Source: Elusimicrobiota bacterium
GTDB taxonomy: Bacteria; Elusimicrobiota; Elusimicrobia; F11
Reading direction: 5' to 3'
NCBI GenBank assembly: GCA_022072025.1
Contig: JAJVIP010000014.1
Coordinates: forward strand, 39,149 to 103,148
Length of the DNA stretch: 64,000 nt
Shown here: piece after piece, positions 1 to 64,000 of the stretch
Layout of the letters: each line of letters starts with the position of its first letter
Numbering within the stretch: the stretch's first letter is position 1
Translations under genes and position numbers: made by a program
Notes under the pieces: model-generated
What the model was told of the DNA's origin: nothing
Seen by the model: only the letters and a program-made list of their open reading frames with translations
Database searches by the model: none

Positions 1-4
1 CAAA

Positions 5-20
5 GACGTGCCGGGGAGAC
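5..20. repeat. Fragment of the palindromic repeat (right end)
   Basis: GACGTGCCGGGGAGACG closely matches the right end of the repeat copy at 37981-38162 (GCGTGCCGGGGCGACG). Only the last bases are inside the window, so an element probably lies just to the left. Positions 21-62 hold nothing else I can name. Confidence 0.45.
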
Positions 21-62
21 GATCCAGCGCGATGTCACACCACTTATGTCATTCATATTAAT

Positions 63-581
63 ATGAGCCAACAAGAACATTTTTGTCGCAGTTTTCAGCC
101 GGTTGTGAGCCGTTCCTCTCGCGTGCTGATATTGGGCTCCATGCCGGGGCCTGAGGCGCTGCGTAAACAACAGTATTATGGTTTCAACGGGAATCATTTT
201 TGGACGATTGTGCCGGCGTTGTTTAATCATCCCAAACCCCTCACCTATTCAAAAAAAATAGCGTTGGTTCGTCGCTATCGAATTGCTTTGTGGGACGTTA
301 TTGAGACCTGCGTTCGTCCAGGAGCGCTCGATAGTTCCATTAAAAATTTGGTGCCCAATAAAATTCCGTCCTTGTTGAAAAAATACCCCAACATTCGAGC
401 GGTTTTCATCAATGGACAATTCGCGCACAAGGCCTTCAATAAACAATTTAAAAATGAGGTCCAACTTCCCGTGATTGTTTTGCCTTCGACCAGCCCGGCC
501 AATGCCGCAATGCCGCTCAAAGAAAAAATTCATCGATGGGGGGTTGTTCGAAAATTCTTGTACAATCCCGGGCACCTATGA
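63..581 (+). CDS. Hypoxanthine/uracil-type DNA glycosylase (UDG superfamily)
   Basis: Predicted base-excision repair glycosylase of 172 aa, a usual length for the DNA-deoxyinosine glycosylase group. The N-terminal signature LILGSMPG (residues 22-29) is followed by QYYGFNGNHFW (37-47), the substrate-pocket motif of this branch. LPSTSPANA (140-148) matches the C-terminal active-site loop. ALWDVIETC (75-83) is also typical. It would remove deaminated bases from DNA in the cytoplasm. Its stop overlaps the start of the next gene (ATGA at 578-581), so the two are probably co-translated. Family membership rests on motif recognition; the exact substrate (hypoxanthine or uracil in mismatches) is inferred. 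Confidence 0.85.
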   Translation: MSQQEHFCRSFQPVVSRSSRVLILGSMPGPEALRKQQYYGFNGNHFWTIVPALFNHPKPLTYSKKIALVRRYRIALWDVIETCVRPGALDSSIKNLVPNKIPSLLKKYPNIRAVFINGQFAHKAFNKQFKNEVQLPVIVLPSTSPANAAMPLKEKIHRWGVVRKFLYNPGHL

Positions 582-1102
582 AAAATTTTAGAACCTTGAC
601 GTTGATGGCCATCGTGCTGATCGCCGCTTTGAGCCGAGTTGTTCCTCATCCGTGGAACGCCACACCGGTTATGGCCATCGCCCTGTTCTCCGGCGCGCAC
701 TTGCGCAACAAATGGTTTGCCGCCTTCCTTCCCCTTTTCGCGATGTTTGTGAGTGACATCTTTATTGGTTTTTATCCCACTTGGCCGGTGACTTATATAT
801 GTATTGCTTTCGTTGCGCTTTTGGGGTGGAGACTTCAAAACAACAAGTCAATCACTCGCGTTGCTTTCGCTTCTCTTGCCGGGTCAATGGTTTTTTTCCT
901 GGTGACCAATTTCGTTTGCTGGTTGACCATGCCGGAATACTCAAAAGACATGTCCGGATTTTTCCTGTGTTATGTACGGGCGGTTCCCTTTTTTCGAAAT
1001 GCGCTTCTGGGAGATATGATATTCACCGCGATTCTCTTTGGAAGTTTTTCTTTTGGAGAGAAGAAGTTTCCTGTTCTCCGTCAAACCCCTCAACCCACCT
1101 AA
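578..1102 (+). CDS. DUF6580-like integral membrane protein
   Basis: A 174-aa hydrophobic protein with about five membrane segments. It starts at the ATG at 578, which shares ATGA with the upstream stop; an in-frame ATG at 536 lies deep inside the glycosylase gene and is less likely. The N-terminal pattern SRVVPHPWNATPVMAIALFSG, with a short loop and then LPLFAMFVSDIFIGFYP, resembles DUF6580, a small membrane family thought to be transporter-like (ECF-type). No substrate can be read from the sequence. Coupling to a DNA repair gene is probably genomic convenience. Confidence 0.65.
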   Translation: MKNFRTLTLMAIVLIAALSRVVPHPWNATPVMAIALFSGAHLRNKWFAAFLPLFAMFVSDIFIGFYPTWPVTYICIAFVALLGWRLQNNKSITRVAFASLAGSMVFFLVTNFVCWLTMPEYSKDMSGFFLCYVRAVPFFRNALLGDMIFTAILFGSFSFGEKKFPVLRQTPQPT

Positions 1103-1151
1103 GCACTTCTTTTCATAGCTCAGTCCCATTGCTCCAACCTTGAAATCACCC

Positions 1152-1179
1152 TTGAATAAAGCGGGGGGGCCGTTAAAAT
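1152..1179 (+). promoter_or_regulatory. Sigma-70-like promoter for pit
   Basis: TTGAAT (1152-1157), a 16-bp spacer and TAAAAT (1174-1179). The start codon at 1187 lies seven bases after the -10 box, so the transcript would begin at or next to the ATG (leaderless). No Shine-Dalgarno sequence is visible. Confidence 0.5.
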
Positions 1180-1186
1180 TGGATAG

Positions 1187-2206
1187 ATGAATCCATCTGT
1201 TTTGACGGACCATGGAATTTTTGCCCTGGTATTTTTGGGTTTGGCCTTTTCATTTAGCAATGGGTTTCGCGACTCTTCATCCATTGTCGCCACCATTGTT
1301 TCGACCCGCACGTTAACTCCCAACACCGCCTTTGTTCTCAGCGCCTTTTTCGAATTTGGAGGCGCCCTTTTTTTGGGGTCCGCGGTCGCTTCCACCATTG
1401 GGTCTCGCGTCACGGCCAGTTCCTGGCAACCCGCCCCCCATGAGATTCTCTTGACCTCCGTGATTGCTTTATGTGCGGCAGGTATGTGGGGACTGATCAG
1501 CTATTGGCGCGCGTGGCCCACGTCAAATGGGCATGCGCTGTTGGGAGGATTAACCGGCGCGGGATGGGCGGCTTGGGGCACCGAACATATTCACAACAAG
1601 ACCGTCTTGTCGATTGGGGCTGTTTTAATTTTGAGTCCCTTGATTGGATTCTTCATCTCCTATTTATTAACCCACTCTCTGAAGTGGTTGGGAGGGTGGT
1701 TTTCTATTCGAGTCAAACCGGTGACGGATATTTTGCATGTTTTCTCTTGTTTATTTGTGTCTTGCGCCCATGGTTCGAATGATGGGCAGTTGGTGATGGG
1801 GGTCTTGTTGCCTGTGTTGGTGGGGGGAGCTTCATTCACCACCGTTCCTTTTTCAATTCGATTTATGGTGGCTTCGGCCTTGGGTTTTGGTGTTTTATTG
1901 GGGGGGCAAAGAATTCTTCGGAAGTTGGGAATGAAATTTTATCGCATTCAAAATATTCAAGGGGTGAGCGCTGAATTCTCTGCCGCTGGAACGGTCCTGG
2001 CCTGTGGCCTGACCGGGTTTCCAGCCTCCACCACGCAAGTGATTGCCGGTTCTATCATGGGCTCCGCGGTGGCGGAAAACGTCCGTCGCGCCCGCTGGAC
2101 CATCGCCCAAGAAATGGTCCTGTCTTGGGTGGTCACTTTTCCGGCGGTGGGGATGATGGCCTATGGAGTGACTTGGGTGGTTCAGTGGTGGGAGGCGCTT
2201 TTGTGA
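1187..2206 (+). CDS. pit: Inorganic phosphate transporter, PiT family
   Basis: Low-affinity phosphate (metal-phosphate) permease in the inner membrane, 339 aa with about ten membrane segments. The two inverted PiT repeats are visible. The first carries SNGFRDSSSIVATIVSTR (residues 24-41), where the family normally has a GAND-type motif. The second carries CAHGSNDGQ (193-201) before another helix pair. GFPASTTQVIAGSIMG near the C-terminus is also characteristic. The stop overlaps the GTG start of a DUF47 gene, the usual partner of Pit transporters, which supports the assignment. The first-half GAND motif is altered to GFRD. Confidence 0.9.
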   Translation: MNPSVLTDHGIFALVFLGLAFSFSNGFRDSSSIVATIVSTRTLTPNTAFVLSAFFEFGGALFLGSAVASTIGSRVTASSWQPAPHEILLTSVIALCAAGMWGLISYWRAWPTSNGHALLGGLTGAGWAAWGTEHIHNKTVLSIGAVLILSPLIGFFISYLLTHSLKWLGGWFSIRVKPVTDILHVFSCLFVSCAHGSNDGQLVMGVLLPVLVGGASFTTVPFSIRFMVASALGFGVLLGGQRILRKLGMKFYRIQNIQGVSAEFSAAGTVLACGLTGFPASTTQVIAGSIMGSAVAENVRRARWTIAQEMVLSWVVTFPAVGMMAYGVTWVVQWWEALL

Positions 2207-2805
2207 GTTTTTTTCGCCGACAGGTTAACTTTTATAAGTTGCTCTCGGAACAATCTCATAAAGTGGAAGAAGGAATGAAGGCGTTGGTTCATTACATCCG
2301 AGAACCCAATAATTTAAATGGTCAGGTGGTATTGCGTCTGGAGGAAGAGGCGGATGATTTGCGAGCCCATGTGGCGCTCTCTCTCAACGACGCGCTGGTC
2401 ACTCCGATGGACCGGGAAGACATCCATGCCCTTTCAAGATCCATTGACGACATTATCGACTACGCGAAAACGACGGTTGAAGAAATGATGGCTTTTGAAG
2501 TGCAACCGAATGGCCATATGCTCTTAATGGCGGAAGGTCTCTGCGAGGCCGCTACCGCGATGGCCCAGGCCATCGATCAGCTTTCGAAAGATACAGACAA
2601 AGCCACCGAATTGGTCCGGTATGTAAAGAAACGTGAAAATTACGTTGAACATTGTTACCGGGAGGCCTTGGTGGAGCTCTTCAAGACCAACAACGTTGTT
2701 TCCATCTTAAAGGTCAGAGAAATTTACCGCCACATGTCCAATGCCGCCGACCGTGAAGACGAAGCCGCCAATATTGTGAGCAATATCCTCGTCAAAGCTG
2801 CCTGA
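2203..2805 (+). CDS. DUF47 (PhoU-like) Pit accessory protein
   Basis: A 200-aa all-helical protein of the DUF47/PhoU-like family, which accompanies PiT transporters and is thought to control phosphate uptake. I chose the GTG at 2203, giving MSFFRRQVNFYKLLSEQS; it overlaps the pit stop (GTGA), and the start region matches family N-termini. An in-frame ATG at 2125 would lie inside pit. Helical landmarks include the acidic EEEADDL stretch and VTPMDREDIHALSRSIDDIID, the conserved DUF47 core. Residues after SNAADREDEAANIV end the protein, as is usual. Confidence 0.88.
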   Translation: MSFFRRQVNFYKLLSEQSHKVEEGMKALVHYIREPNNLNGQVVLRLEEEADDLRAHVALSLNDALVTPMDREDIHALSRSIDDIIDYAKTTVEEMMAFEVQPNGHMLLMAEGLCEAATAMAQAIDQLSKDTDKATELVRYVKKRENYVEHCYREALVELFKTNNVVSILKVREIYRHMSNAADREDEAANIVSNILVKAA

Positions 2806-2829
2806 CCCGCCCTCCTCCCGCGCAGGCCA

Positions 2830-2868
2830 TGTAACAAATCTGTAACAGGCTGGAATTGATTTGTTACA
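2830..2868. promoter_or_regulatory. Perfect 11-bp inverted repeat (operator or hairpin)
   Basis: TGTAACAAATC (2830-2840) and GATTTGTTACA (2858-2868) are exact reverse complements separated by 17 bp. There is no T-run, so a terminator is unlikely. The site lies between the phosphate transport pair and the large exported protein at 2956. It could bind a dimeric regulator or act as a leader hairpin. The rest of 2806-2955 is AT-rich with no clear feature. Confidence 0.45.
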
Positions 2869-2955
2869 CAAGATTTACGAATTGTTAATGAGATCTTAAG
2901 AGAGTCCGAGTAATATTTTGGCCATGAAATTCAAAATCTTATTTGGAGTCTATTT

Positions 2956-5610
2956 ATGAACGTTCTAAATCTCAAAAAGAAAAATTTTCTTCAATCTGTC
3001 GCCGTCTTGATGGCCGCGATCATGGTCTATGAATGCGTGTCCGTTCCAATGGCGCAAGCCGCGGTGATGGCGCCGCCCCTTCCCCATGCGCTTGGTTTGC
3101 CTTCCCCAACCCAACATCAAAAAACAATTTCATCTCAAAATTTTAAGATTCCGTCCTCGGTGGGTTCGATTGTTGAGGTCTATGCTCCGAGCCGCAAAAG
3201 CCGCCTGATCTACCATCTTCAAGATGTTCATGATGATGTGGCCGCGCAAACCAATCTGTCTGAAATTGTTTCTTTGTTGGAAGACCATGCCGCCCTGCAA
3301 GGCAAAAACTTGGTGGTGGCCGTTGAAGGCGTCAGTGGGCCGGTCGATTCCGATACCATTGCCAGACTGCCCAACCAAAAAGAAAAAGAAGATGTGGGGG
3401 CCGGGCTTCTGCGGGCCGGTTATTTGCTCGGAGAAGAATATGCCGCCATGACCCATGCGCCAGGCCGCATAAAAATTATCGGCATTGAAACCCCGGGACT
3501 TTATCAAGCCAATGTGGACGCTCGTACAATGTCACGAGAGGCGCGCAAAGAGGTTCTCAAGACCTTCGCTGAAACCAAATCTCAATTGCTCAAGTTGATG
3601 CCGCACAATTTCAATTCGCTGCTGACTCGCCTTGAGGAAAAAAGGTTGGCCTTGGATCAGGGTTCTCAATCCTTGGGCGAATATGTTCTGTTCCTTAAGT
3701 CCATCAATTCCGGGGTGGTGGGTCATTATCCCAATTTATCGCAAATGGCCGCGCTTTCTTTTCAAGAACGGCACCTTGATTTTGACCAGGTTGAAAAAGA
3801 GGGCCGTGAATTGGTCCAGGACCTCATGGGCGTCTTGTCAGAGGAGGGCATGGACGTTCTTCTTTCTGATTCTCAAGCGCTCAAGGAAGGACGGATTTCT
3901 CCTCTTTCTTATTATTCGCGGCTTTTGAGTCAGACAAAAAAAGAGGCTCCCGCGGTTCATCGCTATGTGGCCTATTTGCGGGCCTGCGAAGGCGTGAACG
4001 TGGATGCCTTGTTTGATGAGCTTTTGTCCGCCGAAAGCGAGATCGCGAAAGGGTTGATTCGCCACCCCATCGCGTTCCAATTGTTTGAACATCTCCGTTG
4101 GGTGGAATTGCAAGAACGTTTTTTCTCTCTCAACATGATTCCTCAAGAATGGGTCCGGCAACAAAAGATCAGTCTGCGCGCCATTGTGGCGCAGCATGCC
4201 GCCATCCGTGATTTCGTGGCCGAACAGGTGGATGACTTGGGTTACAATTTTAGAACGCCGGTCCTAAGCGCCTCCACTTTGATCACCGCCTTTAAAGGGG
4301 CCAAAGGCTTTTATCTGGCCGCCCAAAAGCGCGATGAGGCCATGGTCGAAAATTTGATGCAGGTGTTGCAGTCAGCCCAGGCGGATCGGTCCCTCGTTGC
4401 CTTTGTGGCCGGGGGCTTCCACACCCCGGGCATCACCAAACTCCTCAAAGAAGCAGGGTTGGCCTATGAAGTGGTCCGCCCCCAGCTTGAAACGGAAGTG
4501 TCGTTGAGCCAAGAAATAACCTACCGTTCCAAACGCGTTTCCTATCTGCGCCAAAAAGGGGGAACCCGTCCCTTGGCTGAAGGAGTCCAAGCAGGAAAAC
4601 CTCTTTTAGAGGCAGCCGAAGAAGTTGTAGGTGAAATCGAACCAGGTCTAGGTGGTTCCTCTAGAGGAAATGATGGAACCAAGCCCATCCGAAGAGGTTT
4701 GGTGGGGTTTAAACCGTTGGTCGCCCTAACCGCGGTGTTTGGGATATTGGGTTATGCCACCGATTTTTTCACCACTTCCGATATCAGCACCGTTCTGTTT
4801 CGATTGTTGGTTGTGGTGGCCATCCTGGTGGCCGCGGGGTTTGCTATGTATTTCAGGAAACCTCTGGTGGCTGGCGGGAAAACAGCTTTTTCTCGAACCG
4901 GGGATTATTTGGGTTCAACTTTGACGCGGGTTTTCCCTGAAATGGGGAATATTCGCCGGCAGTTCATTCAGGAGGCGAAGGCGATCGTTAAAGATAAAAC
5001 CGTTGCAGGTCAGGAGAGCCGGTTTTTTATTTTGGATATCGCTCAATTGCAATTTACATCGAATTCGCCTTCCCAAGTGATCAATGAGGCCGTTCTGTCC
5101 TACATTCGGATGGACAACCGTTTACGTGGTGGATCTCAAGGAAAAATCAATGTTTTGTTGACCAATAGTTCCGCTGACTTGAAAGGCAATGAATCGGCCC
5201 TTTTTGATGCCGTCAAACCTTTGCAACGGCAAGGAATCATAGTTAAGTCATTGGGGTATGAGAGCTTTGTGAGCCTTTCCAATAAGCCTGGGAATCTCAC
5301 CGCAAACCTTTTGCAGACCGCTCAATTTTCGGGGGCGAAGATTTCCGATCAAAATAATCAAGGAAATGTGTATGGATTCACCCTGAATCCAGTCGCCATG
5401 AACGAATTGATGCCTGGTGTAGAGGTGGTTCGGCTTCAGGATAACTTCGTTTATTTTGCGCTGGCCTTGTATTCCTACGCCCGTTTTTCAGGAGCGTCTC
5501 AAATTCTGGATGCTTTGGTGAGTTTGGTGGCCAAAATATTGGATATCAATATCGGCGAAACTATTACCAATCAGCATGATTTAGATAATTTGGCCAAAAT
5601 GATGGCCTGA
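2956..5610 (+). CDS. Large exported TraB/ChaN (Tiki-like) protein with C-terminal membrane-anchored domain
   Basis: 884 aa. A signal peptide (KKK n-region, hydrophobic core, PMAQA-A cleavage near residue 35) is followed by a domain with YHLQDVHDD (86-94), VAVEG (121-125) and, much later, GGFHTPGI (486-493). A histidine/acidic motif, a V-x-E-G strand and a closing GGxH are the landmarks of the TraB/ChaN/Tiki hydrolase-like fold, here with a long helical insert. Two membrane segments follow (about 589-605 and 615-634), then a roughly 220-residue domain of unknown type with an alternating strand-helix look (ending near DLDNLAKMMA). Function is unknown; the fold assignment is inference. A strong terminator follows, so it is transcribed alone. 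Confidence 0.55.
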   Translation: MNVLNLKKKNFLQSVAVLMAAIMVYECVSVPMAQAAVMAPPLPHALGLPSPTQHQKTISSQNFKIPSSVGSIVEVYAPSRKSRLIYHLQDVHDDVAAQTNLSEIVSLLEDHAALQGKNLVVAVEGVSGPVDSDTIARLPNQKEKEDVGAGLLRAGYLLGEEYAAMTHAPGRIKIIGIETPGLYQANVDARTMSREARKEVLKTFAETKSQLLKLMPHNFNSLLTRLEEKRLALDQGSQSLGEYVLFLKSINSGVVGHYPNLSQMAALSFQERHLDFDQVEKEGRELVQDLMGVLSEEGMDVLLSDSQALKEGRISPLSYYSRLLSQTKKEAPAVHRYVAYLRACEGVNVDALFDELLSAESEIAKGLIRHPIAFQLFEHLRWVELQERFFSLNMIPQEWVRQQKISLRAIVAQHAAIRDFVAEQVDDLGYNFRTPVLSASTLITAFKGAKGFYLAAQKRDEAMVENLMQVLQSAQADRSLVAFVAGGFHTPGITKLLKEAGLAYEVVRPQLETEVSLSQEITYRSKRVSYLRQKGGTRPLAEGVQAGKPLLEAAEEVVGEIEPGLGGSSRGNDGTKPIRRGLVGFKPLVALTAVFGILGYATDFFTTSDISTVLFRLLVVVAILVAAGFAMYFRKPLVAGGKTAFSRTGDYLGSTLTRVFPEMGNIRRQFIQEAKAIVKDKTVAGQESRFFILDIAQLQFTSNSPSQVINEAVLSYIRMDNRLRGGSQGKINVLLTNSSADLKGNESALFDAVKPLQRQGIIVKSLGYESFVSLSNKPGNLTANLLQTAQFSGAKISDQNNQGNVYGFTLNPVAMNELMPGVEVVRLQDNFVYFALALYSYARFSGASQILDALVSLVAKILDINIGETITNQHDLDNLAKMMA

Positions 5611-5637
5611 TCGTTAAAGTTTGAAAACCCTGTCATT

Positions 5638-5677
5638 GCCCCGTCCGCCATTCGAATTGGTGGGCGGGGCTTTTTTT
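5638..5677 (+). terminator. Rho-independent terminator
   Basis: GCCCCGTCCGCCA (5638-5650) pairs over 13 bp, with two G-T wobbles, with TGGTGGGCGGGGC (5658-5670), followed by seven T. It closes the gene ending at 5610. Confidence 0.9.
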
Positions 5678-5718
5678 GTTTCTGTGGGAGTTCCGTGTTA
5701 AGTTAAGATCCGTCCCCT

Positions 5719-7377
5719 ATGTGGAACTCTCCTATTCCTGAACAACGTTGGCGCGGGTTTCGTCGCGAGAAACCGGGTGTGGCGGCGTTTGAATCCTTGG
5801 CCAGCTTTGAACAGGCCAGTTTGAGCGAACTCAAAGAGAGTTTGGCTGACCACGAATTGGTTACTTTGGGGCGGTTGTTGGCGCGAGGGAAAAAAGAAGA
5901 GATTGAAGTTTTCATACGAACCCACGGGCCAAACCCGCTTTTCGATCCTCATTGCGAATTGGACGTCCCGGTTGGCGTGGCGAAAGCCGACGTTCTGGAT
6001 TTGCGAACCCCCGCCACCCAACAAGCCAATCAGGCCATTTTGGAGGGCGAGGTCCTCCACATTTTATTCCAAGCCGGCGAGGCGACCCGTTTTGCCGAAG
6101 GGCCCCTCTACAATTTAAACCCTTATCGGATGGCGCAGGAAACATCGGCGGCGGACAATGCTGTGAAGTATTACCTCCAATCCATCGGGCAGACCGTGCG
6201 AGACTTGGACCAACGGGTCTCTTCCTTTTTATTGGATCTTCCTCTCGGTCCCAAACAGCCCTTCCTCTTGCGGGCGGCGATCCGGCGAGTGATTCAGGAT
6301 GAAATTCAATGCGGACGCTTAACAGTTGAAGAGGCCCCCGCGCGCTACAAGGAGGCGTTGGCCCATCAGAAAATTCTTTTCTTCGTGAGTTCCCGTCACA
6401 ATTTGAACCAAGTTCACAGTGAAAATTTACGAGAGAAATTTTCATTTTATGGCTTTGAACCCTCCAATGTTGTGACCATTGAGCAAGAATTGGCCAGGGG
6501 GCTCACGTGTGATGAAGAAGGGAAATTACGGTTGTTGGAGGATATGGAGGCCCGTGACGCGACTGGACATTTGTACGCGCTCATTCAAGCCTCGAGAGCC
6601 AGTGACTTTACCACCTACACCGAATCCGGGCGTCCCATCAAACCGATGGAATTGGACGCTTTTTCTTATTTCCTCAGTCGCGGCGCCAAGGTGATGAACG
6701 TGATCCGCATCAATGACATGGATCGCCATTCAACCGAAATCATCAACGCCAAGGCGCTCACCTTTGCCCTTTCGCTTTTTGAGAAGGGATATGTGAACGC
6801 CATCGAGACCGTGTCCAATCCCAGTGGTCAAAAGGGCGGTACGGGGTCCACCTTCGGAAATTCTGAATTTCATGTGTTGACCGAAACCCACGAAAACTCA
6901 TTCCCCTTGTTGGCGCGGGCGTTTGAGGCGGCTGTTCAAACATACCTTAAGGAAAATGAGGGGCGTCACCCGGCTTACAACGCCATGCGCCAATGGGCCG
7001 ATTTGGCGGCCACCCGTCGGGTGTTAAAGGAATGGGGAGGGCGCATTGTGTTTGTTCCGCGTCAGAAAATGGTGGGTGGCCAAGAGATTTCATATTTGGG
7101 CGTCGATATGCCCATGGGGGATTTGTCCCTTCTCCAATCCCACTATCCGTCGCGCATGTTTCAATTTGCAGGGGACAAGGGCCGAGAACTGCTGATTCAC
7201 GATATGAAACAGAAAGAACATATGGGCATCGCCCTTCGCTCTCTGCTGAGTCAATTGGAGGATCCTCACATTCTTCTAACGATCCAGGAGGTCACACAGG
7301 CTTCCTCCGTTCCCTTTTCTCGTCAGACGGGGCAGGGTGCCTTGTACGGCGCTCCCTGCCCCGAGTTTGAGATTTAA
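5719..7377 (+). CDS. Uncharacterised enzyme-like protein, possibly UDPGP-type nucleotidyltransferase
   Basis: 552 aa, no signal peptide, predicted cytoplasmic. FQAGEATRF (about residues 117-125) sits where UDP-sugar pyrophosphorylases carry their glycine-rich AGGxGTR loop. ILFFVSSRHNLNQVHSENL resembles the second conserved strand of that family. The lysine-bearing end of the nucleotide loop is missing (the Gly-Gly is AG-E), so catalytic activity is doubtful. Further conserved-looking stretches are NVIRINDMDRHSTEIINAK and GGTGSTFGNSEFHVL. I do not recognise it firmly. It stands alone between a terminator and the small membrane protein at 7411. Confidence 0.4.
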   Translation: MWNSPIPEQRWRGFRREKPGVAAFESLASFEQASLSELKESLADHELVTLGRLLARGKKEEIEVFIRTHGPNPLFDPHCELDVPVGVAKADVLDLRTPATQQANQAILEGEVLHILFQAGEATRFAEGPLYNLNPYRMAQETSAADNAVKYYLQSIGQTVRDLDQRVSSFLLDLPLGPKQPFLLRAAIRRVIQDEIQCGRLTVEEAPARYKEALAHQKILFFVSSRHNLNQVHSENLREKFSFYGFEPSNVVTIEQELARGLTCDEEGKLRLLEDMEARDATGHLYALIQASRASDFTTYTESGRPIKPMELDAFSYFLSRGAKVMNVIRINDMDRHSTEIINAKALTFALSLFEKGYVNAIETVSNPSGQKGGTGSTFGNSEFHVLTETHENSFPLLARAFEAAVQTYLKENEGRHPAYNAMRQWADLAATRRVLKEWGGRIVFVPRQKMVGGQEISYLGVDMPMGDLSLLQSHYPSRMFQFAGDKGRELLIHDMKQKEHMGIALRSLLSQLEDPHILLTIQEVTQASSVPFSRQTGQGALYGAPCPEFEI

Positions 7378-7410
7378 TAATCCACTTGATTTTTAGGGGT
7401 TATTCCGCAA

Positions 7411-8037
7411 ATGCTTGTTTACATGCGGATAACCATCGGTGGTTTATTGTTATTTTCCGGCGCGGCCGGTTTTGTTCTTCTGGGGCCTTTGAAATTTTTG
7501 GATCCCTCTTCATTTAAAAACCAGTTGGAGGGGCTCACCTCCACCACTGAATGGGTTGTTGAGCGGATTAAAGCCTTGCAATCGGGCGATGCCTTAGAAA
7601 AATCGTCCGCCGAAGCTGACAAAACCGACATTCCCCCAGTTCCGGCTGAAAATAATTCTGTTGCTGCCGAAGTTCCCGCTCAAGCTCCGCCCCCTGTGAC
7701 GGATACGGTTCCGGCTCCCGTAACGGCGGTCCAACCCAAGCCCCAGGCCACACCCGCCGTGGTGACCCCCAAAAAAAGTGCCGTACGTAAACGCCGTGTC
7801 AAAAAAAAGGCGGTCTCTCCAGCGGCCAAAACCGCGCCCGTCACCGCACCCCCCAAGGTGGTTAACAATAAGGACGGGCTGATTGGGACCTACGTGGCGC
7901 TCAAACTCAAGTCGGGGCGCGAGGTCAAGGGGATCATGCAGGCCAGATCCGCCAGTCAAATCACCATCGAAATCCCCGGCATGGGCCCCTTTCAATACCC
8001 CGCCGAAAACGTGGTGACCATCACCCCCGTCGAATAA
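7411..8037 (+). CDS. Membrane-anchored protein with Pro/Lys-rich linker
   Basis: 208 aa. One N-terminal membrane helix (about residues 4-28), a long proline/alanine-rich linker, a basic stretch KSAVRKRRVKKK, and a compact C-terminal domain of about 55 residues (GTYVALKLKSGREVKGIM through FQYPAENVVTI) that looks like a small beta barrel. Function unknown. Its last 15 codons (FQYPAENVVTITPVE) lie inside a direct repeat found again at 9293, and its 3' end would originally have overlapped gpmA, which runs toward it. The ATG at 7423 is an alternative start. Confidence 0.6.
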   Translation: MLVYMRITIGGLLLFSGAAGFVLLGPLKFLDPSSFKNQLEGLTSTTEWVVERIKALQSGDALEKSSAEADKTDIPPVPAENNSVAAEVPAQAPPPVTDTVPAPVTAVQPKPQATPAVVTPKKSAVRKRRVKKKAVSPAAKTAPVTAPPKVVNNKDGLIGTYVALKLKSGREVKGIMQARSASQITIEIPGMGPFQYPAENVVTITPVE

Positions 8038-8050
8038 GTTGGCCGGCGGG
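7993..8050 (+). repeat. 58-bp direct repeat, left copy
   Basis: CAATACCCCGCCGAAAACG begins a 58-bp segment repeated at 9293-9350, exactly 1300 bp away, with four mismatches. It contains the end of the 7411 gene and, on the other strand, a sequence able to encode the last codons of gpmA. Confidence 0.85.
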
Positions 8051-8084
8051 GGGTGAGAGGGAGTTTTTCAGCAGGGGTCCACGG

Positions 8085-8414
8085 GTGGGTGGGGTCGACT
8101 ATTTTAAAGGATCCATTAGAATAGTCATCACGATCGAACGTGCTTTATCACAGGTGGCATTTTCAAGAGAGTGGGGGCGGCAGATGCGGTTCATCACAGG
8201 TCCCCGTCAAACCGGTAAGACCACGCTCGCCAAGCAGCTTCTAGATGACATGGGCTCCTCCAACCTTTATTATTTGTGGGATCTCAGGTCGGTTCGCGAT
8301 CGTTACAGGAAAAACGAGTTCTTTTTTACTCAAGATGTTCTTCCTCATCCAAAAAACAAACCTTGCGTGTGTTTCGATGAAATCCACGAACTCCGATTTT
8401 CGCAGGTTTTTTGA
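8085..8414 (+). pseudogene. Truncated AAA ATPase (AAA_14/DUF4143 type)
   Basis: Only the N-terminal part of a P-loop ATPase remains. RFITGPRQTGKTTLAKQLL is a clear Walker A motif, and CVCFDEIHEL is the Walker B region. The frame then stops, where intact relatives run another 250 or more residues. The other frames downstream give no matching continuation, so this looks like a deletion rather than a single frameshift. The annotated ATG at 8085 may not be native; similarity starts around ALSQVAFSREWG. It is part of the accessory insertion between the 58-bp repeats. Confidence 0.7.
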
Positions 8415-8513
8415 ATCTTGGCATACATTTCGCCTCGCGTTTTCAGCATTTGTGCGAACATTCCCCTCATTTTCGAGGGGTGCAGTATCACTTTATAACT
8501 CCAAACCCACGGA

Positions 8514-8822
8514 TTAAAGCTCTAGATTCCATGGTTTTCGTGCGCCACGACGAATGTGCAAAATATGCACCTCATGGTTAATAATCCAAAAAAAGATTCG
8601 ATAGGGTCTCTTCCCGTAAAGCAAGTGGTGAACTGGTTGACGCAACTCCTTCCCTTCAAGAGCAATCGGGCAACGTTGGGGGTGATGCGCAAGCGACTCT
8701 ATCGCTTCGATTAATCCGTTGTACCACAGCGCTCCTTGGTGTGGCGCACGGTGAATAACCCAACGGTAAAGTTCTTCGGTATCTTTTTGTGCGCGTGGTG
8801 TCAGCTTAACGCGGTATGTCAT
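8514..8822 (-). CDS. ParE/RelE-family toxin
   Basis: 102 aa, the usual size for ParE/RelE toxins. It begins MTYRVKLTPRAQKDTEELYRWV, a standard first strand and helix pair, and ends with YRIFFWIINHEVHILHIRRGAR, the conserved strand set that carries the catalytic or gyrase-facing residues. It overlaps the antitoxin gene by 17 bp, toxin downstream, so the two are co-translated. Whether it targets gyrase (ParE-like) or mRNA (RelE-like) cannot be told here. The cassette appears intact, unlike the neighbouring ATPase fragment. Confidence 0.88.
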   Translation of the reverse strand: MTYRVKLTPRAQKDTEELYRWVIHRAPHQGALWYNGLIEAIESLAHHPQRCPIALEGKELRQPVHHLLYGKRPYRIFFWIINHEVHILHIRRGARKPWNLEL

Positions 8823-9096
8823 ACTTTTTGCGCATATGTTTATCGAACTTAGCCAAGGACATCGCTTCGCCTCGCTTGGATTGAGCCATCCCTTCTTGAA
8901 TGGAGGAAATCGCTTCGAACTGATCCGCGAGTTCCAAGAGTTTCTGGTAAGAACCCACGTCTTGGACTATAAGAGCAGCTTTCCCATTAACCGTCAACAC
9001 CATGGGGCGCCGACGATGCTTGATCTGCTTGACATAATTCGTTGTATGACGCTTGAAATCGGTCAGAGAATGAATATCTTCGCTAATGTTGAACAT
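8806..9096 (-). CDS. Phd/YefM-family antitoxin
   Basis: 96 aa. FNISEDIHSLTDFKRHTTNYVKQIK followed by RRPMVLTVNGKAALIVQD is the classic Phd/YefM DNA-binding N-terminus; the C-terminal half (EGMAQSKRGEAMSLAKFD) is the toxin-binding tail. I place the start at 9096 (MFNIS) because GGTGAG lies directly upstream; an in-frame ATG at 9111 would include that Shine-Dalgarno. Two palindromes just upstream (9111-9145) suit autorepression by the toxin-antitoxin complex. Confidence 0.88.
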   Translation of the reverse strand: MFNISEDIHSLTDFKRHTTNYVKQIKHRRRPMVLTVNGKAALIVQDVGSYQKLLELADQFEAISSIQEGMAQSKRGEAMSLAKFDKHMRKKYDIPR

Positions 9097-9110
9097 AGAC
9101 TCACCTCGCA

Positions 9111-9145
9111 TCTAATTAGATTTTTATAAGGTGTTATATTAACAC
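9111..9145 (-). promoter_or_regulatory. Palindromic operator pair of the toxin-antitoxin promoter
   Basis: GTGTTATATTAACAC (9131-9145) is a perfect 6-3-6 palindrome, and TCTAATTAGA (9111-9120) is a second one. Read on the minus strand they straddle AT-rich -10-like sequence 15-50 bp before the antitoxin ATG, the usual place for Phd-family operators. Confidence 0.6.
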
Positions 9146-9160
9146 ACGAACGGTCAAAAA

Positions 9161-9343
9161 TCTGGCCTCATCGCCGCCGAGCGCACCTTTTGGGAGAAGG
9201 CTGCCGCCGATTTTGGAATCGGGAAACGAAATCGCATTTCGCCTGGCCCTTCGGCATTTCATCGAGGCGCAAGGAGGGACAAAGCCGTTCAGCAATACCC
9301 CGGCGAAAACGTGGTGAGCATCACCGCCGTCGAATAAGTTGGC
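9161..9343 (+). pseudogene. Possible scrap of an AbiEii-like nucleotidyltransferase joined to the duplicated gene end
   Basis: The frame reads LIAAERTFWEKAAADFGIGK. RTFWEKA is the conserved motif of AbiEii/AbiGii toxins. There is no start codon, and the match is lost within about 15 residues. The same frame then runs into the second copy of the 58-bp repeat ([14 protein letters not shown], stop at 9341-9343). Too short for certainty. Confidence 0.25.
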
Positions 9344-9350
9344 CGGTGGG
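9293..9350 (+). repeat. 58-bp direct repeat, right copy
   Basis: Second copy of 7993-8050 (54 of 58 bases identical by eye). It contains the stop codon and last codons of gpmA on the minus strand. Confidence 0.85.
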
Positions 9351-9920
9351 GTTGGTGTCGTAAAAGAGGGGGACACCGGTGTCGAGGTTCAGGGCGAGGA
9401 CTTGTTCTTTGGTGAGCTTTTCCAATTCCATCACGATGGAGCGCAAGCTGTTGCCATGCGCGGCCACCAGAATGTTTTTTCCCGCCTTTACTTCTGGAAG
9501 GATCTTTGAGTTGAAGTAGGGAAGCGTTCGAGCCGCCGTGTCCTTGAGGCTCTCTCCGTTGGGTGGGGCAATGTCATAACTGCGTCGCCAGATGTGCACT
9601 TGTTCCTCGCCGTATTTTTTTGCGGTGGCGGCTTTGTCCAAGCCTTGCAGGTCCCCGTAATGGCGTTCATTGAGCGCTTTGTCTTTTTCAATGGGGAGGT
9701 TGGTTTGATTGATTTCTTTGAGAATAATCTGAAGGGTTTTTTGGGCCCGTTTAAGTTCTGAGGTGAAGGCCTTGTCGAATTTGAGATCCTTCAACTTTTG
9801 GCCCGCCCCGATGGCTTCTTGTTCGCCCTTCGGGGTCAAGTCGACATCTACCCATCCGGTGAATTTGTTTTCGAGATTCCATTGTGATTGTCCGTGTCGG
9901 ACGAGGACCAGTGTGGCCAT
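9321..9920 (-). CDS. gpmA: 2,3-bisphosphoglycerate-dependent phosphoglycerate mutase
   Basis: Interconverts 3- and 2-phosphoglycerate in glycolysis. 199 aa, slightly shorter than E. coli Gpm[10 protein letters not shown] (residues 7-15) carries the phosphohistidine, followed by [34 protein letters not shown] and [10 protein letters not shown] with the second catalytic histidine, all in family order. The C-terminus ([11 protein letters not shown]) is encoded within the 58-bp repeat shared with the gene at 7411, so the two genes were probably convergent and overlapping before the insertion. It is 12 bp downstream of the PfkB kinase on the same strand. Confidence 0.95.
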
Positions 9921-9932
9921 ATTGACTCCTTA

Positions 9933-10886
9933 TTATGAGATGGACATGATGGCCGGTTTAAAAGACGTTGTATGGTCGGCCGGCTCAAAATGGGTGAAGG
10001 TTTTGAATTTGTTGTAACGGTCCACAATGTCGCTCTGTTGAAGACGCGTGAGTCGGTCCAAACTGAAGGATTCCACGTTAAAGGACGCCATCACCGTTCC
10101 GAAAATAACCGATTTCCGCAGGGCCGTTTCATCCCAAAAATTGCCGTTCACGGCGAGCGAAGAAAAGAATCCGCCCGCGAAACAATCGCCGGCGCCGGTG
10201 GGGTCGAACACATCTTCAACTGGGTAAGCGGGGGAAATAAAGAAGAAGTCATTGGTGAAAAGAATGGCCCCATGTTCGCCCTTTTTGATCACCACCACGC
10301 GGGGGCCCCGTTTAAGCAAATCGTATCCGGCTTTGATGAGGTTGGTGATGCCTGTTAATTGCCGGGCCTCACCATCATTGAGGAGGAAGATGTCCACCTT
10401 TTTTAGAAGTTTATTCAAACTTTCGGATTTGAGGCCAATCCACAAATTCATGGTGTCGCACCCCACCAACTGGGGGGATTTAATTTGGTTGAGCACTTCC
10501 AATTGGAGATCCGGGTCGATGTTGGCCAAAAAGACGTGGGGTGTGGTGGTGTGGCTGGCCGGAACTTTCGGCTGAAAGGACTGAAACACATTGAGTTCCG
10601 TGTTGAGGGTGCGGGCCGCGTTCATGTCGGTCTCGTAAAGCCCTGTCCAACGAAACGTTTTGCCGGGGGCGGTTTCAAGTCCATCTGTTGAAATGCCGCG
10701 CTGGGTGAGCAGGCTGATATGGTCCTTTGGGAAGTCCGTTCCCACCACGGCTACGAGCCGGACGGGGGCGAAAAAACTGGCGGCGTACGAAAAATACGTG
10801 GCCGACCCTCCCAAAGCTTCTTTGACCTCGCCAAAAGGGGTCTTGATTGAATCGAGCGCGACCGAACCCACAACCAAAATTGACAT
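9933..10886 (-). CDS. PfkB-family sugar kinase
   Basis: 317-aa cytoplasmic kinase of the ribokinase family. The N-terminal LGGSATYFSYAA is the substrate glycine motif (PfkB signature 1), and DPTGAGDCFAGGF is signature 2 with the catalytic aspartate and anion hole. FLLNDGEARQLTG lies where adenosine-kinase-like members carry their N-D-E segment. It forms a two-gene operon with gpmA, which suggests a role in carbohydrate flow, but the sugar cannot be read from sequence. The final 30 residues look non-conserved. Confidence 0.85.
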   Translation of the reverse strand: MSILVVGSVALDSIKTPFGEVKEALGGSATYFSYAASFFAPVRLVAVVGTDFPKDHISLLTQRGISTDGLETAPGKTFRWTGLYETDMNAARTLNTELNVFQSFQPKVPASHTTTPHVFLANIDPDLQLEVLNQIKSPQLVGCDTMNLWIGLKSESLNKLLKKVDIFLLNDGEARQLTGITNLIKAGYDLLKRGPRVVVIKKGEHGAILFTNDFFFISPAYPVEDVFDPTGAGDCFAGGFFSSLAVNGNFWDETALRKSVIFGTVMASFNVESFSLDRLTRLQQSDIVDRYNKFKTFTHFEPADHTTSFKPAIMSIS

Positions 10887-10946
10887 AAACTGAATCTCCT
10901 ATTTAAAAAATTTGTGTCGTATGAGCGTCTTGAGTGCCTCTTGATT

Positions 10947-11116
10947 CGTCATCCCGGCCCTTTTGTTAGAAGGTGCGGATGATAAGGAGAGCATAAGCCG
11001 GGATCCATCTTTTCCAGAAGATGAGGGGGTCTTCACCCCCTTCGCGGGAACGGCTGGATCCCGGCTTATCCGCTTGTCCACAATGGCGTCATTTCTGAAG
11101 AAGGGCCGGGATGACG
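10947..11116. repeat. Palindromic repeat element, 170 bp
   Basis: Ends CGTCATCCCGGCCCTT and AAGGGCCGGGATGACG form a perfect 16-bp inverted repeat. Inside it, TAAGCCGGGATCCA (10994-11007) pairs with TGGATCCCGGCTTA (11055-11068). The element sits in the intergenic space 10887-11267 between divergent genes and is a relative of the repeats at 14.9, 17.2, 38.0, 48.5 and 49.0 kb. Confidence 0.8.
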
Positions 11117-11233
11117 GTGCCCTTTGCTCATCACTTGAAACGCGCAAGAGATACAAAAATTTCGAGGAGATTTACCATATTCCACTGTCACACAGAAACT
11201 ATTTGGTTGTCCTGGAAAAATTTCGAATGGTTC

Positions 11234-11242
11234 TGTTATACT
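11234..11242 (+). promoter_or_regulatory. Extended -10 promoter for the TPR-exbB operon
   Basis: TGTTATACT (TG, one base, TATACT) gives an extended -10 box 26 bp before the ATG at 11268. No convincing -35 box at normal spacing. The leader would be about 19 bases with no Shine-Dalgarno. Confidence 0.45.
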
Positions 11243-11267
11243 GGCTCAAGTTGCCTGCGCAATAAAA

Positions 11268-14267
11268 ATGACACGTCAAACTAAACCAAATACATTATGG
11301 CTCTCACTGTTCCTGCTGATCGGTGTTCACAGCTCCATTCACGGTAAACGGTTTATTCCCAATCGAAAATCTGAAAAACATGAAGTGAATTTCAGGTCCA
11401 CAGATCCCAAATCTTTTTACAAATCTCTTTCGTTTCTTCTTGAGCAGCAACCCCCCGACCAGGTGAACACCATCAACGCGCGGGCGACCATGGCGGAGTT
11501 GTTGTTTGAAACCGAAAATTACCGCGAAGCGGCCCAGATTTTTTTGCAGTTAACCGAGGCTCCGTTGGCGGATATCTACAAGCTCTCCAGTTTTCAATAC
11601 CGGCTCGCGGAGTGTTATTTTTACATGGGGCTTTACGGCGAATCCTATGATCAATTTTCCAATGTCCGAAAAGAGGGGCACATCTCTTTGCAGGCGGAGG
11701 CGACCTTGGGGATGGCCATGGCCGCCTTGGCGCAGGGGAATCGGTCCAGCGCTCAAGCCCACCTCGATATTCTGCTTCTCGAAAATGAGTATTACAAAAC
11801 CTACGCGCGGGCGCTGTACCCCTCCGGGATCATGCTTTTCCAAAATGATCAATATCAACGCAGTCTGGCCTTCTTCGAAAAGGATCTGGAGGATCCCAAA
11901 AATCTTTATTTCGCGGGATTGGCCTATCGGCGCATGGGACAATCGTCCAAGGGACTGGCCAATTTTCAGAAATTAACCCAAAAATTCCCCGGGACGGTTT
12001 GGGCCCAGCGTGGAGCTTTTGAAGTGGCCGAAACCTATTACCAACAACAGGATTATCCGCTGGCCTTCCAAAGTTTTCAGCGTTGGCTCAGCGAATTTCC
12101 CAATGGAACGCTGCAAGTGGAGGCCCAATTCCGCATGGCTTGCGCGGACATGCGCCGTCAGCACTATCAAGAAGTCATCAATCGCTTGGAGCCGCTTTCG
12201 AAGTTGGATTTACATCCTTCGATGGCGGATCGAATCCGGCAATTGGTCACGGAATCTTGGGTACAGATGGACCGCATTCCTGAGTTGGTCGCCAGTATCC
12301 GGAAAAAAGGGCGATCACGCGACCGAACCCCAGATGAAAATTATCAGTTGATGTGGGCCTTGGCCGCGCTTGGCAAATATCAAGAGGCCTTGGCGGCTTC
12401 AGAAGAAGGGCTGGGCAACTTTTTTGATGCCGAGCTCACCCCGAAAATTTTGTTGGTTCAAGGATTTTGTTACGACAAAGTGGGGCGTCCGGCAGAAGCC
12501 TTGGCGGCCTATCAGACCGTCGTTGACCGATTTCCTAAATCCGCCTATTCCGCGCGGGCCCTCCATTTGATGGCTCTTTCCTATGTGAAAGCGCAGAGAT
12601 GGCAGGAACTTGTGACCCATGTGTACCATCATTGGGCCAATTTGCCCGCCGACATACGGGAAAAATATCCGGAAGTGGAATTCTGGGTGACAGAAGGCCA
12701 GTTAACCCTGGGGAATTTCGAACTTTCTCAAAAACGATATCAACAATATCTTTCTGCCGCGCCTGATTCTCCGTTAACCCCTTACGCCTATCTGGGGTTG
12801 GGGGTGGCCCAGGCGCAAAATGGGCAATTGGACCAGGGGTTTCAAACCTTGCAGCAATTCGCGGCGATCGCCAAACAGAAAAACAAACCCGAATGGCTGG
12901 CTTTGGCCACGCTCCAATCAGGAAATATTTTTTTCAATCAGAAAAAATATGAACAAGCGATTGGCTATTTCCGCACTTTTCAAACCGATTACCCGAAGGA
13001 TATTCGGGTCCCTCAGGCCATGTTTCAAGAAGCCCAGGCTCTCTACCGGCTTGAATATTACACCGACGCGGTGAGCGTATGGAACAAATTGGCGGACAAA
13101 TATCCGGATCACATCCTGACTGAAAAGGCCCGGTTCCAATCCGCTCGGACATTGTTTGATTTGGGGGAAAGCACCGCCGCTGTTCAAGCCTTTCAGGTTT
13201 TCATCGTCAAGCATCCCACCAGCGATCGGCTCAAAGAGGCGCGCCTCCAATTGGCGCATTGCTACTACAACGCCGGCAATTATAAAGAGGCCATTCCCCG
13301 CTACCAAGAATTTTTGCTTCTTTATCCCGCGGCCGAAGAGGTGGCCAGCGTGCAAGATTTCCTGCAAATGTCCTATGTGCAGGGCGGGAAGTCGGAGTCT
13401 GAAATTGAAGAGTTGACCAAGGGGCAAGCCAAGTCCCAGGTATTGGCTGATTTGTATTGGGACAAAGGCGCGAAGGCCTACAATGATAAGGACTACAAAA
13501 CGGCCTTGGGATATTTTGAAAAAATCCTCATTGAATTCCCGGCCAGCAGTTTGGCGGCGCAGGCCTCGTTCTACCGGGCGGAATCCTTTTTCTTACAAGA
13601 AAAGAATGAAGAATCCGTGTCGGCCTATAAAAACTTTTTGGCCCAGTTTCCCAATGATGAGCAGGTTCCCACGGCGATGTTTCGTCTGGGGGTGAGTTTG
13701 TTTAATTTGAATCGTTTTGATGAATCCGCCATGACTTTTGAAAGTTTGGTGCAGAAATTTCCAGACGATCCCTTGTCCTCGCAAGCCGCTGAAAACATCC
13801 CGCTCGCCTATGCAAAAGTTGGGAAGACGGCGGATTCCGAAAAAGCCTTTGAGGCGCTTCTGGGCCGCACCACCGATCCATCCAAAAAGGCCCAGTTGAA
13901 CCTTCAATTGGCGCAAATCAAAGAACAAAATGGAGCGGCGGCGGAAGCCATTGGTTATTACGAGCGGGTGGAACCTTCTAGACCTGAGTTTGCTCAAGCC
14001 ATGTATGGCGTGGGGAACTTGTACAGCAGAGCCGGCCAAAACGATATGGAAATGAGCGCCTACGAAAAGCTCTTAACGTTTCAACCCAAAGACGACGCCT
14101 ACCGGATCGCCGCCTTGAGCCGGTTGGCTGAACTTTATATTGGGCAAGGCCAAGCCCAGAAAGCCCTTTCGACGTACAAAGATGTGGTAGAGAATGCCAA
14201 AGATGAAACGGCCTTATCGAATGCCCGTTCACGGATCGAAGAGCTGCAAAAGGTTCTCGCAAACTAG
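11268..14267 (+). CDS. Giant exported tetratricopeptide-repeat protein of a Tol/Ton-like operon
   Basis: 999 aa: an N-terminal hydrophobic signal (about residues 9-26) and then TPR units across almost the whole length, each showing the alternating small/large pattern with P-A-x-A/F-x-L-G spacing (e.g. KYEQAIGYFRTFQTDYP, DYKTALGYFEKILIEFP). It resembles a hugely expanded CpoB/YbgF or BamD-type periplasmic scaffold. It lies 8 bp before exbB and starts the operon, so it likely organises the ExbB-ExbD-TonB machine or its outer-membrane partner. No catalytic motif is seen. Confidence 0.8.
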   Translation: MTRQTKPNTLWLSLFLLIGVHSSIHGKRFIPNRKSEKHEVNFRSTDPKSFYKSLSFLLEQQPPDQVNTINARATMAELLFETENYREAAQIFLQLTEAPLADIYKLSSFQYRLAECYFYMGLYGESYDQFSNVRKEGHISLQAEATLGMAMAALAQGNRSSAQAHLDILLLENEYYKTYARALYPSGIMLFQNDQYQRSLAFFEKDLEDPKNLYFAGLAYRRMGQSSKGLANFQKLTQKFPGTVWAQRGAFEVAETYYQQQDYPLAFQSFQRWLSEFPNGTLQVEAQFRMACADMRRQHYQEVINRLEPLSKLDLHPSMADRIRQLVTESWVQMDRIPELVASIRKKGRSRDRTPDENYQLMWALAALGKYQEALAASEEGLGNFFDAELTPKILLVQGFCYDKVGRPAEALAAYQTVVDRFPKSAYSARALHLMALSYVKAQRWQELVTHVYHHWANLPADIREKYPEVEFWVTEGQLTLGNFELSQKRYQQYLSAAPDSPLTPYAYLGLGVAQAQNGQLDQGFQTLQQFAAIAKQKNKPEWLALATLQSGNIFFNQKKYEQAIGYFRTFQTDYPKDIRVPQAMFQEAQALYRLEYYTDAVSVWNKLADKYPDHILTEKARFQSARTLFDLGESTAAVQAFQVFIVKHPTSDRLKEARLQLAHCYYNAGNYKEAIPRYQEFLLLYPAAEEVASVQDFLQMSYVQGGKSESEIEELTKGQAKSQVLADLYWDKGAKAYNDKDYKTALGYFEKILIEFPASSLAAQASFYRAESFFLQEKNEESVSAYKNFLAQFPNDEQVPTAMFRLGVSLFNLNRFDESAMTFESLVQKFPDDPLSSQAAENIPLAYAKVGKTADSEKAFEALLGRTTDPSKKAQLNLQLAQIKEQNGAAAEAIGYYERVEPSRPEFAQAMYGVGNLYSRAGQNDMEMSAYEKLLTFQPKDDAYRIAALSRLAELYIGQGQAQKALSTYKDVVENAKDETALSNARSRIEELQKVLAN

Positions 14268-14275
14268 GAGGAAAG

Positions 14276-14890
14276 ATGCATCCGCTTACATTTAAAGAAA
14301 TTATGTCGGTGAGTATTGTTTTGCCGGTGCTGATGGTGCTGTCTGTTATTTGCATCACAGTGATGATTGAGAGAATGATTTTTTTCTTCCGGTTTGCTCG
14401 CGTCAATACGCACTTGTTGGACCGAGTTCGCACTTTTGTGAAGGCCGGGAAAATGGCGGAGGCTAAAAATGAGGCCTTGCGGAAAAAAGGGCTTATTCCT
14501 GAAGCCATCGCGGCGCAAATCGACGCGATGCACCTGCCGCGCTATGAACGGGAAAGTTTGGTTCTTTTTTATCACCAGAGACTTCAGTCCCTTTTACAAA
14601 GGCGGTTGTGGATTTTTGGAACACTCAGTTTTATCTGCCCGCTCATTGGACTCTTGGGAACCGTGTTGGGTGTGATGCGCTCATTCCGCGATTTGGCCAT
14701 CTCTGGTTCCGGCGGACCGACCATTGTGGCGGCGGGTATTTCAGAAGCGTTGATCGCGACCGCCGGCGGAATTGCGGTCGCTATTACCGCGGCCATCATT
14801 TACAACTGGTTTAACATATGGATGAAGAACACGCTGACCAACAGCGATATTTTCGGTCAAGAGATGATATTCCTGACCAGCGGAAAATAA
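14276..14890 (+). CDS. MotA/TolQ/ExbB proton-channel protein
   Basis: 204-aa inner-membrane protein with three membrane helices: residues about 10-30, and a pair after the cytoplasmic helical loop (LWIFGTLSFICPLIGLLGTVLGVM and the EALIATAGGIAVAITAAII helix). The GLLGTVLGVMRSF and ATAGGIAVAI motifs are diagnostic of ExbB/TolQ. It forms the proton channel with the ExbD proteins downstream. GGAGGAAAG lies upstream of the ATG. In this Tol/Ton family it could be named exbB or tolQ; context does not decide. Confidence 0.92.
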   Translation: MHPLTFKEIMSVSIVLPVLMVLSVICITVMIERMIFFFRFARVNTHLLDRVRTFVKAGKMAEAKNEALRKKGLIPEAIAAQIDAMHLPRYERESLVLFYHQRLQSLLQRRLWIFGTLSFICPLIGLLGTVLGVMRSFRDLAISGSGGPTIVAAGISEALIATAGGIAVAITAAIIYNWFNIWMKNTLTNSDIFGQEMIFLTSGK

Positions 14891-14896
14891 TACAAA

Positions 14897-14936
14897 CGTC
14901 GTCGCCCCGGCATGTTTCTTGGCCGGGGCCCAGGTT
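14897..14936. repeat. Half copy of the palindromic repeat in the exbB-exbD gap
   Basis: CGTCGTCGCCCCGGCATG, then TTGGCCGGGGCCCAGGTT, are the left half of the family; the right half is missing. The remaining 14937-15036 holds no gene. It contains GAGGAGAG just before the exbD start, the only functional site I see. Confidence 0.75.
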
Positions 14937-15036
14937 CGAACGGGTGGCAAACTGAGGCTCCGGACAGAGGAATGCTGGAGCAAGCAGTGAGAGTCGAAAA
15001 GGTGGTTTGGCAGGTCATAAATGAGGAGAGATAGAT

Positions 15037-15471
15037 ATGTCGGAAATGATGACAGATGAAGGAGGCGAGACAGAAACCATCAACGTGGTTCCGTTGGCGG
15101 ACCTGTCGTTGGTGCTCCTTATTATCCTCATGGTGCTTTCCCCCATGGTGATGTCATCCATGATTCGGGTTCAAACACCACGCCTTGAGAAAGTTAAAGC
15201 CACGAAAAAGGCAGTCCAGGAAAAAACACCGGATCCGCTTCTCATAAAAATCACGTCGCAGGGTTTGTTTCTCAACAACAACCCCATTGAGTCCGAGCAA
15301 TTCTTGGCCGAGCAACTCGCGATAAAAATTTCCGATGAACCCACGCGGGCGGTGATTGTGTCAGCTGACGATAATATTGAAGTGGGGGCCGTGGTCCATT
15401 TGCTGGACTTGGCCAAACAACATGGAGCCAGCAAGGTGTCTTTATTAAAAGGAGGGCCAACGGGATCATGA
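15037..15471 (+). CDS. ExbD/TolR-family protein 1
   Basis: 144 aa. A short cytoplasmic N-terminus, one membrane helix (LADLSLVLLIILMVLSPMV) carrying the conserved aspartate of the proton path, and a periplasmic domain with DEPTRAVIVSADDNIEVGAVVHLLD matching the C-terminal ExbD fold. GAGGAGAG precedes the ATG. Its stop overlaps the next exbD start (ATGA). Confidence 0.92.
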   Translation: MSEMMTDEGGETETINVVPLADLSLVLLIILMVLSPMVMSSMIRVQTPRLEKVKATKKAVQEKTPDPLLIKITSQGLFLNNNPIESEQFLAEQLAIKISDEPTRAVIVSADDNIEVGAVVHLLDLAKQHGASKVSLLKGGPTGS

Positions 15472-15884
15472 AAATGAACGCGCTATTATCAGAAGAACCC
15501 ACCATCGCCGGCGTCAATATTGTGCCGGTGATCGACTTGTGTTTGGTCCTCCTGATTATTTTGATGGTTACCTCCCCTCTTCTTGAAACGGCGGATTTGC
15601 CGGTCAAATTGCCTCAAGCCTCCACCATTGAAAGCAAGGACCGAAATATATCGGTCACCTATTCGCCTGACGGACGGATGGCCATCAACACGGACATGGT
15701 GGAGCCTGAGAACTTTGTTCCAGCTTTGCGAAAGCTGTTGATCGAAGACCCTGAGATTTTGGTTATTTTGCGGGTGGACCGCGCGGCGACCTATGGAACT
15801 CTCACGGATCTTATTGCGGAATGTAAAAAGGCCGGAGCGTCCAATATTTCAATCGGAACGGAACAAACAAAACCCAATGGCTAA
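15468..15884 (+). CDS. ExbD/TolR-family protein 2
   Basis: 138 aa, a paralogue of the preceding gene. INIVPVIDLCLVLLIILMVTSPLL includes the channel-facing Asp in the membrane helix, then a periplasmic domain with EDPEILVILRVDRAATYGTLTDLI. Two different ExbD proteins beside one ExbB and one TonB suggest a hetero-oligomeric stator. The start overlaps the previous gene by 4 bp and the stop overlaps the TonB start by 8 bp. Confidence 0.92.
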   Translation: MKMNALLSEEPTIAGVNIVPVIDLCLVLLIILMVTSPLLETADLPVKLPQASTIESKDRNISVTYSPDGRMAINTDMVEPENFVPALRKLLIEDPEILVILRVDRAATYGTLTDLIAECKKAGASNISIGTEQTKPNG

Positions 15885-17178
15885 AACAGCAACCCCCATC
15901 GACTTCGGTAAAAGTTGGAACAACCAAGGCCCTTCGTTTGGCTTGGATGTGATGAGTTTTATTTTTGCCTTGGTCATGCATATCCCACTATTCTTTATGA
16001 AATTCGATGCGCATAAAAAATCCATCGATCGGCCTTCCGAACGATTGGTCTCGGTTGATCTTATTGAGCCGGAGAAGCCCAAACCCGTGGAAGTGCAGGC
16101 GCCGCCTCCGCCGGTGGTCAAAGAGGCCAGTTTGATGGAGAAACTAAAGGCGTTGGTCAAAAAAGAGCCACCCCCACCGCCTCCTTTGGACCCCAAACCT
16201 TTACCGGAAAAATTATTGGAAGCCCCCAAACCGTTGCCGCTTCAGGCCAAACTCGACATGCCGGAAAAAATTCAACCCACCTTGGCCACGAAAAGTGGAT
16301 TTCAGACAAAAGCCGATCCGAAATTGGTTAATGAGGCCAAGTTGGCCATGAATGCGCCAGTGCCGGGCATTGCTCCTCTTTCCGCCCAGAAACTCGGAAC
16401 CATCGATGACCGTTCCGCGGTGAAATCCAACAAAGGATCGTTTCAGTTGGGAAAAGGAGATGTGGTGAAGTCGATTGGAGGAGACGGCCCCAGTATTTCG
16501 GGCGCGGCGGCGCCGGTGGTGTCCATTCGGACGGGGTCCAAAGCCACAACGGAAAATTTTTCAGCGCCGGTTACCCAGAAAACAGACAAGGGACGGATCG
16601 GAGCGGTGCCCCCGGTGGGGTTGGGAGGCGCTCCTCAATTGGGATTGCGCGATTCCATCATTGCCCGGGATGCTGGCGCGAACCAAATTAACACAGGGAG
16701 CCGATCGGGGGGCGTGCCCGGGGGCGTTCCGGGAGGTATTCCCGGCGGAACGGGAGTAAAAAAAGACGCGGGCAAATCATTTCAAGCGGTCCCGACCCCG
16801 GGAGTTTCGGGTGGCACGGGATTGGGAACAGCGAATTCAGCGGCACCGGTGGTGGCGTCACTCCCCAAGAAAAAAGAGAAACCTTCTCTGTTTGTTATAT
16901 CCGGACCTCTTAAAGACAGAAAAATTGAGAAACAAGTTCCCCCTGAATATCCGGATTGGGCGCAAGCGCAAGGAATTTCGGCTTCGGTTCTGCTGGAATT
17001 TACCGTGGATCCCAATGGATTTGTTAAAAATCTAATTGTTGTTCGTAAAACCTCTGGTTATCCTAAGCTTGATGACACGGCCATCGCCGCTTTGCGGAAG
17101 TGGAAATTTGCTCCGCTCACCGATGGAGCCAATCGAGAAGAAGTGGGATACATTACGTTCAATTACTCTTTGAGTTAA
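15877..17178 (+). CDS. TonB-family energy transducer
   Basis: 433 aa. The start is the ATG at 15877 (MAKTATPIDFGKSW), overlapping the exbD stop; an in-frame ATG further up lies inside exbD. A membrane anchor (about residues 20-42) is followed by a long proline/lysine linker (PPPPPVVKEA and KKEPPPPPPLDPKP types), a Gly-rich spacer with GVPGGVPGGIPGG, and a C-terminal TonB domain (VPPEYPDWAQAQGISASVLL, then WKFAPLTDG). It transmits proton-motive force to an outer-membrane receptor. No receptor lies in the window. Confidence 0.92.
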   Translation: MAKTATPIDFGKSWNNQGPSFGLDVMSFIFALVMHIPLFFMKFDAHKKSIDRPSERLVSVDLIEPEKPKPVEVQAPPPPVVKEASLMEKLKALVKKEPPPPPPLDPKPLPEKLLEAPKPLPLQAKLDMPEKIQPTLATKSGFQTKADPKLVNEAKLAMNAPVPGIAPLSAQKLGTIDDRSAVKSNKGSFQLGKGDVVKSIGGDGPSISGAAAPVVSIRTGSKATTENFSAPVTQKTDKGRIGAVPPVGLGGAPQLGLRDSIIARDAGANQINTGSRSGGVPGGVPGGIPGGTGVKKDAGKSFQAVPTPGVSGGTGLGTANSAAPVVASLPKKKEKPSLFVISGPLKDRKIEKQVPPEYPDWAQAQGISASVLLEFTVDPNGFVKNLIVVRKTSGYPKLDDTAIAALRKWKFAPLTDGANREEVGYITFNYSLS

Positions 17179-17180
17179 AT

Positions 17181-18350
17181 ATGAAACACTTATTGGCCCG
17201 AATATTTCAGTTGAATTGTCGCCCCGGCACGTTTTTGGCCGGGGCCCGGGTTTTCCCCATTAACAAAACCTGGGTCCCGGCCAAACTACATGCCGGGACG
17301 ACGGCGCTAAAATATTCACCGTTGATAGATGATAATGGCCGTTTAACTGAATTATTCGAGCTAAGAAACACTCAGGGTTTTGTCATCTCGGAATGTCTTC
17401 GTTTGGGACGACGGGTTTGTAACTTTATCTCTATTGTTTGTTTTAACGGGGTTCTCGCTTTTGCGGGGATGACGGCATTTTCCATAGCAGCCATGGCGGC
17501 TCCGCTCGATATGACCGTCAAAGGTGAAATCAAAGACAAGATCAACATTGAACGTGTGTCCGCTCCGACCGATGTGGCGCTCAAAGACGTTATTCCTTTT
17601 TCTCGGTTGGGACAGACCGATTGGATGCTCACAGAAGAATTGGGGTACATGGATGAGGAAAAACAAGTGGCGCTGATGGATGTTCACAGTCCCAAAACGT
17701 TTCGTCCCTCTATGATTGAATTTCCCAAACCGCCTTTTTTTGTGCAGGCCTATCCGCCGCCCAGAGTTCCCATTATTGTTGACCGAAGCCCCAATGCGCC
17801 TCCTCCCCGTGGAGAGAACGAGACCTGGACCTTTTTGGTGGTGGACCAGAGCAATCAATTGTTAAAAAAATTGGAAGGGAACACGGCGCCGGTCGAACCC
17901 ATTCAGTGGGATGGCGTTACCAACGGTCAATTTGTTCTTCGGACAGATGAAATATATTCCTCTGTTTTGGTGATTCAGGAAACTCCAGAAGTCTCTCGAA
18001 CCATCGTGGGAGATCCAATTTGGCTTCCAGCGCTTCGTTACATCAGGGGAAACAGCATTGTTTTTGAGTTCAGCAACAAACGGGTTTATAACGACAACAA
18101 AGCTTCCTTCGCGTCTGCCCTTCAAGTGTTGGTGGACCAGTTAATGAACGAATTGCGTAAATATGAAGGAGCTCCCTTCTCCGTGACAATCGCCGACCGC
18201 GATTTGGATTTGGCTCAACGTCGTTCCCAGCTTTGGAAAAAAGTTCTACAAGAGAATCTATTGAAGCCCGCTGATCAATTCAGTGTTAAAGTGACCATGC
18301 CCACAGACCGAGGTTCGGTGACTCAAATTGTGTTGGAGATCACGAAATGA
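17181..18350 (+). CDS. Periplasmic protein with Ig-like and degenerate OmpA-like domains; N-terminus contains repeat-encoded peptide
   Basis: 389 aa from the ATG at 17181, 2 bp after tonB. The first 70 or so residues are encoded by a palindromic repeat (CRPGTFLAGARVF through LIDDNGR) and a second repeat. The signal peptide proper is FISIVCFNGVLAFAGMT plus FSIAAMA-A. A TTG at 17403 (giving MGRRVCNFISIV) would make a normal-length signal peptide and is the main alternative start. The mature part has a FlgD/gliding-motility-like strand set (TWTFLVVDQSNQLLKKLEG), then a helix-strand C-terminus (LDLAQRRSQLWKKVLQ) like a decayed OmpA/Pal peptidoglycan-binding domain. Likely a Tol-Pal-like partner. 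Confidence 0.65.
   Translation: MKHLLARIFQLNCRPGTFLAGARVFPINKTWVPAKLHAGTTALKYSPLIDDNGRLTELFELRNTQGFVISECLRLGRRVCNFISIVCFNGVLAFAGMTAFSIAAMAAPLDMTVKGEIKDKINIERVSAPTDVALKDVIPFSRLGQTDWMLTEELGYMDEEKQVALMDVHSPKTFRPSMIEFPKPPFFVQAYPPPRVPIIVDRSPNAPPPRGENETWTFLVVDQSNQLLKKLEGNTAPVEPIQWDGVTNGQFVLRTDEIYSSVLVIQETPEVSRTIVGDPIWLPALRYIRGNSIVFEFSNKRVYNDNKASFASALQVLVDQLMNELRKYEGAPFSVTIADRDLDLAQRRSQLWKKVLQENLLKPADQFSVKVTMPTDRGSVTQIVLEITK
17188..17367. repeat. Palindromic repeat element inside coding sequence
   Basis: Outer arms GAATATTTCAGTTGAA (17200-17215) and TTTAACTGAATTATTC (17342-17357) are inverted repeats with two mismatches, extending about 10 bp further with lower similarity. Inner arms GTCGCCCCGGCA (17218-17229) and TGCCGGGACGAC (17291-17302) also pair, as do the GGCCGGGGCCCGGGTTTT and AAAACCTGGGTCCCGGCC arms. 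The frame stays open across it. It is close kin to the copy in coaB. Confidence 0.8.
17379..17477. repeat. GTCATC-ended repeat next to the previous element
   Basis: TTGTCATCTCGG at the left and CGGGGATGACGGCA at the right form short inverted ends resembling the 10947-11116 element. The frame is open throughout and encodes part of the signal peptide. Boundaries are approximate. Confidence 0.45.
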
Positions 18351-19138
18351 AAAAGTCCTTTTATGGATATGGAAAAGCCGGGGCTCTGGTGGCTCTGTTG
18401 GTTTTTGGATTTTTCCTTCCCGTCCTATTTGCAGAAAGCAATGACCCCCGCGTCAAAGTCTTGTTAGAAGAAGCCTTAAGGCTTTACAGTGAACGTCAAT
18501 ATGTGCGCGCGCTTGATTTGTTTAAACAGGTTCAACGAATCGATCCTCAGAATTCCACCGCTTCTGAATATGTGAAAAGCTCAGAACAAAGAATTATGGA
18601 ATGGGAGTCGGAGGGGGCTGGAACTGATTCGAAAAAAGATGCGAACTGGGACACCCTCCTCAATAAAAAAAGAGGTGGTGTGGCGGATACCGCTCCCAAT
18701 GCATCCGATATCATTGCGGCCAGAAAATCACTGGTCGAGCGGATGAGAAACCGTTCAACAAACACGGACAATATCGTTCAAATTCAAGACACCAAGAATG
18801 AATTGGCAATTCTTTTATATCACGATCAATTGTTTTTGCCGGGATTGTTAACCCTGCGGGATGAATCGTTGCCCATCCTTGAAAATGTGGCGGTTCTCAT
18901 TCGCCAAAAAGGGGACCGTTCTGTAAAAGTTCAAAGTGTGGCCCATACCAATTCAAACGATCCCTATTTGCTTTTTCCGGAAGTATCCAACGAGGGGTCT
19001 CTTGATCGTTCTTTACCCAATATGCAACAAGGAAAGTCCATGTTTTTTCAAGATATCGAAGCCACACGGTCCATGGTTTTGTTTACCTATCTGGCCCAGA
19101 GAAGTATGGGCAAACAGCCCAAATCCTCCAACGAATAA
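18347..19138 (+). CDS. Exported TPR plus degenerate OmpA-like protein
   Basis: 263 aa. A signal peptide (cleavage near VLFA-ES, residue 27) is followed by a single TPR-like pair (EALRLYSERQYVRALDLFKQVQRIDP), a low-complexity linker, and a C-terminal part (LRDESLPILENVAVLIRQKG, SVKVQSVAHTNSNDP, ATRSMVLFTYLAQ) with OmpA/MotB strand-helix order but without the full NxxLSxxRA signature. It overlaps the upstream gene by 4 bp. It probably closes the envelope operon as a peptidoglycan-side partner of the ExbB/D-TonB complex. Confidence 0.65.
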   Translation: MKKSFYGYGKAGALVALLVFGFFLPVLFAESNDPRVKVLLEEALRLYSERQYVRALDLFKQVQRIDPQNSTASEYVKSSEQRIMEWESEGAGTDSKKDANWDTLLNKKRGGVADTAPNASDIIAARKSLVERMRNRSTNTDNIVQIQDTKNELAILLYHDQLFLPGLLTLRDESLPILENVAVLIRQKGDRSVKVQSVAHTNSNDPYLLFPEVSNEGSLDRSLPNMQQGKSMFFQDIEATRSMVLFTYLAQRSMGKQPKSSNE

Positions 19139-19145
19139 GCAGTCC

Positions 19146-20147
19146 TTGCAAATTCCAGATCGATACATCCGACGTTTCCCCGCCCTGTTTTCTTCTAGAT
19201 CAAGAATTTTATTGGCTTGTTCAGGCGGGCCTGATTCAGTGGCTTTGGGTTGGCTTCTCAAAGAATGGCAAGCCAAGCGAGGGTTTCATGTGGAGGTGGC
19301 GCACATCAACCACAAACTTCGTGGCCTCTCCTCTGAAGGAGATGAAAAATTTGTTCGGGATATATCCCGCCAATGGGGATGGACTTGTCACGTTCGAAAC
19401 TGTGCCGTGAGACCGCTTAAAAAAGGAAATCTGGAGGAGGTGGCCAGAGAAAAAAGATATGCCATGCTTGAGGCGCTGGCGCGCCAGCATCATCTTCAAA
19501 TTGTTATGACGGCCCATACGTTGGATGACCAGGTGGAAACCGTTTTCATGAACCTCATGCGCGGAACAGGTTGTGACGGGCTCTCAGGGATGGCGCCCTT
19601 GAGGAAATTGGAGCGGTCCAAGGTTTGGTTGGCCCGGCCGCTGTTGAATATGTCCAAAAAGGAACTTCTGGGGCGCCTTCGAAGTTCTAGACGTCGCTTC
19701 CGGCTGGATGCCACGAATAGAAATCTCAAATATCTGCGAAATTGGCTGAGGGCGGAATTGATTCCCAAAATTGAAAAAAAGTCGCCCGGATTCAAAAAGC
19801 GGATCTTTCAATTGTCTGAGATGGTTTACGACGAAAAATTGGAATGGGAGAAACGAATGAAAGGTTTGGACGCGAGGTTGCTAAAGGACCAGGGGCCAAA
19901 TGGGCGTTTGCTTGATTTGAAGAGGCTATTAAGATATTCTCCCGCGGTTCAAAGGCGGTTTCTCCGTCGATCATTGGGACGGGATCTGTTGACGTACGAG
20001 GCAGTTGAACAATTGAGAGAATGGATGAAATCCCCACCTTCTGGTGGACGATTGTGGCAATTAAGAAAGGGTTGGGTCGTTGAAAGATTGTCCAAATCCA
20101 AAGGTTCACCCACCACATCAATGTTTGTCTTGAGGCAAACGAAATAA
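19146..20147 (+). CDS. tilS: tRNA(Ile)-lysidine synthetase
   Basis: ATP-dependent enzyme that converts C34 of tRNA-Ile(CAU) to lysidine, essential for AUA decoding. The PP-loop LLACSGGPDSVALGWLL is followed by HINHKLRG and AHTLDDQVETVFMNLMRGTG, the conserved TilS core. There is no ATG between the upstream stop and the PP-loop. The TTG at 19146, 7 bp after that stop, gives a normal 20-residue lead and 333 aa. In-frame ATGs from 18936 would overlap the previous gene by 200 bp. The C-terminal tRNA-binding region is shorter than in E. coli. Confidence 0.92.
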   Translation: MQIPDRYIRRFPALFSSRSRILLACSGGPDSVALGWLLKEWQAKRGFHVEVAHINHKLRGLSSEGDEKFVRDISRQWGWTCHVRNCAVRPLKKGNLEEVAREKRYAMLEALARQHHLQIVMTAHTLDDQVETVFMNLMRGTGCDGLSGMAPLRKLERSKVWLARPLLNMSKKELLGRLRSSRRRFRLDATNRNLKYLRNWLRAELIPKIEKKSPGFKKRIFQLSEMVYDEKLEWEKRMKGLDARLLKDQGPNGRLLDLKRLLRYSPAVQRRFLRRSLGRDLLTYEAVEQLREWMKSPPSGGRLWQLRKGWVVERLSKSKGSPTTSMFVLRQTK

Positions 20148-20168
20148 TGAGGAGAGGAAAAACATCAC

Positions 20169-21974
20169 ATGAAAAAATTTGATGCGCGTACGTTGGTTAT
20201 GTGGGTCATCGTATTTGGAATGATTTTGTTTTTCCTTCAAACCTCGCGCACGCCTTCACGCATGAAAATTCCCTATTCTGAATTCAAAACTCTTTTGAAA
20301 GATGGGCAGATTTCTGAACTGCAAATGACCGATCGCTTGATTGAAGGATCTTTCCGAACCCCCACCGGCACTGAGCAAAAATTTCAAACCATTCCTTTGA
20401 TGGACCCCAAACTTGTCGATCAACTTGAGGAGTATGGCGTTAAAAATTATGCCGGAGCTCAAGATCGAGGTTGGGTCACGTCGCTTTTGGCCAATGCGCT
20501 GTGGATCGGGTTATTTTTCTTTTTGTGGTGGATGTTTGTTATTCGACAAATGCAGAGCGGGGGCCGACAAGCCATGGCCTTTGGAAAATCCAAAGCCAAA
20601 AACCAAACAACCAAAAAAGGCAAAGTTCTTTTTAAAGATGTTGCTGGGGTCGACGAAGCCAAGGATGAACTTAAAGAGATCATTGATTTCCTTAAAGACC
20701 CCGCCAAGTTTCAGCGATTGGGTGGAAAAGTTCCGAAAGGAGTCCTCCTATATGGTTCACCAGGCACTGGGAAAACCATGTTGGCCAAAGCGGTAGCGGG
20801 TGAGGCCAATGTTCCGTTTTTCTCGGCCAGTGGATCGGAATTCGTGGAAATGTTTGTCGGTGTTGGCGCCTCCCGCGTTCGCGACTTGTTTGACCAAGGC
20901 AAAAAAAACGCGCCTTGCTTGCTTTTCATTGATGAACTCGATGCCGTGGGTCGGCACCGGTTCGCTGGTATCGGCGGGGGGCATGACGAACGGGAACAAA
21001 CCTTAAACCAGATTTTGGTGGAGTTGGATGGGTTCGAAAGCCGCGATGGCGTGATTCTCATTGCCGCCACCAACCGGCCCGATGTTTTGGACCCGGCTCT
21101 CTTGAGACCAGGACGATTTGATCGGCATATTATGGTTCCCGCGCCGGACTTGAAAGGACGGGAACAAATTCTCAAAGTGCATGCGGCGAATGTCAAAATG
21201 GCGGCCGATGTCGATATGACGGTCATTGCCCGGAGAACGCCTGGTTTCGTCGGAGCCGATTTGGCCAATGTGGTCAATGAGGCCGCCTTGTTGGCGGCAC
21301 GTTTTGACAAATCCGCGGTTGAGATGAATCATTTGGAATCGGCCATCGATCGAGTGATGGCGGGACCTGAAAGAAAATCACGATTGTTGTCGGAACATGA
21401 AAAGAAAGTGGTTTCATTCCATGAGAGTGGACATACCCTGGTGGCCAAATTGACTCCAGGGAGCGACCCGGTTCATAAAGTCTCCATTGTTTCGCGTGGG
21501 ATGGCCTTGGGATACACCATGCAGTTACCAACAGAAGATAAATATTTAACGTCAAGAACGGAGCTCTACAATCGAATTTTGGTTCTCATGGGTGGCCGCG
21601 TGGCAGAACAGATTATTTTTTCTGAAATAACCACGGGGGCCCAAGACGATTTAATGAAGGCCACCAACTTGGCCAGTAAGATGGTCTGCGAATATGGCAT
21701 GTCGGATTCGGTGGGGCCGGTGACCTATAAAAAACCTGAAGCTGAAGTTTTTATGGGGCGAGACATGGGCCACGAGCGTGGTTTCTCTGAACAAACAGCG
21801 CAACAAATTGATGGGGAAGTGAAGAGAATTTTAACCACTGCCTTTGAAAAAGTTAAAGATTTGCTTGAGAAAAACCGCGACAAGCTGGAAACCTTGGCTG
21901 CCGCCTTAACCGAAAAAGAAAATCTTAATGGAGACGAGATCAACAGTCTCCTTGGGCTTCCCGCTGCTTCATAG
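20169..21974 (+). CDS. ftsH: ATP-dependent zinc metalloprotease FtsH
   Basis: 601-aa membrane AAA protease that degrades misfolded membrane proteins and selected regulators. Two membrane helices (about residues 10-26 and 108-127) flank a periplasmic domain. The AAA domain has Walker A GSPGTGKT (the usual first Pro is Ser), Walker [12 protein letters not shown] and RPGRFDR. The zinc site is HESGH, a variant of the common HEAGH that keeps HExxH, with a downstream TTGAQDDL region. GAGGAGAGG upstream is a good ribosome-binding site. The tilS-ftsH order is common in bacteria. Confidence 0.97.
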
Positions 21975-21988
21975 CCCCTCTTAAACCT

Positions 21989-23347
21989 CTGAACCAGTTA
22001 TTTGGAACCGACGGTATTCGCGGCGTTGCAGGCCGATTCCCTCTCACCTCAAAAGATGTGGCTCGGTTGGGCTGGGCCGCTGGAAATGTATTAAAAACCA
22101 AAACTCCTCAAACCCTTCTACAAGTATTGGTTGTTCGTGACACCCGAAAATCAGGTCTCTGGATGGCCAAGCGGCTTGCGGAGGGGCTTCGTTCTGCCGG
22201 CGTGAATGTGGTGGACGCGGGTATTTTGAGCACTCCTTCTGTTGCTTACCTCGTGAAGGCGCGCGGGTTTCATTCGGGTGTTGTTATTTCGGCTTCTCAT
22301 AATCCACCGGAATTTAATGGCATCAAATTTTTTACGCCCCAGGGCCGTAAGTGGCCCGATTTGTGGGAGCAGGAAACCGAAAAGAAATTTTTCTCCAAAA
22401 CGAAAATTAATTTCACCCAAAAAACCGGAACCTGGAAACAGATGGACGCTTTGCATAGTGATTACGAAGCCTTTCTTTCTTCAACTCTTCGCGAGGTGCC
22501 TGATTTCTCCTCTTTCCGCGTGGCATTGGATTGCTCCCATGGAGCGAACTCTCATACCGCGCCACATATTTTTAAACGGTTGGGTTGCCAATTGTTTGTG
22601 ATGGGCGCTCGGCCCAACGGAAGCAATATCAATGTCGGATGTGGTTCTCAGCATGCGGAAAAACTGGCTCAGCTCGTAAAGAGAAAAAAATGTGATTTGG
22701 GAATCGCATTTGACGGAGACGGAGATCGTGTCATCTTGGTTGATGAAAAGGGAACTGTTCTGGATGGAGACCATATCATTGCTTTGTTGGCGAAAAGTTT
22801 CAAAGAGAGAAAAATTTTAAAAAACAACACCGTCGTAATAACCGTGATGGCCAATTTGGGCTTAAAAAAGGCATTGGCCAGTTTGGGGATTCGAACCCTC
22901 GAGGTGTCGGTGGGGGACCGTTTTGTATCAGAAGCCATGCGTGAAAAAGGAGCCGTATTGGGAGGCGAGCAGTCGGGTCATATTATTCTCGGAGCCTTTC
23001 TTCCGACAGGAGATGGGCTCTTAACGGCGCTTCATGTGCTTTCGATTCTGAAGGGAAAGGGAGAAACTTTGTCTCACCTGGTCTCGCTCATGAAGAAATT
23101 TCCCCAGGTGTTGCTCAATATTCCGGTGAAAGACAAAACTCCCTTAAATCGTCTTCCCAACGTTTCACAAGTGGTGAGCCGAGTTGAAAAATCGCTTAAG
23201 GATATGGGCCGAGTTGTCATCCGATATTCGGGGACCGAGCCGTTGCTGAGAATCATGCTTGAGGGGCCTGTCAAAAAAGATTTAGAAGTGTATGCGCGGC
23301 AGATCGCTACTGCCGTTGTTGAGGCTCAGGGTGCGGCTCGGCGTTAA
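21989..23347 (+). CDS. glmM: Phosphoglucosamine mutase
   Basis: Converts glucosamine-6-P to glucosamine-1-P for peptidoglycan and LPS precursors. The family opening LFGTDGIRGVAG is encoded from 21998, upstream of the first conventional start (GTG 22058), which would delete it. No ATG, GTG or TTG lies between the ftsH stop and this motif. CTG at 21989 falls exactly where the family start is (MNQLFGTDG) and gives 452 aa, normal length. VVISASHNPPEFNG carries the phosphoserine, FDGDGDRVILVD binds Mg, and IRYSGTEPLLRI binds phosphate. Either CTG is used or a base is wrong here. Confidence 0.93.
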   Translation: MNQLFGTDGIRGVAGRFPLTSKDVARLGWAAGNVLKTKTPQTLLQVLVVRDTRKSGLWMAKRLAEGLRSAGVNVVDAGILSTPSVAYLVKARGFHSGVVISASHNPPEFNGIKFFTPQGRKWPDLWEQETEKKFFSKTKINFTQKTGTWKQMDALHSDYEAFLSSTLREVPDFSSFRVALDCSHGANSHTAPHIFKRLGCQLFVMGARPNGSNINVGCGSQHAEKLAQLVKRKKCDLGIAFDGDGDRVILVDEKGTVLDGDHIIALLAKSFKERKILKNNTVVITVMANLGLKKALASLGIRTLEVSVGDRFVSEAMREKGAVLGGEQSGHIILGAFLPTGDGLLTALHVLSILKGKGETLSHLVSLMKKFPQVLLNIPVKDKTPLNRLPNVSQVVSRVEKSLKDMGRVVIRYSGTEPLLRIMLEGPVKKDLEVYARQIATAVVEAQGAARR

Positions 23348-24047
23348 TATTGATCATGTCGCGACAGTGCGACAAGCGCGTGGAGAAAAGTTTCCGGATC
23401 CCGTCCAAGTCGCTCAAACGGCTGTTCAGGGCGGAGCGGACGGAATCACAGCCCACTTAAGAGAAGATCGGCGTCACATTCAAGAAAGTGATCTCGAGGA
23501 ACTTAAAAAACATCTCAGAGTCCCGTTAAATATGGAAATGTCCATTGATCCATCCATCGTTGCCATTGCGCAGAAGCTTGTTCCAGCGTGGACGTGTTTG
23601 GTCCCAGAGAAGCGAAAAGAGCTCACCACAGAAGGGGGGCTTGATGTTCAACATGAATCAGATAAGATTGGCCGTGTGGTCAAAATTTTAAAGTCGCGGG
23701 GAATTAAGGTGTCCTTGTTTGTTGATCCAGATTTTCAGGCCGTCAAGATCGCGAAAGAATTAAACGCGGATGCCGTTGAGTTGCATACAGGAGAATTCGC
23801 GCGTTTGTTTCGCGTAAAGGACAAAGGTGTGGAAACCGAACTTGAACGGATTCGATCCGCCGCCGAGACAGCGGGCCGTTTAAATCTTTTGGCCAATGCA
23901 GGGCATGGGATTGATTACGACAATGTTTCTCGTTTAATACAGGTTTACCCCTTTCATGAATTGAATATTGGTTTTTCCATTGTCGCGCGGTCTTTGTTTG
24001 TGGGTTTCAATCAAGCGGTTAAAGAAATGAAAGCCAAGTTGGGATAG
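23331..24047 (+). CDS. pdxJ: Pyridoxine 5'-phosphate synthase
   Basis: Condenses 1-deoxyxylulose-5-P with 3-amino-2-oxopropyl phosphate to give pyridoxine 5'-phosphate (DXP-dependent vitamin B6 pathway). 238 aa from the GTG at 23331 (MRLGVNIDHVATVRQARG), which matches the family N-terminus exactly and overlaps glmM by 17 bp. HLREDRRHIQ, NMEMSIDPSI and the NAGHGIDYDNV phosphate-binding loop are in place. Its PLP product would serve the PLP enzymes nearby. Confidence 0.96.
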   Translation: MRLGVNIDHVATVRQARGEKFPDPVQVAQTAVQGGADGITAHLREDRRHIQESDLEELKKHLRVPLNMEMSIDPSIVAIAQKLVPAWTCLVPEKRKELTTEGGLDVQHESDKIGRVVKILKSRGIKVSLFVDPDFQAVKIAKELNADAVELHTGEFARLFRVKDKGVETELERIRSAAETAGRLNLLANAGHGIDYDNVSRLIQVYPFHELNIGFSIVARSLFVGFNQAVKEMKAKLG

Positions 24048-24056
24048 GAATAAGAT

Positions 24057-25916
24057 ATGTGTGGAATTTTGGGATATGTGGGCCATCTAAACGCCACTCA
24101 AGTCTTGATTGATGGGTTGAAGAAACTTGAGTATCGAGGTTATGACTCAGCCGGGGTTGCGGTATTAACCCCCAGCGGGTTTGAGGTGCGTCGCTCGGTT
24201 GGAAAATTGGCTGAGCTGGAAAATCTGCTTCATAAACAACCCGTCAACGGACATCTGGGATTGGGGCACACCCGTTGGGCCACACACGGAGCGCCCTCCG
24301 AAGTCAACGCTCATCCACACACCGACCATACAGGAAAAATAATCGTTGTTCATAACGGCATCATTGAAAATTACATATCTCTTAAAGAAAAATTGGCGGC
24401 CGAAGGTTGTCATTTTAAATCAGAGACCGACACCGAAGTGGTCGGCCATCTCATCAGCCATCACCGACAAAAACTCACCAAACGGAATTCTGACGAGAAA
24501 GAAATTTTTGTGCAGGCCGTTTTGGCGGCGTTGAAGGAAATCAAGGGCACTTTTGCTCTTGGAATTGTGTGTTCCGATATTCCCGATGTTGTGTTGGGGG
24601 CGCGGCGCGATTGCCCGTTGATCGTGGGTATGGGAGACGGTCAAAATTTTCTCGCCTCTGACGTGCCGGCTATTCTGTCTTATACCCGGGAGGTTGTTTT
24701 TCTAGAAGATGGGGATTTGGCGGTGTTGTCTCAGAACGGCGTGGAGTTCCTTAATGTGAGCGGGAAAGTCGTGCAACGCAAAGTCCATAAAATTTCTTGG
24801 GATCCCGTACAAGCGGAGAAAGCCGGCTACAAACATTTCATGATTAAAGAGATTCATGAGCAACCCCGCATTGTGGAAAATACTCTTCTGGGACGTCTCG
24901 ACACTCGCACCTTTCACGCGGTTCTTCATGAGTTGGACTTTCTTAAAAAAGAAGCCGATTCTCTATCTCGAGTGCGGTTTATCGCTTGCGGCACTTCTTG
25001 GCATGCTTCTTTGGTGGGCAGTTATTTGATCGAAAAATACAGCGGAATTCCCTGTCAGGTCGATATTGCCTCCGAGTTTCGTTATCGGGATCCGATTATA
25101 GATCCCGGCACTTTGGTGATTGCGGTTTCACAATCGGGAGAGACGGCGGATACCTTGGCCGCTTTGCGTTTGGCCAAGAAAAAAGGGGCCAGGGTGTTGG
25201 GGATTGCCAATGTGGTGGGATCATCCATCACAAGGGATGCCAATGGGTTTTTCCTCACCCATTGCGGGCCTGAAATTGGCGTGGCGTCCACCAAAGCTTT
25301 TATGGGCCAATTGGTGGCCATGCATCTATTGGCGCTTCATTTGGCGCGGTTTCGGAAATTTGTTTCCAATACACATTTGGTCAGCATGGGAAAGCACATG
25401 ACACATTTGTCTCAATGGATGACTGAAACTCTGGAGTGTGAAGAGAAAGTCATGCAAGTTGCCAAGAAATATTTTAGACGGAAAAATTTTCTCTATTTGG
25501 GGCGCAACGTCAATTATCCGGTGGCGTTGGAAGGGGCTTTGAAACTCAAAGAAATTTCCTACATTCACGCCGAGGGGTATCCGGCGGGAGAAATGAAGCA
25601 TGGTCCCATCGCGTTGATAGATGAAAATATGCCGATTGTGGCCCTTGTGACCAAGTCTTCGGTGTACGACAAAATGGTGTCGAATGTTGAGGAGGCCAGA
25701 AGCCGCGGCGCGGATGTGATTGCCATTGCCACCAAGGGAGATCCCTTGGTTTCTCAAAAAGCGGCGGATGTTATTTTTGTTCCAGAGGTTCCCGAGGATT
25801 TGAGTCCCCTCATCAATGTTATCCCGCTACAACTTTTGGCTTATCATATCGCGGTGTTTTTGGGGTGTGATGTGGACCAGCCTCGAAATCTTGCCAAAAG
25901 CGTGACCGTCGAATAA
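24057..25916 (+). CDS. glmS: Glutamine-fructose-6-phosphate aminotransferase
   Basis: First committed enzyme of amino-sugar synthesis, 619 aa. The N-terminal Ntn glutaminase begins MCGILGYVGH with Cys1 as nucleophile and contains LGHTRWATHG. Two SIS sugar-isomerase domains follow (IACGTSWHASLVGSYLIEKY and AVSQSGETADTLAAL; then LEGALKLKEISYIHAEGYP). It ends DQPRNLAKSVTVE, the canonical tail that shields the active site. It lies next to glmM in the same transcription unit, so the two steps are co-expressed. No ribozyme or glmS leader is seen upstream. Confidence 0.97.
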   Translation: MCGILGYVGHLNATQVLIDGLKKLEYRGYDSAGVAVLTPSGFEVRRSVGKLAELENLLHKQPVNGHLGLGHTRWATHGAPSEVNAHPHTDHTGKIIVVHNGIIENYISLKEKLAAEGCHFKSETDTEVVGHLISHHRQKLTKRNSDEKEIFVQAVLAALKEIKGTFALGIVCSDIPDVVLGARRDCPLIVGMGDGQNFLASDVPAILSYTREVVFLEDGDLAVLSQNGVEFLNVSGKVVQRKVHKISWDPVQAEKAGYKHFMIKEIHEQPRIVENTLLGRLDTRTFHAVLHELDFLKKEADSLSRVRFIACGTSWHASLVGSYLIEKYSGIPCQVDIASEFRYRDPIIDPGTLVIAVSQSGETADTLAALRLAKKKGARVLGIANVVGSSITRDANGFFLTHCGPEIGVASTKAFMGQLVAMHLLALHLARFRKFVSNTHLVSMGKHMTHLSQWMTETLECEEKVMQVAKKYFRRKNFLYLGRNVNYPVALEGALKLKEISYIHAEGYPAGEMKHGPIALIDENMPIVALVTKSSVYDKMVSNVEEARSRGADVIAIATKGDPLVSQKAADVIFVPEVPEDLSPLINVIPLQLLAYHIAVFLGCDVDQPRNLAKSVTVE

Positions 25917-25928
25917 AAGCCTGTTTTT

Positions 25929-25937
25929 TGCTAGGAT
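25929..25937 (+). promoter_or_regulatory. Extended -10 promoter before the SAM riboswitch
   Basis: TGCTAGGAT (TG, C, TAGGAT) sits 33 bp before the riboswitch P1. The 11-mer TTTGCTAGGAT occurs again before the DUF3015 gene (41832-41842). No good -35 box is visible. Confidence 0.4.
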
Positions 25938-25969
25938 TCGCCCGCAGTTTTAGTGACTAAGCAGCACCC

Positions 25970-26068
25970 TTATCAAGAGTGGTGGAGGGATCGGCCCTAT
26001 GAAACCACGGCAACGGTTCGAAAAACTCGAATGCGTGCCAACGCCATCCAGCATAGCTGGACGATAAG
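25970..26068 (+). ncRNA. SAM-I (S-box) riboswitch
   Basis: P1 is closed by CTTATC (25970-25975) and GATAAG (26063-26068). The invariant core AAGAGTGGTGGAGGGA, then GGCCCTATGAAACCACGG and CAAC, matches SAM-I. GTGCCAA follows on the P3 side, and TCCAGCATAGCTGGA forms P4. It senses S-adenosylmethionine and should shut off the downstream operon when SAM is high. It controls a threonine-synthase-like gene, which points to methionine or homocysteine synthesis rather than plain threonine synthesis. Confidence 0.9.
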
Positions 26069-26078
26069 AGGAACCGTG

Positions 26079-26110
26079 ACCCCAGGTGGTAACGCCCTCT
26101 GGGGTTTTTT
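26079..26110 (+). terminator. Riboswitch expression-platform terminator
   Basis: ACCCCAG (26079-26085) pairs with CTGGGGT (26099-26105) and runs into a T-run (26105-26110). It lies 11 bp after P1 and 33 bp before the coding start, as expected for SAM-induced attenuation. Confidence 0.8.
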
Positions 26111-26142
26111 GTTGTTCGAAGAGGTGCTAAACGGAGAGAAAG

Positions 26143-27402
26143 ATGGAAGCGAAAATAAAAGGACTAAAGTGTAAAGAATGTGGCCGGCTTTTTGAAGCCA
26201 AGGCCCACCATGTTTGCGAATTTTGTTTTGGGCCCCTCGAAGTTGATTACAACTATGAGATGATTCAGAAAACAGTGACACGTGAATCCATCGAGGCCGG
26301 GCCGAGATCGTTGTGGCGATATTGGGGTCTTTTGCCGGTCGAATCAAAAAATATCGTGACCCTCCAAGAAGGAATGACCCCTCTCATTCACGCTAAAAAT
26401 TTGGGCGCCCTCTTGGGGCTTAAAAATCTTTACGTTAAAAATGACACGGTCAATCCCACCTTTTCATTTAAAGACCGTGTGGTGAGCGTGGCCTTAACGC
26501 GGGCCCGCGAACTGGGTTTTACCACCGTGGCCTGTGCCTCAACCGGCAATTTGGCTGGAGCTGTTTCAGCCTATGGGGCGGTGGCCAATTTGAAACGGTT
26601 TGTATTTATTCCTGCCGATTTGGAAGAGGGGAAAGTGATCGGCGCTGGAGTTTATGATCCCATTATCATTGGAATCACGGGAAATTACGATGAAGTCAAT
26701 CGACTTTGTTCCGAAGTGGCCGATGCCTTTAAGTGGGCTTTTGTGAATGTCAATATTCGCCCCTATTATGCAGAAGGATCCAAAACCTTGGGTTTCGAAG
26801 TGGCGGAACAATTGGGGTGGCGAGCTCCCGATCAGGTGGTGGTTCCAGCGGCTTCTGGATCACTTCTCACAAAAATTTATAAAGGGTTAAAAGAGTTCGA
26901 GCAATTGGGGCTCATTGAAAAACACAACACCAAGTTGAATTGCGCTCAAGCTCTGGGATGCGGTCCCATTGCCTCCGCCATTCAAGATGGAACCGATATT
27001 ATTCGCCCTGTCCGTCCCAAAACAATTGCAAAGTCCTTGGCGATCGGAAATCCAGCCGATGGCGTGTATGCCGCCCAGCTCGTCATGAAGACGGGGGGAC
27101 AAGGAGTTTCGGTGAGTGATGAGGAAATTGTTGAAGGAATAAAATTACTGGCTTCAACAGAAGGAATTTTCACCGAGACGGCGGGAGGCGTGACCGTGGC
27201 TTCCTTGAAACGACTGGTTCAAACTGGTAGAGTCGCGCCCGACGATGTGACAGTGGTGTATGTCACGGGCAATGGTTTAAAAACATTGGATGCGGTTCAA
27301 GGGAAAGTCAGTCGGCCTCATGTGATTCCCGCTCGTTTTCAAGATTTCCGGGCTGTCTATGACAGCTTGCAAAATCAAACCCCCGCTCACGCGTCAGCCT
27401 AA
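26143..27402 (+). CDS. Threonine-synthase-like PLP enzyme (candidate homocysteine synthase)
   Basis: 419 aa, fold type II PLP enzyme. An N-terminal zinc-ribbon CKECGRLF...CEFC is followed by EGMTPLIHA, the PLP lysine in PTFSFKDRVV, STGNLAGAVSAYGA (phosphate/substrate loop) and the C-terminal ETAGGVTVASL. ThrC enzymes act on O-phosphohomoserine. A SAM-I riboswitch in front, and a MoaD-like sulfur carrier and a NIL-domain gene behind, suggest it may make homocysteine from O-phosphohomoserine and protein-bound sulfur, or supply both routes. By sequence alone it would be called thrC. GGAGAGAAAG precedes the ATG. Confidence 0.8.
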   Translation: MEAKIKGLKCKECGRLFEAKAHHVCEFCFGPLEVDYNYEMIQKTVTRESIEAGPRSLWRYWGLLPVESKNIVTLQEGMTPLIHAKNLGALLGLKNLYVKNDTVNPTFSFKDRVVSVALTRARELGFTTVACASTGNLAGAVSAYGAVANLKRFVFIPADLEEGKVIGAGVYDPIIIGITGNYDEVNRLCSEVADAFKWAFVNVNIRPYYAEGSKTLGFEVAEQLGWRAPDQVVVPAASGSLLTKIYKGLKEFEQLGLIEKHNTKLNCAQALGCGPIASAIQDGTDIIRPVRPKTIAKSLAIGNPADGVYAAQLVMKTGGQGVSVSDEEIVEGIKLLASTEGIFTETAGGVTVASLKRLVQTGRVAPDDVTVVYVTGNGLKTLDAVQGKVSRPHVIPARFQDFRAVYDSLQNQTPAHASA

Positions 27403-27415
27403 AGAAGGAGGAGCA

Positions 27416-27697
27416 ATGCCTGCAAAAATTAGAATTCCAGCGCCGCTGCGCAAATTGACCAACGACCAGGCGGTTGTTGAAGTGCAAGGAAAAACGGTTC
27501 AAGAGCTCTTGGCGGGACTCGAGAAAAATTATCCAGGTCTTAAGGAACGAATTTGTGACGAATCCGGTCAAATTCGCCGGTTTGTGAATATATTTGTTAA
27601 CGGAGAAGATATCCGATTTAAAGAGGGTCCCAATACAGCGGTTCAAGATGGGGCCGAAGTCTCCATCATTCCTGCTATTGCTGGCGGCACGTTTTAA
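27416..27697 (+). CDS. MoaD/ThiS-family sulfur carrier
   Basis: 93-aa ubiquitin-like protein. The start is at 27416 (MPAKIRIPAPLR), behind AAGGAGGAG. Beta-grasp landmarks are VNIFVNGEDIRF and VSIIPAIAGGTF at the end. The C-terminal Gly-Gly is followed by Thr-Phe, so the sulfur-accepting glycine would be exposed only after proteolytic trimming, as described for CysO/HcyS-type carriers. Co-transcribed with the ThrC-like enzyme under SAM control, which argues for a role in sulfur amino-acid synthesis rather than molybdopterin or thiamine. Confidence 0.88.
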   Translation: MPAKIRIPAPLRKLTNDQAVVEVQGKTVQELLAGLEKNYPGLKERICDESGQIRRFVNIFVNGEDIRFKEGPNTAVQDGAEVSIIPAIAGGTF

Positions 27698-27754
27698 TTG
27701 CCATTTTTGATTTCGACTCTTGAAATCGATCTGTTTTAGAGGCACACTTGTGAC

Positions 27755-27994
27755 ATGAAAGAAGCGTTGAACCTCATATTCCCAACAGAATTAATCAAGC
27801 AGCCCATCATCCACCAAATGTCCAAGAAATTTGATGTGGTTTTTAATCTGCGACGAGCCAAAGTGACCGAAACGGTGGGCGAAATTGTATTGGAATTGGA
27901 GGGTCAAGAAACTGCGGTCAGGAAGGCCGAAGAATGGTTGCGCGCCCAAGGCCTTAAAGTGGAGCCCATTACCAGAGACACGATTGAAAGTTAG
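27755..27994 (+). CDS. Stand-alone NIL-domain protein
   Basis: 79 aa, essentially one NIL domain (LNLIFPTELIKQPIIHQMSKKFDVVFNLRRAKV, then GEIVLELEG and AVRKAEEWLRAQGLKVEPI). NIL domains are otherwise seen at the C-terminus of the MetN methionine importer and on ferredoxins tied to methanogen homocysteine synthesis. It follows the MoaD-like gene after 57 bp in the SAM-riboswitch unit. A ligand- or sulfur-sensing role is inference. Confidence 0.85.
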   Translation: MKEALNLIFPTELIKQPIIHQMSKKFDVVFNLRRAKVTETVGEIVLELEGQETAVRKAEEWLRAQGLKVEPITRDTIES

Positions 27995-28008
27995 TCGCGC
28001 CCCGATTT

Positions 28009-28608
28009 ATGACAGACGTATTGGTTCTTAATCGTAGTTTCTTTGCCGTTCAGATCATTGACTGGCGCCGCGCGCTCAGTCTCGTCTATTTGGATCACGC
28101 GCGGGTTGTTGATGAAGATTATCGGACGTATTCCTTTGAGGATTGGAGGGAACTCTCCAGCGTGATCACCAATCATCCTTCCGGTTATATTCACACGCCT
28201 ACCTTTAAAATCGCTATCCCCGATGTTATCACGCTGCGTCACTTCGATGGTCTGCCGAAAGCCGAAGTGAAATTTACGCGGCGTAATATCTATGAGCATT
28301 ACAGTTATAAATGCGCTTATTGCGGTATTAAATTTAATTCGAATGACTTAAATTTGGAACATGTTATCCCCAAAAGTCGAGGTGGAAAAACAGATTGGTC
28401 TAATGTGGTGACGTCCTGTATTCCTTGTAACTTAAAGAAAGGTAATCGATTGCCGCATGAAGCCAATATGAAACTTCTGGTTCGTCCCACCAAACCCACT
28501 TGGAGTGGCGCCACCGCGGTGGCCTTTAGGCCTGGGTTTAAGGTGCGCGCTTCTTGGCAAAGATTTGTGGACAATGTTTATTGGAACACCGAACTCGATC
28601 CTCAGTAG
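28009..28608 (+). CDS. HNH endonuclease-like protein
   Basis: 199 aa. The HNH core CAYCGIKFNSNDLNLEHVIP, SRGGKTDWSNVVTSCIPCNLKKGN is complete (two CxxC zinc knuckles, His in LEHV, Asn in DWSNVV), so nuclease activity is plausible. The N-terminus VLNRSFFAVQIIDWRRALSL is the usual lead of this widespread bacterial subfamily with unknown role. It opens a long run of overlapping genes and is 14 bp from the NIL gene, so it may be in the same transcript. Confidence 0.85.
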   Translation: MTDVLVLNRSFFAVQIIDWRRALSLVYLDHARVVDEDYRTYSFEDWRELSSVITNHPSGYIHTPTFKIAIPDVITLRHFDGLPKAEVKFTRRNIYEHYSYKCAYCGIKFNSNDLNLEHVIPKSRGGKTDWSNVVTSCIPCNLKKGNRLPHEANMKLLVRPTKPTWSGATAVAFRPGFKVRASWQRFVDNVYWNTELDPQ

Positions 28609-28609
28609 C

Positions 28610-29938
28610 ATGAAGGTTTATCCCTCGATCCTTAAAGTTTTATTTTTCTTCCTGATTCTCCCTTTTGGTTCGCTTCATTCCGCCGGGCGCCGCCCGGCCG
28701 CAATAAAGACGGACTCGTTAAAAATGGCTTCTTCCGTGAGTTATGTGCCCCGCGTCGAGAAGCTGGTGGACCGATATCGACTCACGGTGGAATCTCCCGA
28801 GCCCATGCCTCATTATTTGATCGAGCAGTCACCAAAGAAAATTTGGCTGCGACTTGTCAGTCCCTCCAGGGATGAATCTCAAATTTTAGAAGGAGACAGC
28901 GTGATCCGTGAAGTTCGCTTGGTTCGACGGGCTTACTCAGCCGATATGATTCTTAAACTCGGCGATGATGCCGTCTCTCATGATGTGTTTTTTGATGAAG
29001 GAAAAAAGAAAATCGTGGTTGACGTGTTTACCTCAGAAAAATTTAATAAATGGGCCGCGCTCCAGCCCGCGGTTCCTGTAAATACTCCAGTGCTCAAGTC
29101 CAAAAAAGGTTCCAAAAATGAACCCATTCTTAAACCCGCTCCCGTGGTTGAACAAAGGCTCTCTAAAAAATCAGGCGAACCAAGAATAGGGAGGGCTTCG
29201 CATGAAACGGTGATTGTTATCGACGCAGGACATGGCGGCATGGATTCCGGGGCCATCGGTGTTCGGGGGACCCATGAAAAAAATATCAACTTGGAGTTTG
29301 CCAAGGCCCTGGCCAAAGCGTTGGCGAAAGAGAGCAAAACACGGGTGATTATGACGCGTGAGTCGGATGTGTTTATTCCCCTGCAAGAGCGAACTCGAAT
29401 TGCCAATGATGCCAAAGCCGATTTGTTTATTTCGGTTCATTGTAATTCATCTCTTTCGTCCAAACGTGATGGATTTGAAGCCTATTTTCTTTCTCCAGAT
29501 GCCACGGATAAAGCCGCCGCGTCTGTGGCCAGAATGGAAAATTCTGTCGTGGCCCTTGAACCTCAAAGTGAGCCAACCTCGTCTCGGTTAAACGAAGTGC
29601 TGGCTTCGATGGCGGTCGGAAACTTTATTAATGAATCCTCCAAATTCGCTTCGATTATCTGTCGGAACATTCGCAACCATACCCCGCAGGATGCGGCGGA
29701 AGTAAAAGAAGCCGATTTTTTTGTTCTTCGCGGAGCTCAAATGCCGTCTGTTCTGATCGAGTTGGAATATGTGTCACATCCGATTTCTGAAGCTCGTTTG
29801 CGTTCATCCCGTTATCGTTCTCAGTTGGTCAAAGGAGTGGCGGAAGGGATTAAAACCTTCGTGCGTCAGACCAAAATGGAACGGGAGGCTGTGGCTTCTC
29901 AGATGTCGGGTTCAACCCTTATCAACACCGCTCGGTGA
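28610..29938 (+). CDS. N-acetylmuramoyl-L-alanine amidase (AMIN plus amidase_3)
   Basis: Periplasmic zinc amidase that cuts the stem peptide from peptidoglycan during cell separation. 442 aa from the ATG at 28610, one base after the HNH stop. A signal peptide (VLFFFLILPFGSLHS) leads to a beta-rich AMIN-like domain (residues about 45-140), a basic linker, and the amidase_3 domain beginning VIDAGHGGMDSGAIG (first zinc His). MTRESDVFIPLQERTRIAN, FISVHCNSS and the C-terminal VLIELEYVSH (catalytic Glu region) follow. AmiC-like; the symbol is not certain. Confidence 0.92.
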   Translation: MKVYPSILKVLFFFLILPFGSLHSAGRRPAAIKTDSLKMASSVSYVPRVEKLVDRYRLTVESPEPMPHYLIEQSPKKIWLRLVSPSRDESQILEGDSVIREVRLVRRAYSADMILKLGDDAVSHDVFFDEGKKKIVVDVFTSEKFNKWAALQPAVPVNTPVLKSKKGSKNEPILKPAPVVEQRLSKKSGEPRIGRASHETVIVIDAGHGGMDSGAIGVRGTHEKNINLEFAKALAKALAKESKTRVIMTRESDVFIPLQERTRIANDAKADLFISVHCNSSLSSKRDGFEAYFLSPDATDKAAASVARMENSVVALEPQSEPTSSRLNEVLASMAVGNFINESSKFASIICRNIRNHTPQDAAEVKEADFFVLRGAQMPSVLIELEYVSHPISEARLRSSRYRSQLVKGVAEGIKTFVRQTKMEREAVASQMSGSTLINTAR

Positions 29939-29948
29939 CACATCCCCA

Positions 29949-30764
29949 GTGAAAAAGCCAAATTCTCAACTTCCGATCGGTATTTTTGACTCTGGTCTGG
30001 GCGGCTTGACCGTGATGCGGGAAATAAAAAAAATCTTGCCCCATGAAAACCTCGTTTATGTGGGGGACACGGCCCGAGTTCCTTATGGCACCAAATCTCC
30101 CGAAACAATTCGCCGCTACGCTCTTCAAATTTCATTTTTCCTTCTTCAGAAAAAGGTGAAGATGATAGTTGTGGCTTGTAACACCGCCAGCGCTTTGGCG
30201 TTGCGGGCCTTGAAAAATTTGCCGATTCCGGTTGTTGGCGTGATTGAACCCGGGGCGAGGGCAGCTGTGATGAAAACACGGTCTTCTCGGGTGGGTGTGA
30301 TTGGAACCCCGGCCACGGTGTCCAGCCATGCTTATCAGGCAGCCATCAAAAAATATTCTCCGCGAATTCTCGTTAGAGAAGCGGCCTGTCCGCTTTTTGT
30401 TCCGCTTGTGGAAGCGGGGTGGGCGCATCATTCAATAACGGCTCTCGTGGCGCGCGAGTACTTAAAACCTTTGCTCAAGAACCGCGTGGATACGTTGGTT
30501 TTGGGATGTACGCATTATCCTTTGCTCAAGGGAACACTTCAACCGATCGCGGGCTCTCGCGTTCAATTGATTGACTCGGCCGAAGAAACGGCCAAAGAAG
30601 TCAAACAACTTCTTCTTCGGTCTGGGGAAATCAACAACTCAGCGAAGAACGGAAGTTCTGAATATTTCGTCACGGACAATGTCGCTTCTTTTTCAAAGCT
30701 CAGCCGTCAATTCATGGGTCAAAAGACTCCCTTGGCCAAACGGCTTCGATTGGAGAATATTTAA
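29949..30764 (+). CDS. murI: Glutamate racemase
   Basis: Makes D-glutamate for peptidoglycan. 271 aa from the GTG at 29949 (MKKPNSQLPIGIFDSGLGG), 10 bp after the amidase stop; an ATG at 29769 would lie inside the amidase gene. GIFDSGLGGLTV, VGDTARVPYG, the catalytic cysteine in VACNTASALA and the second in LGCTHYPLL are all present. Next to a peptidoglycan amidase, it fits a cell-wall segment. Confidence 0.96.
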   Translation: MKKPNSQLPIGIFDSGLGGLTVMREIKKILPHENLVYVGDTARVPYGTKSPETIRRYALQISFFLLQKKVKMIVVACNTASALALRALKNLPIPVVGVIEPGARAAVMKTRSSRVGVIGTPATVSSHAYQAAIKKYSPRILVREAACPLFVPLVEAGWAHHSITALVAREYLKPLLKNRVDTLVLGCTHYPLLKGTLQPIAGSRVQLIDSAEETAKEVKQLLLRSGEINNSAKNGSSEYFVTDNVASFSKLSRQFMGQKTPLAKRLRLENI

Positions 30765-30766
30765 TT

Positions 30767-31438
30767 GTGCGTGCAGTGGTGTTGTTGTCGGGGGGCATGG
30801 ACTCAGCTGTCGCTTTGTGGTGGGCGCTTAACACGAAGCGCTGGAGTTGCCGAGCCATCTGTTTTGACTATGGTCAACGCCACAAACGTGAAATAAAAAA
30901 CGCATTCGCTATCGCCAAAAAAGCGAACATTCCCGTCGACCTTATTCGTTTTTCTTTGCCTTGGAGCGGATCAAGCCTGACCAATGAGAAGGTGGTGTTG
31001 CCGCACCGTTCTGTGGAAAAAATCCCACATCACATTCCTTCCACCTATGTTCCTGGAAGAAATACGCTCTTTTTAAGTTTTGCTTTGTCGTTGGCCGACC
31101 AAAGTGAGGCGGAAGCTATAGTTATCGGGGCCAATGCGATTGATTATTCCGGATATCCCGATTGCCGGGACGCGTATTTGAAGGCATTTTCAAAAGTGGC
31201 CCGATTGGGAACCCGAATGGGGAGTGAACAAGGGCGCGCCATCTCCATTCATGCGCCTTTAATTCATCTGACCAAGGCCGGGATTGTGAAGATGGGCTTG
31301 TCTTTAGGCGTGCCTTTGGAAAAAACATGGTCATGTTATAAAGGAGGACAACGTCCTTGTGGGCGTTGTGATTCCTGTGTGCTTCGGGCCAAAGGTTTTC
31401 TGGAGGCGGGGGTCCCAGACCTCAGTTTAAATCGATGA
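30767..31438 (+). CDS. queC: 7-cyano-7-deazaguanine (preQ0) synthase
   Basis: ATP-dependent conversion of 7-carboxy-7-deazaguanine to preQ0 for queuosine or 7-deazaguanine DNA modification. 223 aa from GTG 30767. PP-loop VVLLSGGMDSAVALWWA; TYVPGRNTLFLSFALS; zinc cysteines in CYKGGQRPCGRCDSCVLRAKGF. It overlaps queE by 4 bp. QueD and FolE-type genes are not in this window. Confidence 0.96.
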   Translation: MRAVVLLSGGMDSAVALWWALNTKRWSCRAICFDYGQRHKREIKNAFAIAKKANIPVDLIRFSLPWSGSSLTNEKVVLPHRSVEKIPHHIPSTYVPGRNTLFLSFALSLADQSEAEAIVIGANAIDYSGYPDCRDAYLKAFSKVARLGTRMGSEQGRAISIHAPLIHLTKAGIVKMGLSLGVPLEKTWSCYKGGQRPCGRCDSCVLRAKGFLEAGVPDLSLNR

Positions 31439-32127
31439 TTTCAGCCATGGTGAGTGAAATATACGCCAGTATTCAAGGAGAAGGACCTTTTACGGGAGAG
31501 CGGCAAGTATTTGTTCGCTTGGCGGGGTGTCCGCTTCGCTGTCGATATTGTGATACGCCGGGCAGTTTGACCGCCAAAGGACATTCGAGGCGGTCAGTTG
31601 AGGAGGTGTTGAACGAGGTGGGCCGTTTGTCGCGCAAGAGCGCCAGTCAAACCGTGAGTGTAACCGGAGGCGAACCGCTCTCTCAGCCAACTTTTGTGCG
31701 AGATCTTTTTAAGAAGTTAAAAGCGGCTCAATTTCGGACCTATCTGGAAACCGCCGGGATTCACGCCAAGGCGCTTCGTTCTGTGATTGGATTTACGGAT
31801 GTGGTGGCGATGGACATCAAACTTCCCTCAGCCACAGGAAAACAATTGTGGAATGAACACGCGGAATTCTTAAAAGTGGGGAAGAAAAAGATATTCGTTA
31901 AAATTGTTATCGAAAAACGATCCACGCTGAGCGAAATTAAAGCGGCCGTCAATTTGTTGGGAAAAATTCCAACGCCTCCCTTGCTTGTTCTTCAACCCGT
32001 CACAACGATTTCCTCCAGAACGTCGAGTCCTTCAAAAGAACAACTGGCGGACGCGTATCAAATCGCGGCGTCCTTGTCCCGGGTTTTAATCATGCCGCAA
32101 CAACACAAAACATGGAAGGCTCGGTGA
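31435..32127 (+). CDS. queE: 7-carboxy-7-deazaguanine synthase (radical SAM)
   Basis: Radical SAM ring contraction of 6-carboxytetrahydropterin, the step before QueC. 230 aa. SIQGEGPFTGERQVFVRLAG leads to the iron-sulfur motif CPLRCRYCDT (Cx3Cx2C), then VTGGEPLSQ, LETAG and VAMDIKLPS. The order queC-queE with a 4-bp overlap implies tight co-expression. The downstream small gene overlaps it by 16 bp. Confidence 0.95.
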   Translation: MISAMVSEIYASIQGEGPFTGERQVFVRLAGCPLRCRYCDTPGSLTAKGHSRRSVEEVLNEVGRLSRKSASQTVSVTGGEPLSQPTFVRDLFKKLKAAQFRTYLETAGIHAKALRSVIGFTDVVAMDIKLPSATGKQLWNEHAEFLKVGKKKIFVKIVIEKRSTLSEIKAAVNLLGKIPTPPLLVLQPVTTISSRTSSPSKEQLADAYQIAASLSRVLIMPQQHKTWKAR

Positions 32128-32450
32128 AGGCGGAATCGCTGGTTATAAAAGAAGGATCTCATTGGCGTGGAGAGGTGACCGGGATCGATGACAACGGAGA
32201 TATTTCCACCAATTTCCTGGTTCAAGACATAAAACCGTTTATTGTCGCTTCAACCTTGTGGATCGAATTTGAGAATGCGCCGTTCTCCGTGAGGGGCCTT
32301 GCCGTTTCTCGCCAAACAGCGGAGCCTGGACAATTGATTGCTGTGTCGGGGATCGATGGCCATATTCAAATTGTGATCAACCAGGGAAATGCCGCGCAGA
32401 AAACAAAACTCAAGGTGGGAGATCCCATCGACCTTTTTTTCCGAACGTGA
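32112..32450 (+). CDS. Stand-alone SAM-hydrolase (DUF62) C-terminal-like domain
   Basis: 112 aa. WRGEVTGIDDNGDISTNF matches the GxVxxIDxFGNxxTNI start of the C-terminal domain of S-adenosyl-L-methionine hydroxide adenosyltransferases, and IQIVINQGNAAQKTKLKVGDPIDLFF matches its end. The N-terminal catalytic domain is absent, so it should not hydrolyse SAM on its own. It overlaps both neighbours and follows the radical SAM enzyme QueE; whether it binds an adenosyl ligand is speculation. The assignment is by motif only. Confidence 0.6.
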   Translation: MEGSVKAESLVIKEGSHWRGEVTGIDDNGDISTNFLVQDIKPFIVASTLWIEFENAPFSVRGLAVSRQTAEPGQLIAVSGIDGHIQIVINQGNAAQKTKLKVGDPIDLFFRT

Positions 32451-34072
32451 AATCCAACGCCCGGAAAAGATTATTGGTTTTTTTTGTTCCGCTTTTGTTG
32501 GCTCTTCCTTTTTTAGGTCGCGCGTATTTTGTCGACGATAGTTATTTTGTTGAGATTGCTTCTTGGCTCAAAGATCAACCAACGCTTCCCTATCACTTCC
32601 GAACAGACGACGCAGGCCTTCAAAACCGAGGTTGGGAAGAAAACGGTTTCGTTCGGATGGTCAACCCCTTGGCTCACCACTATTATTTGGCGCTCTTGCT
32701 CAAAATATTTGGAGAAAAAGAGTTTTTCTTGCGTTTGGGGTGTGTGTTCTTGTCTTGTTTTTCCGCCCTGTTCTTGTTCGAATTTGCCAGGCGGTGGACC
32801 TCATTTCCGCTGTTAACCACACTTTTAATATTGGTCACGCCTGCTCAATGGCTCACGTCTTACAGTCTGCTGATCGATTCAACCATGGTGTTTTTTTCAT
32901 TTGGAGCGCTTTACTTCTTCATCAAGGGAACTGAAAGCGGAGGAGTTTGGCGATGGTTGCTGAGCGGATTGATGGCCGGTTTGGCCATTCTTTCAAAATA
33001 TCCGGCGCTTTTTATTCTTCCTTTGATGATGGTGTGGCTTCTTTTCCGCTGGAAATATGTGAAGACCGATCGAGGTTGGATTCTCTCTTTTGTTGTTCCG
33101 ATACTTTTTCTTTTGGGTTATTCCCTATGGACGGCCCAATTGTATGGACGGCCGCACATCCTGGCGGCCTCGAACCGAATGGTGCATGTGTTTGGATGGC
33201 CCAAAGTTTTTTCATTTTTTGTCTTTTTCTCAGGAGCCATTCTTTTGCCACTCCTTTCATGGGGCGTGGTTTCCAGGACCATTCAAGGAATGAGCCTGTT
33301 GGGTGTTCTTCTTTTATCCTGGGGACTTTCCACTCCTTGGGGAGGATTTACAGCGGGACAAGCCTTTTTGTTGGCGTTGTGGGTCCTCACCAGTTTCATT
33401 TTTATTTGGGCGATCCTCAAATTTAGGCCACAATGGATTTTTCCTCGAGATCCCTTCCTTGTTCTATGGGTTTTGGGATTCATCGGGATGATGCTGTTGG
33501 TGATGGACTGGGTCGCGGTTCGATATTATTGTTTGGTCACACCAGCGGTGGTGATGCTGATGGTTCGTCTGCTTGAGAACAAAGGAACCATTGTGGCTTC
33601 AAAGGTTCTCCCGCTCGCTTTGGGCGGGCTTTTTTTATTTACCGCAGGCTTGGCTGTCAGTGATTACCAACAAGCCGAACCCACCCGGTTGGTTCGGTCT
33701 CAACTCCTCTCTGATGGCATCAAAGGAGGACCGCGAAGCTTTTATCTGGGAGATTCTTTCACCATGAGTTATCTAAAAAGAGACGGATGGATTCCTTGTT
33801 TCCCAGAAACAGTGTTTCAGAAAGGGGATTTGATTTTGGCCAAAGAAGTCACCATGCCCCTTGTTTGGTTCGCGCGCAAACCCTTGAGTCTTCGGAGGGT
33901 GGCCACCTATGAATATCCTTCATGGTGGCCTCTCAAGGTGATGGATTACAAAGGGTCCGCCGGTTTCTACGCTTCGGTTTGGGGCGCGCTTCCTTTCACT
34001 TTTTCCAAAGGACCTTGGGAACGATTTTATGTTTTTGAAGTCGTAGGCTTGAGACCCCATGACCATCAATAA
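32447..34072 (+). CDS. GT-C (ArnT/PMT-like) membrane glycosyltransferase, copy 1
   Basis: 541 aa with ten or more membrane segments. The N-terminal loop YFVDDSYFVEIASWLKDQP carries the acidic pair placed after the first helix in GT-C enzymes that use lipid-linked sugars. ILSKYPALFILPLMMVW is the typical dolichol-phosphate-sugar-transferase-like helix. The C-terminal third is periplasmic and soluble. GTG start overlaps the previous stop (GTGA). It is about half identical, by eye, to the next gene. The sugar and acceptor are unknown. Confidence 0.75.
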   Translation: MKSNARKRLLVFFVPLLLALPFLGRAYFVDDSYFVEIASWLKDQPTLPYHFRTDDAGLQNRGWEENGFVRMVNPLAHHYYLALLLKIFGEKEFFLRLGCVFLSCFSALFLFEFARRWTSFPLLTTLLILVTPAQWLTSYSLLIDSTMVFFSFGALYFFIKGTESGGVWRWLLSGLMAGLAILSKYPALFILPLMMVWLLFRWKYVKTDRGWILSFVVPILFLLGYSLWTAQLYGRPHILAASNRMVHVFGWPKVFSFFVFFSGAILLPLLSWGVVSRTIQGMSLLGVLLLSWGLSTPWGGFTAGQAFLLALWVLTSFIFIWAILKFRPQWIFPRDPFLVLWVLGFIGMMLLVMDWVAVRYYCLVTPAVVMLMVRLLENKGTIVASKVLPLALGGLFLFTAGLAVSDYQQAEPTRLVRSQLLSDGIKGGPRSFYLGDSFTMSYLKRDGWIPCFPETVFQKGDLILAKEVTMPLVWFARKPLSLRRVATYEYPSWWPLKVMDYKGSAGFYASVWGALPFTFSKGPWERFYVFEVVGLRPHDHQ

Positions 34073-35666
34073 AAAGAGACTGCTGTTGTTTTTGGTGCCC
34101 TTATTTCTGGCCCTTCCTTTCTTAAATCGTGCCTACTTTGTCGATGACCACTTCTTTGTTGAGATTGCCCATTGGATCAAAGACAACCCCCTGCGGCCTT
34201 ATAGCTTTCCGACAGAGGGCCAGGCCCCGGATGCCACTTTGACAGGGAAAGAACTGTCTATGCGTATCGTCAATCCTTTGCTGCATCAATATTTTATGGC
34301 CGGGCTCATGAAGTTGGGAGGAGACCGCGAATGGTTTTTGCGTTTGGGGGGCGTTTTATTTTCCTGTTTTTCTGCCTTACTCCTTTTTGAATTGGCACGT
34401 CGCTGGATGGATCATCCATTTCTCGCGACGATCTTTCTCTTGGTCACTCCTGCTTTTTGGGTCACATCCTTCAGCTTGTTAATTGATCCCACTCTTCTTT
34501 TTTTCTTCCTGATGGGCCTCTATGCGTTTATTCGGGCTGGAGTGGAGGACTCGATTCCTTGGATGTTATTGAGCGGCGTGGCCCTTGGGTTGGCTCTTCT
34601 CACCAAATATACCGCCTTGTTGGCATTGCCGGTATGCTGGACCTGGTTGATTATCAACCGATCGACGATTCGGCGGCCCTGGCTTTTGCTTCTTTCTTCC
34701 GTAATGGCTCTTCTTATTTTGAGTCTCTATGTGGGCGCCACGAGATGGGTTTATGGTGCGGGGCATTTGTTTGCCGCGTCCAGTGAAACATTAACCCGAA
34801 TATCATTCGCGAAGATTTTGGTCCTTATGGTCTTCCTTTCCGGAGGAACGGTGGTACCTCTTTTAATATGGGGGATGGGGCCTTCTCGCGTTATTTTGGG
34901 GGGCGTGTTGCTGATGGTCCTCAGCGTCTCGGTCTTTGGTAGCTCCCTCGGCGGATTTTCGATAGCTCAAGCCCTGTTGATGGGTTTGAGTTGTGTGACC
35001 AGCTTTCTTTTGCTCATGTTATTTTTGATTCAATACCGTTCTTGGCGCCCGAAAACGGATGCTTTTCTCCTTCTTTGGTTATTGGGTTTTTTGGGGATGA
35101 TGGTTTTTGTGATGCCTTGGGTGGCGGTTCGGTACCTTCTGATCGGGCTGCCCCCTTTGGTCTTTTGCACTGTGAGGCTTGTTGAGATTTCCCGCCCCCG
35201 GGCGGTGGTTCCTATTTTATGGGGTGGAATTCTTCTGACAGGCATGGTGGGTGCGGCCGTTGGATACGCCGATTATCAGCAGGCCGAATCCTCTCGTCGG
35301 GTGGTCTCGGATCTTCGGCGGGCCAATCTATTACAAGGAGACCGGAATTATTATTTCGCGGATGCTTTTACGATGACCTATTTACTTAAAGAAGATTGGA
35401 AGCCCATCTCCGATCCCAGTAAACTTTCGCCTGGGGACCGGGTGATTACTTCACAAGTCACGTTCCCGCTGTTTTGGTTTTTTCGACATCGTGTTCCTAT
35501 CCGTTTGGTGGGTACATTTGAAAACCCGACTTCTTTTCCGCTCAAAGTGATGGATTCCAAAGGAGGGGCTGGATTTTATGGATCGGCGTGGGGTCCCTTG
35601 CCCTTTTCATTTTCAAGCGGCCCCTGGGAGCGCTTCCATTTGTTTGAGATAATCGAATCCTCATGA
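34059..35666 (+). CDS. GT-C (ArnT/PMT-like) membrane glycosyltransferase, copy 2
   Basis: 535-aa tandem paralogue of the preceding gene. Shared features are YFVDDHFFVEIAHWIKDNP, LLTKYTALLALPVCWTW, YADYQQAESSRRVV and the end ...KGGAGFYGSAWGPLPFSFSSGPWERF, equivalent to KGSAGFYASVWGALPFTFSKGPWERF in copy 1. The two overlap by 14 bp. Tandem duplication with conserved ends suggests two enzymes acting on related acceptors in the same envelope polymer. Confidence 0.75.
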   Translation: MTINKKRLLLFLVPLFLALPFLNRAYFVDDHFFVEIAHWIKDNPLRPYSFPTEGQAPDATLTGKELSMRIVNPLLHQYFMAGLMKLGGDREWFLRLGGVLFSCFSALLLFELARRWMDHPFLATIFLLVTPAFWVTSFSLLIDPTLLFFFLMGLYAFIRAGVEDSIPWMLLSGVALGLALLTKYTALLALPVCWTWLIINRSTIRRPWLLLLSSVMALLILSLYVGATRWVYGAGHLFAASSETLTRISFAKILVLMVFLSGGTVVPLLIWGMGPSRVILGGVLLMVLSVSVFGSSLGGFSIAQALLMGLSCVTSFLLLMLFLIQYRSWRPKTDAFLLLWLLGFLGMMVFVMPWVAVRYLLIGLPPLVFCTVRLVEISRPRAVVPILWGGILLTGMVGAAVGYADYQQAESSRRVVSDLRRANLLQGDRNYYFADAFTMTYLLKEDWKPISDPSKLSPGDRVITSQVTFPLFWFFRHRVPIRLVGTFENPTSFPLKVMDSKGGAGFYGSAWGPLPFSFSSGPWERFHLFEIIESS

Positions 35667-36910
35667 CGATAATGTTATTTATTTCCCTTTGGGCCCCTGT
35701 TTTTTTATGGGCGAGCCTTATTTTTTATGTGTCTCATATTCCAGGACTTCAGTCGGGTTTTGAGGTGTGGGATACTCTTTTAAGGAAATGCGCGCATGTA
35801 TTTGAATTTGCGGTGTTAACTTTTCTCTTGCTTCGGGCGTTGGGTCAAACCGCTCGGTTCCAATCGAAAAAATATCTGTACGTGTGGAGTGGTTTATTGG
35901 CGCTTTTGTATGCGATGTCTGATGAATGGCATCAATCCTTTGTTCCGGGAAGAGGACCTTCTGGCTGGGACGTGTTGATCGATTCTGTTGGAATTGCACT
36001 CGTGTTGTATATTCATGCAAAACGAATGAAAATGCAAACGACCTTCGCCGCGCTCGCCCTTCTGCCATTGATGTTTTCGCTTGTGTCTTGTGGGCCAGAG
36101 GCAAAATTTAAAAAAGCGGAATCCTTAGAGAAAAAAGGGAAATATTATCAAGCCTGGCAAAAATACCAGCAATTCACGGCGGACTATCCCAAACATCCAA
36201 AAGCGGCGGAGTCCCTATTTCATGCGGGGTGGCTTTCTCAAAAACAACTGAAGGATTGTTCCATGGCGGCGGTTTTTTATGATGCCGTGATGGAAAAATA
36301 TCCTCAATCGGAACCCTGGGCTCGTCTGGCGGTTAATCAGAAAAACAATTGCCCGGATTATTTCCCCCTTTACGCCGGGACCAAATGGGTTGAAGTGGAT
36401 TCTGATACGAAAGGAAAAAACGCGCGGATCGAAACTGAATGTAAGCAAGCTTCAGAAAAGGGGGTTTTTCCGTCGGAATCCGGGGTTTTTGTGAAAACCT
36501 ATTACGCGGGATCCACCAAATTTAAAACCATTCAATTGACCTATCGCAAATCCAATGATGAGGTGCTTGAGTTTGCCGCCGAAAATGAATTGCGCGCCAA
36601 AGTCATTTTGAAATTTCCGATGGAAGTTGGGATGAGATGGCGAACACGCTCCGCGACCCATATGTTTACTTATGAAATCATCGCCAATGACGCCACGGTC
36701 AAAGTTCAAGCCGGAGAATTTTCTTCTTGTTTGGTGGTTCGTTCCAGCGCGGAAGGAGTGCCCGGCGCAACGCTTGACTATTACGCGCCAGGTGTGGGAC
36801 GGGTGCTCACCGCTTTCTCCACCGCGCAAGGTGAAAAAAGAAACGTCGAGTTATCTTCTTATGTGGCAGCGCCGGACTTCGATTTTAAGGATTTTCAAAC
36901 AAAACCATGA
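35663..36910 (+). CDS. VanZ-like membrane domain fused to a TPR lipoprotein
   Basis: 415 aa. Residues 1-120 are a VanZ-like four-helix domain (LRKCAHVFEFAVLTFLLLRA and SDEWHQSFVPGRGPSGWDVLIDSVG). Then comes what looks like a second signal, MKMQTTFAALALLPLMFSLVSCG, with lipobox LVSC at Cys143, then a TPR-like helical region (SLEKKGKYYQAWQKYQQFTADYP) and a beta-rich domain. No stop separates the parts. The internal ATG at 36026 would give a 294-aa lipoprotein. Either a true fusion or two overlapping products from one frame. Confidence 0.7.
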   Translation: MTIMLFISLWAPVFLWASLIFYVSHIPGLQSGFEVWDTLLRKCAHVFEFAVLTFLLLRALGQTARFQSKKYLYVWSGLLALLYAMSDEWHQSFVPGRGPSGWDVLIDSVGIALVLYIHAKRMKMQTTFAALALLPLMFSLVSCGPEAKFKKAESLEKKGKYYQAWQKYQQFTADYPKHPKAAESLFHAGWLSQKQLKDCSMAAVFYDAVMEKYPQSEPWARLAVNQKNNCPDYFPLYAGTKWVEVDSDTKGKNARIETECKQASEKGVFPSESGVFVKTYYAGSTKFKTIQLTYRKSNDEVLEFAAENELRAKVILKFPMEVGMRWRTRSATHMFTYEIIANDATVKVQAGEFSSCLVVRSSAEGVPGATLDYYAPGVGRVLTAFSTAQGEKRNVELSSYVAAPDFDFKDFQTKP

Positions 36911-37932
36911 GTCAACTGACCTTTGAGGGATTTTCGACCGGTCTTCCAACGGAGCGTCCTCTTTCCCATTCATCTCTCCAGTTGTACAAGGCCTGTCCGC
37001 AGCGTTGGAAATTTCGATACGTGGATAAAGTGCCTGAAAAACCCCGTTCTTTTTTTTCATTTGGAAAAAGTGTTCATACGGGACTGGAATTCTTGTTTGA
37101 AAAAGGGACGGAGGGGATTCCCTCCCTGGAATTGGTTTTGGAACATTACAAGACCAGTTGGCGCAGAGAAGGATATGAATCGGCCGCGCAAGAGAAATGG
37201 TTTTTCCAAGAAGGAGAACGCATCCTCAAGGGGTTTTATGCCAAACATCAGGCTGATTTTAAAAATGTTTTTCAAATTGAATATAAATTCAATTTCTTAA
37301 TTGAAGGAATTCCGGTGACCGGTTTTATCGACCGTATTGATCAAACCGCCAAGGGGGGATTGTCGGTAATGGATTATAAAACCGGGAAAGCGTTTGATAA
37401 GGCGCGCGTAAAAAGCGATCCCCAATTAACGCTTTATCAAATGGCGGTTCAGGAAATTTTCCAAAAGCCGGTTGAGTCCGTTTCGTTGTACCACCTGAAT
37501 TCTCTGACGCCCATTTCGGTTCCCGCCCATTCGAAAACGATGGAGAACAATATTCGCGCCTTGGTGGTGGAGGTCGCGAAAGGAATATCCGATCAAAAGT
37601 TCGATCCGAAGCCAGACGAACGCGGTCAATGTCAATGGTGCGATTACAAACAGATTTGTCCCGCTTTTTCTAATGGGAAATCAGCGGCCCTTTCTGGCCT
37701 TGTGTCTCCTGAAACCAAAGAGAAAATCGATAAACTTGGAAAATTGGATGAACGTTTGGAAAGTTTTCTCCTTGAACGGCAAACATTGGCGGAGGAGGTG
37801 GCGGCCTTGATTCGGTCCACTGGCGGCGAAAAAATTGAGGGGAAACATTACACGGCCAAAATGGAGAAACCGTCTGACGGAATATCTGAAAAGATCGTGA
37901 CGACTTTGTTAAAAACCGGAGAGCCCTCGTAG
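36907..37932 (+). CDS. PD-(D/E)XK nuclease-family protein (RecB/Cas4-like)
   Basis: 341 aa. SHSSLQLYKACPQRWKFRYVDK is the classic PDDEXK_1 opening with the first Fe-S cysteine, and FGKSVHTGLE holds the first active-site His. VTGFIDRIDQ and VMDYKTGKA carry the Asp and the D-x-K catalytic residues. CQWCDYKQICPAF supplies the remaining cysteines of the 4Fe-4S cluster. It resembles stand-alone AddB/RecB nuclease domains; no helicase or CRISPR genes are nearby. It overlaps the upstream gene by 4 bp. The C-terminal 80 residues are coiled-coil-like. Confidence 0.9.
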   Translation: MSQLTFEGFSTGLPTERPLSHSSLQLYKACPQRWKFRYVDKVPEKPRSFFSFGKSVHTGLEFLFEKGTEGIPSLELVLEHYKTSWRREGYESAAQEKWFFQEGERILKGFYAKHQADFKNVFQIEYKFNFLIEGIPVTGFIDRIDQTAKGGLSVMDYKTGKAFDKARVKSDPQLTLYQMAVQEIFQKPVESVSLYHLNSLTPISVPAHSKTMENNIRALVVEVAKGISDQKFDPKPDERGQCQWCDYKQICPAFSNGKSAALSGLVSPETKEKIDKLGKLDERLESFLLERQTLAEEVAALIRSTGGEKIEGKHYTAKMEKPSDGISEKIVTTLLKTGEPS

Positions 37933-37980
37933 TATGAAATCTCAATTTCATGTTAATTTGGAAAGAAAACGGGTGAACAT

Positions 37981-38162
37981 CGTCGCCCCGGCATGTCGTT
38001 TGGCCGGGGCCCAGGTGTCGTATTTTTCTCAGAATTTATTCCAATACGGTTTAAAAAAACAAAACCTGGGCCCCGTACCGTTCCATAATGATCTTGGTCG
38101 GTACGTACCGGCATTACGCAAATCAATGTATCGGTACGGCCAAGAAGCGTGCCGGGGCGACG
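37981..38162. repeat. Intergenic palindromic repeat with nested element
   Basis: Ends CGTCGCCCCGGCA (37981-37993) and TGCCGGGGCGACG (38150-38162) are perfect inverted repeats. TTGGCCGGGGCCCAGGT pairs with AACCTGGGCCCC. Between the right-arm halves lies a nested unit bounded by GTACCG and CGGTAC (about 38075-38138), also present in the udg-gene copy. It fills the gap 37933-38190; no gene is seen there. Confidence 0.88.
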
Positions 38163-38190
38163 TCCACTTTGGTTGCAGTGAGCCCGTGCT

Positions 38191-39651
38191 GTGATCAGAA
38201 AGATGATCGTATCCTGGGGAGTTCTTGTTTTGGGGGCCATTGCCTTGGTGTTTTTATTGAGGTCCTGTGGTCAGAAAGAAACTCTTCCTCCAAGCGCAGT
38301 TATGGAACCTCCCGCAGTTCTGCCTTCCACGGCCGTGGCGGTTGTTCCGTTGGCCTCATCCACTCAAGCTGTCGTGGCCCCTTCGGCGAAGCCGTCTCGA
38401 ACGCCTCAACCTATTAAAAAGGCGGTGGTTCCCGCCCCCGCTCCCTTGGAGCCACCCAAAATTGAAATCCACAAAGAGCTGATCCCCAAAAATATAGAGA
38501 TTATCCGTGTTTATTACGCGGCCATGATCACAGGGCCGGGAAGTTCTCTGGAGTTTGATATCAATGGGTCCGGTTTTACGAAAGAGTTCGAGAAAATGAT
38601 CACTGTTGAATCGGGTCAGCCAGAAGCTGTGGTAAAAAATTTGGCCCTTATTACACCCAATCAAATTCACGGCAGACTGGAGGTCTCTCCTAAATCCGCC
38701 ACGCAGGTGGCTTTTCCGCGGGTTCTCATTCAAGGAAAAACGGTGTTTCAGGCGCCGGAACCCTTCGCGGTGATACGCCCAGGAGAGGTGTTGAATGTGA
38801 TTTTCACTGAAATGGGCGAATCCGGGCGAAGTGGACGTTTCCGAGTGTTCACAAACCTCGACCAGGAGATGTTTCAGAATTTTAGAGTCGCGGTGAGCAC
38901 TCCGGCCATTCAGGTCTCTGATTTGGCCCCCGCTCTCCCATTCGTCGTGGATGGCACCATCACCATTGGCCCAGCTGTTGGGGGGGAATATGGACTTTCT
39001 GTTTTTCTCAAGGATAAAGCCGTTTGGGATAAACCGGGGATTATTCGAGTGGTCCGGCCAAATGTCGGCCAGTCGGGACTTGTGCAAAAGGTGGTCCCCC
39101 GCGATGGATTTTACCGTCCCGGCGATGTGGCTCGATTTTCCATTCAAGGGAGTGGATTTCTACCGCCCGACGTGGATATCGTGAAGGTCAGTGTGAAAGG
39201 GTTGGAGGGAATCAGTTCAAAATTGATTTATGGGAGTCCGGGTCGTTTGGAGTTGGAGATTACCTTGCCTCCTCAAGCTCCTGTCAACAAATATGGAATC
39301 ACCCTCTCGGCCGGTGCCGAAGTGCTACAAGATTTACCGGACATGTTTCGAGTGGTGGACGTCAATTGGACTCGCGGGTTGGCTCTAAACCCCATTCTTA
39401 AACCGGGGGAAAAGAGCACACTTTCTTTGTTGGGACGCGATCTCTCATCCGATTATGTTGAAACGATAAAAGTAGAGGTGGACGAGCCTGAGTTAACGGT
39501 GGGTTCGTTTACGCTTGTGAGCCCTCAGGAGGCCACCGCTCCCATCTCCGCTGGTGCATCGGTTAAACCGGGCGATTATTGGATCAAACTGACGCGTGAT
39601 GGAAAACCGGTTCTTCCCGAATTCGGCAGTATCATCAAAGTATCTCAATAA
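38191..39651 (+). CDS. Exported or lipid-anchored protein with IPT/Ig-like repeats
   Basis: 486 aa. An N-terminal hydrophobic segment (VSWGVLVLGAIALVFLLRSC) could be a lipoprotein signal, although Arg at -2 is unusual. A Pro/Ala-rich linker follows, then three or four beta-sandwich-like repeats with SLEFDINGSGFTKEF, ARFSIQGSGFLPPD and STLSLLGRDLSSD, each at an equivalent strand (IPT/TIG look). GTG at 38191 or ATG at 38203 may be the start. Function unknown; probably a cell-surface or periplasmic structural protein. It converges on the next gene with 1 bp between stops. Confidence 0.6.
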   Translation: MIRKMIVSWGVLVLGAIALVFLLRSCGQKETLPPSAVMEPPAVLPSTAVAVVPLASSTQAVVAPSAKPSRTPQPIKKAVVPAPAPLEPPKIEIHKELIPKNIEIIRVYYAAMITGPGSSLEFDINGSGFTKEFEKMITVESGQPEAVVKNLALITPNQIHGRLEVSPKSATQVAFPRVLIQGKTVFQAPEPFAVIRPGEVLNVIFTEMGESGRSGRFRVFTNLDQEMFQNFRVAVSTPAIQVSDLAPALPFVVDGTITIGPAVGGEYGLSVFLKDKAVWDKPGIIRVVRPNVGQSGLVQKVVPRDGFYRPGDVARFSIQGSGFLPPDVDIVKVSVKGLEGISSKLIYGSPGRLELEITLPPQAPVNKYGITLSAGAEVLQDLPDMFRVVDVNWTRGLALNPILKPGEKSTLSLLGRDLSSDYVETIKVEVDEPELTVGSFTLVSPQEATAPISAGASVKPGDYWIKLTRDGKPVLPEFGSIIKVSQ

Positions 39652-39652
39652 G

Positions 39653-41740
39653 TTAAGGGTTGGCTGTTGTTTCGAGCGGAGGAGCGGGTAGCAAGTCGTG
39701 GGCTCGGGCAAACCAGTAGACGAAAAGATAATCGGTCGCCGGATAGAGTTTGACCATATCTCCCTGAAGGCGGCGGGCATTGCGTTGCCACAAGAATGAA
39801 TCCTTGGGTCGGTGGGAGACCGGGAGCGCTTCTCGAGAATAGTTTTTGTATTCGCCCCCTCCTAAAATATCGGCCACATCACGTCCGTAATCTTCCCAGA
39901 AATCCTGTCCAAAACCCATCCTGTTTTCCGGGTAGAAGGTCAGTGCGCGTCGGACCAGATCCATTCCCGGGGAATTTTCTCCTTCAATTGATGCGGCAAT
40001 TGCGGCCATCAACGGATTATCATCATTTTGATAACTTTTCCATTCTCGCAACATCAACGCTTGGTATGTTTGTTTAACCGCGGGATTTTTTTCCAAGGTG
40101 ATCAAGTTCATGAGCGCCAAGGTTCCCAGGTATCCGCGTCTTTCCGCATCAGCGGCGGCGTTGCCCGAAGTAAGTTTGACGAGAAGGTCCTCCATCCCCA
40201 GCCATTCCTCCGCGGTTTTTAACAAGGCGTCTTGGGTGTAAAGATTGGCCTTGTAATATTCTTCAAATTGCGGATTTTTGGTGATGACGGCCGCGGTTTT
40301 AACGATGTGTAAGGAGATCAACGCGTTTGAAGCCAATATTTTTAAATCGGACATATTGTTGACGCGGCTCCCTTGCCCATTGGGGGGATAACGTTTTAAG
40401 AAGGAGGTGATCAAATCAGCGAGTTTAATTCCCGGATATCCTTTGTTGTTGAATCTTTTGGGGAATAAATCCTCTCTGTATTGTTCGCGAAGGATATCTC
40501 TGACGCGCTCTCCCAAAGTAAATGCGCCATTGAGCGTGGGGGTTACCAATCTCAATAACTCATTTTGATCTTTTCGTTCCACCGCTTGAATAACCGATTT
40601 CATTCCCGGCCAAAGTTCTCCAAATGGCATGTAGCGACGGGAGGATTTGAGACTTTTGATGAATTTTTTGTGTTGTTTCTGGTTGTTCATCAAAATTTGA
40701 ATGCCCGATTGGATTTCTTCATCGGTTAAGTAAGGAGTGAGACTCACCAACGTTCGAGGGCCGCTTTTGATACGAAGATCGTCACGCAAGAATTTGGAAG
40801 CAATGCGTTCCACATCATTTCGCATTTGATTTTTTAAAGCGGTATTTGAGATGTGGGGATAAGCGGCCGCGTGGGCCAAAAAGAAGGCGGTATAAATATC
40901 TTTGCTCGGATCCTTCGGAAAGGGAGTGCCTTCTTCATCCACAAAACGGGTGAGGAGAGGTTCGTCGTAAGTGCCTTTGATGGCATTGTGTAAAGTTTCG
41001 AGACCATTCTCCAGCGCTTGATAAGTCAAGGCATCTTTTGTTGCGGCATATTTCCATGCCAGGGCGGTCACATAAAATCCGGTGTAGGTGGTGGCGTCTC
41101 CAGTTTCATCGGCTTGACCATCGATCTGTCTCGACACCACAAATCCATTTTCGAGGTGGTTTGCCAGGGTTCCTTTTTCCAGCCGGCGGGCTTTTTTCTC
41201 CAAGGTTTTTGAATCGGCCATCGGGAATTTCGACAATTGAACGTTTTTGATTTCACCGTTCGCCAATCCAATCCAATAAACGCGGGGTTCAATCGCATGG
41301 CCTTCCCGGCCGCTCATGGAGAATTCAATCCAACGGGGTTCATACACGCCTGGGCCTGAGAAATCACCCACTTGTAGTTCTCTTTGAACAATGATTTCTT
41401 GGGTGGTCACATCCCATAATTCCAATTGAAACAATCCATAGGATTTAAAAAATAACCCCTTCCGAGGGTATTGACCTCGACGGAGATTAAAAGTGACACG
41501 GTAAAGCCCTTTCTCCAACAACCAGGGATGTTTCATTTGCGAGAGCGCATACCCCGGTTTGTCGCGTTTGTAGTCGAGTTCCCATCCATGATGAGTGGCT
41601 TTTCCCACTTTGTGGTCGAAGTCTGTTTTTGCCTCAAGAAGAAAAAGTTCTTCAATTGGAGGCGGTTCGGGTATACGTCCGCCATAGAGCGGGGCGCTCA
41701 GAATGAGGATGACCCAGAGCGGGGTTCCAGTAACTTTCAT
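39653..41740 (-). CDS. Large exported protein of unknown function
   Basis: 695 aa with an N-terminal signal (WVILILSAPLYGG). The first 170 residues look like a beta-sandwich carbohydrate- or ligand-binding module (GLYRVTFNLRRGQYPRKG, RWIEFSMSGREG). The rest is helical, with YTGFYVTALAWKYAAT and AFFLAHAAAYPH suggesting an alpha/alpha barrel such as those of polysaccharide lyases or glycosidases, but no catalytic signature is clear. GGAGGT lies upstream of the ATG. It is the only minus-strand gene between 11 and 44 kb. Confidence 0.55.
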   Translation of the reverse strand: MKVTGTPLWVILILSAPLYGGRIPEPPPIEELFLLEAKTDFDHKVGKATHHGWELDYKRDKPGYALSQMKHPWLLEKGLYRVTFNLRRGQYPRKGLFFKSYGLFQLELWDVTTQEIIVQRELQVGDFSGPGVYEPRWIEFSMSGREGHAIEPRVYWIGLANGEIKNVQLSKFPMADSKTLEKKARRLEKGTLANHLENGFVVSRQIDGQADETGDATTYTGFYVTALAWKYAATKDALTYQALENGLETLHNAIKGTYDEPLLTRFVDEEGTPFPKDPSKDIYTAFFLAHAAAYPHISNTALKNQMRNDVERIASKFLRDDLRIKSGPRTLVSLTPYLTDEEIQSGIQILMNNQKQHKKFIKSLKSSRRYMPFGELWPGMKSVIQAVERKDQNELLRLVTPTLNGAFTLGERVRDILREQYREDLFPKRFNNKGYPGIKLADLITSFLKRYPPNGQGSRVNNMSDLKILASNALISLHIVKTAAVITKNPQFEEYYKANLYTQDALLKTAEEWLGMEDLLVKLTSGNAAADAERRGYLGTLALMNLITLEKNPAVKQTYQALMLREWKSYQNDDNPLMAAIAASIEGENSPGMDLVRRALTFYPENRMGFGQDFWEDYGRDVADILGGGEYKNYSREALPVSHRPKDSFLWQRNARRLQGDMVKLYPATDYLFVYWFARAHDLLPAPPLETTANP

Positions 41741-41833
41741 ATCTCAAAAGGGTACCTCCAGGAGCCTGAATTTTCGATGGGCGGACTGTCTCAGAATGAA
41801 CTGAAAAGACAGGCTGTTCTTGCTTCAACTCTT

Positions 41834-41842
41834 TGCTAGGAT
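41834..41842 (+). promoter_or_regulatory. Extended -10 promoter for the DUF3015 gene
   Basis: TGCTAGGAT, identical to the box before the SAM riboswitch, followed by a 30-base leader and GGAGGA at 41871. Confidence 0.4.
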
Positions 41843-41879
41843 GGGCCGTCTAAAAAATAAAAATTATTCAGGAGGATGC

Positions 41880-42365
41880 ATGAAGAAGCTCATGGCAGTT
41901 GCCGTAGCAACAATCACAATGGCGCCGGTTTTGGCTCTCGCCAAAGGAAATCATCCAATGGCTGGTTGTGGACTCGGTTATGTTCTTTTGTCGAACAAAG
42001 ACAATTCAAAAGTGACCCAGGTTCTTGGAGCGACCACGAATGGGACCTCAGGCAACCAGACCTTCGGTATCTCTTCTGGCACATCCGGGTGTACGGAAGA
42101 TGGCGCCGTAAAAATTGTCAAAGCAGCAGAAGTCTATGCCGACGTTAATTTGGACAGTCTTCGTCGAGAAATGGCCACTGGAGAAGGTGAATATGTTCGC
42201 ACGTTTGCCCTGCTTTTGGGCGCCAGTCAACAAAATGTTTCACCGCTGGTGAGCGTGTTCCGCAGCGAATACCCCACGCTTTTTCCGTCCGCCACCACCT
42301 CTACGGCGGATCTTCTCGCTTCTCTTGAGAAGGTTTTGAATCAACACAAAGACCTGTTGAGCTAA
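41880..42365 (+). CDS. DUF3015 family exported protein
   Basis: 161 aa with signal peptide MKKLMAVAVATITMAPVLALA. The start is at 41880 behind GGAGGA. The mature N-terminus MAGCGLGYVLLSN and the SSGTSGCTEDGAVK stretch give two cysteines likely to form a disulfide. This family is often found beside DUF4105 outer-membrane proteins, as here. A terminator follows, so it can be made in excess of its partner. Function unknown. Confidence 0.82.
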   Translation: MKKLMAVAVATITMAPVLALAKGNHPMAGCGLGYVLLSNKDNSKVTQVLGATTNGTSGNQTFGISSGTSGCTEDGAVKIVKAAEVYADVNLDSLRREMATGEGEYVRTFALLLGASQQNVSPLVSVFRSEYPTLFPSATTSTADLLASLEKVLNQHKDLLS

Positions 42366-42386
42366 TTCGTCCCCTCCTCACCAACG

Positions 42387-42429
42387 CCCCTGTCCTCCTT
42401 GTTCTATTGGGAGGGCAGGGGTTTGTTTT
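42387..42429 (+). terminator. Rho-independent terminator between DUF3015 and DUF4105 genes
   Basis: CCCCTGTCCTCC (42387-42398) pairs with GGAGGGCAGGGG (42410-42421) over 12 bp with one wobble, followed by TTTGTTTT. It ends three bases before the GTG of the next gene, so it may be leaky or the next gene may depend on read-through. Confidence 0.85.
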
Positions 42430-42431
42430 CT

Positions 42432-44372
42432 GTGCGTCCTTTTTTCATTTCCATTTTATTTTTCGGGATCCTATCAGCGGGGTCTTTTGCTTTGTCTGTC
42501 CGGGCAGAAGACCGCGTTGGAGACATGATGGAGCGTTTGATCCATCAGGCTCAAGAAAAAAATTTAAGTAAACATCCCCAATGGCGGGCTTTGCTCCATT
42601 TCCGTTCTCAATATTTTGGAAAAGATCAGAGCGATATTGACGGGCCGAATTTTTTCCTTTCATCCCAAGGAAAAACTGATGCTCAAGCCGAACTCGAAGC
42701 CACACTTGGGTCCTTTTTTGAACCGATTCCACAAGACCTCGAGAAACAACATCCCCGCTGTAAATATCCGGCGCGATATGCGTGGTTGAATGAACAACTT
42801 AACTTGGATTCTTCATTACCCCCGCTGGTGTGTGAAAGATTTCAGTCCTGGAGAAAAAAACTGAATCCGGGTTCCTTGTCTTTGGTGTTTTCCAGTTATT
42901 ACCTGAATAATCCTGCCTCCATGTATGGACACACGTTCTTGCGTGTTGGAAAGAAAAACGATCAGGAGAGCGGGGATATTGTTGCCACGCCATTGCTTGA
43001 TTATACGGTCAATTTTGCCGCTCGAACAAACACCAAAAATGGCATCGCGTTCGCTGTGCGGGGCTTAATGGGAGGATACCCCGGCGACTTCACGTCCCTT
43101 CCTTATTATATGAAGGTACAGCAGTACAACAATTTGGAATCACGCGACTTGTGGGAGTACACCTTAAATATTTCAACGGATGGAGTGGAGCGACTGGTGG
43201 CACACCTTTGGGAAATGGGACCCACCACCATTGCGTATTATTTCCTTAATAAAAACTGTTCCTATCAACTCTTGCCCATGTTGGAGGTGGCCGACCCTAC
43301 ACTCCGTTTGTCATCGTCTTTTCGATTTCGAGCGATTCCAGTCGACACTCTCAATAAAGTGATGGATCAAAAAGGGTTGGTCACAGGGGTTGTGTATCGC
43401 CCGTCGGCTTTGCAAAAAATGATCGCGGCCCGGGATCGCTTGTCCTCCGATGAAAAAAAATTGGCATGGAACCTGGCCACCCAAAATTCGGAAAGTGATG
43501 CGTTGGTTTTGAAGAAATTCTCAGTTGACCGGAAAAAAATGATTTTGGCCGCGGCCTATGATTTATTGCGATATCGATCAGGTTATTACCGAAATCAGCC
43601 CACGGAAGTTCAAGAGCGCGAACATCGATTGTTACTGCTCTTGAATTCTCTTCCACCGGATATTTCAATGGTTCCTCCTGCCATCCCCAAGCCAACCGCG
43701 CCCCATGAGGGACATAAGACGGGACGCGTGGGATTGGCTTTGGGTTTGGACCGTGAGACGGCTTTCCAGGAAATTGTGTTGAGAGGGGCCCTGCATAATT
43801 TGGAAGAAGATCCCAAGGGGTATGTAAATGGGAGTCAACTTGAAATGCTATCGGCCCGGGTGCGATATGAAAATGACTCATCCCATCTGTTCGTAGAGGA
43901 GGCGCTGGGAATTCATGTGAAATCGTTGGCGCCTTGGGAGGCGTGGGTTCATAAACCTTCTTGGCAATTCAAGATTCAATATGCGCGGGCGAGAGACCTA
44001 GACGAGAATGTTTTGGGAAGTGGTTTCGCGGGTGTGGCGGGTGGATCGGGTGTCACGTTTCGATTTCCATGGATTCAAGAAAGCCTGGTCTATGGTTTGA
44101 TCGAGATGGATGGTTCAATTGGATCTGTTTTTCGGGATGGCTATCGGTTGGGGTTGGGACCTTTGGTTGGATGGGTGGGCGCCATCACCCGTCAATGGAG
44201 GTTTCATGTGTTGGCGGGGTCCATGCGTTACGGAGTTGGAAATATTTCCTCTGCCAACAAACTTCAGATGGTGCAATCTTTCCAATTAAAAAAAGATTTG
44301 GAATTAAGAGGTGTGTATGAGCGCGTTAATCACCACCGGGAAGGACGAGTGGTTCTTCAACAGGGTTTTTAA
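42432..44372 (+). CDS. DUF4105 outer-membrane-associated protein
   Basis: 646 aa from GTG 42432; the in-frame ATG at 42399 falls in the terminator stem. A signal peptide (FFISILFFGILSAGSFA) is followed by the DUF4105 region with SLVFSSYYLNNPASMYGHTFLRV and YYFLNKNCSYQLLPMLE. The C-terminal 200 residues have alternating short strands (LGLALGLDR..., WRFHVLAGSMRYGVGN) like a small beta barrel. The conserved His and Cys positions suggest an enzymatic (papain-like) fold, but this is inference. Its 3' end overlaps the hydrolase gene on the other strand by 47 bp. Confidence 0.82.
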   Translation: MRPFFISILFFGILSAGSFALSVRAEDRVGDMMERLIHQAQEKNLSKHPQWRALLHFRSQYFGKDQSDIDGPNFFLSSQGKTDAQAELEATLGSFFEPIPQDLEKQHPRCKYPARYAWLNEQLNLDSSLPPLVCERFQSWRKKLNPGSLSLVFSSYYLNNPASMYGHTFLRVGKKNDQESGDIVATPLLDYTVNFAARTNTKNGIAFAVRGLMGGYPGDFTSLPYYMKVQQYNNLESRDLWEYTLNISTDGVERLVAHLWEMGPTTIAYYFLNKNCSYQLLPMLEVADPTLRLSSSFRFRAIPVDTLNKVMDQKGLVTGVVYRPSALQKMIAARDRLSSDEKKLAWNLATQNSESDALVLKKFSVDRKKMILAAAYDLLRYRSGYYRNQPTEVQEREHRLLLLLNSLPPDISMVPPAIPKPTAPHEGHKTGRVGLALGLDRETAFQEIVLRGALHNLEEDPKGYVNGSQLEMLSARVRYENDSSHLFVEEALGIHVKSLAPWEAWVHKPSWQFKIQYARARDLDENVLGSGFAGVAGGSGVTFRFPWIQESLVYGLIEMDGSIGSVFRDGYRLGLGPLVGWVGAITRQWRFHVLAGSMRYGVGNISSANKLQMVQSFQLKKDLELRGVYERVNHHREGRVVLQQGF

Positions 44373-45204
44373 TGGCGGATTCAAAGAAATGCGCAATTTT
44401 TTCTTCATATTCCTTCCCCATTTTTGGTCGACATTCCAAGTGATCGGCGCCCTCAATCAGCCACACCTGTTTTGGATTCTTCGCGAAAGGAAACAGTTTT
44501 TCAGTCATCCAAGCGGGAACGATCTTGTCTTCTTTTCCATGAATAAAAAACACTGGGCGCGGAGATATGAGAGCGACGTATCGCCATGGATCATAGGTGG
44601 AACCCAGAAAAAGCGGGAAAAATGGATACAGTGGCCACGTGAGAACTGACTTTTTGAGTGTGGCCCGCGCCATGGATCGATAGGAATAAAATCCCGCCTC
44701 GAGTACAACGGCCTTCACGAGAGGTTCTTTGGCGGCCACAACCGCGGCCACGGCCGCCCCCAGCGATTGACCAAACAACCCCACGCCGGTTTGGGGATCC
44801 CTTAGATTGTCTTGGGCATAACGCACCACGGCGATGCCATCTTCAATGGTTCGAAGAGGAGTCGGTTTGCCTTGGGATCCGCCATATCCTTGGTAGTCGA
44901 AAACCAGTACATCAAATCCGTACTCTGTCAAAAATTGAGAAGCCATGTAATGGCAGGACACGTTTCCAAAATTTCCGTGGCAATGAATGATGGTTCCTTT
45001 AGGGGGGGTATTTGTCTGAAAAAGTATGACACTCAGCGTTTTTCCATTTAAGGATGGGATTTCAAGTAATGTGTAAGGCATTCCGCGTGTGACTGGATCG
45101 GAATAGAGATATTTGTTGGGAAGATAGAAAAACCGGTGGGCGCTACAACTTGAAAAGAGCGGCCCCACGGCCAACAGGAGAATGAGGGTCCAAATTGAGC
45201 TCAT
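44326..45204 (-). CDS. Lipoprotein alpha/beta hydrolase
   Basis: 292 aa from the ATG at 45204 (MSSIWTLILLLAVGPLFSSC), which gives a clean lipoprotein signal with lipobox FSSC; an in-frame start at 45252 would spoil it. IIHCHGNFGN is the oxyanion-hole strand, GLFGQSLGAAVA the nucleophile elbow (G-x-S-x-G with Ser), FFIHGKEDKIVP the Asp site and EGADHLE the catalytic His. Similar to the serine aminopeptidase/BEM46-type family. Substrate unknown; it would act at the membrane surface. Confidence 0.85.
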   Translation of the reverse strand: MSSIWTLILLLAVGPLFSSCSAHRFFYLPNKYLYSDPVTRGMPYTLLEIPSLNGKTLSVILFQTNTPPKGTIIHCHGNFGNVSCHYMASQFLTEYGFDVLVFDYQGYGGSQGKPTPLRTIEDGIAVVRYAQDNLRDPQTGVGLFGQSLGAAVAAVVAAKEPLVKAVVLEAGFYSYRSMARATLKKSVLTWPLYPFFPLFLGSTYDPWRYVALISPRPVFFIHGKEDKIVPAWMTEKLFPFAKNPKQVWLIEGADHLECRPKMGKEYEEKIAHFFESAIKNPVEEPLVLPGGD

Positions 45205-45221
45205 GGAAGTGGGAGAAGTTG

Positions 45222-45230
45222 TGATATAAT
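45222..45230 (+). promoter_or_regulatory. Consensus extended -10 promoter for yggS
   Basis: TGATATAAT (TG, A, TATAAT) is a perfect extended -10 box. The TTG start of yggS at 45240 lies nine bases downstream, near the expected transcription start. Confidence 0.6.
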
Positions 45231-45239
45231 CCCGCGGCT

Positions 45240-45962
45240 TTGTCAACCCCATCTATTGGCGGGTCAACTCCATCCGACCTGCTTCAAGATCGAATCAAAG
45301 AGATTCAGGAAAAAATTCGGCGAGCCGCGGAGAAATCACAGCGCGCGGCTTCGTCGATTTGTTTGTTGGCGGTCACGAAAACGGTGCCGGTGGAGCGTAT
45401 TCGAGAGGCCGTCCGTTTGGGGATCAAAGATTTTGGGGAAAACCGGGTCCAAGAGGCCCTGCTGAAGCGGCCGGAGTTGGAAAAAGATTTTTTGGGAACC
45501 ACGCAGTATTTGATTGGGCAATTGCAAACCAACAAAGTGCGTAAGGCCTTGGAGTTATTTGACGTGATAGAGTCTGTTGACCGAATTAAATTGGTTGAGG
45601 CTCTTGATCGGGTGGCCAGTGAGACGGGGAAAAAGCAGCGGTGTTTGATCGAGATTAAAATTTCATCTGAGGACACCAAAAGTGGTGTTCCCCTTGCTGA
45701 AGCCGAAGAATTTGTTGAGAAAGTCCGTTCCTATAAAAATTTGAAGTTGGAAGGACTGATGACGATTGGCGCGCTGAAGGCCACAACTGAAGAAACCAGG
45801 CAGTCCTTTAGAAGGCTGAATCAATTTTTCAAAACGCACTCTTCTCGGTTTGGTGAGAAACCAATTTTATCAATGGGCATGTCGGATGATTATGAAATCG
45901 CCATTGAAGAAGGCGCCACCCAAATTCGGTTGGGACGGGCCTTGTTTGGAGAACGGTCATGA
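45240..45962 (+). CDS. YggS/YlmE family PLP-binding protein
   Basis: 240-aa PLP homeostasis protein (PLPBP family). LLAVTKTVPVERI holds the PLP lysine, FGENRVQEA and YLIGQLQTNKVRK follow, and LSMGMSDDYEIAIEEGATQIRLG closes the phosphate site. The only possible start near the promoter is TTG at 45240; a leader is almost absent. It overlaps proC by 4 bp, the usual yggS-proC order. It likely buffers PLP for amino-acid enzymes. Confidence 0.94.
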   Translation: MSTPSIGGSTPSDLLQDRIKEIQEKIRRAAEKSQRAASSICLLAVTKTVPVERIREAVRLGIKDFGENRVQEALLKRPELEKDFLGTTQYLIGQLQTNKVRKALELFDVIESVDRIKLVEALDRVASETGKKQRCLIEIKISSEDTKSGVPLAEAEEFVEKVRSYKNLKLEGLMTIGALKATTEETRQSFRRLNQFFKTHSSRFGEKPILSMGMSDDYEIAIEEGATQIRLGRALFGERS

Positions 45963-46783
45963 TTGGATTTATCGGATTTGGACGCATGGGCAGCGCGTTG
46001 GCTCAAGGAGCCCTGGACGCAGGCGTGGCGGTCCCTTCTCAAGTGGTTGTGTTTGACCCAAACCCAGCCATGGGTCGTTTGGCCAAAAAACGAAGAATCC
46101 ATCTCGCGGCCCAGGCTCAGGATGTGGTTGCAAAGTCCGATATCGTTTTTTTATGCGTGAAACCCCAGGTGATGCGCGAGGTGGTGTTGTCCCTCAAACA
46201 AAAGCTTTCATTGGTGGATCGAAAGAAATGTTTTGTCTCAATTGCGGCGGGCATTCCCATCAAAAATTTGGAAACGTGGTTGGGGAAACATGTTTCTGTT
46301 TTTCGAGTCATGCCGAACACGCCGGCTCTTTTAAAAGCGGGCATGAGCGCTATGAGCCGTGGGACGTTCGCAAATAGCGTTCAAGAAAAAAAAGTACTCA
46401 GGATTTTATCGGCCGTGGGCCGGGTTTGTGTTGTCCCTGAAGCAAGCATGAATGCTGTAACCGCCGTGTCCGGTTCGGGCCCGGCCTATGTTTTTTATTT
46501 GGCGGAGGCGTTAATCCAAGCCGCTCAACAGCAAGGTCTTCGCAGCGAAGTGGCCCGAATGTTGGTTCACCAAACCGTGTATGGCGCGGGGCTCATGTTG
46601 GCCAAAAGGCCGGAGGCGGCGGAAGAGTTGCGTCGGCAAGTCACCTCCCCCGGGGGAACAACGGAGGCGGCCATCGCGGTGTTTGAGAACAAGAATTTAA
46701 AGAAAGGTATTCAAGAAGGCGTTCGCCAAGCCACAAGGCGGGCCGCTGAATTGGCAAAAAAAATAAATCGGAGCTTGATATGA
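45959..46783 (+). CDS. proC: Pyrroline-5-carboxylate reductase
   Basis: Last step of proline synthesis, NAD(P)H-dependent. 274 aa. IGFIGFGRMGSALAQGAL is the Rossmann loop, FLCVKPQVM and VFRVMPNTPALLKAGMSAM follow, and the C-terminal VTAVSGSGPAYVFYLAEAL and TSPGGTTEAAIAVFE signatures are complete. ATG overlaps the yggS stop, and its own stop overlaps the YggU gene (ATGA). Confidence 0.96.
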   Translation: MIGFIGFGRMGSALAQGALDAGVAVPSQVVVFDPNPAMGRLAKKRRIHLAAQAQDVVAKSDIVFLCVKPQVMREVVLSLKQKLSLVDRKKCFVSIAAGIPIKNLETWLGKHVSVFRVMPNTPALLKAGMSAMSRGTFANSVQEKKVLRILSAVGRVCVVPEASMNAVTAVSGSGPAYVFYLAEALIQAAQQQGLRSEVARMLVHQTVYGAGLMLAKRPEAAEELRRQVTSPGGTTEAAIAVFENKNLKKGIQEGVRQATRRAAELAKKINRSLI

Positions 46784-47043
46784 TTATTCGTGTTCGTGTT
46801 ATTCCCAATGCAAAACATTCTGAAGTGATGGGCCGTGTGGGCTCCATCGTCCGGGTTCGAATTGCTTCCCCCGCCGTTGAAGGGAAAGCCAATGAAGAAC
46901 TTATTGAATTTTTGGCTGAATTTTTTGGTGTGAAGAAAAATGGCGTGTCTATTCTTCGAGGAGAAAAGGGCAAGGAGAAAACCGTTCAAGTGGAAGGCCG
47001 CCCGGAGCATGAACTCGAAGAAATCATGGACGCCATTCCATAA
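46780..47043 (+). CDS. DUF167 (YggU) family protein
   Basis: 87 aa. VRVIPNAKHSEVMG, VRIASPAVEGKANEELIEFLAEFFGV and ILRGEKGKEKTVQVEG are the family blocks in order. Cytoplasmic, function unknown. The yggS-proC-yggU order is conserved in many bacteria. It overlaps proC by 4 bp. Confidence 0.93.
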   Translation: MIIRVRVIPNAKHSEVMGRVGSIVRVRIASPAVEGKANEELIEFLAEFFGVKKNGVSILRGEKGKEKTVQVEGRPEHELEEIMDAIP

Positions 47044-47098
47044 GTCGGGCCTGGACTGACGTATTGTGGTCCAGAATTTTTTTAAAACAGAGGTAATC

Positions 47099-47419
47099 AT
47101 GTCTAAAAGCACTGTCGATAAATCCAAAGCCGATCTTCCCGTCGAAGCTCTCATGCTCGAATGCGTAAAAGATCGTTATAAAATTTCATACGCCGCATTG
47201 CGTTGGGCGAAAGAATTGAAGAAAAAAGAAAATTTGGCTGAGTCCATCCCCTTGATTATTCCAAGAGCGATGCGCGAAATCCTCACTGGAAAAGTGTCCA
47301 TCAAAGAAGTGGAGAAATTGCCGATGTTGGCGCAGGTCCCTCCGCCGCCAGCGGCTCCTTCTCAACCCACCATTACCCTCAATCCCATTCCTGAAGAAGG
47401 AACCTCCAAAGAGGATTGA
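47099..47419 (+). CDS. rpoZ: RNA polymerase omega subunit
   Basis: 106 aa from the ATG at 47099 behind AGAGGT. VKDRYKISYAALRWAKELKK and RAMREILTGKVSIKEVE match the omega core; the initial MSKSTVDKSKADLPVEAL replaces the usual short lead. The Pro-rich tail PPPPAAPSQPTITLNP is not conserved. Position just before coaC-coaB-priA, as in many bacteria, supports the call. Confidence 0.85.
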   Translation: MSKSTVDKSKADLPVEALMLECVKDRYKISYAALRWAKELKKKENLAESIPLIIPRAMREILTGKVSIKEVEKLPMLAQVPPPPAAPSQPTITLNPIPEEGTSKED

Positions 47420-47422
47420 AGC

Positions 47423-47968
47423 GTGGCCACCTCCGGTCGACGTATTTTGGTGGGGGTCTCGGGCAGCATTGCCGCTGTCAAAACACCTGAACTCGTCCGT
47501 CTCTTGGTGGACAAGGAATTTGATGTTCAGTGCGTGATGACCAAAGGAGCCAAAGAGTTTGCCTCCTCCTTGGCTTTGGCGACCTTTAGCTCTCATCCAG
47601 TTGTTGAAGATATTTTCGGTTCCGAAGCCTTTTCTTTGCCGCACATTGTTCATTCCGAAAAGGCGGACTTGTTTGTGGTGGCGCCCGCAACGGCCACCTT
47701 GTTGGGACGTTTCGCAAATGGGTTGGCTGATGACATCGTCAGTCTGTGTTACATCACCACGCGGGCCCCTGTTTTGGTGGCGCCCGCCATGCATCCCAGT
47801 ATGTGGGAACATGCCGCCATTCAAGCCAATGTAAAAACCTTGCGAGACCGAGGTGTTCATTTTGTTGGCCCCACCATGGGCCCTTTGGCCGACAAAACGC
47901 GGGGCGATGGCCGCATGAGTGAACCCGAAAACATTGTTCAAGCCATTGAGAAAATTCTCCCAAATTAA
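47423..47968 (+). CDS. coaC: Phosphopantothenoylcysteine decarboxylase (CoaC part)
   Basis: FMN-dependent decarboxylation in coenzyme A synthesis. 181 aa from GTG 47423. [17 protein letters not shown] is the flavoprotein start, [20 protein letters not shown] carries the active His, and [11 protein letters not shown] is the PxMNxxMW clamp with His for Asn (as I recall, also seen in actinobacterial CoaBC). It ends about where CoaBC fusions switch to CoaB; here a stop and a new start (TTG 47972) separate the two enzymes. Confidence 0.92.
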
Positions 47969-47971
47969 TTC

Positions 47972-48868
47972 TTGAAACATCGAGTTCTTATCACAGCGGG
48001 CCCCACACGGGAATGGATGGATCCCGTTCGTTTCATTTCCAATCCCTCCACGGGGTCGATGGGTATCGCTTTGGCCGAGATTCTTCACAAACAAGGTGTC
48101 GACGTCACTCTCATCTTGGGCCCCACGACGCTTCGCCCGGCCGAAAGAATGAAAGTGATTCATGTCGAATCAGCTCTTCAGATGTTGGAGGCCGTCAAAC
48201 GGCATATAAAAAATTCTGATGTCTTTATTTCCACGGCCGCCGTGGGTGATTGGCGTTTTGAACGGACGGCGAAGAACAAAATTAAGAAGAGCTCCCAAAA
48301 AACCATGCAAATCAAACTTGTAAAAAACCCGGATATATTGGCTGAGATCGGACAACTCGTTAAGCCTCGGCCCGGGGCTACTGATACAGTGGACAACTTA
48401 ACTGGAAATATTCAGTTGAATCGAACCAAAAGGACCTGCACAAGGCGCTGTCGCCCCGGCAATTTTTTGGCCGGGGCCCAGGTTTTCCCCATGAAGAAAA
48501 CCTGGATCCCGGCCAGAAAGCATGCCGGGATGACGGCACTAAAATATCCACAGTTGATAGACGATAATGGTCGTTCAACTATATTATTCGGGTTAAAGAC
48601 ACAGGGGGTGGGGAAAACTTCGCCGTTGCTCATTGGGTTCGCGCTGGAAAGCGAAAACCTGAAAAAAAATGCACTTAAAAAATTAAGGGAGAAAAACCTC
48701 GATCTCCTGATTGGAAATGGTGTCGATTCGTTTGGAAGCCCGACCATTCAACCTTTTTGGATTGAAAAAGAAGACGGAGTGAAGGCCCTGCCAAGGATGA
48801 GCAAAGTCAATTTGTCCAAAAAAATTTCAGCCTGGTTGAAAAGTCAATGGAAAAAGAAGAAGTCGTAG
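47972..48868 (+). CDS. coaB: Phosphopantothenate-cysteine ligase with in-frame repeat insertion (CoaB part)
   Basis: 298 aa from TTG 47972. [31 protein letters not shown] and [11 protein letters not shown] are the CoaB domain, and [11 protein letters not shown] should continue directly to a KxxRPLxVGFAxE strand. Instead about 70 residues are inserted ([17 protein letters not shown] through [13 protein letters not shown]), encoded by a palindromic repeat, before [13 protein letters not shown] resumes. [14 protein letters not shown] follows normally. The insertion falls at a surface loop between conserved strands, so activity may survive. Confidence 0.9.
48397..48597. repeat. Palindromic repeat inside coaB
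   Basis: Outer arms near GAAATATTCAGTTGAA (48405-48420) and TTCAACTATATTATTC (48574-48589), inner arms CTGTCGCCCCGGCA and TGCCGGGATGACGG, and the middle arms GGCCGGGGCCCAGGTTTTCC and AAAACCTGGATCCCGGCC. It matches the element at 17188-17367 along its length, with about 20 extra bases after the left outer arm. Confidence 0.85.
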
Positions 48869-49743
48869 AGCTGATTAAAGATTTCAAGGCCCACTTGGAA
48901 GATACGGAGGGAGAGTTGGCCTATTGGGGGGAGCGGATTGATCTAATACAAACGAATGAAATAAAGATACAAAATCGTCGTCCCGGCACGCTTCTTGGCC
49001 GTACCGATACATTGATAAGCATAATGCCGGTACGTACCGACCAAGATCATTATGGAACAGTACGGGACCCAGGTTCTGATGGCGACGAAAACCTGGACCC
49101 CGGCCAAAGGCTTGCCGGGGCGACAGCGTCTAATGAGGAAGACCCGGCGTCGCGTTTGGAAATTTTACGAACGGAAACCATCGGCGACTGCCATTTGTGT
49201 CCGTTGGGAGACACGCGCGTCAAATTGGTCTTTGGGGTGGGAAATCCAGCGGCCAAGGTGATGTTCATCGGCGAAGGGCCGGGTTACGACGAAGACCGCA
49301 AGGGCGAACCGTTTGTTGGAAAAGCGGGACAATTGCTCGATAAGATCATGGGGGCCATCGGACTGGACCGGACCCAGGTGTACATCGCCAACATGGTCAA
49401 ATGTCATCCGATGAAAGACGCCGCGCAACCCGAACTTCGGGGAAACGACCGTCCCCCCACTCCCGAAGAAATGGATAAGTGCCATCCGTTTCTGTTGGAA
49501 CAAATCCGCATTATTCACCCCAAAATTATTGTGACTCTCGGGGGTGTTTCAAGCAAAGCTCTTTTAAATACCACCCAAGGCATCACCGCTCTTCGCGGCC
49601 AGCTGTTTGATTTTAAGATTGATGACCATCTTCCCTCCATCAAAGTCCTCCCCACCTTCCATCCCGCGGCGCTTTTGCGGGACGAGTCTCTAAAGAAATG
49701 GGTCTGGGAGGACATGAAACTGTTGCGCAGCCTCCTAACATGA
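48847..49743 (+). CDS. Family-4-like uracil-DNA glycosylase with in-frame repeat insertion
   Basis: 298 aa. The core from GDCHLCPLGDTRVKLVFGVG, then VMFIGEGPGYDEDRKGEPFVGKAG and LPTFHPAALLRD, is a 4Fe-4S type UDG (cysteines at CHLC and later). Before it, residues about 44-93 (RRPGTLLGRTDTL through QRLAGATAS) are encoded by a palindromic repeat in frame, in the linker between a short acidic N-terminal helix and the catalytic domain. The core is uninterrupted, so the enzyme is probably active. ATG 48847 overlaps coaB by 22 bp; the stop overlaps priA (ATGA). Confidence 0.92.
   Translation: MEKEEVVELIKDFKAHLEDTEGELAYWGERIDLIQTNEIKIQNRRPGTLLGRTDTLISIMPVRTDQDHYGTVRDPGSDGDENLDPGQRLAGATASNEEDPASRLEILRTETIGDCHLCPLGDTRVKLVFGVGNPAAKVMFIGEGPGYDEDRKGEPFVGKAGQLLDKIMGAIGLDRTQVYIANMVKCHPMKDAAQPELRGNDRPPTPEEMDKCHPFLLEQIRIIHPKIIVTLGGVSSKALLNTTQGITALRGQLFDFKIDDHLPSIKVLPTFHPAALLRDESLKKWVWEDMKLLRSLLT
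48976..49125. repeat. Palindromic repeat inside the uracil-DNA glycosylase gene
   Basis: Left end CGTCGTCCCGGCACGCTTC, right end TTGCCGGGGCGACAG. The segment is 150 bp as drawn, an exact multiple of three. GTACCG...CGGTACGTACCG bounds the nested unit also found, in reverse orientation, at 38075-38138. Confidence 0.85.
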
Positions 49744-51785
49744 TTCTAGAGGTGGCTCTTCCGCTTCCTGTTTTAAAGAATTTCGATTATCTATTGCCGG
49801 ATGAAGCCCAGGGGCCATCGGTTTCACTCGTGGGGTGCCGAGTTCGGGTGCCGTTTGGGCCACGCTCAATGACGGGGATGGTGGTGGGTGTTAAAGAAAA
49901 GACGGACACGCCGATCGAACGCCTCAAGAAAATTCTTCAATGTCTCGACCTGGACCCCATTTTGGACCCCTCCATGTTGGCGCTCGGCGCTTGGATGGCT
50001 GACCGTTATATGTGTTCGCATGGCGAGGCGCTTAACGTCCTCTTGCCGCCTCCCCCCACCAAAAAAAATATGGAATATGAGGGGGGGGCCAATCTCACCC
50101 ACGATGAGTTTGAACAGGTTTCGTTTCGTGAATCTCAATTTTCATTAACGACCGAACAAGACGCGGCCGTCCAAAAAATTCATCGGGCCATTTATGAACC
50201 GCAAGCAGAAACTTCCCGTCATTTTTTATTGAGGGGGGTGTCGGCAGCGGGAAAAACGGAGGTCTACATTTCCGCCATACGGGACGTTTTGGCCCAAGGG
50301 AAAACCGCTCTCTATCTGGCCCCCGAAATTGGGTTGGTGGCGCAATTGGCTGACACGCTTAAACACCGCTTCGGTACAAGCCATGTTTGCGTGTGGCACA
50401 GCGGACGGTCTCTCAAAGAACGCGCGGAAGATTGGGAAAAAATCAGACGCGGCGATATTTCGCTTGTGGTGGGGGCCCGCTCAGCGGTGTTACTCCCGAT
50501 GCGAAATCTGGGCCTGCTTATTGTGGATGAAGAACATGACTCGGCTTGGAAGGAGGATCACAAACCCCGTTTTCACGTGCGGGACGTGGTTTTGGAACGG
50601 GCCCGTCTTGAAAAGTCGGTGGCGATTTTTGGAAGCGCGACCCCCAGTCTCGAAATTCTGTTTGCAAGCAAGACCGGACGTGTTGAACTCGTTGAGATGA
50701 ACGAACGAGCGGTTCAAGCGTCGGCCCCTCTTGTGCGCGTGATCGACATGAAGTCTGAAAAAGTGAGAGGCATATTATCGCCTTCTCTTGAAAAAGCCAT
50801 CGGCGCTCGTCTCGCCAAAAAAGAGCAAGCCATTTTGTTCATCAATCGCCGGGGGTTCCACCGGTCGCTGCGTTGTCCTTCGTGCGATTGGGTGGCCCGT
50901 TGCCCGGACTGCGGGGTGACCCAAGTCATCCATAAGTTCCCGGTCCCATTAAAGGAAAGATCGGCGAAAGAGCCGTTGGCGGGGAGGTCTCATTTGGTGT
51001 GTCATTACTGCCAAAAATCGAGCGCTGTCCCCACCGCTTGTCCCTCCTGCGGGCACAAGAAACTTTCTCCGCGCGGAACGGGAACGGAACGTGTGACCGA
51101 AGAAATCAAAGAAAAGTTTCCTTGGGCCCGCGTGGCCCGTTGGGACCGTGACAGCGTCAAAAAAAAAGGGGAACAGGAAAAAATTCTATTGGATTTTCAA
51201 AACGGAGACCTGGACGTTTTGGTTGGAACCCAATTGGTGGCCCAAGGTTTTCATTTCCCGAAAGTCACTTTGGTGGGGGTGGTGAACGCCGATACTTCTC
51301 TGCATGTTCCTGATTTCCGCGCCGCCGAACACACGTTTCAATTGCTGATGCAAGTGGCTGGCCGCGCCGGGCGGGATGTGGTGGCAGGCGAGGTCTTGAT
51401 TCAAACGCGTCACCCTGACCATGCGGCGCTCGTTTGCGCCGCTCATCTGGATTATCAGAGATTCGCGGAACAGGAACTCAAATTCAGGCAAGATCTTTTT
51501 TATCCTCCGTTCACCCACCTCATCAAAGTGGAGACCACGGCCCCCGATTTAAAAAAAGCGGAGGATGATATGGGGCATTTTCAAAAGTGGTTGATGGATC
51601 TTGTGGTCGAGGAGCCGATTGGAATTTTGGGTCCGACATTGTCGGTTCGAAAAAGAAAAGGAGCGATTTCTTTTCACGCCATCCTAAAAGTTCCTTTTCA
51701 AGTGTTCGATGCCTTTAGACACGATCTTCGGACCTATTTGACTTCCAAATCCTCCCGTTTACGCGTTGACATCGATCCCGGTTAG
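49740..51785 (+). CDS. priA: Primosomal replication helicase PriA
   Basis: 681 aa from ATG 49740 (MILEVALPLPVLKNFDYLLP). It reloads the replisome at stalled forks. Walker A GVSAAGKTE, Walker B LIVDEEHD, and the zinc cluster LRCPSCDWVARCPDCG with CHYCQ and CPSCGHKKL. RGTGTERVTEEI and LVGTQLVAQGFHFP are helicase motifs V and VI. The zinc region holds an extra basic loop (KFPVPLKERSAKEPLAGRSH). It ends on overlapping stops with the minus-strand gene. Confidence 0.95.
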   Translation: MILEVALPLPVLKNFDYLLPDEAQGPSVSLVGCRVRVPFGPRSMTGMVVGVKEKTDTPIERLKKILQCLDLDPILDPSMLALGAWMADRYMCSHGEALNVLLPPPPTKKNMEYEGGANLTHDEFEQVSFRESQFSLTTEQDAAVQKIHRAIYEPQAETSRHFLLRGVSAAGKTEVYISAIRDVLAQGKTALYLAPEIGLVAQLADTLKHRFGTSHVCVWHSGRSLKERAEDWEKIRRGDISLVVGARSAVLLPMRNLGLLIVDEEHDSAWKEDHKPRFHVRDVVLERARLEKSVAIFGSATPSLEILFASKTGRVELVEMNERAVQASAPLVRVIDMKSEKVRGILSPSLEKAIGARLAKKEQAILFINRRGFHRSLRCPSCDWVARCPDCGVTQVIHKFPVPLKERSAKEPLAGRSHLVCHYCQKSSAVPTACPSCGHKKLSPRGTGTERVTEEIKEKFPWARVARWDRDSVKKKGEQEKILLDFQNGDLDVLVGTQLVAQGFHFPKVTLVGVVNADTSLHVPDFRAAEHTFQLLMQVAGRAGRDVVAGEVLIQTRHPDHAALVCAAHLDYQRFAEQELKFRQDLFYPPFTHLIKVETTAPDLKKAEDDMGHFQKWLMDLVVEEPIGILGPTLSVRKRKGAISFHAILKVPFQVFDAFRHDLRTYLTSKSSRLRVDIDPG

Positions 51786-53575
51786 GATTGCATATTTAAA
51801 CGAAGTGCCGGCTCAAAATGAGGATCTAGCTCCAAGCATTTTTTCAAGCTGTGCTGACCCGCTGCTCTCCGACCAGATTTAAAATATAGAACGGATTCAT
51901 TAAAACGAGCCAATGCATAGAGATAGATTACTTCCTCAGAAAATTGATTCCTCATATACCCCTTATGTGGCCGGGATTGAAGCCTAAAGTTAATCCATAG
52001 AGATTCACCCATCGAATTTGAAAGAGGTTCTTTCACCACTCGCAAAGCCAACCCTGAGGGTTCGACGTGATAGGGGTTTCCCATCACGCCCACCTTATGT
52101 AAGCGATTCCCCGGGACTCCTACCAGGTAGATGGGAATATGGCCCAGATATATTTTTATTAGATGGCGAACCAAATTATCCCGCAATAACGTAGGTGGTA
52201 AATTTAAATCCGGGAAAATGATTTTCAGATGCTCTTTGTAGGCCGCGTTGATGTTAAAGTTCACCAGCCACAAATCGGGGCGTCGCCTTTCAACTTGTTG
52301 AAGATACCACAAGGTGAAAAGTGAATTATCTCCATCCACCAACACCAACGCATTTGGCTCTAGGGAGGACATTAAGTCCATCCCATAGGTTTCACACAAA
52401 TCAAACTCTCTGAGGTTGAGTTTCTGAAGATTGGAGCCCCAAAGCCAAACAGGCAACAATATGAAAAGGAATCCGCTCCCTTTCGTTCGTTGGTTCATTC
52501 GTTGACCCAAGGACAAGACGCCCCAGCCGATGAAGAAAGCAACAACACAAAAGGAAGGAATTAAAAACCGTTCTAAAATGGCGCGAATGGCCACGGAATC
52601 AGGTGTCATGCGGGCCATAAGAAAAAAGAGGGGTCCACTTAAGATAAAAGACGTCAAGAAAGTGACCGTAAAGAAGGGTTTCGATTTAGAAAGATAAAAC
52701 AAGCCGCTCAATCCCATTAAAACGCCAAGCGGAGTGAAACTCTTGAGCAAGGAAGAGAAATAATAGCCAAGAATTATCAATGCGCCGTTGGCCGTTAGCT
52801 CACTGTATTGAGGTGTGAGCATGACGGTTCCATAATCCCGCCGAGTGAGGTGCGCGATAAAGCGTTCCCAGTTTAAAATGTTGCCGCTGTTAAGAAACGG
52901 CGCTTGATACGCTCGAATGGGAAGGGTGAGATTCAGCGAAAAACCCAACAAGAAAAAGAAAATAAATAGAGGTCCTACTTTTAGAGCCCATTTTTTTAAC
53001 CCCGATATTCCACGGACACGGGCATAAAGAATGAAAGAGTATGCCGGCAGGAAGAAGACGACCGAATGATGATGGGAAAACCCAAACCCAAGTGACAATG
53101 CGAAAACCATCAACCAGTGGCCACTTTCTGCGGCACTCTTTTCGTGCCATTGAATCAGGCTATACCATTGGAGAAACAGAAGCGCCGCCGTCAGAGCCGA
53201 ATGTTCGGGAACCAGGCTGTAGAGCCAAAAGTGATAGGAAAAAGCCAATGTCCATGCGCCCAAAAGAGAAAGGACTTTTTCTCCGCTCCAATGAACCAAT
53301 AGCTGATAGAGAAAAAAAGTCGCCAGGCTTCCCGCGAAAGCAATGGAGAGACCCACTCCGCTCGCGGAAGAACCCGGTGTCATCGAATCAAAAACCCGTC
53401 CCAACAAAGTCAAAAACGGATATCCAGGAGCATGGGCCACCCCGAGCGAGGCGGCTGCGGTGGTCAACTCGGCGGAATCTCCGCAACTGATGATTGTCCG
53501 GGAGTGGGTATAAAAATAAGTAGCAAAGGGAACTCCAAAAGCCAACAGACTCCCCGCCTCAAATTTCAGTTTCAT
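51782..53575 (-). CDS. DUF2723 membrane protein
   Basis: 597 aa, ten or more membrane helices. CGDSAELTTAAASLGVAHAPGYPFLTLLGRVF is the DUF2723 signature, where the loop after the first helix carries the acidic residue expected of GT-C glycosyltransferases. PEHSALTAALLFLQW is a second landmark. The C-terminal 180 residues are soluble. Probably a lipid-sugar-dependent protein or glycan mannosyl/glycosyltransferase; no substrate evidence. Divergent from the gene at 53647. Confidence 0.85.
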   Translation of the reverse strand: MKLKFEAGSLLAFGVPFATYFYTHSRTIISCGDSAELTTAAASLGVAHAPGYPFLTLLGRVFDSMTPGSSASGVGLSIAFAGSLATFFLYQLLVHWSGEKVLSLLGAWTLAFSYHFWLYSLVPEHSALTAALLFLQWYSLIQWHEKSAAESGHWLMVFALSLGFGFSHHHSVVFFLPAYSFILYARVRGISGLKKWALKVGPLFIFFFLLGFSLNLTLPIRAYQAPFLNSGNILNWERFIAHLTRRDYGTVMLTPQYSELTANGALIILGYYFSSLLKSFTPLGVLMGLSGLFYLSKSKPFFTVTFLTSFILSGPLFFLMARMTPDSVAIRAILERFLIPSFCVVAFFIGWGVLSLGQRMNQRTKGSGFLFILLPVWLWGSNLQKLNLREFDLCETYGMDLMSSLEPNALVLVDGDNSLFTLWYLQQVERRRPDLWLVNFNINAAYKEHLKIIFPDLNLPPTLLRDNLVRHLIKIYLGHIPIYLVGVPGNRLHKVGVMGNPYHVEPSGLALRVVKEPLSNSMGESLWINFRLQSRPHKGYMRNQFSEEVIYLYALARFNESVLYFKSGRRAAGQHSLKKCLELDPHFEPALRLNMQS

Positions 53576-53626
53576 GGTTGAAAGATATCATTGATTGATC
53601 CGCCTTGGCTTGATGAAATAAATCGG

Positions 53627-53635
53627 TGATACAAT
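53627..53635 (+). promoter_or_regulatory. Extended -10 promoter for the DxWWH-TPR gene
   Basis: TGATACAAT is followed after 11 bases by the ATG at 53647. It resembles the yggS box (TGATATAAT). No clear Shine-Dalgarno in the few leader bases. Confidence 0.45.
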
Positions 53636-53646
53636 GCGAACCGAAA

Positions 53647-56247
53647 ATGATCAACCTTGGGGTTTCAATTAAATTACCCGCCGTCTGGCGTTGGACTCTT
53701 TCCTTTTTATTGTTCTCTTTGTTGATGGTGGGAACAGTGCGCCTCGCCTTGTTCAAGGTGATGGACCGTGATTTTTGGTGGCATGTGAAAGCCGGTGAAA
53801 TTATGGTGAGCACGCAAAATCTGATCCAAACAGAACCTTTTTCCTATGCCCGGGTAGGGAAACCCTATTTGGCCACCTATGAATGGCTGGCGCAAGTGGT
53901 GTTGTACCTGGTTCACCACACAGGGGGGATTCAAGGCGTCATCCTTTTCCGAATCTTTATGGTCTTTTTGTGTGTGTTGGGGCTTTTGGCGTTGAGCCCA
54001 CGAAGTGTCTGGTGGGCTTCTCTCGTTGCTTTCACAGCTGTATTGGCCGCTCAACCTGGCTTTATGGATCGTCCACAGCTGTTCACTTTTGCGATCCTCT
54101 GTTGGTTTTTTTTCTTTCTTACCCGATACCTCGATCAAAGGTCCGCCCTGGCCTCTCTCATTGTGTTGCAGATTTTTTGGACGAATTTTCACGGAGCTGC
54201 CTGTGTGGTGGGGTTGATGATGTGGGGATGGCTTTGCATCGACCAAATGGTGGGTTTGTTGTTGGACGCCAAACGATCTGGTCGGATCTGGCCTCACATA
54301 ATTCAAAAATCAGAATTCAAATGGTTGGTGGGGGGAACGGTCGGGCTCATGATGGCGATGCTCATTTCGCCAAATTTCCTCTCTAGTTTCAAATATTTGA
54401 ATCAACTTTTGACCGACAAAACCATCGCTTTCATCGGCGAATGGCAACCCACTGAGCGGGCCATTTATCTGAAACGCATGGGGCCGGTGGCGTTGGCAGG
54501 GTTATGCGGGGTCCTGGTTTCGCGGAGAAATAAAATTTTCCTAAGTGGAGTTTATCTCACGTTGGGGTTCATGTCTTTACAGGCTGTGCGGCACGAAATG
54601 TTGTTCGCGTTTGGGTCGGCTGGGGTTGCCGTTTACGGGCTGGGGAACAGTTTTCTGGCCGATCGAGCGGAACGGTTTTTGGCCATACGGCCGCTTTTGA
54701 CCGCAGGCAGCGCGGGGTTGTTGTTTCTCCTCCTTTTATTTCAGGCGCGGGTTCAGTACGCGAATTTTTGTCGGCGTGACAGCCTCCAAGGTTGGGGTGT
54801 CTTTGACTTGGCGCGCGGCGCGTATGATTTTGTGGAGCGTGAAAAAATTTCAGGGCATATGTTCAATACCTACGGCATTGGGGGTTATCTGCTTTTCCGC
54901 GGACACCCCCGCCGTCAAGTTTTTATTGATGGGCGTAATGTGGATTATGGATTCGATTACATGATGGCCGCTTACAAGGCTGGATATGATCCACAGCGGT
55001 GGGATGAGATTGAGGGTCGTTATCAATTCACTTATGCCATCATGGATTACGATGTCATCAAAGAAAAACAAGGGATCCCGTATGTGGGCCACTTGTCCCA
55101 AAATCCGAATTGGGTTTTGGTGTATTTGGATGATTGGTGTGTTGTTTATTTAAAAGACACACTTGAGAACCGTCCCGTTATTGAGAAACGGGCTTTTCAC
55201 GTAATATCGCCCTTTTATTTGGAATCAGGAATTGTTCCAAAAGGATTTGATCGAAAGGGCCCTGAAATCGAGTCCGAGTTGAGACGCGCTCTTCGAGAGG
55301 CTCCGGATTCCATGAAACTTCACAATGCGCTTTCGAGTGTTTTGTTGTCCAAAGGAAACAAAGAAGAGGCCCTGTATTGGGCCGAAAAATCAGTCCGTCT
55401 GAGGCCCCATCGACCGGAATCCCATTCCACATTAGCGGCGGCGTACTTGTCCTTGGAGCGTTGGAGAGAAGCGGCGTTGGCTTACGACACCATGGTTAAA
55501 AAAGCGGGGCCTGATTATCCCAGCATTCGCTACGACATTATCGCGGGGGTGTTTTCAAAAGCCGGGTTGGCCAAAGAGGCCCGATATTATCACCGCAAAG
55601 CGGTTTTGGCCGACCAGTGGGGCAACCTAAGCAGTCTCGATTCACCGGTCGGCGGTTCCATTCCTCTCCCTCACCAGGGACCCAGGCGTTCAGGAGATCC
55701 GACTGAATCATCGATGTCCCCTGTTGAATCAACGTCCCCAAGGTTTCCAATGGACGCGGTCCCTGTTGAGGTGTTGAGCGGAGATGAAGCAAAAAAGTTT
55801 TTAGATACGCAAAGACTTCAACCAAATTCGAAACAGGATAAAGCTCATGAGAAAAAATTGCTGGGTGATTTGATGTCGGAGCTCCCAAAATTATCGCGGG
55901 AACACAACCAAAAAGGAATTGCCCTGGCTGAGGCGGGAAAAATGGAGGAAGCCAAAACCTCTTTTCTAGAGGCTCTCAAAATCAATCCCAGTTATCCTGA
56001 GGCCAATAACAATCTGGGCAGTGCTTATCTCCAAGAAGGAAATGTGGAAAAGGCGTTGGAATTCTATGAGCGGGCATTAAAATCTAATCCTGATTATGCC
56101 GATGCTCATTACAACAAAGCGCTCTGCCTGCTTCGCAAAAACGAATTGGATCGCGCGTTAAACCACGCTCAAAAGGCGCAAGAACTGGGACGAAATTCGG
56201 CGGATTTGCTCTCGGCCATCGCCGCCGCAAAGGGACATCGGCCGTGA
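53647..56247 (+). CDS. DxWWH membrane protein with C-terminal TPRs, copy 1
   Basis: 866 aa. About ten membrane segments with VMDRDFWWHVKAGEIMVSTQ after the first, then FSYARVGKPYLATYEWLAQV. A periplasmic part has GHMFNTYGIGGYLLFRGHPR and FIDGRNVDYGFDYMMAAYK. A helical tail carries clear TPRs (ALYWAEKSVRLRPHRPESHS; AKTSFLEALKINPSYPEANN; ALEFYERALKSNPDYADAHY). Resembles a GT-C type polymer transferase with TPR domain; the function is inference. The first conventional start is GTG 53626; I prefer ATG 53647. It overlaps its paralogue downstream by 4 bp. Confidence 0.72.
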   Translation: MINLGVSIKLPAVWRWTLSFLLFSLLMVGTVRLALFKVMDRDFWWHVKAGEIMVSTQNLIQTEPFSYARVGKPYLATYEWLAQVVLYLVHHTGGIQGVILFRIFMVFLCVLGLLALSPRSVWWASLVAFTAVLAAQPGFMDRPQLFTFAILCWFFFFLTRYLDQRSALASLIVLQIFWTNFHGAACVVGLMMWGWLCIDQMVGLLLDAKRSGRIWPHIIQKSEFKWLVGGTVGLMMAMLISPNFLSSFKYLNQLLTDKTIAFIGEWQPTERAIYLKRMGPVALAGLCGVLVSRRNKIFLSGVYLTLGFMSLQAVRHEMLFAFGSAGVAVYGLGNSFLADRAERFLAIRPLLTAGSAGLLFLLLLFQARVQYANFCRRDSLQGWGVFDLARGAYDFVEREKISGHMFNTYGIGGYLLFRGHPRRQVFIDGRNVDYGFDYMMAAYKAGYDPQRWDEIEGRYQFTYAIMDYDVIKEKQGIPYVGHLSQNPNWVLVYLDDWCVVYLKDTLENRPVIEKRAFHVISPFYLESGIVPKGFDRKGPEIESELRRALREAPDSMKLHNALSSVLLSKGNKEEALYWAEKSVRLRPHRPESHSTLAAAYLSLERWREAALAYDTMVKKAGPDYPSIRYDIIAGVFSKAGLAKEARYYHRKAVLADQWGNLSSLDSPVGGSIPLPHQGPRRSGDPTESSMSPVESTSPRFPMDAVPVEVLSGDEAKKFLDTQRLQPNSKQDKAHEKKLLGDLMSELPKLSREHNQKGIALAEAGKMEEAKTSFLEALKINPSYPEANNNLGSAYLQEGNVEKALEFYERALKSNPDYADAHYNKALCLLRKNELDRALNHAQKAQELGRNSADLLSAIAAAKGHRP

Positions 56248-58169
56248 AAAACGCGGCTCCCAATACCGATTTTCTCAGATGGCTGGGCATCGCGTCGTGG
56301 CTTGGATTGGCGGCCTTTGTTTGGTTTTACGGCGTCTACAAACTTTCCGATGTCGATTTGTGGTGGCACATCAAAGCCGGTGAGCTCATGGCGCAAACGC
56401 GTTCGCTCATCGATTTCGAGCCGTTCGCGCACACCATCGAAGGCCAGCCTTACGGAGCCCGCTTTGAATGGCTATTTCAAGTAATCGTTTACGTGATTCA
56501 CCGGGCCGGAGGAGATGCGGGAGTGATTTGGATGCGGTTGATGCTATTTGGAGCGACGCTGGTGTTGCTTTTGTCGGTTGATCCGAAAAGAGTTTGGCCC
56601 AATGTGTTCGTCGCGATTCTGGCTGCGGTGGCGGCCCGACCCGGGTTGGTGGAACGGCCGCAGATGTTCAGCTACGCCTTTTTTGCCGGGTTTTTTCTTT
56701 TGTCAGCCAAGTGGGGGGAAGAAGGGATCTCTCCACGAACGCGCCATATTCTCATCGCCATGGCGACGCTGATTCAAGTTCTGTGGGTCAATCTGCACGG
56801 TGCGGTTGCGCTCGCGGCGTTTTTTGTCACGGGGCCGCTACTCATTGAAGAAATTATTTCTCGCAGTCCCCACATGCGCTGGACATTTCTGTTGAATGCG
56901 GTTTTATTCGGAGCGCTCTTTGTTTCGCCGGACGGCTGGTGGTCATTCAGCTATGTGTTTCGCCTCAACCGCGACGCGGCCTACACCTTGATCGGCGAGT
57001 GGCGGCCTCGTGAATTTTCGATCTATATCAGGAATTTGGGCCCCCTGTGGGTGTTGGCCTTGGCCTCTTTTGCGATCTCACGGTCGCGAAGGATTTTTTG
57101 CGCCGGTGTCTTGGCCATCACGGGATTTTTATCCACGCGCGCGCTGCGTCATGAGATGTTTTTTGATTGGGCGGTGGTCGGATCGGTCGCGCTTCTTTTA
57201 AAGCACAGCCCCTGGTGGCGTCGCGGAATCGAAAAAATCACGTCGAAGCCTGGTGCGGCAAGCGCCGTCACCCTCGCCATCGGGCTTTTGCTTTTCTTTC
57301 ACGCCAAGCGATCCTATGCGGATTATGCGCTTCGCGACGGTCTTCGGGGTTGGGGAGCCAACGTTCCGGCGCGTAATGCTTACGATTTTATCGAACGGGA
57401 AAATATTCGCGGAACGATGTTCAATTCTGACGCTTTGGGCGGTTATCTCATGTACCGTGGACATCCCGATCGTAAAATTTTCATTGATGGGCGGAATTGG
57501 GATTACGGCCCGGAGTTGGTGATGGAAACCTTTCGCGCCTCTTTTGACGCCGGCGCTTGGGAAAAACTCGAACGCGCCTTTGGGCTGAGCTACGCGGTCA
57601 TTTATTACAACGGCTCCGACGACCGCACGAATTTCCCCGGTGTCATGGTGCTTGGAAAACATCCCGGCTGGGCGCTGGTGTTTTTGGATGATCAATGCGC
57701 GGTGTATGTAAAACGGCAATCCCTCAACCAAAATTTGATATCCAAAAAGGAACTTAAGATCCTCACACCGGAAAAATTAGAAGACCCCGCTTGGGTTGCG
57801 AGTTTTTCTGAAGCGGAAGCGAGTCGACTGAGAGAGGAAATCAATCAAGTTCTGTCAGACAGCCCGGAGCATTCAAAAACTCTATTGGTGAAAGGGGCGC
57901 TGCACGTCCGCCTGGAACAATATGGAGAGGCTGAAAAAATCTATCTGGATTTGGAAATGCAAAAGCCGCATTTGCCCCGGGTTTGGGCGCAACATGCGGC
58001 TCTCAAAGTGAAATTGGGCGATTGGCGGCAAGCGGGAGAATTGTTCGATCACATGGTAAAAAAAGCGGGGCGATCATACCCGAACATCAATTATCAATAC
58101 ATCGCCGGCGTGTGGGAAAAAGCGGGCAATGCGTCAAAGTCCGAGTTTTACAGACGGCGGATGCAATAA
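56244..58169 (+). CDS. DxWWH membrane protein, copy 2
   Basis: 641 aa, tandem paralogue of the preceding gene. VDLWWHIKAGELMAQTRSL and GTMFNSDALGGYLMYRGHPD and FIDGRNWDYGPELVMETFR align one-to-one with copy 1. The TPR tail is short (one or two units: EQYGEAEKIYLDLEMQKPH; DWRQAGELFDHMVKKAG). ATG overlaps the stop of copy 1 (GTGA/ATGA context at 56244). It looks more GC-rich than copy 1 (by eye), so the duplication may be old or one copy acquired. Confidence 0.72.
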   Translation: MKNAAPNTDFLRWLGIASWLGLAAFVWFYGVYKLSDVDLWWHIKAGELMAQTRSLIDFEPFAHTIEGQPYGARFEWLFQVIVYVIHRAGGDAGVIWMRLMLFGATLVLLLSVDPKRVWPNVFVAILAAVAARPGLVERPQMFSYAFFAGFFLLSAKWGEEGISPRTRHILIAMATLIQVLWVNLHGAVALAAFFVTGPLLIEEIISRSPHMRWTFLLNAVLFGALFVSPDGWWSFSYVFRLNRDAAYTLIGEWRPREFSIYIRNLGPLWVLALASFAISRSRRIFCAGVLAITGFLSTRALRHEMFFDWAVVGSVALLLKHSPWWRRGIEKITSKPGAASAVTLAIGLLLFFHAKRSYADYALRDGLRGWGANVPARNAYDFIERENIRGTMFNSDALGGYLMYRGHPDRKIFIDGRNWDYGPELVMETFRASFDAGAWEKLERAFGLSYAVIYYNGSDDRTNFPGVMVLGKHPGWALVFLDDQCAVYVKRQSLNQNLISKKELKILTPEKLEDPAWVASFSEAEASRLREEINQVLSDSPEHSKTLLVKGALHVRLEQYGEAEKIYLDLEMQKPHLPRVWAQHAALKVKLGDWRQAGELFDHMVKKAGRSYPNINYQYIAGVWEKAGNASKSEFYRRRMQ

Positions 58170-58286
58170 TTCCCATTGGTCCGAAGGCCGCAGTTGGAAG
58201 AGGGCCCCCTCAGCACGCGAAATTTGACAACCTCTTTCCATTTTTTGATCGATGCGCCCCTTCCCTCCAAAAAGGAGAATTCACCA

Positions 58287-58499
58287 ATGAACACTGTAAC
58301 ACTGTCCCACTTCAACAAAGAAATCGGATTAACCTATCAGGATCTTGACGGGCGGTTTCGCCGGTTGGCTTTGGAAATCATCAAAAACAGTCATGATATT
58401 CGCGATATGAAGGTTGTGGCCCCCATCTTGAGTGAAATGCGGGAGAATTTATGGCATGTTCTCAATCGGCTTGACGCGCTTGAAAGAAAGTCACCCTGA
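58287..58499 (+). CDS. Small hypothetical protein
   Basis: 70 aa from the ATG at 58287 behind AAAGGAGAA; an in-frame upstream ATG lacks a ribosome site. One helix pair is likely (DLDGRFRRLALEIIKNSHDIRD and ENLWHVLNRLDALERK). No family recognised. Good ribosome-binding site and codon pattern make it a likely real gene. Confidence 0.6.
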   Translation: MNTVTLSHFNKEIGLTYQDLDGRFRRLALEIIKNSHDIRDMKVVAPILSEMRENLWHVLNRLDALERKSP

Positions 58500-58967
58500 T
58501 TCACAACTTGAAAAATTTACTCTGGGGACACTCCATTTGCCCAACCTGCCGGCATGGACGGTCAACTGACAAATTAGAAATTTGTTTCTAATTTGACTGC
58601 GGCCGAAGCCCCGGAAAAGTGGCAGCCCGAAGGGGTGCCCTCGACCAGCAGTCCCGATCCAAGAGACGTCGAAAAACTCAAGAACATGGGCGCAAAAATA
58701 AACGCTCATTATTGTGTCTTCATTTCTCGTTCCGAAAGGTCCATACAGTCTCCAAATATCCTGATTACCAATATCAAAGGATTCCTAAAGCATTTAAAGA
58801 AATATTGCAATTAAGAGCAGGCCGAGGCTCGAAAAACGCATTGATTTTACGCGGTAGTGGGTTTTGAAAAATTATTCACAACTTTGTCACACAACTTCAA
58901 AAATTCGCGTTGAAAAATCAGCCTGTTCTGATGTGTTTCCAAACCTAAAGTAAAATTTAGCTTTTCC
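58500..58967. other. Gene-poor stretch, possible decayed coding
   Basis: No convincing gene. Two overlapping short open frames (58593-58814, 58619-58867) have no ribosome-binding site and no recognisable domain; stretches such as SKYPDYQYQRIPKAFKEIL look protein-like and may be remnants. The promoter at 58968 follows. Confidence 0.4.
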
Positions 58968-58995
58968 TTGAATTCTTGCCGGCCGTCCTTATAAT
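58968..58995 (+). promoter_or_regulatory. Sigma-70-like promoter for the NHL/LamG giant
   Basis: TTGAAT (58968-58973), 16 bp, TATAAT (58990-58995). The ATG at 59003 is seven bases further on, the same geometry as the pit promoter. Confidence 0.65.
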
Positions 58996-59002
58996 CATCT
59001 AT

Positions 59003-62000
59003 ATGGAACCGGCCGCCAAATCCCTCCCCCGATTTTCGCATCCCGCCATCAAATTCTTTTCCTCCCTATTCTTGTTCGCTTCATTTGTATCCCTCGCATC
59101 GGCTGATATCGTGACATGGACTGGAACGGCTAGCAGCGCCTGGTCAAACGCAAGCAACTGGAGTCCCAATAAGGTGCCCACCTCAACTCACGACGTCATC
59201 GTTCCGGACGTCGCCACCGATCCCATTTTGAACACCCATGTCAGCATTTCAAGTCTGACGATTTCTGCCGGCGGTTTGCTCACGCTTAACAACTTCAACC
59301 TCACCGTGTCCTCGGACGTTTATATTCGCGGGAATCTCACATGCTCAAACACCGAGCAAATCACTTTGCAAGGGCAATGGGGGGCCTTCAGCGGTTCAAC
59401 TTTCACCGCCGCATCTTCTACGGTAACGTTTAATCTCGTCACTGTTTCAACAATCACCGGTTCCACCACGTTTTATAACCTGCGGCTCATTGACACTGGA
59501 TACGTGGGCGCATCTGATCCAGATATCTTTTTTGAGGAGGGAACAACTCAGTCGATCATGGGGAATTTAACAATAACGGGAATCCCCGGAAATCTTTTGG
59601 TCATGCGTTTGTTAGCTGGATCCCCGCCATGGCGGATTAGATCGACTGGCTTGCGCAATATTAGTTACGTGGATGTGTGTTGTTCCAGCGCGGTGGGTTC
59701 GACCATCAATGCGGAAAATTCCTGGGACGCCGGCAGCAACACCAACTGGACCTTTATTAGTTCCGGACAAGTGGGCGGGATTATGAACGGAATGAACGGC
59801 GGAAATCTGGCGGGGCAAGCAAATGCGATTGGAGACTGGACATTTTTTGAGCCGGTCTACTCAAAATCAGGCAGTAACGACGGGCCCAATAAAACCGGAT
59901 TTTATAATGTTTTCGATGTCGCCATCGACACGGTGACCCATCGCCTTTTCGTATGCGATACAGACCACGATCGTATTTTGATTTTTGATCTGAACTCTGA
60001 CAATTCTCTGAAAGATAGGGTGGCGGACGCCGTTTTAGGCACAGCGGATTTTTTTTCAAGGGGGACTTCTGGTAGTACCGCGTCCAATTTTGATACGTCC
60101 GGAGGTATCGCCTATGATGCAGGCGGTCAACGTTTGTTTGTTTCGGATTCCGGTTCACATCGGATACTGGTGTTTAATGTGGCTTCCATATCCAACGGTG
60201 AAAGCGCCGTTAACGTTCTCGGGCAATCGGATTTTACTTCTGGAGGCTATGGTACCACACAATCCAGACTAAGAGAGCCTCAGGGCATGTCCTATGAGGG
60301 TGTTAATAAGCGGTTATTCGTAGCGGATGAAGCAAATAATCGGGTGTTGGTGTTTGACGTTGGCTCTATTACTGACGGTGAACCGGCAGTCAACGTTTTG
60401 GGCCAGGCGGATTATACTTCTAGCGCAGGACAAACGACTCAGTCTCGGTTTGACAACCCTAATTTCGTTGTTATCGATGAGGCGTCAAATCGTTTATTTG
60501 TTTCAGAGGGTGATAACAGCCGCGTGATGGTTTTTGACATAGGCTGGATTGACGATGGTGAAAACGCAGTGAATGTTTTGGGGCAGCCCAACTTCACATC
60601 CCTTGATGCTGCGACAACGCAATCTCAATTTGCTCAAGCGGCAGGATTGGCTTATGATTCTCAGGGTCAACGTCTTTTTGTGAGTGACGTTTACAATTAT
60701 CGAATTTTGGTTTTTGATGTTTCATCTATTGCTGACGGAGAAGATGCTGTCAACGTCTTGGGGCAAACCGATTTCACATCTTCGACCCCGGGAACCACCC
60801 AATCTAAATTTTATTATCCTTTCGGTCTTGGATATGGTGCCGCAGGGGGGTTTTTATACCTCCCAGATTATAATGCGAATCGCTTGTTGATATTTGATGT
60901 GAATTCGATATCGAATGGAGAAAATGCCGTGTCTCTTCTCGGTCAAACAAACAACGATGCCTCTTCACTTCAACCCGTTTACACCAAAGGTTACCGGAAT
61001 GACGGCCCCAATAAGACCGGATTCAATTCCCCGTATGATCTTGCGATCGACACAACCACCCACCGTCTGTTCGTAGCCGATGAGGGAAACCGCAGAGTTC
61101 TTGTGTTTAATTTAAACGCTGAAAACAAGCTGGAAGATTATGTGGCGGACAATGTTCTTGGTCAGCCTGATTTCAATACGTCGAATCTTTATGGTGGGCA
61201 AGCCTATTTGACCTCTCCGCGCAGATTGGCTTATGACCCCAGTGGGTCTCGTTTGTTCGTGTGCGATTCCACCTACCATCGTGTGTTGGTATTTAATGTC
61301 AGCGCCATAACGGACGGTGAGAATGCCGTCAATGTATTGGGGCAACCCGATTTTACCTCGGTCACGCAAAGCACCACGCAATCGCTGATGGGAGACCCCG
61401 AAGGCGTCCTCTTTGATAATGATTATGGGCGGTTGTATGTGTCGGACAGCACCAACAACCGTGTCTTGGTATACGACGTCACGTCAATATCCGACGGCGA
61501 GAATGCGGTGAACGTTTTGGGACAGTCGGATTTTACAACCGGCGACTTGTCGATTACGCAATCGGGCTTCTATTACCCAACCGGACTGGCCTATGATGCT
61601 ACCGGTGACCGTTTGTTTGTTTCCGATTCTAACCCAGACCGCGTGTTGGTTCATTCGGTGGGTTCTATTACGGATGGGCAAAACGCCGATTACGTCTTGG
61701 GGCAGGCGGATTTCACCTCTCAAACCAACAGCACCACACAATCTCGTCTGTATTATCCGCAAGGTCTCTCTTACGATGCGGTCGGAGGACAATTGTTTGT
61801 GGGAGACACGAACAACAACCGCGTCATGGTCTTTGATGTAAATTCCATCAGCGATGGGGAAAATGCAGTCAACGTATTAGGGCAGGAAAATTTTACGACG
61901 TGGTTGGGCGGCACTACGCAATCGCGCCTTGGAAATCCGTATGGGATTGCGTATGACGTCAAGGCCGGCAGGTTGTATGTGGCCGATCACTCCAACTCTC

Positions 62001-64000
62001 GCGTGATGATTTACGGGTTTGGAATGTCATTGACGGTGTTGGGAACGGTGTATTCCGATGATGGATTCAACCCTTTGTCGAGCCAAACCGTGGCGCTTTC
62101 AAAGAACGGCGGAGAAGCAACCACCACCGCCGTCACAAATGCGTCGGGGCAATACACCATGACCATCTACGCCGATCCCTCCGATACGTTGACCTTTTAT
62201 TTGGACGGCATGTCAGCCAAGGCGGTCACGTTGATACACCCGTCTTCCGGCAATGTTTCGGGTGTGGACCTCTATCAAAACAACCTGATTCTTAAAAGTT
62301 ACACCGGGGAAATTATCACGGATGCCGATTTGAGCATTGGCGACAACAGCGGGGACTCAGATATCGCTTCTATTTACACTTCCACCACGAGCGGCACAAC
62401 TTTAGGGGCCGGTACCACGCTATATATTAGCGCCTCTTCTACTTTTACTCCTGCGGGTTTGGGCGGTGCGGCGCCCAGTGTAACGGCTGTGAATATTAAA
62501 AACCTCGGGCGATTCGATGTTTCGTATGCCACGATCAGTTTGACCGGAAATTGGGTGAATTCCGGCACCTTTGTTTCGGGATCAAGCACTGTTACCTTCA
62601 ACGGTTCGGGAGCTCAAAGCCTCACCTCTGGAGGCGGATCGTTCAAACACCTGACGGTAAATAAATCCGGGGGCGCTTTGAATTTGACTGACGCTTTGTC
62701 GGTCACGGGAAATATCACCATCACGGCCGGGACATTGGATGGCAGTGGCAGGCAGGTAACAACAAGCGGGAACTGGTCAAACACCGCGATTTTTTTAGCC
62801 AATCAAAGCACCGTGGTGTTCAGCGGCGGCAACACGCTCTCCGGTTCAACCACCTTTTACGGTTTACGCTCAATAACCGCCGGAAGCACTTTGTACTTCA
62901 CCGGCGGTACAACTCAATATGTCACTCGTATGGTTGAGTGGAGAAATATTTCAGTTCTACCGGTGGGCGCTTCGGGGACCACATGGTATTTTAGTTACAC
63001 GGGATCTTCGCAGACCTTGAGGGGGCTCCGGGTTCGAGATTCCAACGCCAATCCCAACGGGGGTACTTCCATGAATGCCTGGGACGGCACATCAACCAAT
63101 TTGGGGAACAACAGAAATTGGAATTTCAGTGTGCCTGATACAGGAGTCCGGTATTGGATTGGCTCAAGTGCGGGAAGTTGGAGCGACGCGAATAATTGGT
63201 CCAGCGCCAGCGGCGGGCCTGTCTATGGCGGCGTGCCGCTCGCCACGCACACGGTGGTGTTTGATGGAGGCGGCGGAAGTTATAACGGTGATTGCAATGT
63301 GAATACGTCGATTGCGGTGGCGACCCTCACCATCAACGGCTACACAGGAACGTTTGACTCGAAGGGTTCGACTGTCACGGTGTGGACCTCTTTCACCCAA
63401 AACACCGGAATAGTGACGTTTGGAACCTCACCGGTGAACATGAATGGCAATTTCACTCTGTCTGGCGGAAATTTGACCTCGACATCCAACCTGCTCAAAA
63501 TTTCCAGCGCCGCCACTTTCAGCGGAGGGACGTTCAACCACAACAACGGGCGTGTAATGTTAACAGGCACACGAAATTACACGCTGAATGTGGCGGGAAA
63601 CCCGACTTTCAAAGACTTAATTATTAACGATGGCTTGGTGGGATATTGGAAACTGGACGACAGTACCGGCAGCGCCACCGCGGTGGATTCGTCGGGTTAT
63701 GGACATCACGGGACATTGCAAAGCATGGATGCCAATTCGGATTGGGTCAGAGGATCAACCGTCACTCGCTATGCAAATACCAGTGCATTGGATTTCGATG
63801 GTTCCAATGATTACGTAGATGCGGGAGACGCCAATTCCATCGATAATTTGAGCCAATTCACGATTTCAGCCTGGGTCAAACACGACACGCTTGAAGACAG
63901 CGACAACATCGTTGGAAAAGCCCTCAATCAGACCGATGGAATCGTGATGCAAGTCAGCGATCAATTTCGTGGTGGATGGAACGATGTGCTGCTCATACTT
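59003..64000 (+). CDS. Giant secreted NHL-repeat and LamG protein (3' end beyond window)
   Basis: Open for 1666 codons with no stop to the window edge. A signal peptide (FFSSLFLFASFVSLASA-D, residues about 19-36) is followed by a beta-strand domain (VTWTGTASSAWSNASNWSP). About 11 NHL beta-propeller blades (about 59830-62010) repeat RLFVSDSxNxRVLVFDV and VNVLGQxDFTS. A small carboxypeptidase-regulatory/Ig-like domain follows (SGQYTMTIYADPSDTLTFYL), then a beta-solenoid stretch, a second WSxANNWS module near 63170, and a LamG/concanavalin domain starting LVGYWKLDDSTGS (about 63640). Likely a surface adhesin or glycan-binding protein. ATG 59003 suits a leaderless promoter. Confidence 0.88.
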   Translation, partial: MEPAAKSLPRFSHPAIKFFSSLFLFASFVSLASADIVTWTGTASSAWSNASNWSPNKVPTSTHDVIVPDVATDPILNTHVSISSLTISAGGLLTLNNFNLTVSSDVYIRGNLTCSNTEQITLQGQWGAFSGSTFTAASSTVTFNLVTVSTITGSTTFYNLRLIDTGYVGASDPDIFFEEGTTQSIMGNLTITGIPGNLLVMRLLAGSPPWRIRSTGLRNISYVDVCCSSAVGSTINAENSWDAGSNTNWTFISSGQVGGIMNGMNGGNLAGQANAIGDWTFFEPVYSKSGSNDGPNKTGFYNVFDVAIDTVTHRLFVCDTDHDRILIFDLNSDNSLKDRVADAVLGTADFFSRGTSGSTASNFDTSGGIAYDAGGQRLFVSDSGSHRILVFNVASISNGESAVNVLGQSDFTSGGYGTTQSRLREPQGMSYEGVNKRLFVADEANNRVLVFDVGSITDGEPAVNVLGQADYTSSAGQTTQSRFDNPNFVVIDEASNRLFVSEGDNSRVMVFDIGWIDDGENAVNVLGQPNFTSLDAATTQSQFAQAAGLAYDSQGQRLFVSDVYNYRILVFDVSSIADGEDAVNVLGQTDFTSSTPGTTQSKFYYPFGLGYGAAGGFLYLPDYNANRLLIFDVNSISNGENAVSLLGQTNNDASSLQPVYTKGYRNDGPNKTGFNSPYDLAIDTTTHRLFVADEGNRRVLVFNLNAENKLEDYVADNVLGQPDFNTSNLYGGQAYLTSPRRLAYDPSGSRLFVCDSTYHRVLVFNVSAITDGENAVNVLGQPDFTSVTQSTTQSLMGDPEGVLFDNDYGRLYVSDSTNNRVLVYDVTSISDGENAVNVLGQSDFTTGDLSITQSGFYYPTGLAYDATGDRLFVSDSNPDRVLVHSVGSITDGQNADYVLGQADFTSQTNSTTQSRLYYPQGLSYDAVGGQLFVGDTNNNRVMVFDVNSISDGENAVNVLGQENFTTWLGGTTQSRLGNPYGIAYDVKAGRLYVADHSNSRVMIYGFGMSLTVLGTVYSDDGFNPLSSQTVALSKNGGEATTTAVTNASGQYTMTIYADPSDTLTFYLDGMSAKAVTLIHPSSGNVSGVDLYQNNLILKSYTGEIITDADLSIGDNSGDSDIASIYTSTTSGTTLGAGTTLYISASSTFTPAGLGGAAPSVTAVNIKNLGRFDVSYATISLTGNWVNSGTFVSGSSTVTFNGSGAQSLTSGGGSFKHLTVNKSGGALNLTDALSVTGNITITAGTLDGSGRQVTTSGNWSNTAIFLANQSTVVFSGGNTLSGSTTFYGLRSITAGSTLYFTGGTTQYVTRMVEWRNISVLPVGASGTTWYFSYTGSSQTLRGLRVRDSNANPNGGTSMNAWDGTSTNLGNNRNWNFSVPDTGVRYWIGSSAGSWSDANNWSSASGGPVYGGVPLATHTVVFDGGGGSYNGDCNVNTSIAVATLTINGYTGTFDSKGSTVTVWTSFTQNTGIVTFGTSPVNMNGNFTLSGGNLTSTSNLLKISSAATFSGGTFNHNNGRVMLTGTRNYTLNVAGNPTFKDLIINDGLVGYWKLDDSTGSATAVDSSGYGHHGTLQSMDANSDWVRGSTVTRYANTSALDFDGSNDYVDAGDANSIDNLSQFTISAWVKHDTLEDSDNIVGKALNQTDGIVMQVSDQFRGGWNDVLLIL
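59880..62010 (+). repeat. NHL-blade tandem repeats (about 180-nt period)
   Basis: Units of roughly 58-60 codons recur with VNVLGQ-type blocks near 60040, 60215, 60390, 60570, 60750, 60930, 61150, 61330, 61508, 61690 and 61868. Spacing of about 175-180 bp is steady apart from one wider gap after 60930, where DGPNKTGF recurs and restarts the propeller, which suggests two fused propellers of about six and five blades. Confidence 0.8.

Follow-up and report, generated by a model that had tools for sequence, protein, structure and literature searches.

A conserved Elusimicrobiota operon encoding an ExbB/TolQ-like motor with two ExbD paralogues, a TonB-type transducer and a giant TPR protein

Motors of the 5:2 ExbBD/TolQR/MotAB type drive processes as different as import and export, maintenance of the envelope, swimming, gliding and defence. 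A recent survey of force transducers predicts that more systems built on such motors exist (PMC12204202). An operon at positions 11268-19138 of a 64,000-nucleotide stretch of an Elusimicrobiota genome (assembly GCA_022072025.1, contig JAJVIP010000014.1, positions 39,149 to 103,148; hereafter the window) carries motor genes of this type and raises the question of whether it encodes a Tol-Pal system, a Ton system or something else. No description of the operon in Elusimicrobiota was found by literature search.

All seven genes are present and run in one direction on the forward strand, nearly all of them overlapping or abutting. A secreted TPR protein of 999 residues (11268..14267) is followed after 8 nt by an ExbB/TolQ-like proton-channel subunit (14276..14890; 204 residues), and then by ExbD1 (15037..15471), ExbD2 (15468..15884), a TonB-type force transducer (15877..17178; 433 residues), Orf6 (17181..18350) and Orf7 (18347..19138). 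The ExbD1/ExbD2 and Orf6/Orf7 pairs overlap by 4 nt each and ExbD2/TonB by 8 nt, while TonB and Orf6 are 2 nt apart; the sole larger gap, of 146 nt between ExbB and ExbD1, contains a dispersed repeat unit. The start of the transducer gene was placed at 15877, the first start (15793) falling within ExbD2, and that of Orf6 at 17181 (ATG) or 17403 (TTG) rather than at 17100. Scanning for promoters and terminators at the operon gave results near chance level, and no TonB-dependent receptor was found among the operon genes in the gene list or by Pfam. The presence of one ExbB, two ExbD, a long-linker TonB and a huge periplasmic TPR protein in one operon, as proposed in an earlier sequence-only reading, is borne out by the Pfam assignments and the tight co-directional packing, and the anatomy of the operon is held with high confidence. 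Decaying genes or pseudogenes were ruled out, the frames being open and the motor residues invariant.

Several repeats were observed in and around the operon. An imperfect inverted repeat (69% over 176 bp) lies just 5' of it at 10947-11116, and a dispersed palindromic repeat family occupies the window sites 14901-14936 (the unit in the ExbB-ExbD1 gap, with blastn matches at many places in the window and its own genome), 17218-17306, 37976-38016, 48445-48575 and 48967-49133. Repeat-derived DNA at 17218..17470, likewise detected by blastn against the window and its own genome and clearest at 17218-17306, falls within the signal-peptide region of Orf6 and keeps its reading frame; the orthologous Orf6 at locus L013 begins MKKVLIHL...AAPLD, without this DNA. 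Repeat peptides of the 'WIPAFAGMT' type were also seen in the N-termini of relatives (Orf6 at L018, Orf7 at L103).

The TPR protein matches Pfam TPR_6 (2.5e-47) and TPR_16 (6e-45) and, in nine stretches, the tol_pal_ybgF model TIGR02795 (242 bits), its many repeats being of the YbgF/CpoB type; its N-terminus resembles a signal peptide and has no lipobox. ExbB (PF01618, 1.3e-23), ExbD1 (PF02472, 5.7e-22) and ExbD2 (PF02472, 1.2e-22) find their best NCBIfam matches in tolQ (6e-25) and tolR (5e-20 and 4e-20), all below the curated cut-offs. The transducer carries a TonB C-terminal domain (PF03544, 3.1e-16, 60 bits against a cut-off of 24.6; TIGR01352, 2.9e-15, above cut-off) behind a long linker rich in Pro, Gly and Ala. 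Key residues are conserved, namely the channel residues Thr129 and Thr162 of ExbB (47 of 47 homologues), the proton-binding Asp22 of ExbD1 (41 of 41) and the transmembrane motor-contact residue His35 of TonB (44 of 44), and Asp23 of ExbD2, present in the window copy, is kept in 36 of 43 sequences with Asn, Ala, Thr or Ser in the other seven, these being counts of sequences rather than of independent lineages, with near-identical loci included (L013/L102, L019/L115, L024/L105 and L016/L108). On a quick ExbD tree built from few columns and with many weak forks, the Asp-less ExbD2 sequences fall into four separate lineages, the Asp of ExbD1 is never lost, and all ExbD1 sequences lie on one side of a branch as a clade of their own (support 98). 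This last point indicates an old duplication after which the gene order was never switched, and ExbD1 and ExbD2 are thus taken, from their sequences, to be ancient paralogues in fixed order.

The two exported proteins at the end of the operon were examined by profile-profile comparison and by structure prediction. Orf6 of the window, which has a disordered N-terminal part, gave nothing with sequence HMMs; its homologue in a second copy of the operon gave a weak FlgD_ig match. Its C-terminal part aligned with the OmpA domains of the genome in hhalign at 96% (E-value 2.6e-9; maximum 1.3% over 20 column shuffles), and its AlphaFold (AF2) model (pLDDT 82) retrieved TssL/MotB/OmpA peptidoglycan-binding domains in Foldseek (E-value 2.9e-6), so that the C-terminal end is clearly predicted to be an OmpA-like fold behind an FlgD-Ig-like domain. 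Orf7, with a TPR-like N-terminal part, gave sub-threshold TssL/MotD matches only with sequence HMMs; hhalign against OmpA reached 70% (E-value 4.2e-5; shuffled maximum 1.05%), and its AF2 model (pLDDT 70) was too weak and gave no significant Foldseek match. Its C-terminal end may, on weak grounds, carry a partial OmpA-like domain, shorter than that of Orf6. The decayed OmpA-like ends suspected for both proteins can accordingly be recognised clearly in Orf6, by profile and by fold, and weakly in Orf7, by profile. In the family alignments both proteins lack the HTD motif found in OmpA domains that bind peptidoglycan, and neither sequence shows a lipobox. Orf7 is restricted to a subset of few families; its profile HMM, like that of PorV, drifted into Orf6 and TPR proteins.

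The operon is no isolated, divergent case: it is conserved, motor residues included, across a large part of the phylum and occurs twice in its own genome, the second copy being on contig C27. Examination of related genomes for the same gene order revealed the complete row TPR-ExbB-ExbD1-ExbD2-TonB-Orf6 at 33 loci spread over many families of the Elusimicrobiota, a figure that applies to the neighbourhoods read, which were picked by an Orf6 or ExbB match, and not to all genomes; the recurrence of one order in these loci argues against a chance arrangement. Most other neighbourhoods are cut by contig ends or contain frames fused or split by simple gene calling. Orf6 profile matches were found in 180 of 341 Elusimicrobiota genomes, with long, strong matches in about 17 of 29 families and weak or partial matches only in families f5 and f21, which have small genomes. 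The closest named relatives by ExbB (74% identical) are Ca. Obscuribacterium magneticum and Elusimicrobia fen_1177, the latter keeping the entire row through tilS and ftsH. ThrS, found 5' of the operon in several families, was set aside as a housekeeping neighbour.

The genome of the window contains seven ExbD genes at five loci. Contig C27 encodes TolB (368 bits, cut-off 343), a YbgF/CpoB protein (95 bits, above cut-off) and a Pal-like OmpA lipoprotein (118 bits, just below the cut-off of 125), and contig C2 a TolQ-TolR-TolA-like trio, which we infer to form one Tol system with the C27 genes; on C26, ExbB-ExbD-TonB lies beside a TonB-dependent receptor. No operon protein matches the TolB beta-propeller in the Pfam and NCBIfam models, and the last two genes include no Pal with full signature. 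An ordinary Tol-Pal system was ruled out, the canonical set being encoded elsewhere, and so was an ordinary Ton system, the operon having no receptor and a receptor-bearing Ton cluster being present elsewhere. The view of the cluster as neither Tol-Pal nor Ton thus stands, and the existence of both sets elsewhere in the genome makes the operon an additional system.

It might still be a second machine of Tol-Pal-like function, in which the motor pulls the CpoB-like TPR protein and Orf6 and Orf7 as stand-ins for Pal, holding the outer membrane to the cell wall in growth or division. The operon resembles Tol-Pal in a motor whose ExbB and ExbDs score best, below the cut-offs, against the TolQ and TolR models, in a TolA/TonB-type transducer, in the YbgF/CpoB-type repeats and in the predicted OmpA/Pal-like fold of Orf6. 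In addition, families f10, f11 and f23 have an extra protein of 1013-1049 residues between TPR and ExbB, and the one scanned (L089) has an intact OmpA domain as well as FlgD_ig repeats. However, the operon differs from Tol-Pal in its two TolR and in the absence of TolB and of a full-signature Pal, the TolB-CpoB-Pal genes and the TolQRA-like trio lie elsewhere, and Orf6 and Orf7 have neither the HTD motif nor the lipobox, which together render this explanation rather unlikely.

Neighbouring genes bear on a different load for the motor. A giant Ig protein that has an FlgD_ig tail and a barrel of the PorV/PorQ family, which scores 131 bits against NF033709 (cut-off 90), lie directly 5' of the second copy; the PorV and Ig arrangement recurs at L014, L018 and L106, with PorV alone at L023, these PorV neighbours having been found by phmmer with barrel parts only as query. 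PorV and Ig genes are not adjacent to the window copy, which counts against a surface load. The UPF0164/PorV-like family has 15 matches in one genome (G000), and with PorV-like proteins so numerous some of the adjacency may be loose. Families f10, f11, f18 and f23 have genes for a HAMP-like membrane protein (with weak HAMP scores) and for a CheY-like protein within or beside the operon, and f24 has a CheY-like gene there; such genes would be expected if the motor is regulated. Loci with HAMP-like and CheY-like receiver genes were noted at L088, L089, L099, L111 and L122. In Gemmatimonadota and Latescibacterota, the row PorV-TPR-ExbB-ExbD occurs at about ten loci, where the next gene encodes a protein of TM/DUF4159 type (DUF4159 scanned in one). 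This PorV-TPR(1081)-ExbB-ExbD-TM-DUF4159 cluster, found within L026-L050, is conserved and apparently uncharacterised; it has PorV, a TPR protein of about 1080 residues, ExbB and ExbD in one row as at some Elusimicrobiota loci, but only one ExbD, the DUF4159 protein in place of TonB, and no Orf6.

The second locus, with its PorV barrel and tail-bearing Ig proteins, would also fit an export motor of type IX kind. Such a motor would take the part that PorLM plays in Bacteroidota and energise an outer-membrane route of PorV/SprA-like type, by which Ig proteins carrying tails of the FlgD/CHU_C type are exported. The TPR protein scores 99.6 bits against the PorW/SprE model (cut-off 250), SprA-like matches, mostly to proteins of about 1800 residues, occur in 187 of 199 Elusimicrobiota genomes, and GldM was not found in a search of 117 genomes run without a positive control. 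Yet none of the SprA or PorW scores reaches its curated cut-off (the best SprA score in the genome of the window being 50.5 bits against 200), and SprA-like proteins are present also in the operon-less families f5 and f21, so that these proteins do not depend on the operon; we consider this role unlikely. A SprA/Sov-like protein of 1822 residues (L151:6992-12457; G000:C2:481375 region), below cut-off, matches two separate profile regions and has a PorV-like gene nearby, and Elusimicrobiota may, judged from such matches, possess an undescribed type IX-like translocon. An orphan Ton system, importing through a receptor encoded elsewhere, is highly improbable despite the genuine TonB C-terminal domain and the receptor in the genome, since the known receptor adjoins its own ExbBD-TonB and the operon, which shares motor and TonB_C transducer with Ton, has no receptor, two ancient ExbD paralogues and, regularly, a 1000-residue TPR protein and Orf6 that are not Ton parts.

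Among described systems, the closest are the TPR-tolQ-two tolR-vWA clusters of PVC and other bacteria, reported in 2025 and of unknown function (PMC12204202, section 8). They share with the operon a TPR gene, one TolQ-like and two different TolR-like proteins and a TM-tethered transducer with a conserved motor-contact His; in contrast, the transducer here ends in TonB_C, the Pfam scan giving no vWA match, the next gene is Orf6 with FlgD-Ig-like and OmpA-like domains, and the phylum is Elusimicrobiota. The AglRQS-Glt core of Myxococcus gliding comprises one TolQ, two TolR, the TonB-like GltG and the periplasmic TPR protein GltD of about 1000 residues (PMC3169522), all with counterparts in the operon, which differs in having no FHA domain and in an Orf6 without a listed Glt counterpart. 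No operon protein passed a curated Glt family model, the only match being to GltE (30 bits, cut-off 225) through generic TPRs, and gliding is therefore an analogy and not a finding, although a possible role. As a defining feature of each is lacking, the operon is placed apart from both the vWA clusters and AglRQS-Glt, as a system of the 5:2 motor-transducer kind.

The interpretation that we favour, with confidence about evenly balanced, is that of a separate PMF-driven machine transmitting force across the envelope through a mixed ExbD axle to an outer-membrane or surface load. ExbB would form a pentameric proton channel enclosing an axle of ExbD1 and ExbD2, and the motor would drive the TonB-type protein via its transmembrane His. 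The long linker and C-terminal domain of the latter would span the periplasm and pull a partner held by the TPR scaffold and by Orf6. The load, suggested by the PorV-type barrels and Ig surface proteins of the second locus, would be an outer-membrane or surface assembly, with which the machine would work like AglRQS-Glt, so that surface proteins are moved, presented or anchored, possibly with surface motility as an outcome. The fixed order in the 33 loci, the intact ExbB Thr, ExbD1 Asp and TonB His, the old split of the ExbDs, with the Asp lost from ExbD2 in four lineages and never from ExbD1, and the presence of Tol-Pal and Ton elsewhere argue for this machine, as do PorV and Ig genes by the second copy, PorV by TPR-ExbB-ExbD in Gemmatimonadota and Latescibacterota, the HAMP-like and CheY-like neighbours and the parts list shared with the AglRQS core (PMC3169522). 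A bolder form of the proposal is offered tentatively and is on the doubtful side, namely an undescribed third trans-envelope motor with an obligate ExbD1-ExbD2 heterodimer, reduced to a single Asp in some lineages, that drives a PorV/Ig surface or export machine under HAMP/CheY-type control.

The preservation of this gene order across much of a phylum, in addition to Tol and Ton systems that are separate from it, points to a further use of 5:2 motors. The Asp losses, which recur in ExbD2 and never affect ExbD1, offer a natural experiment on the division of labour between the two axle subunits in these motors.
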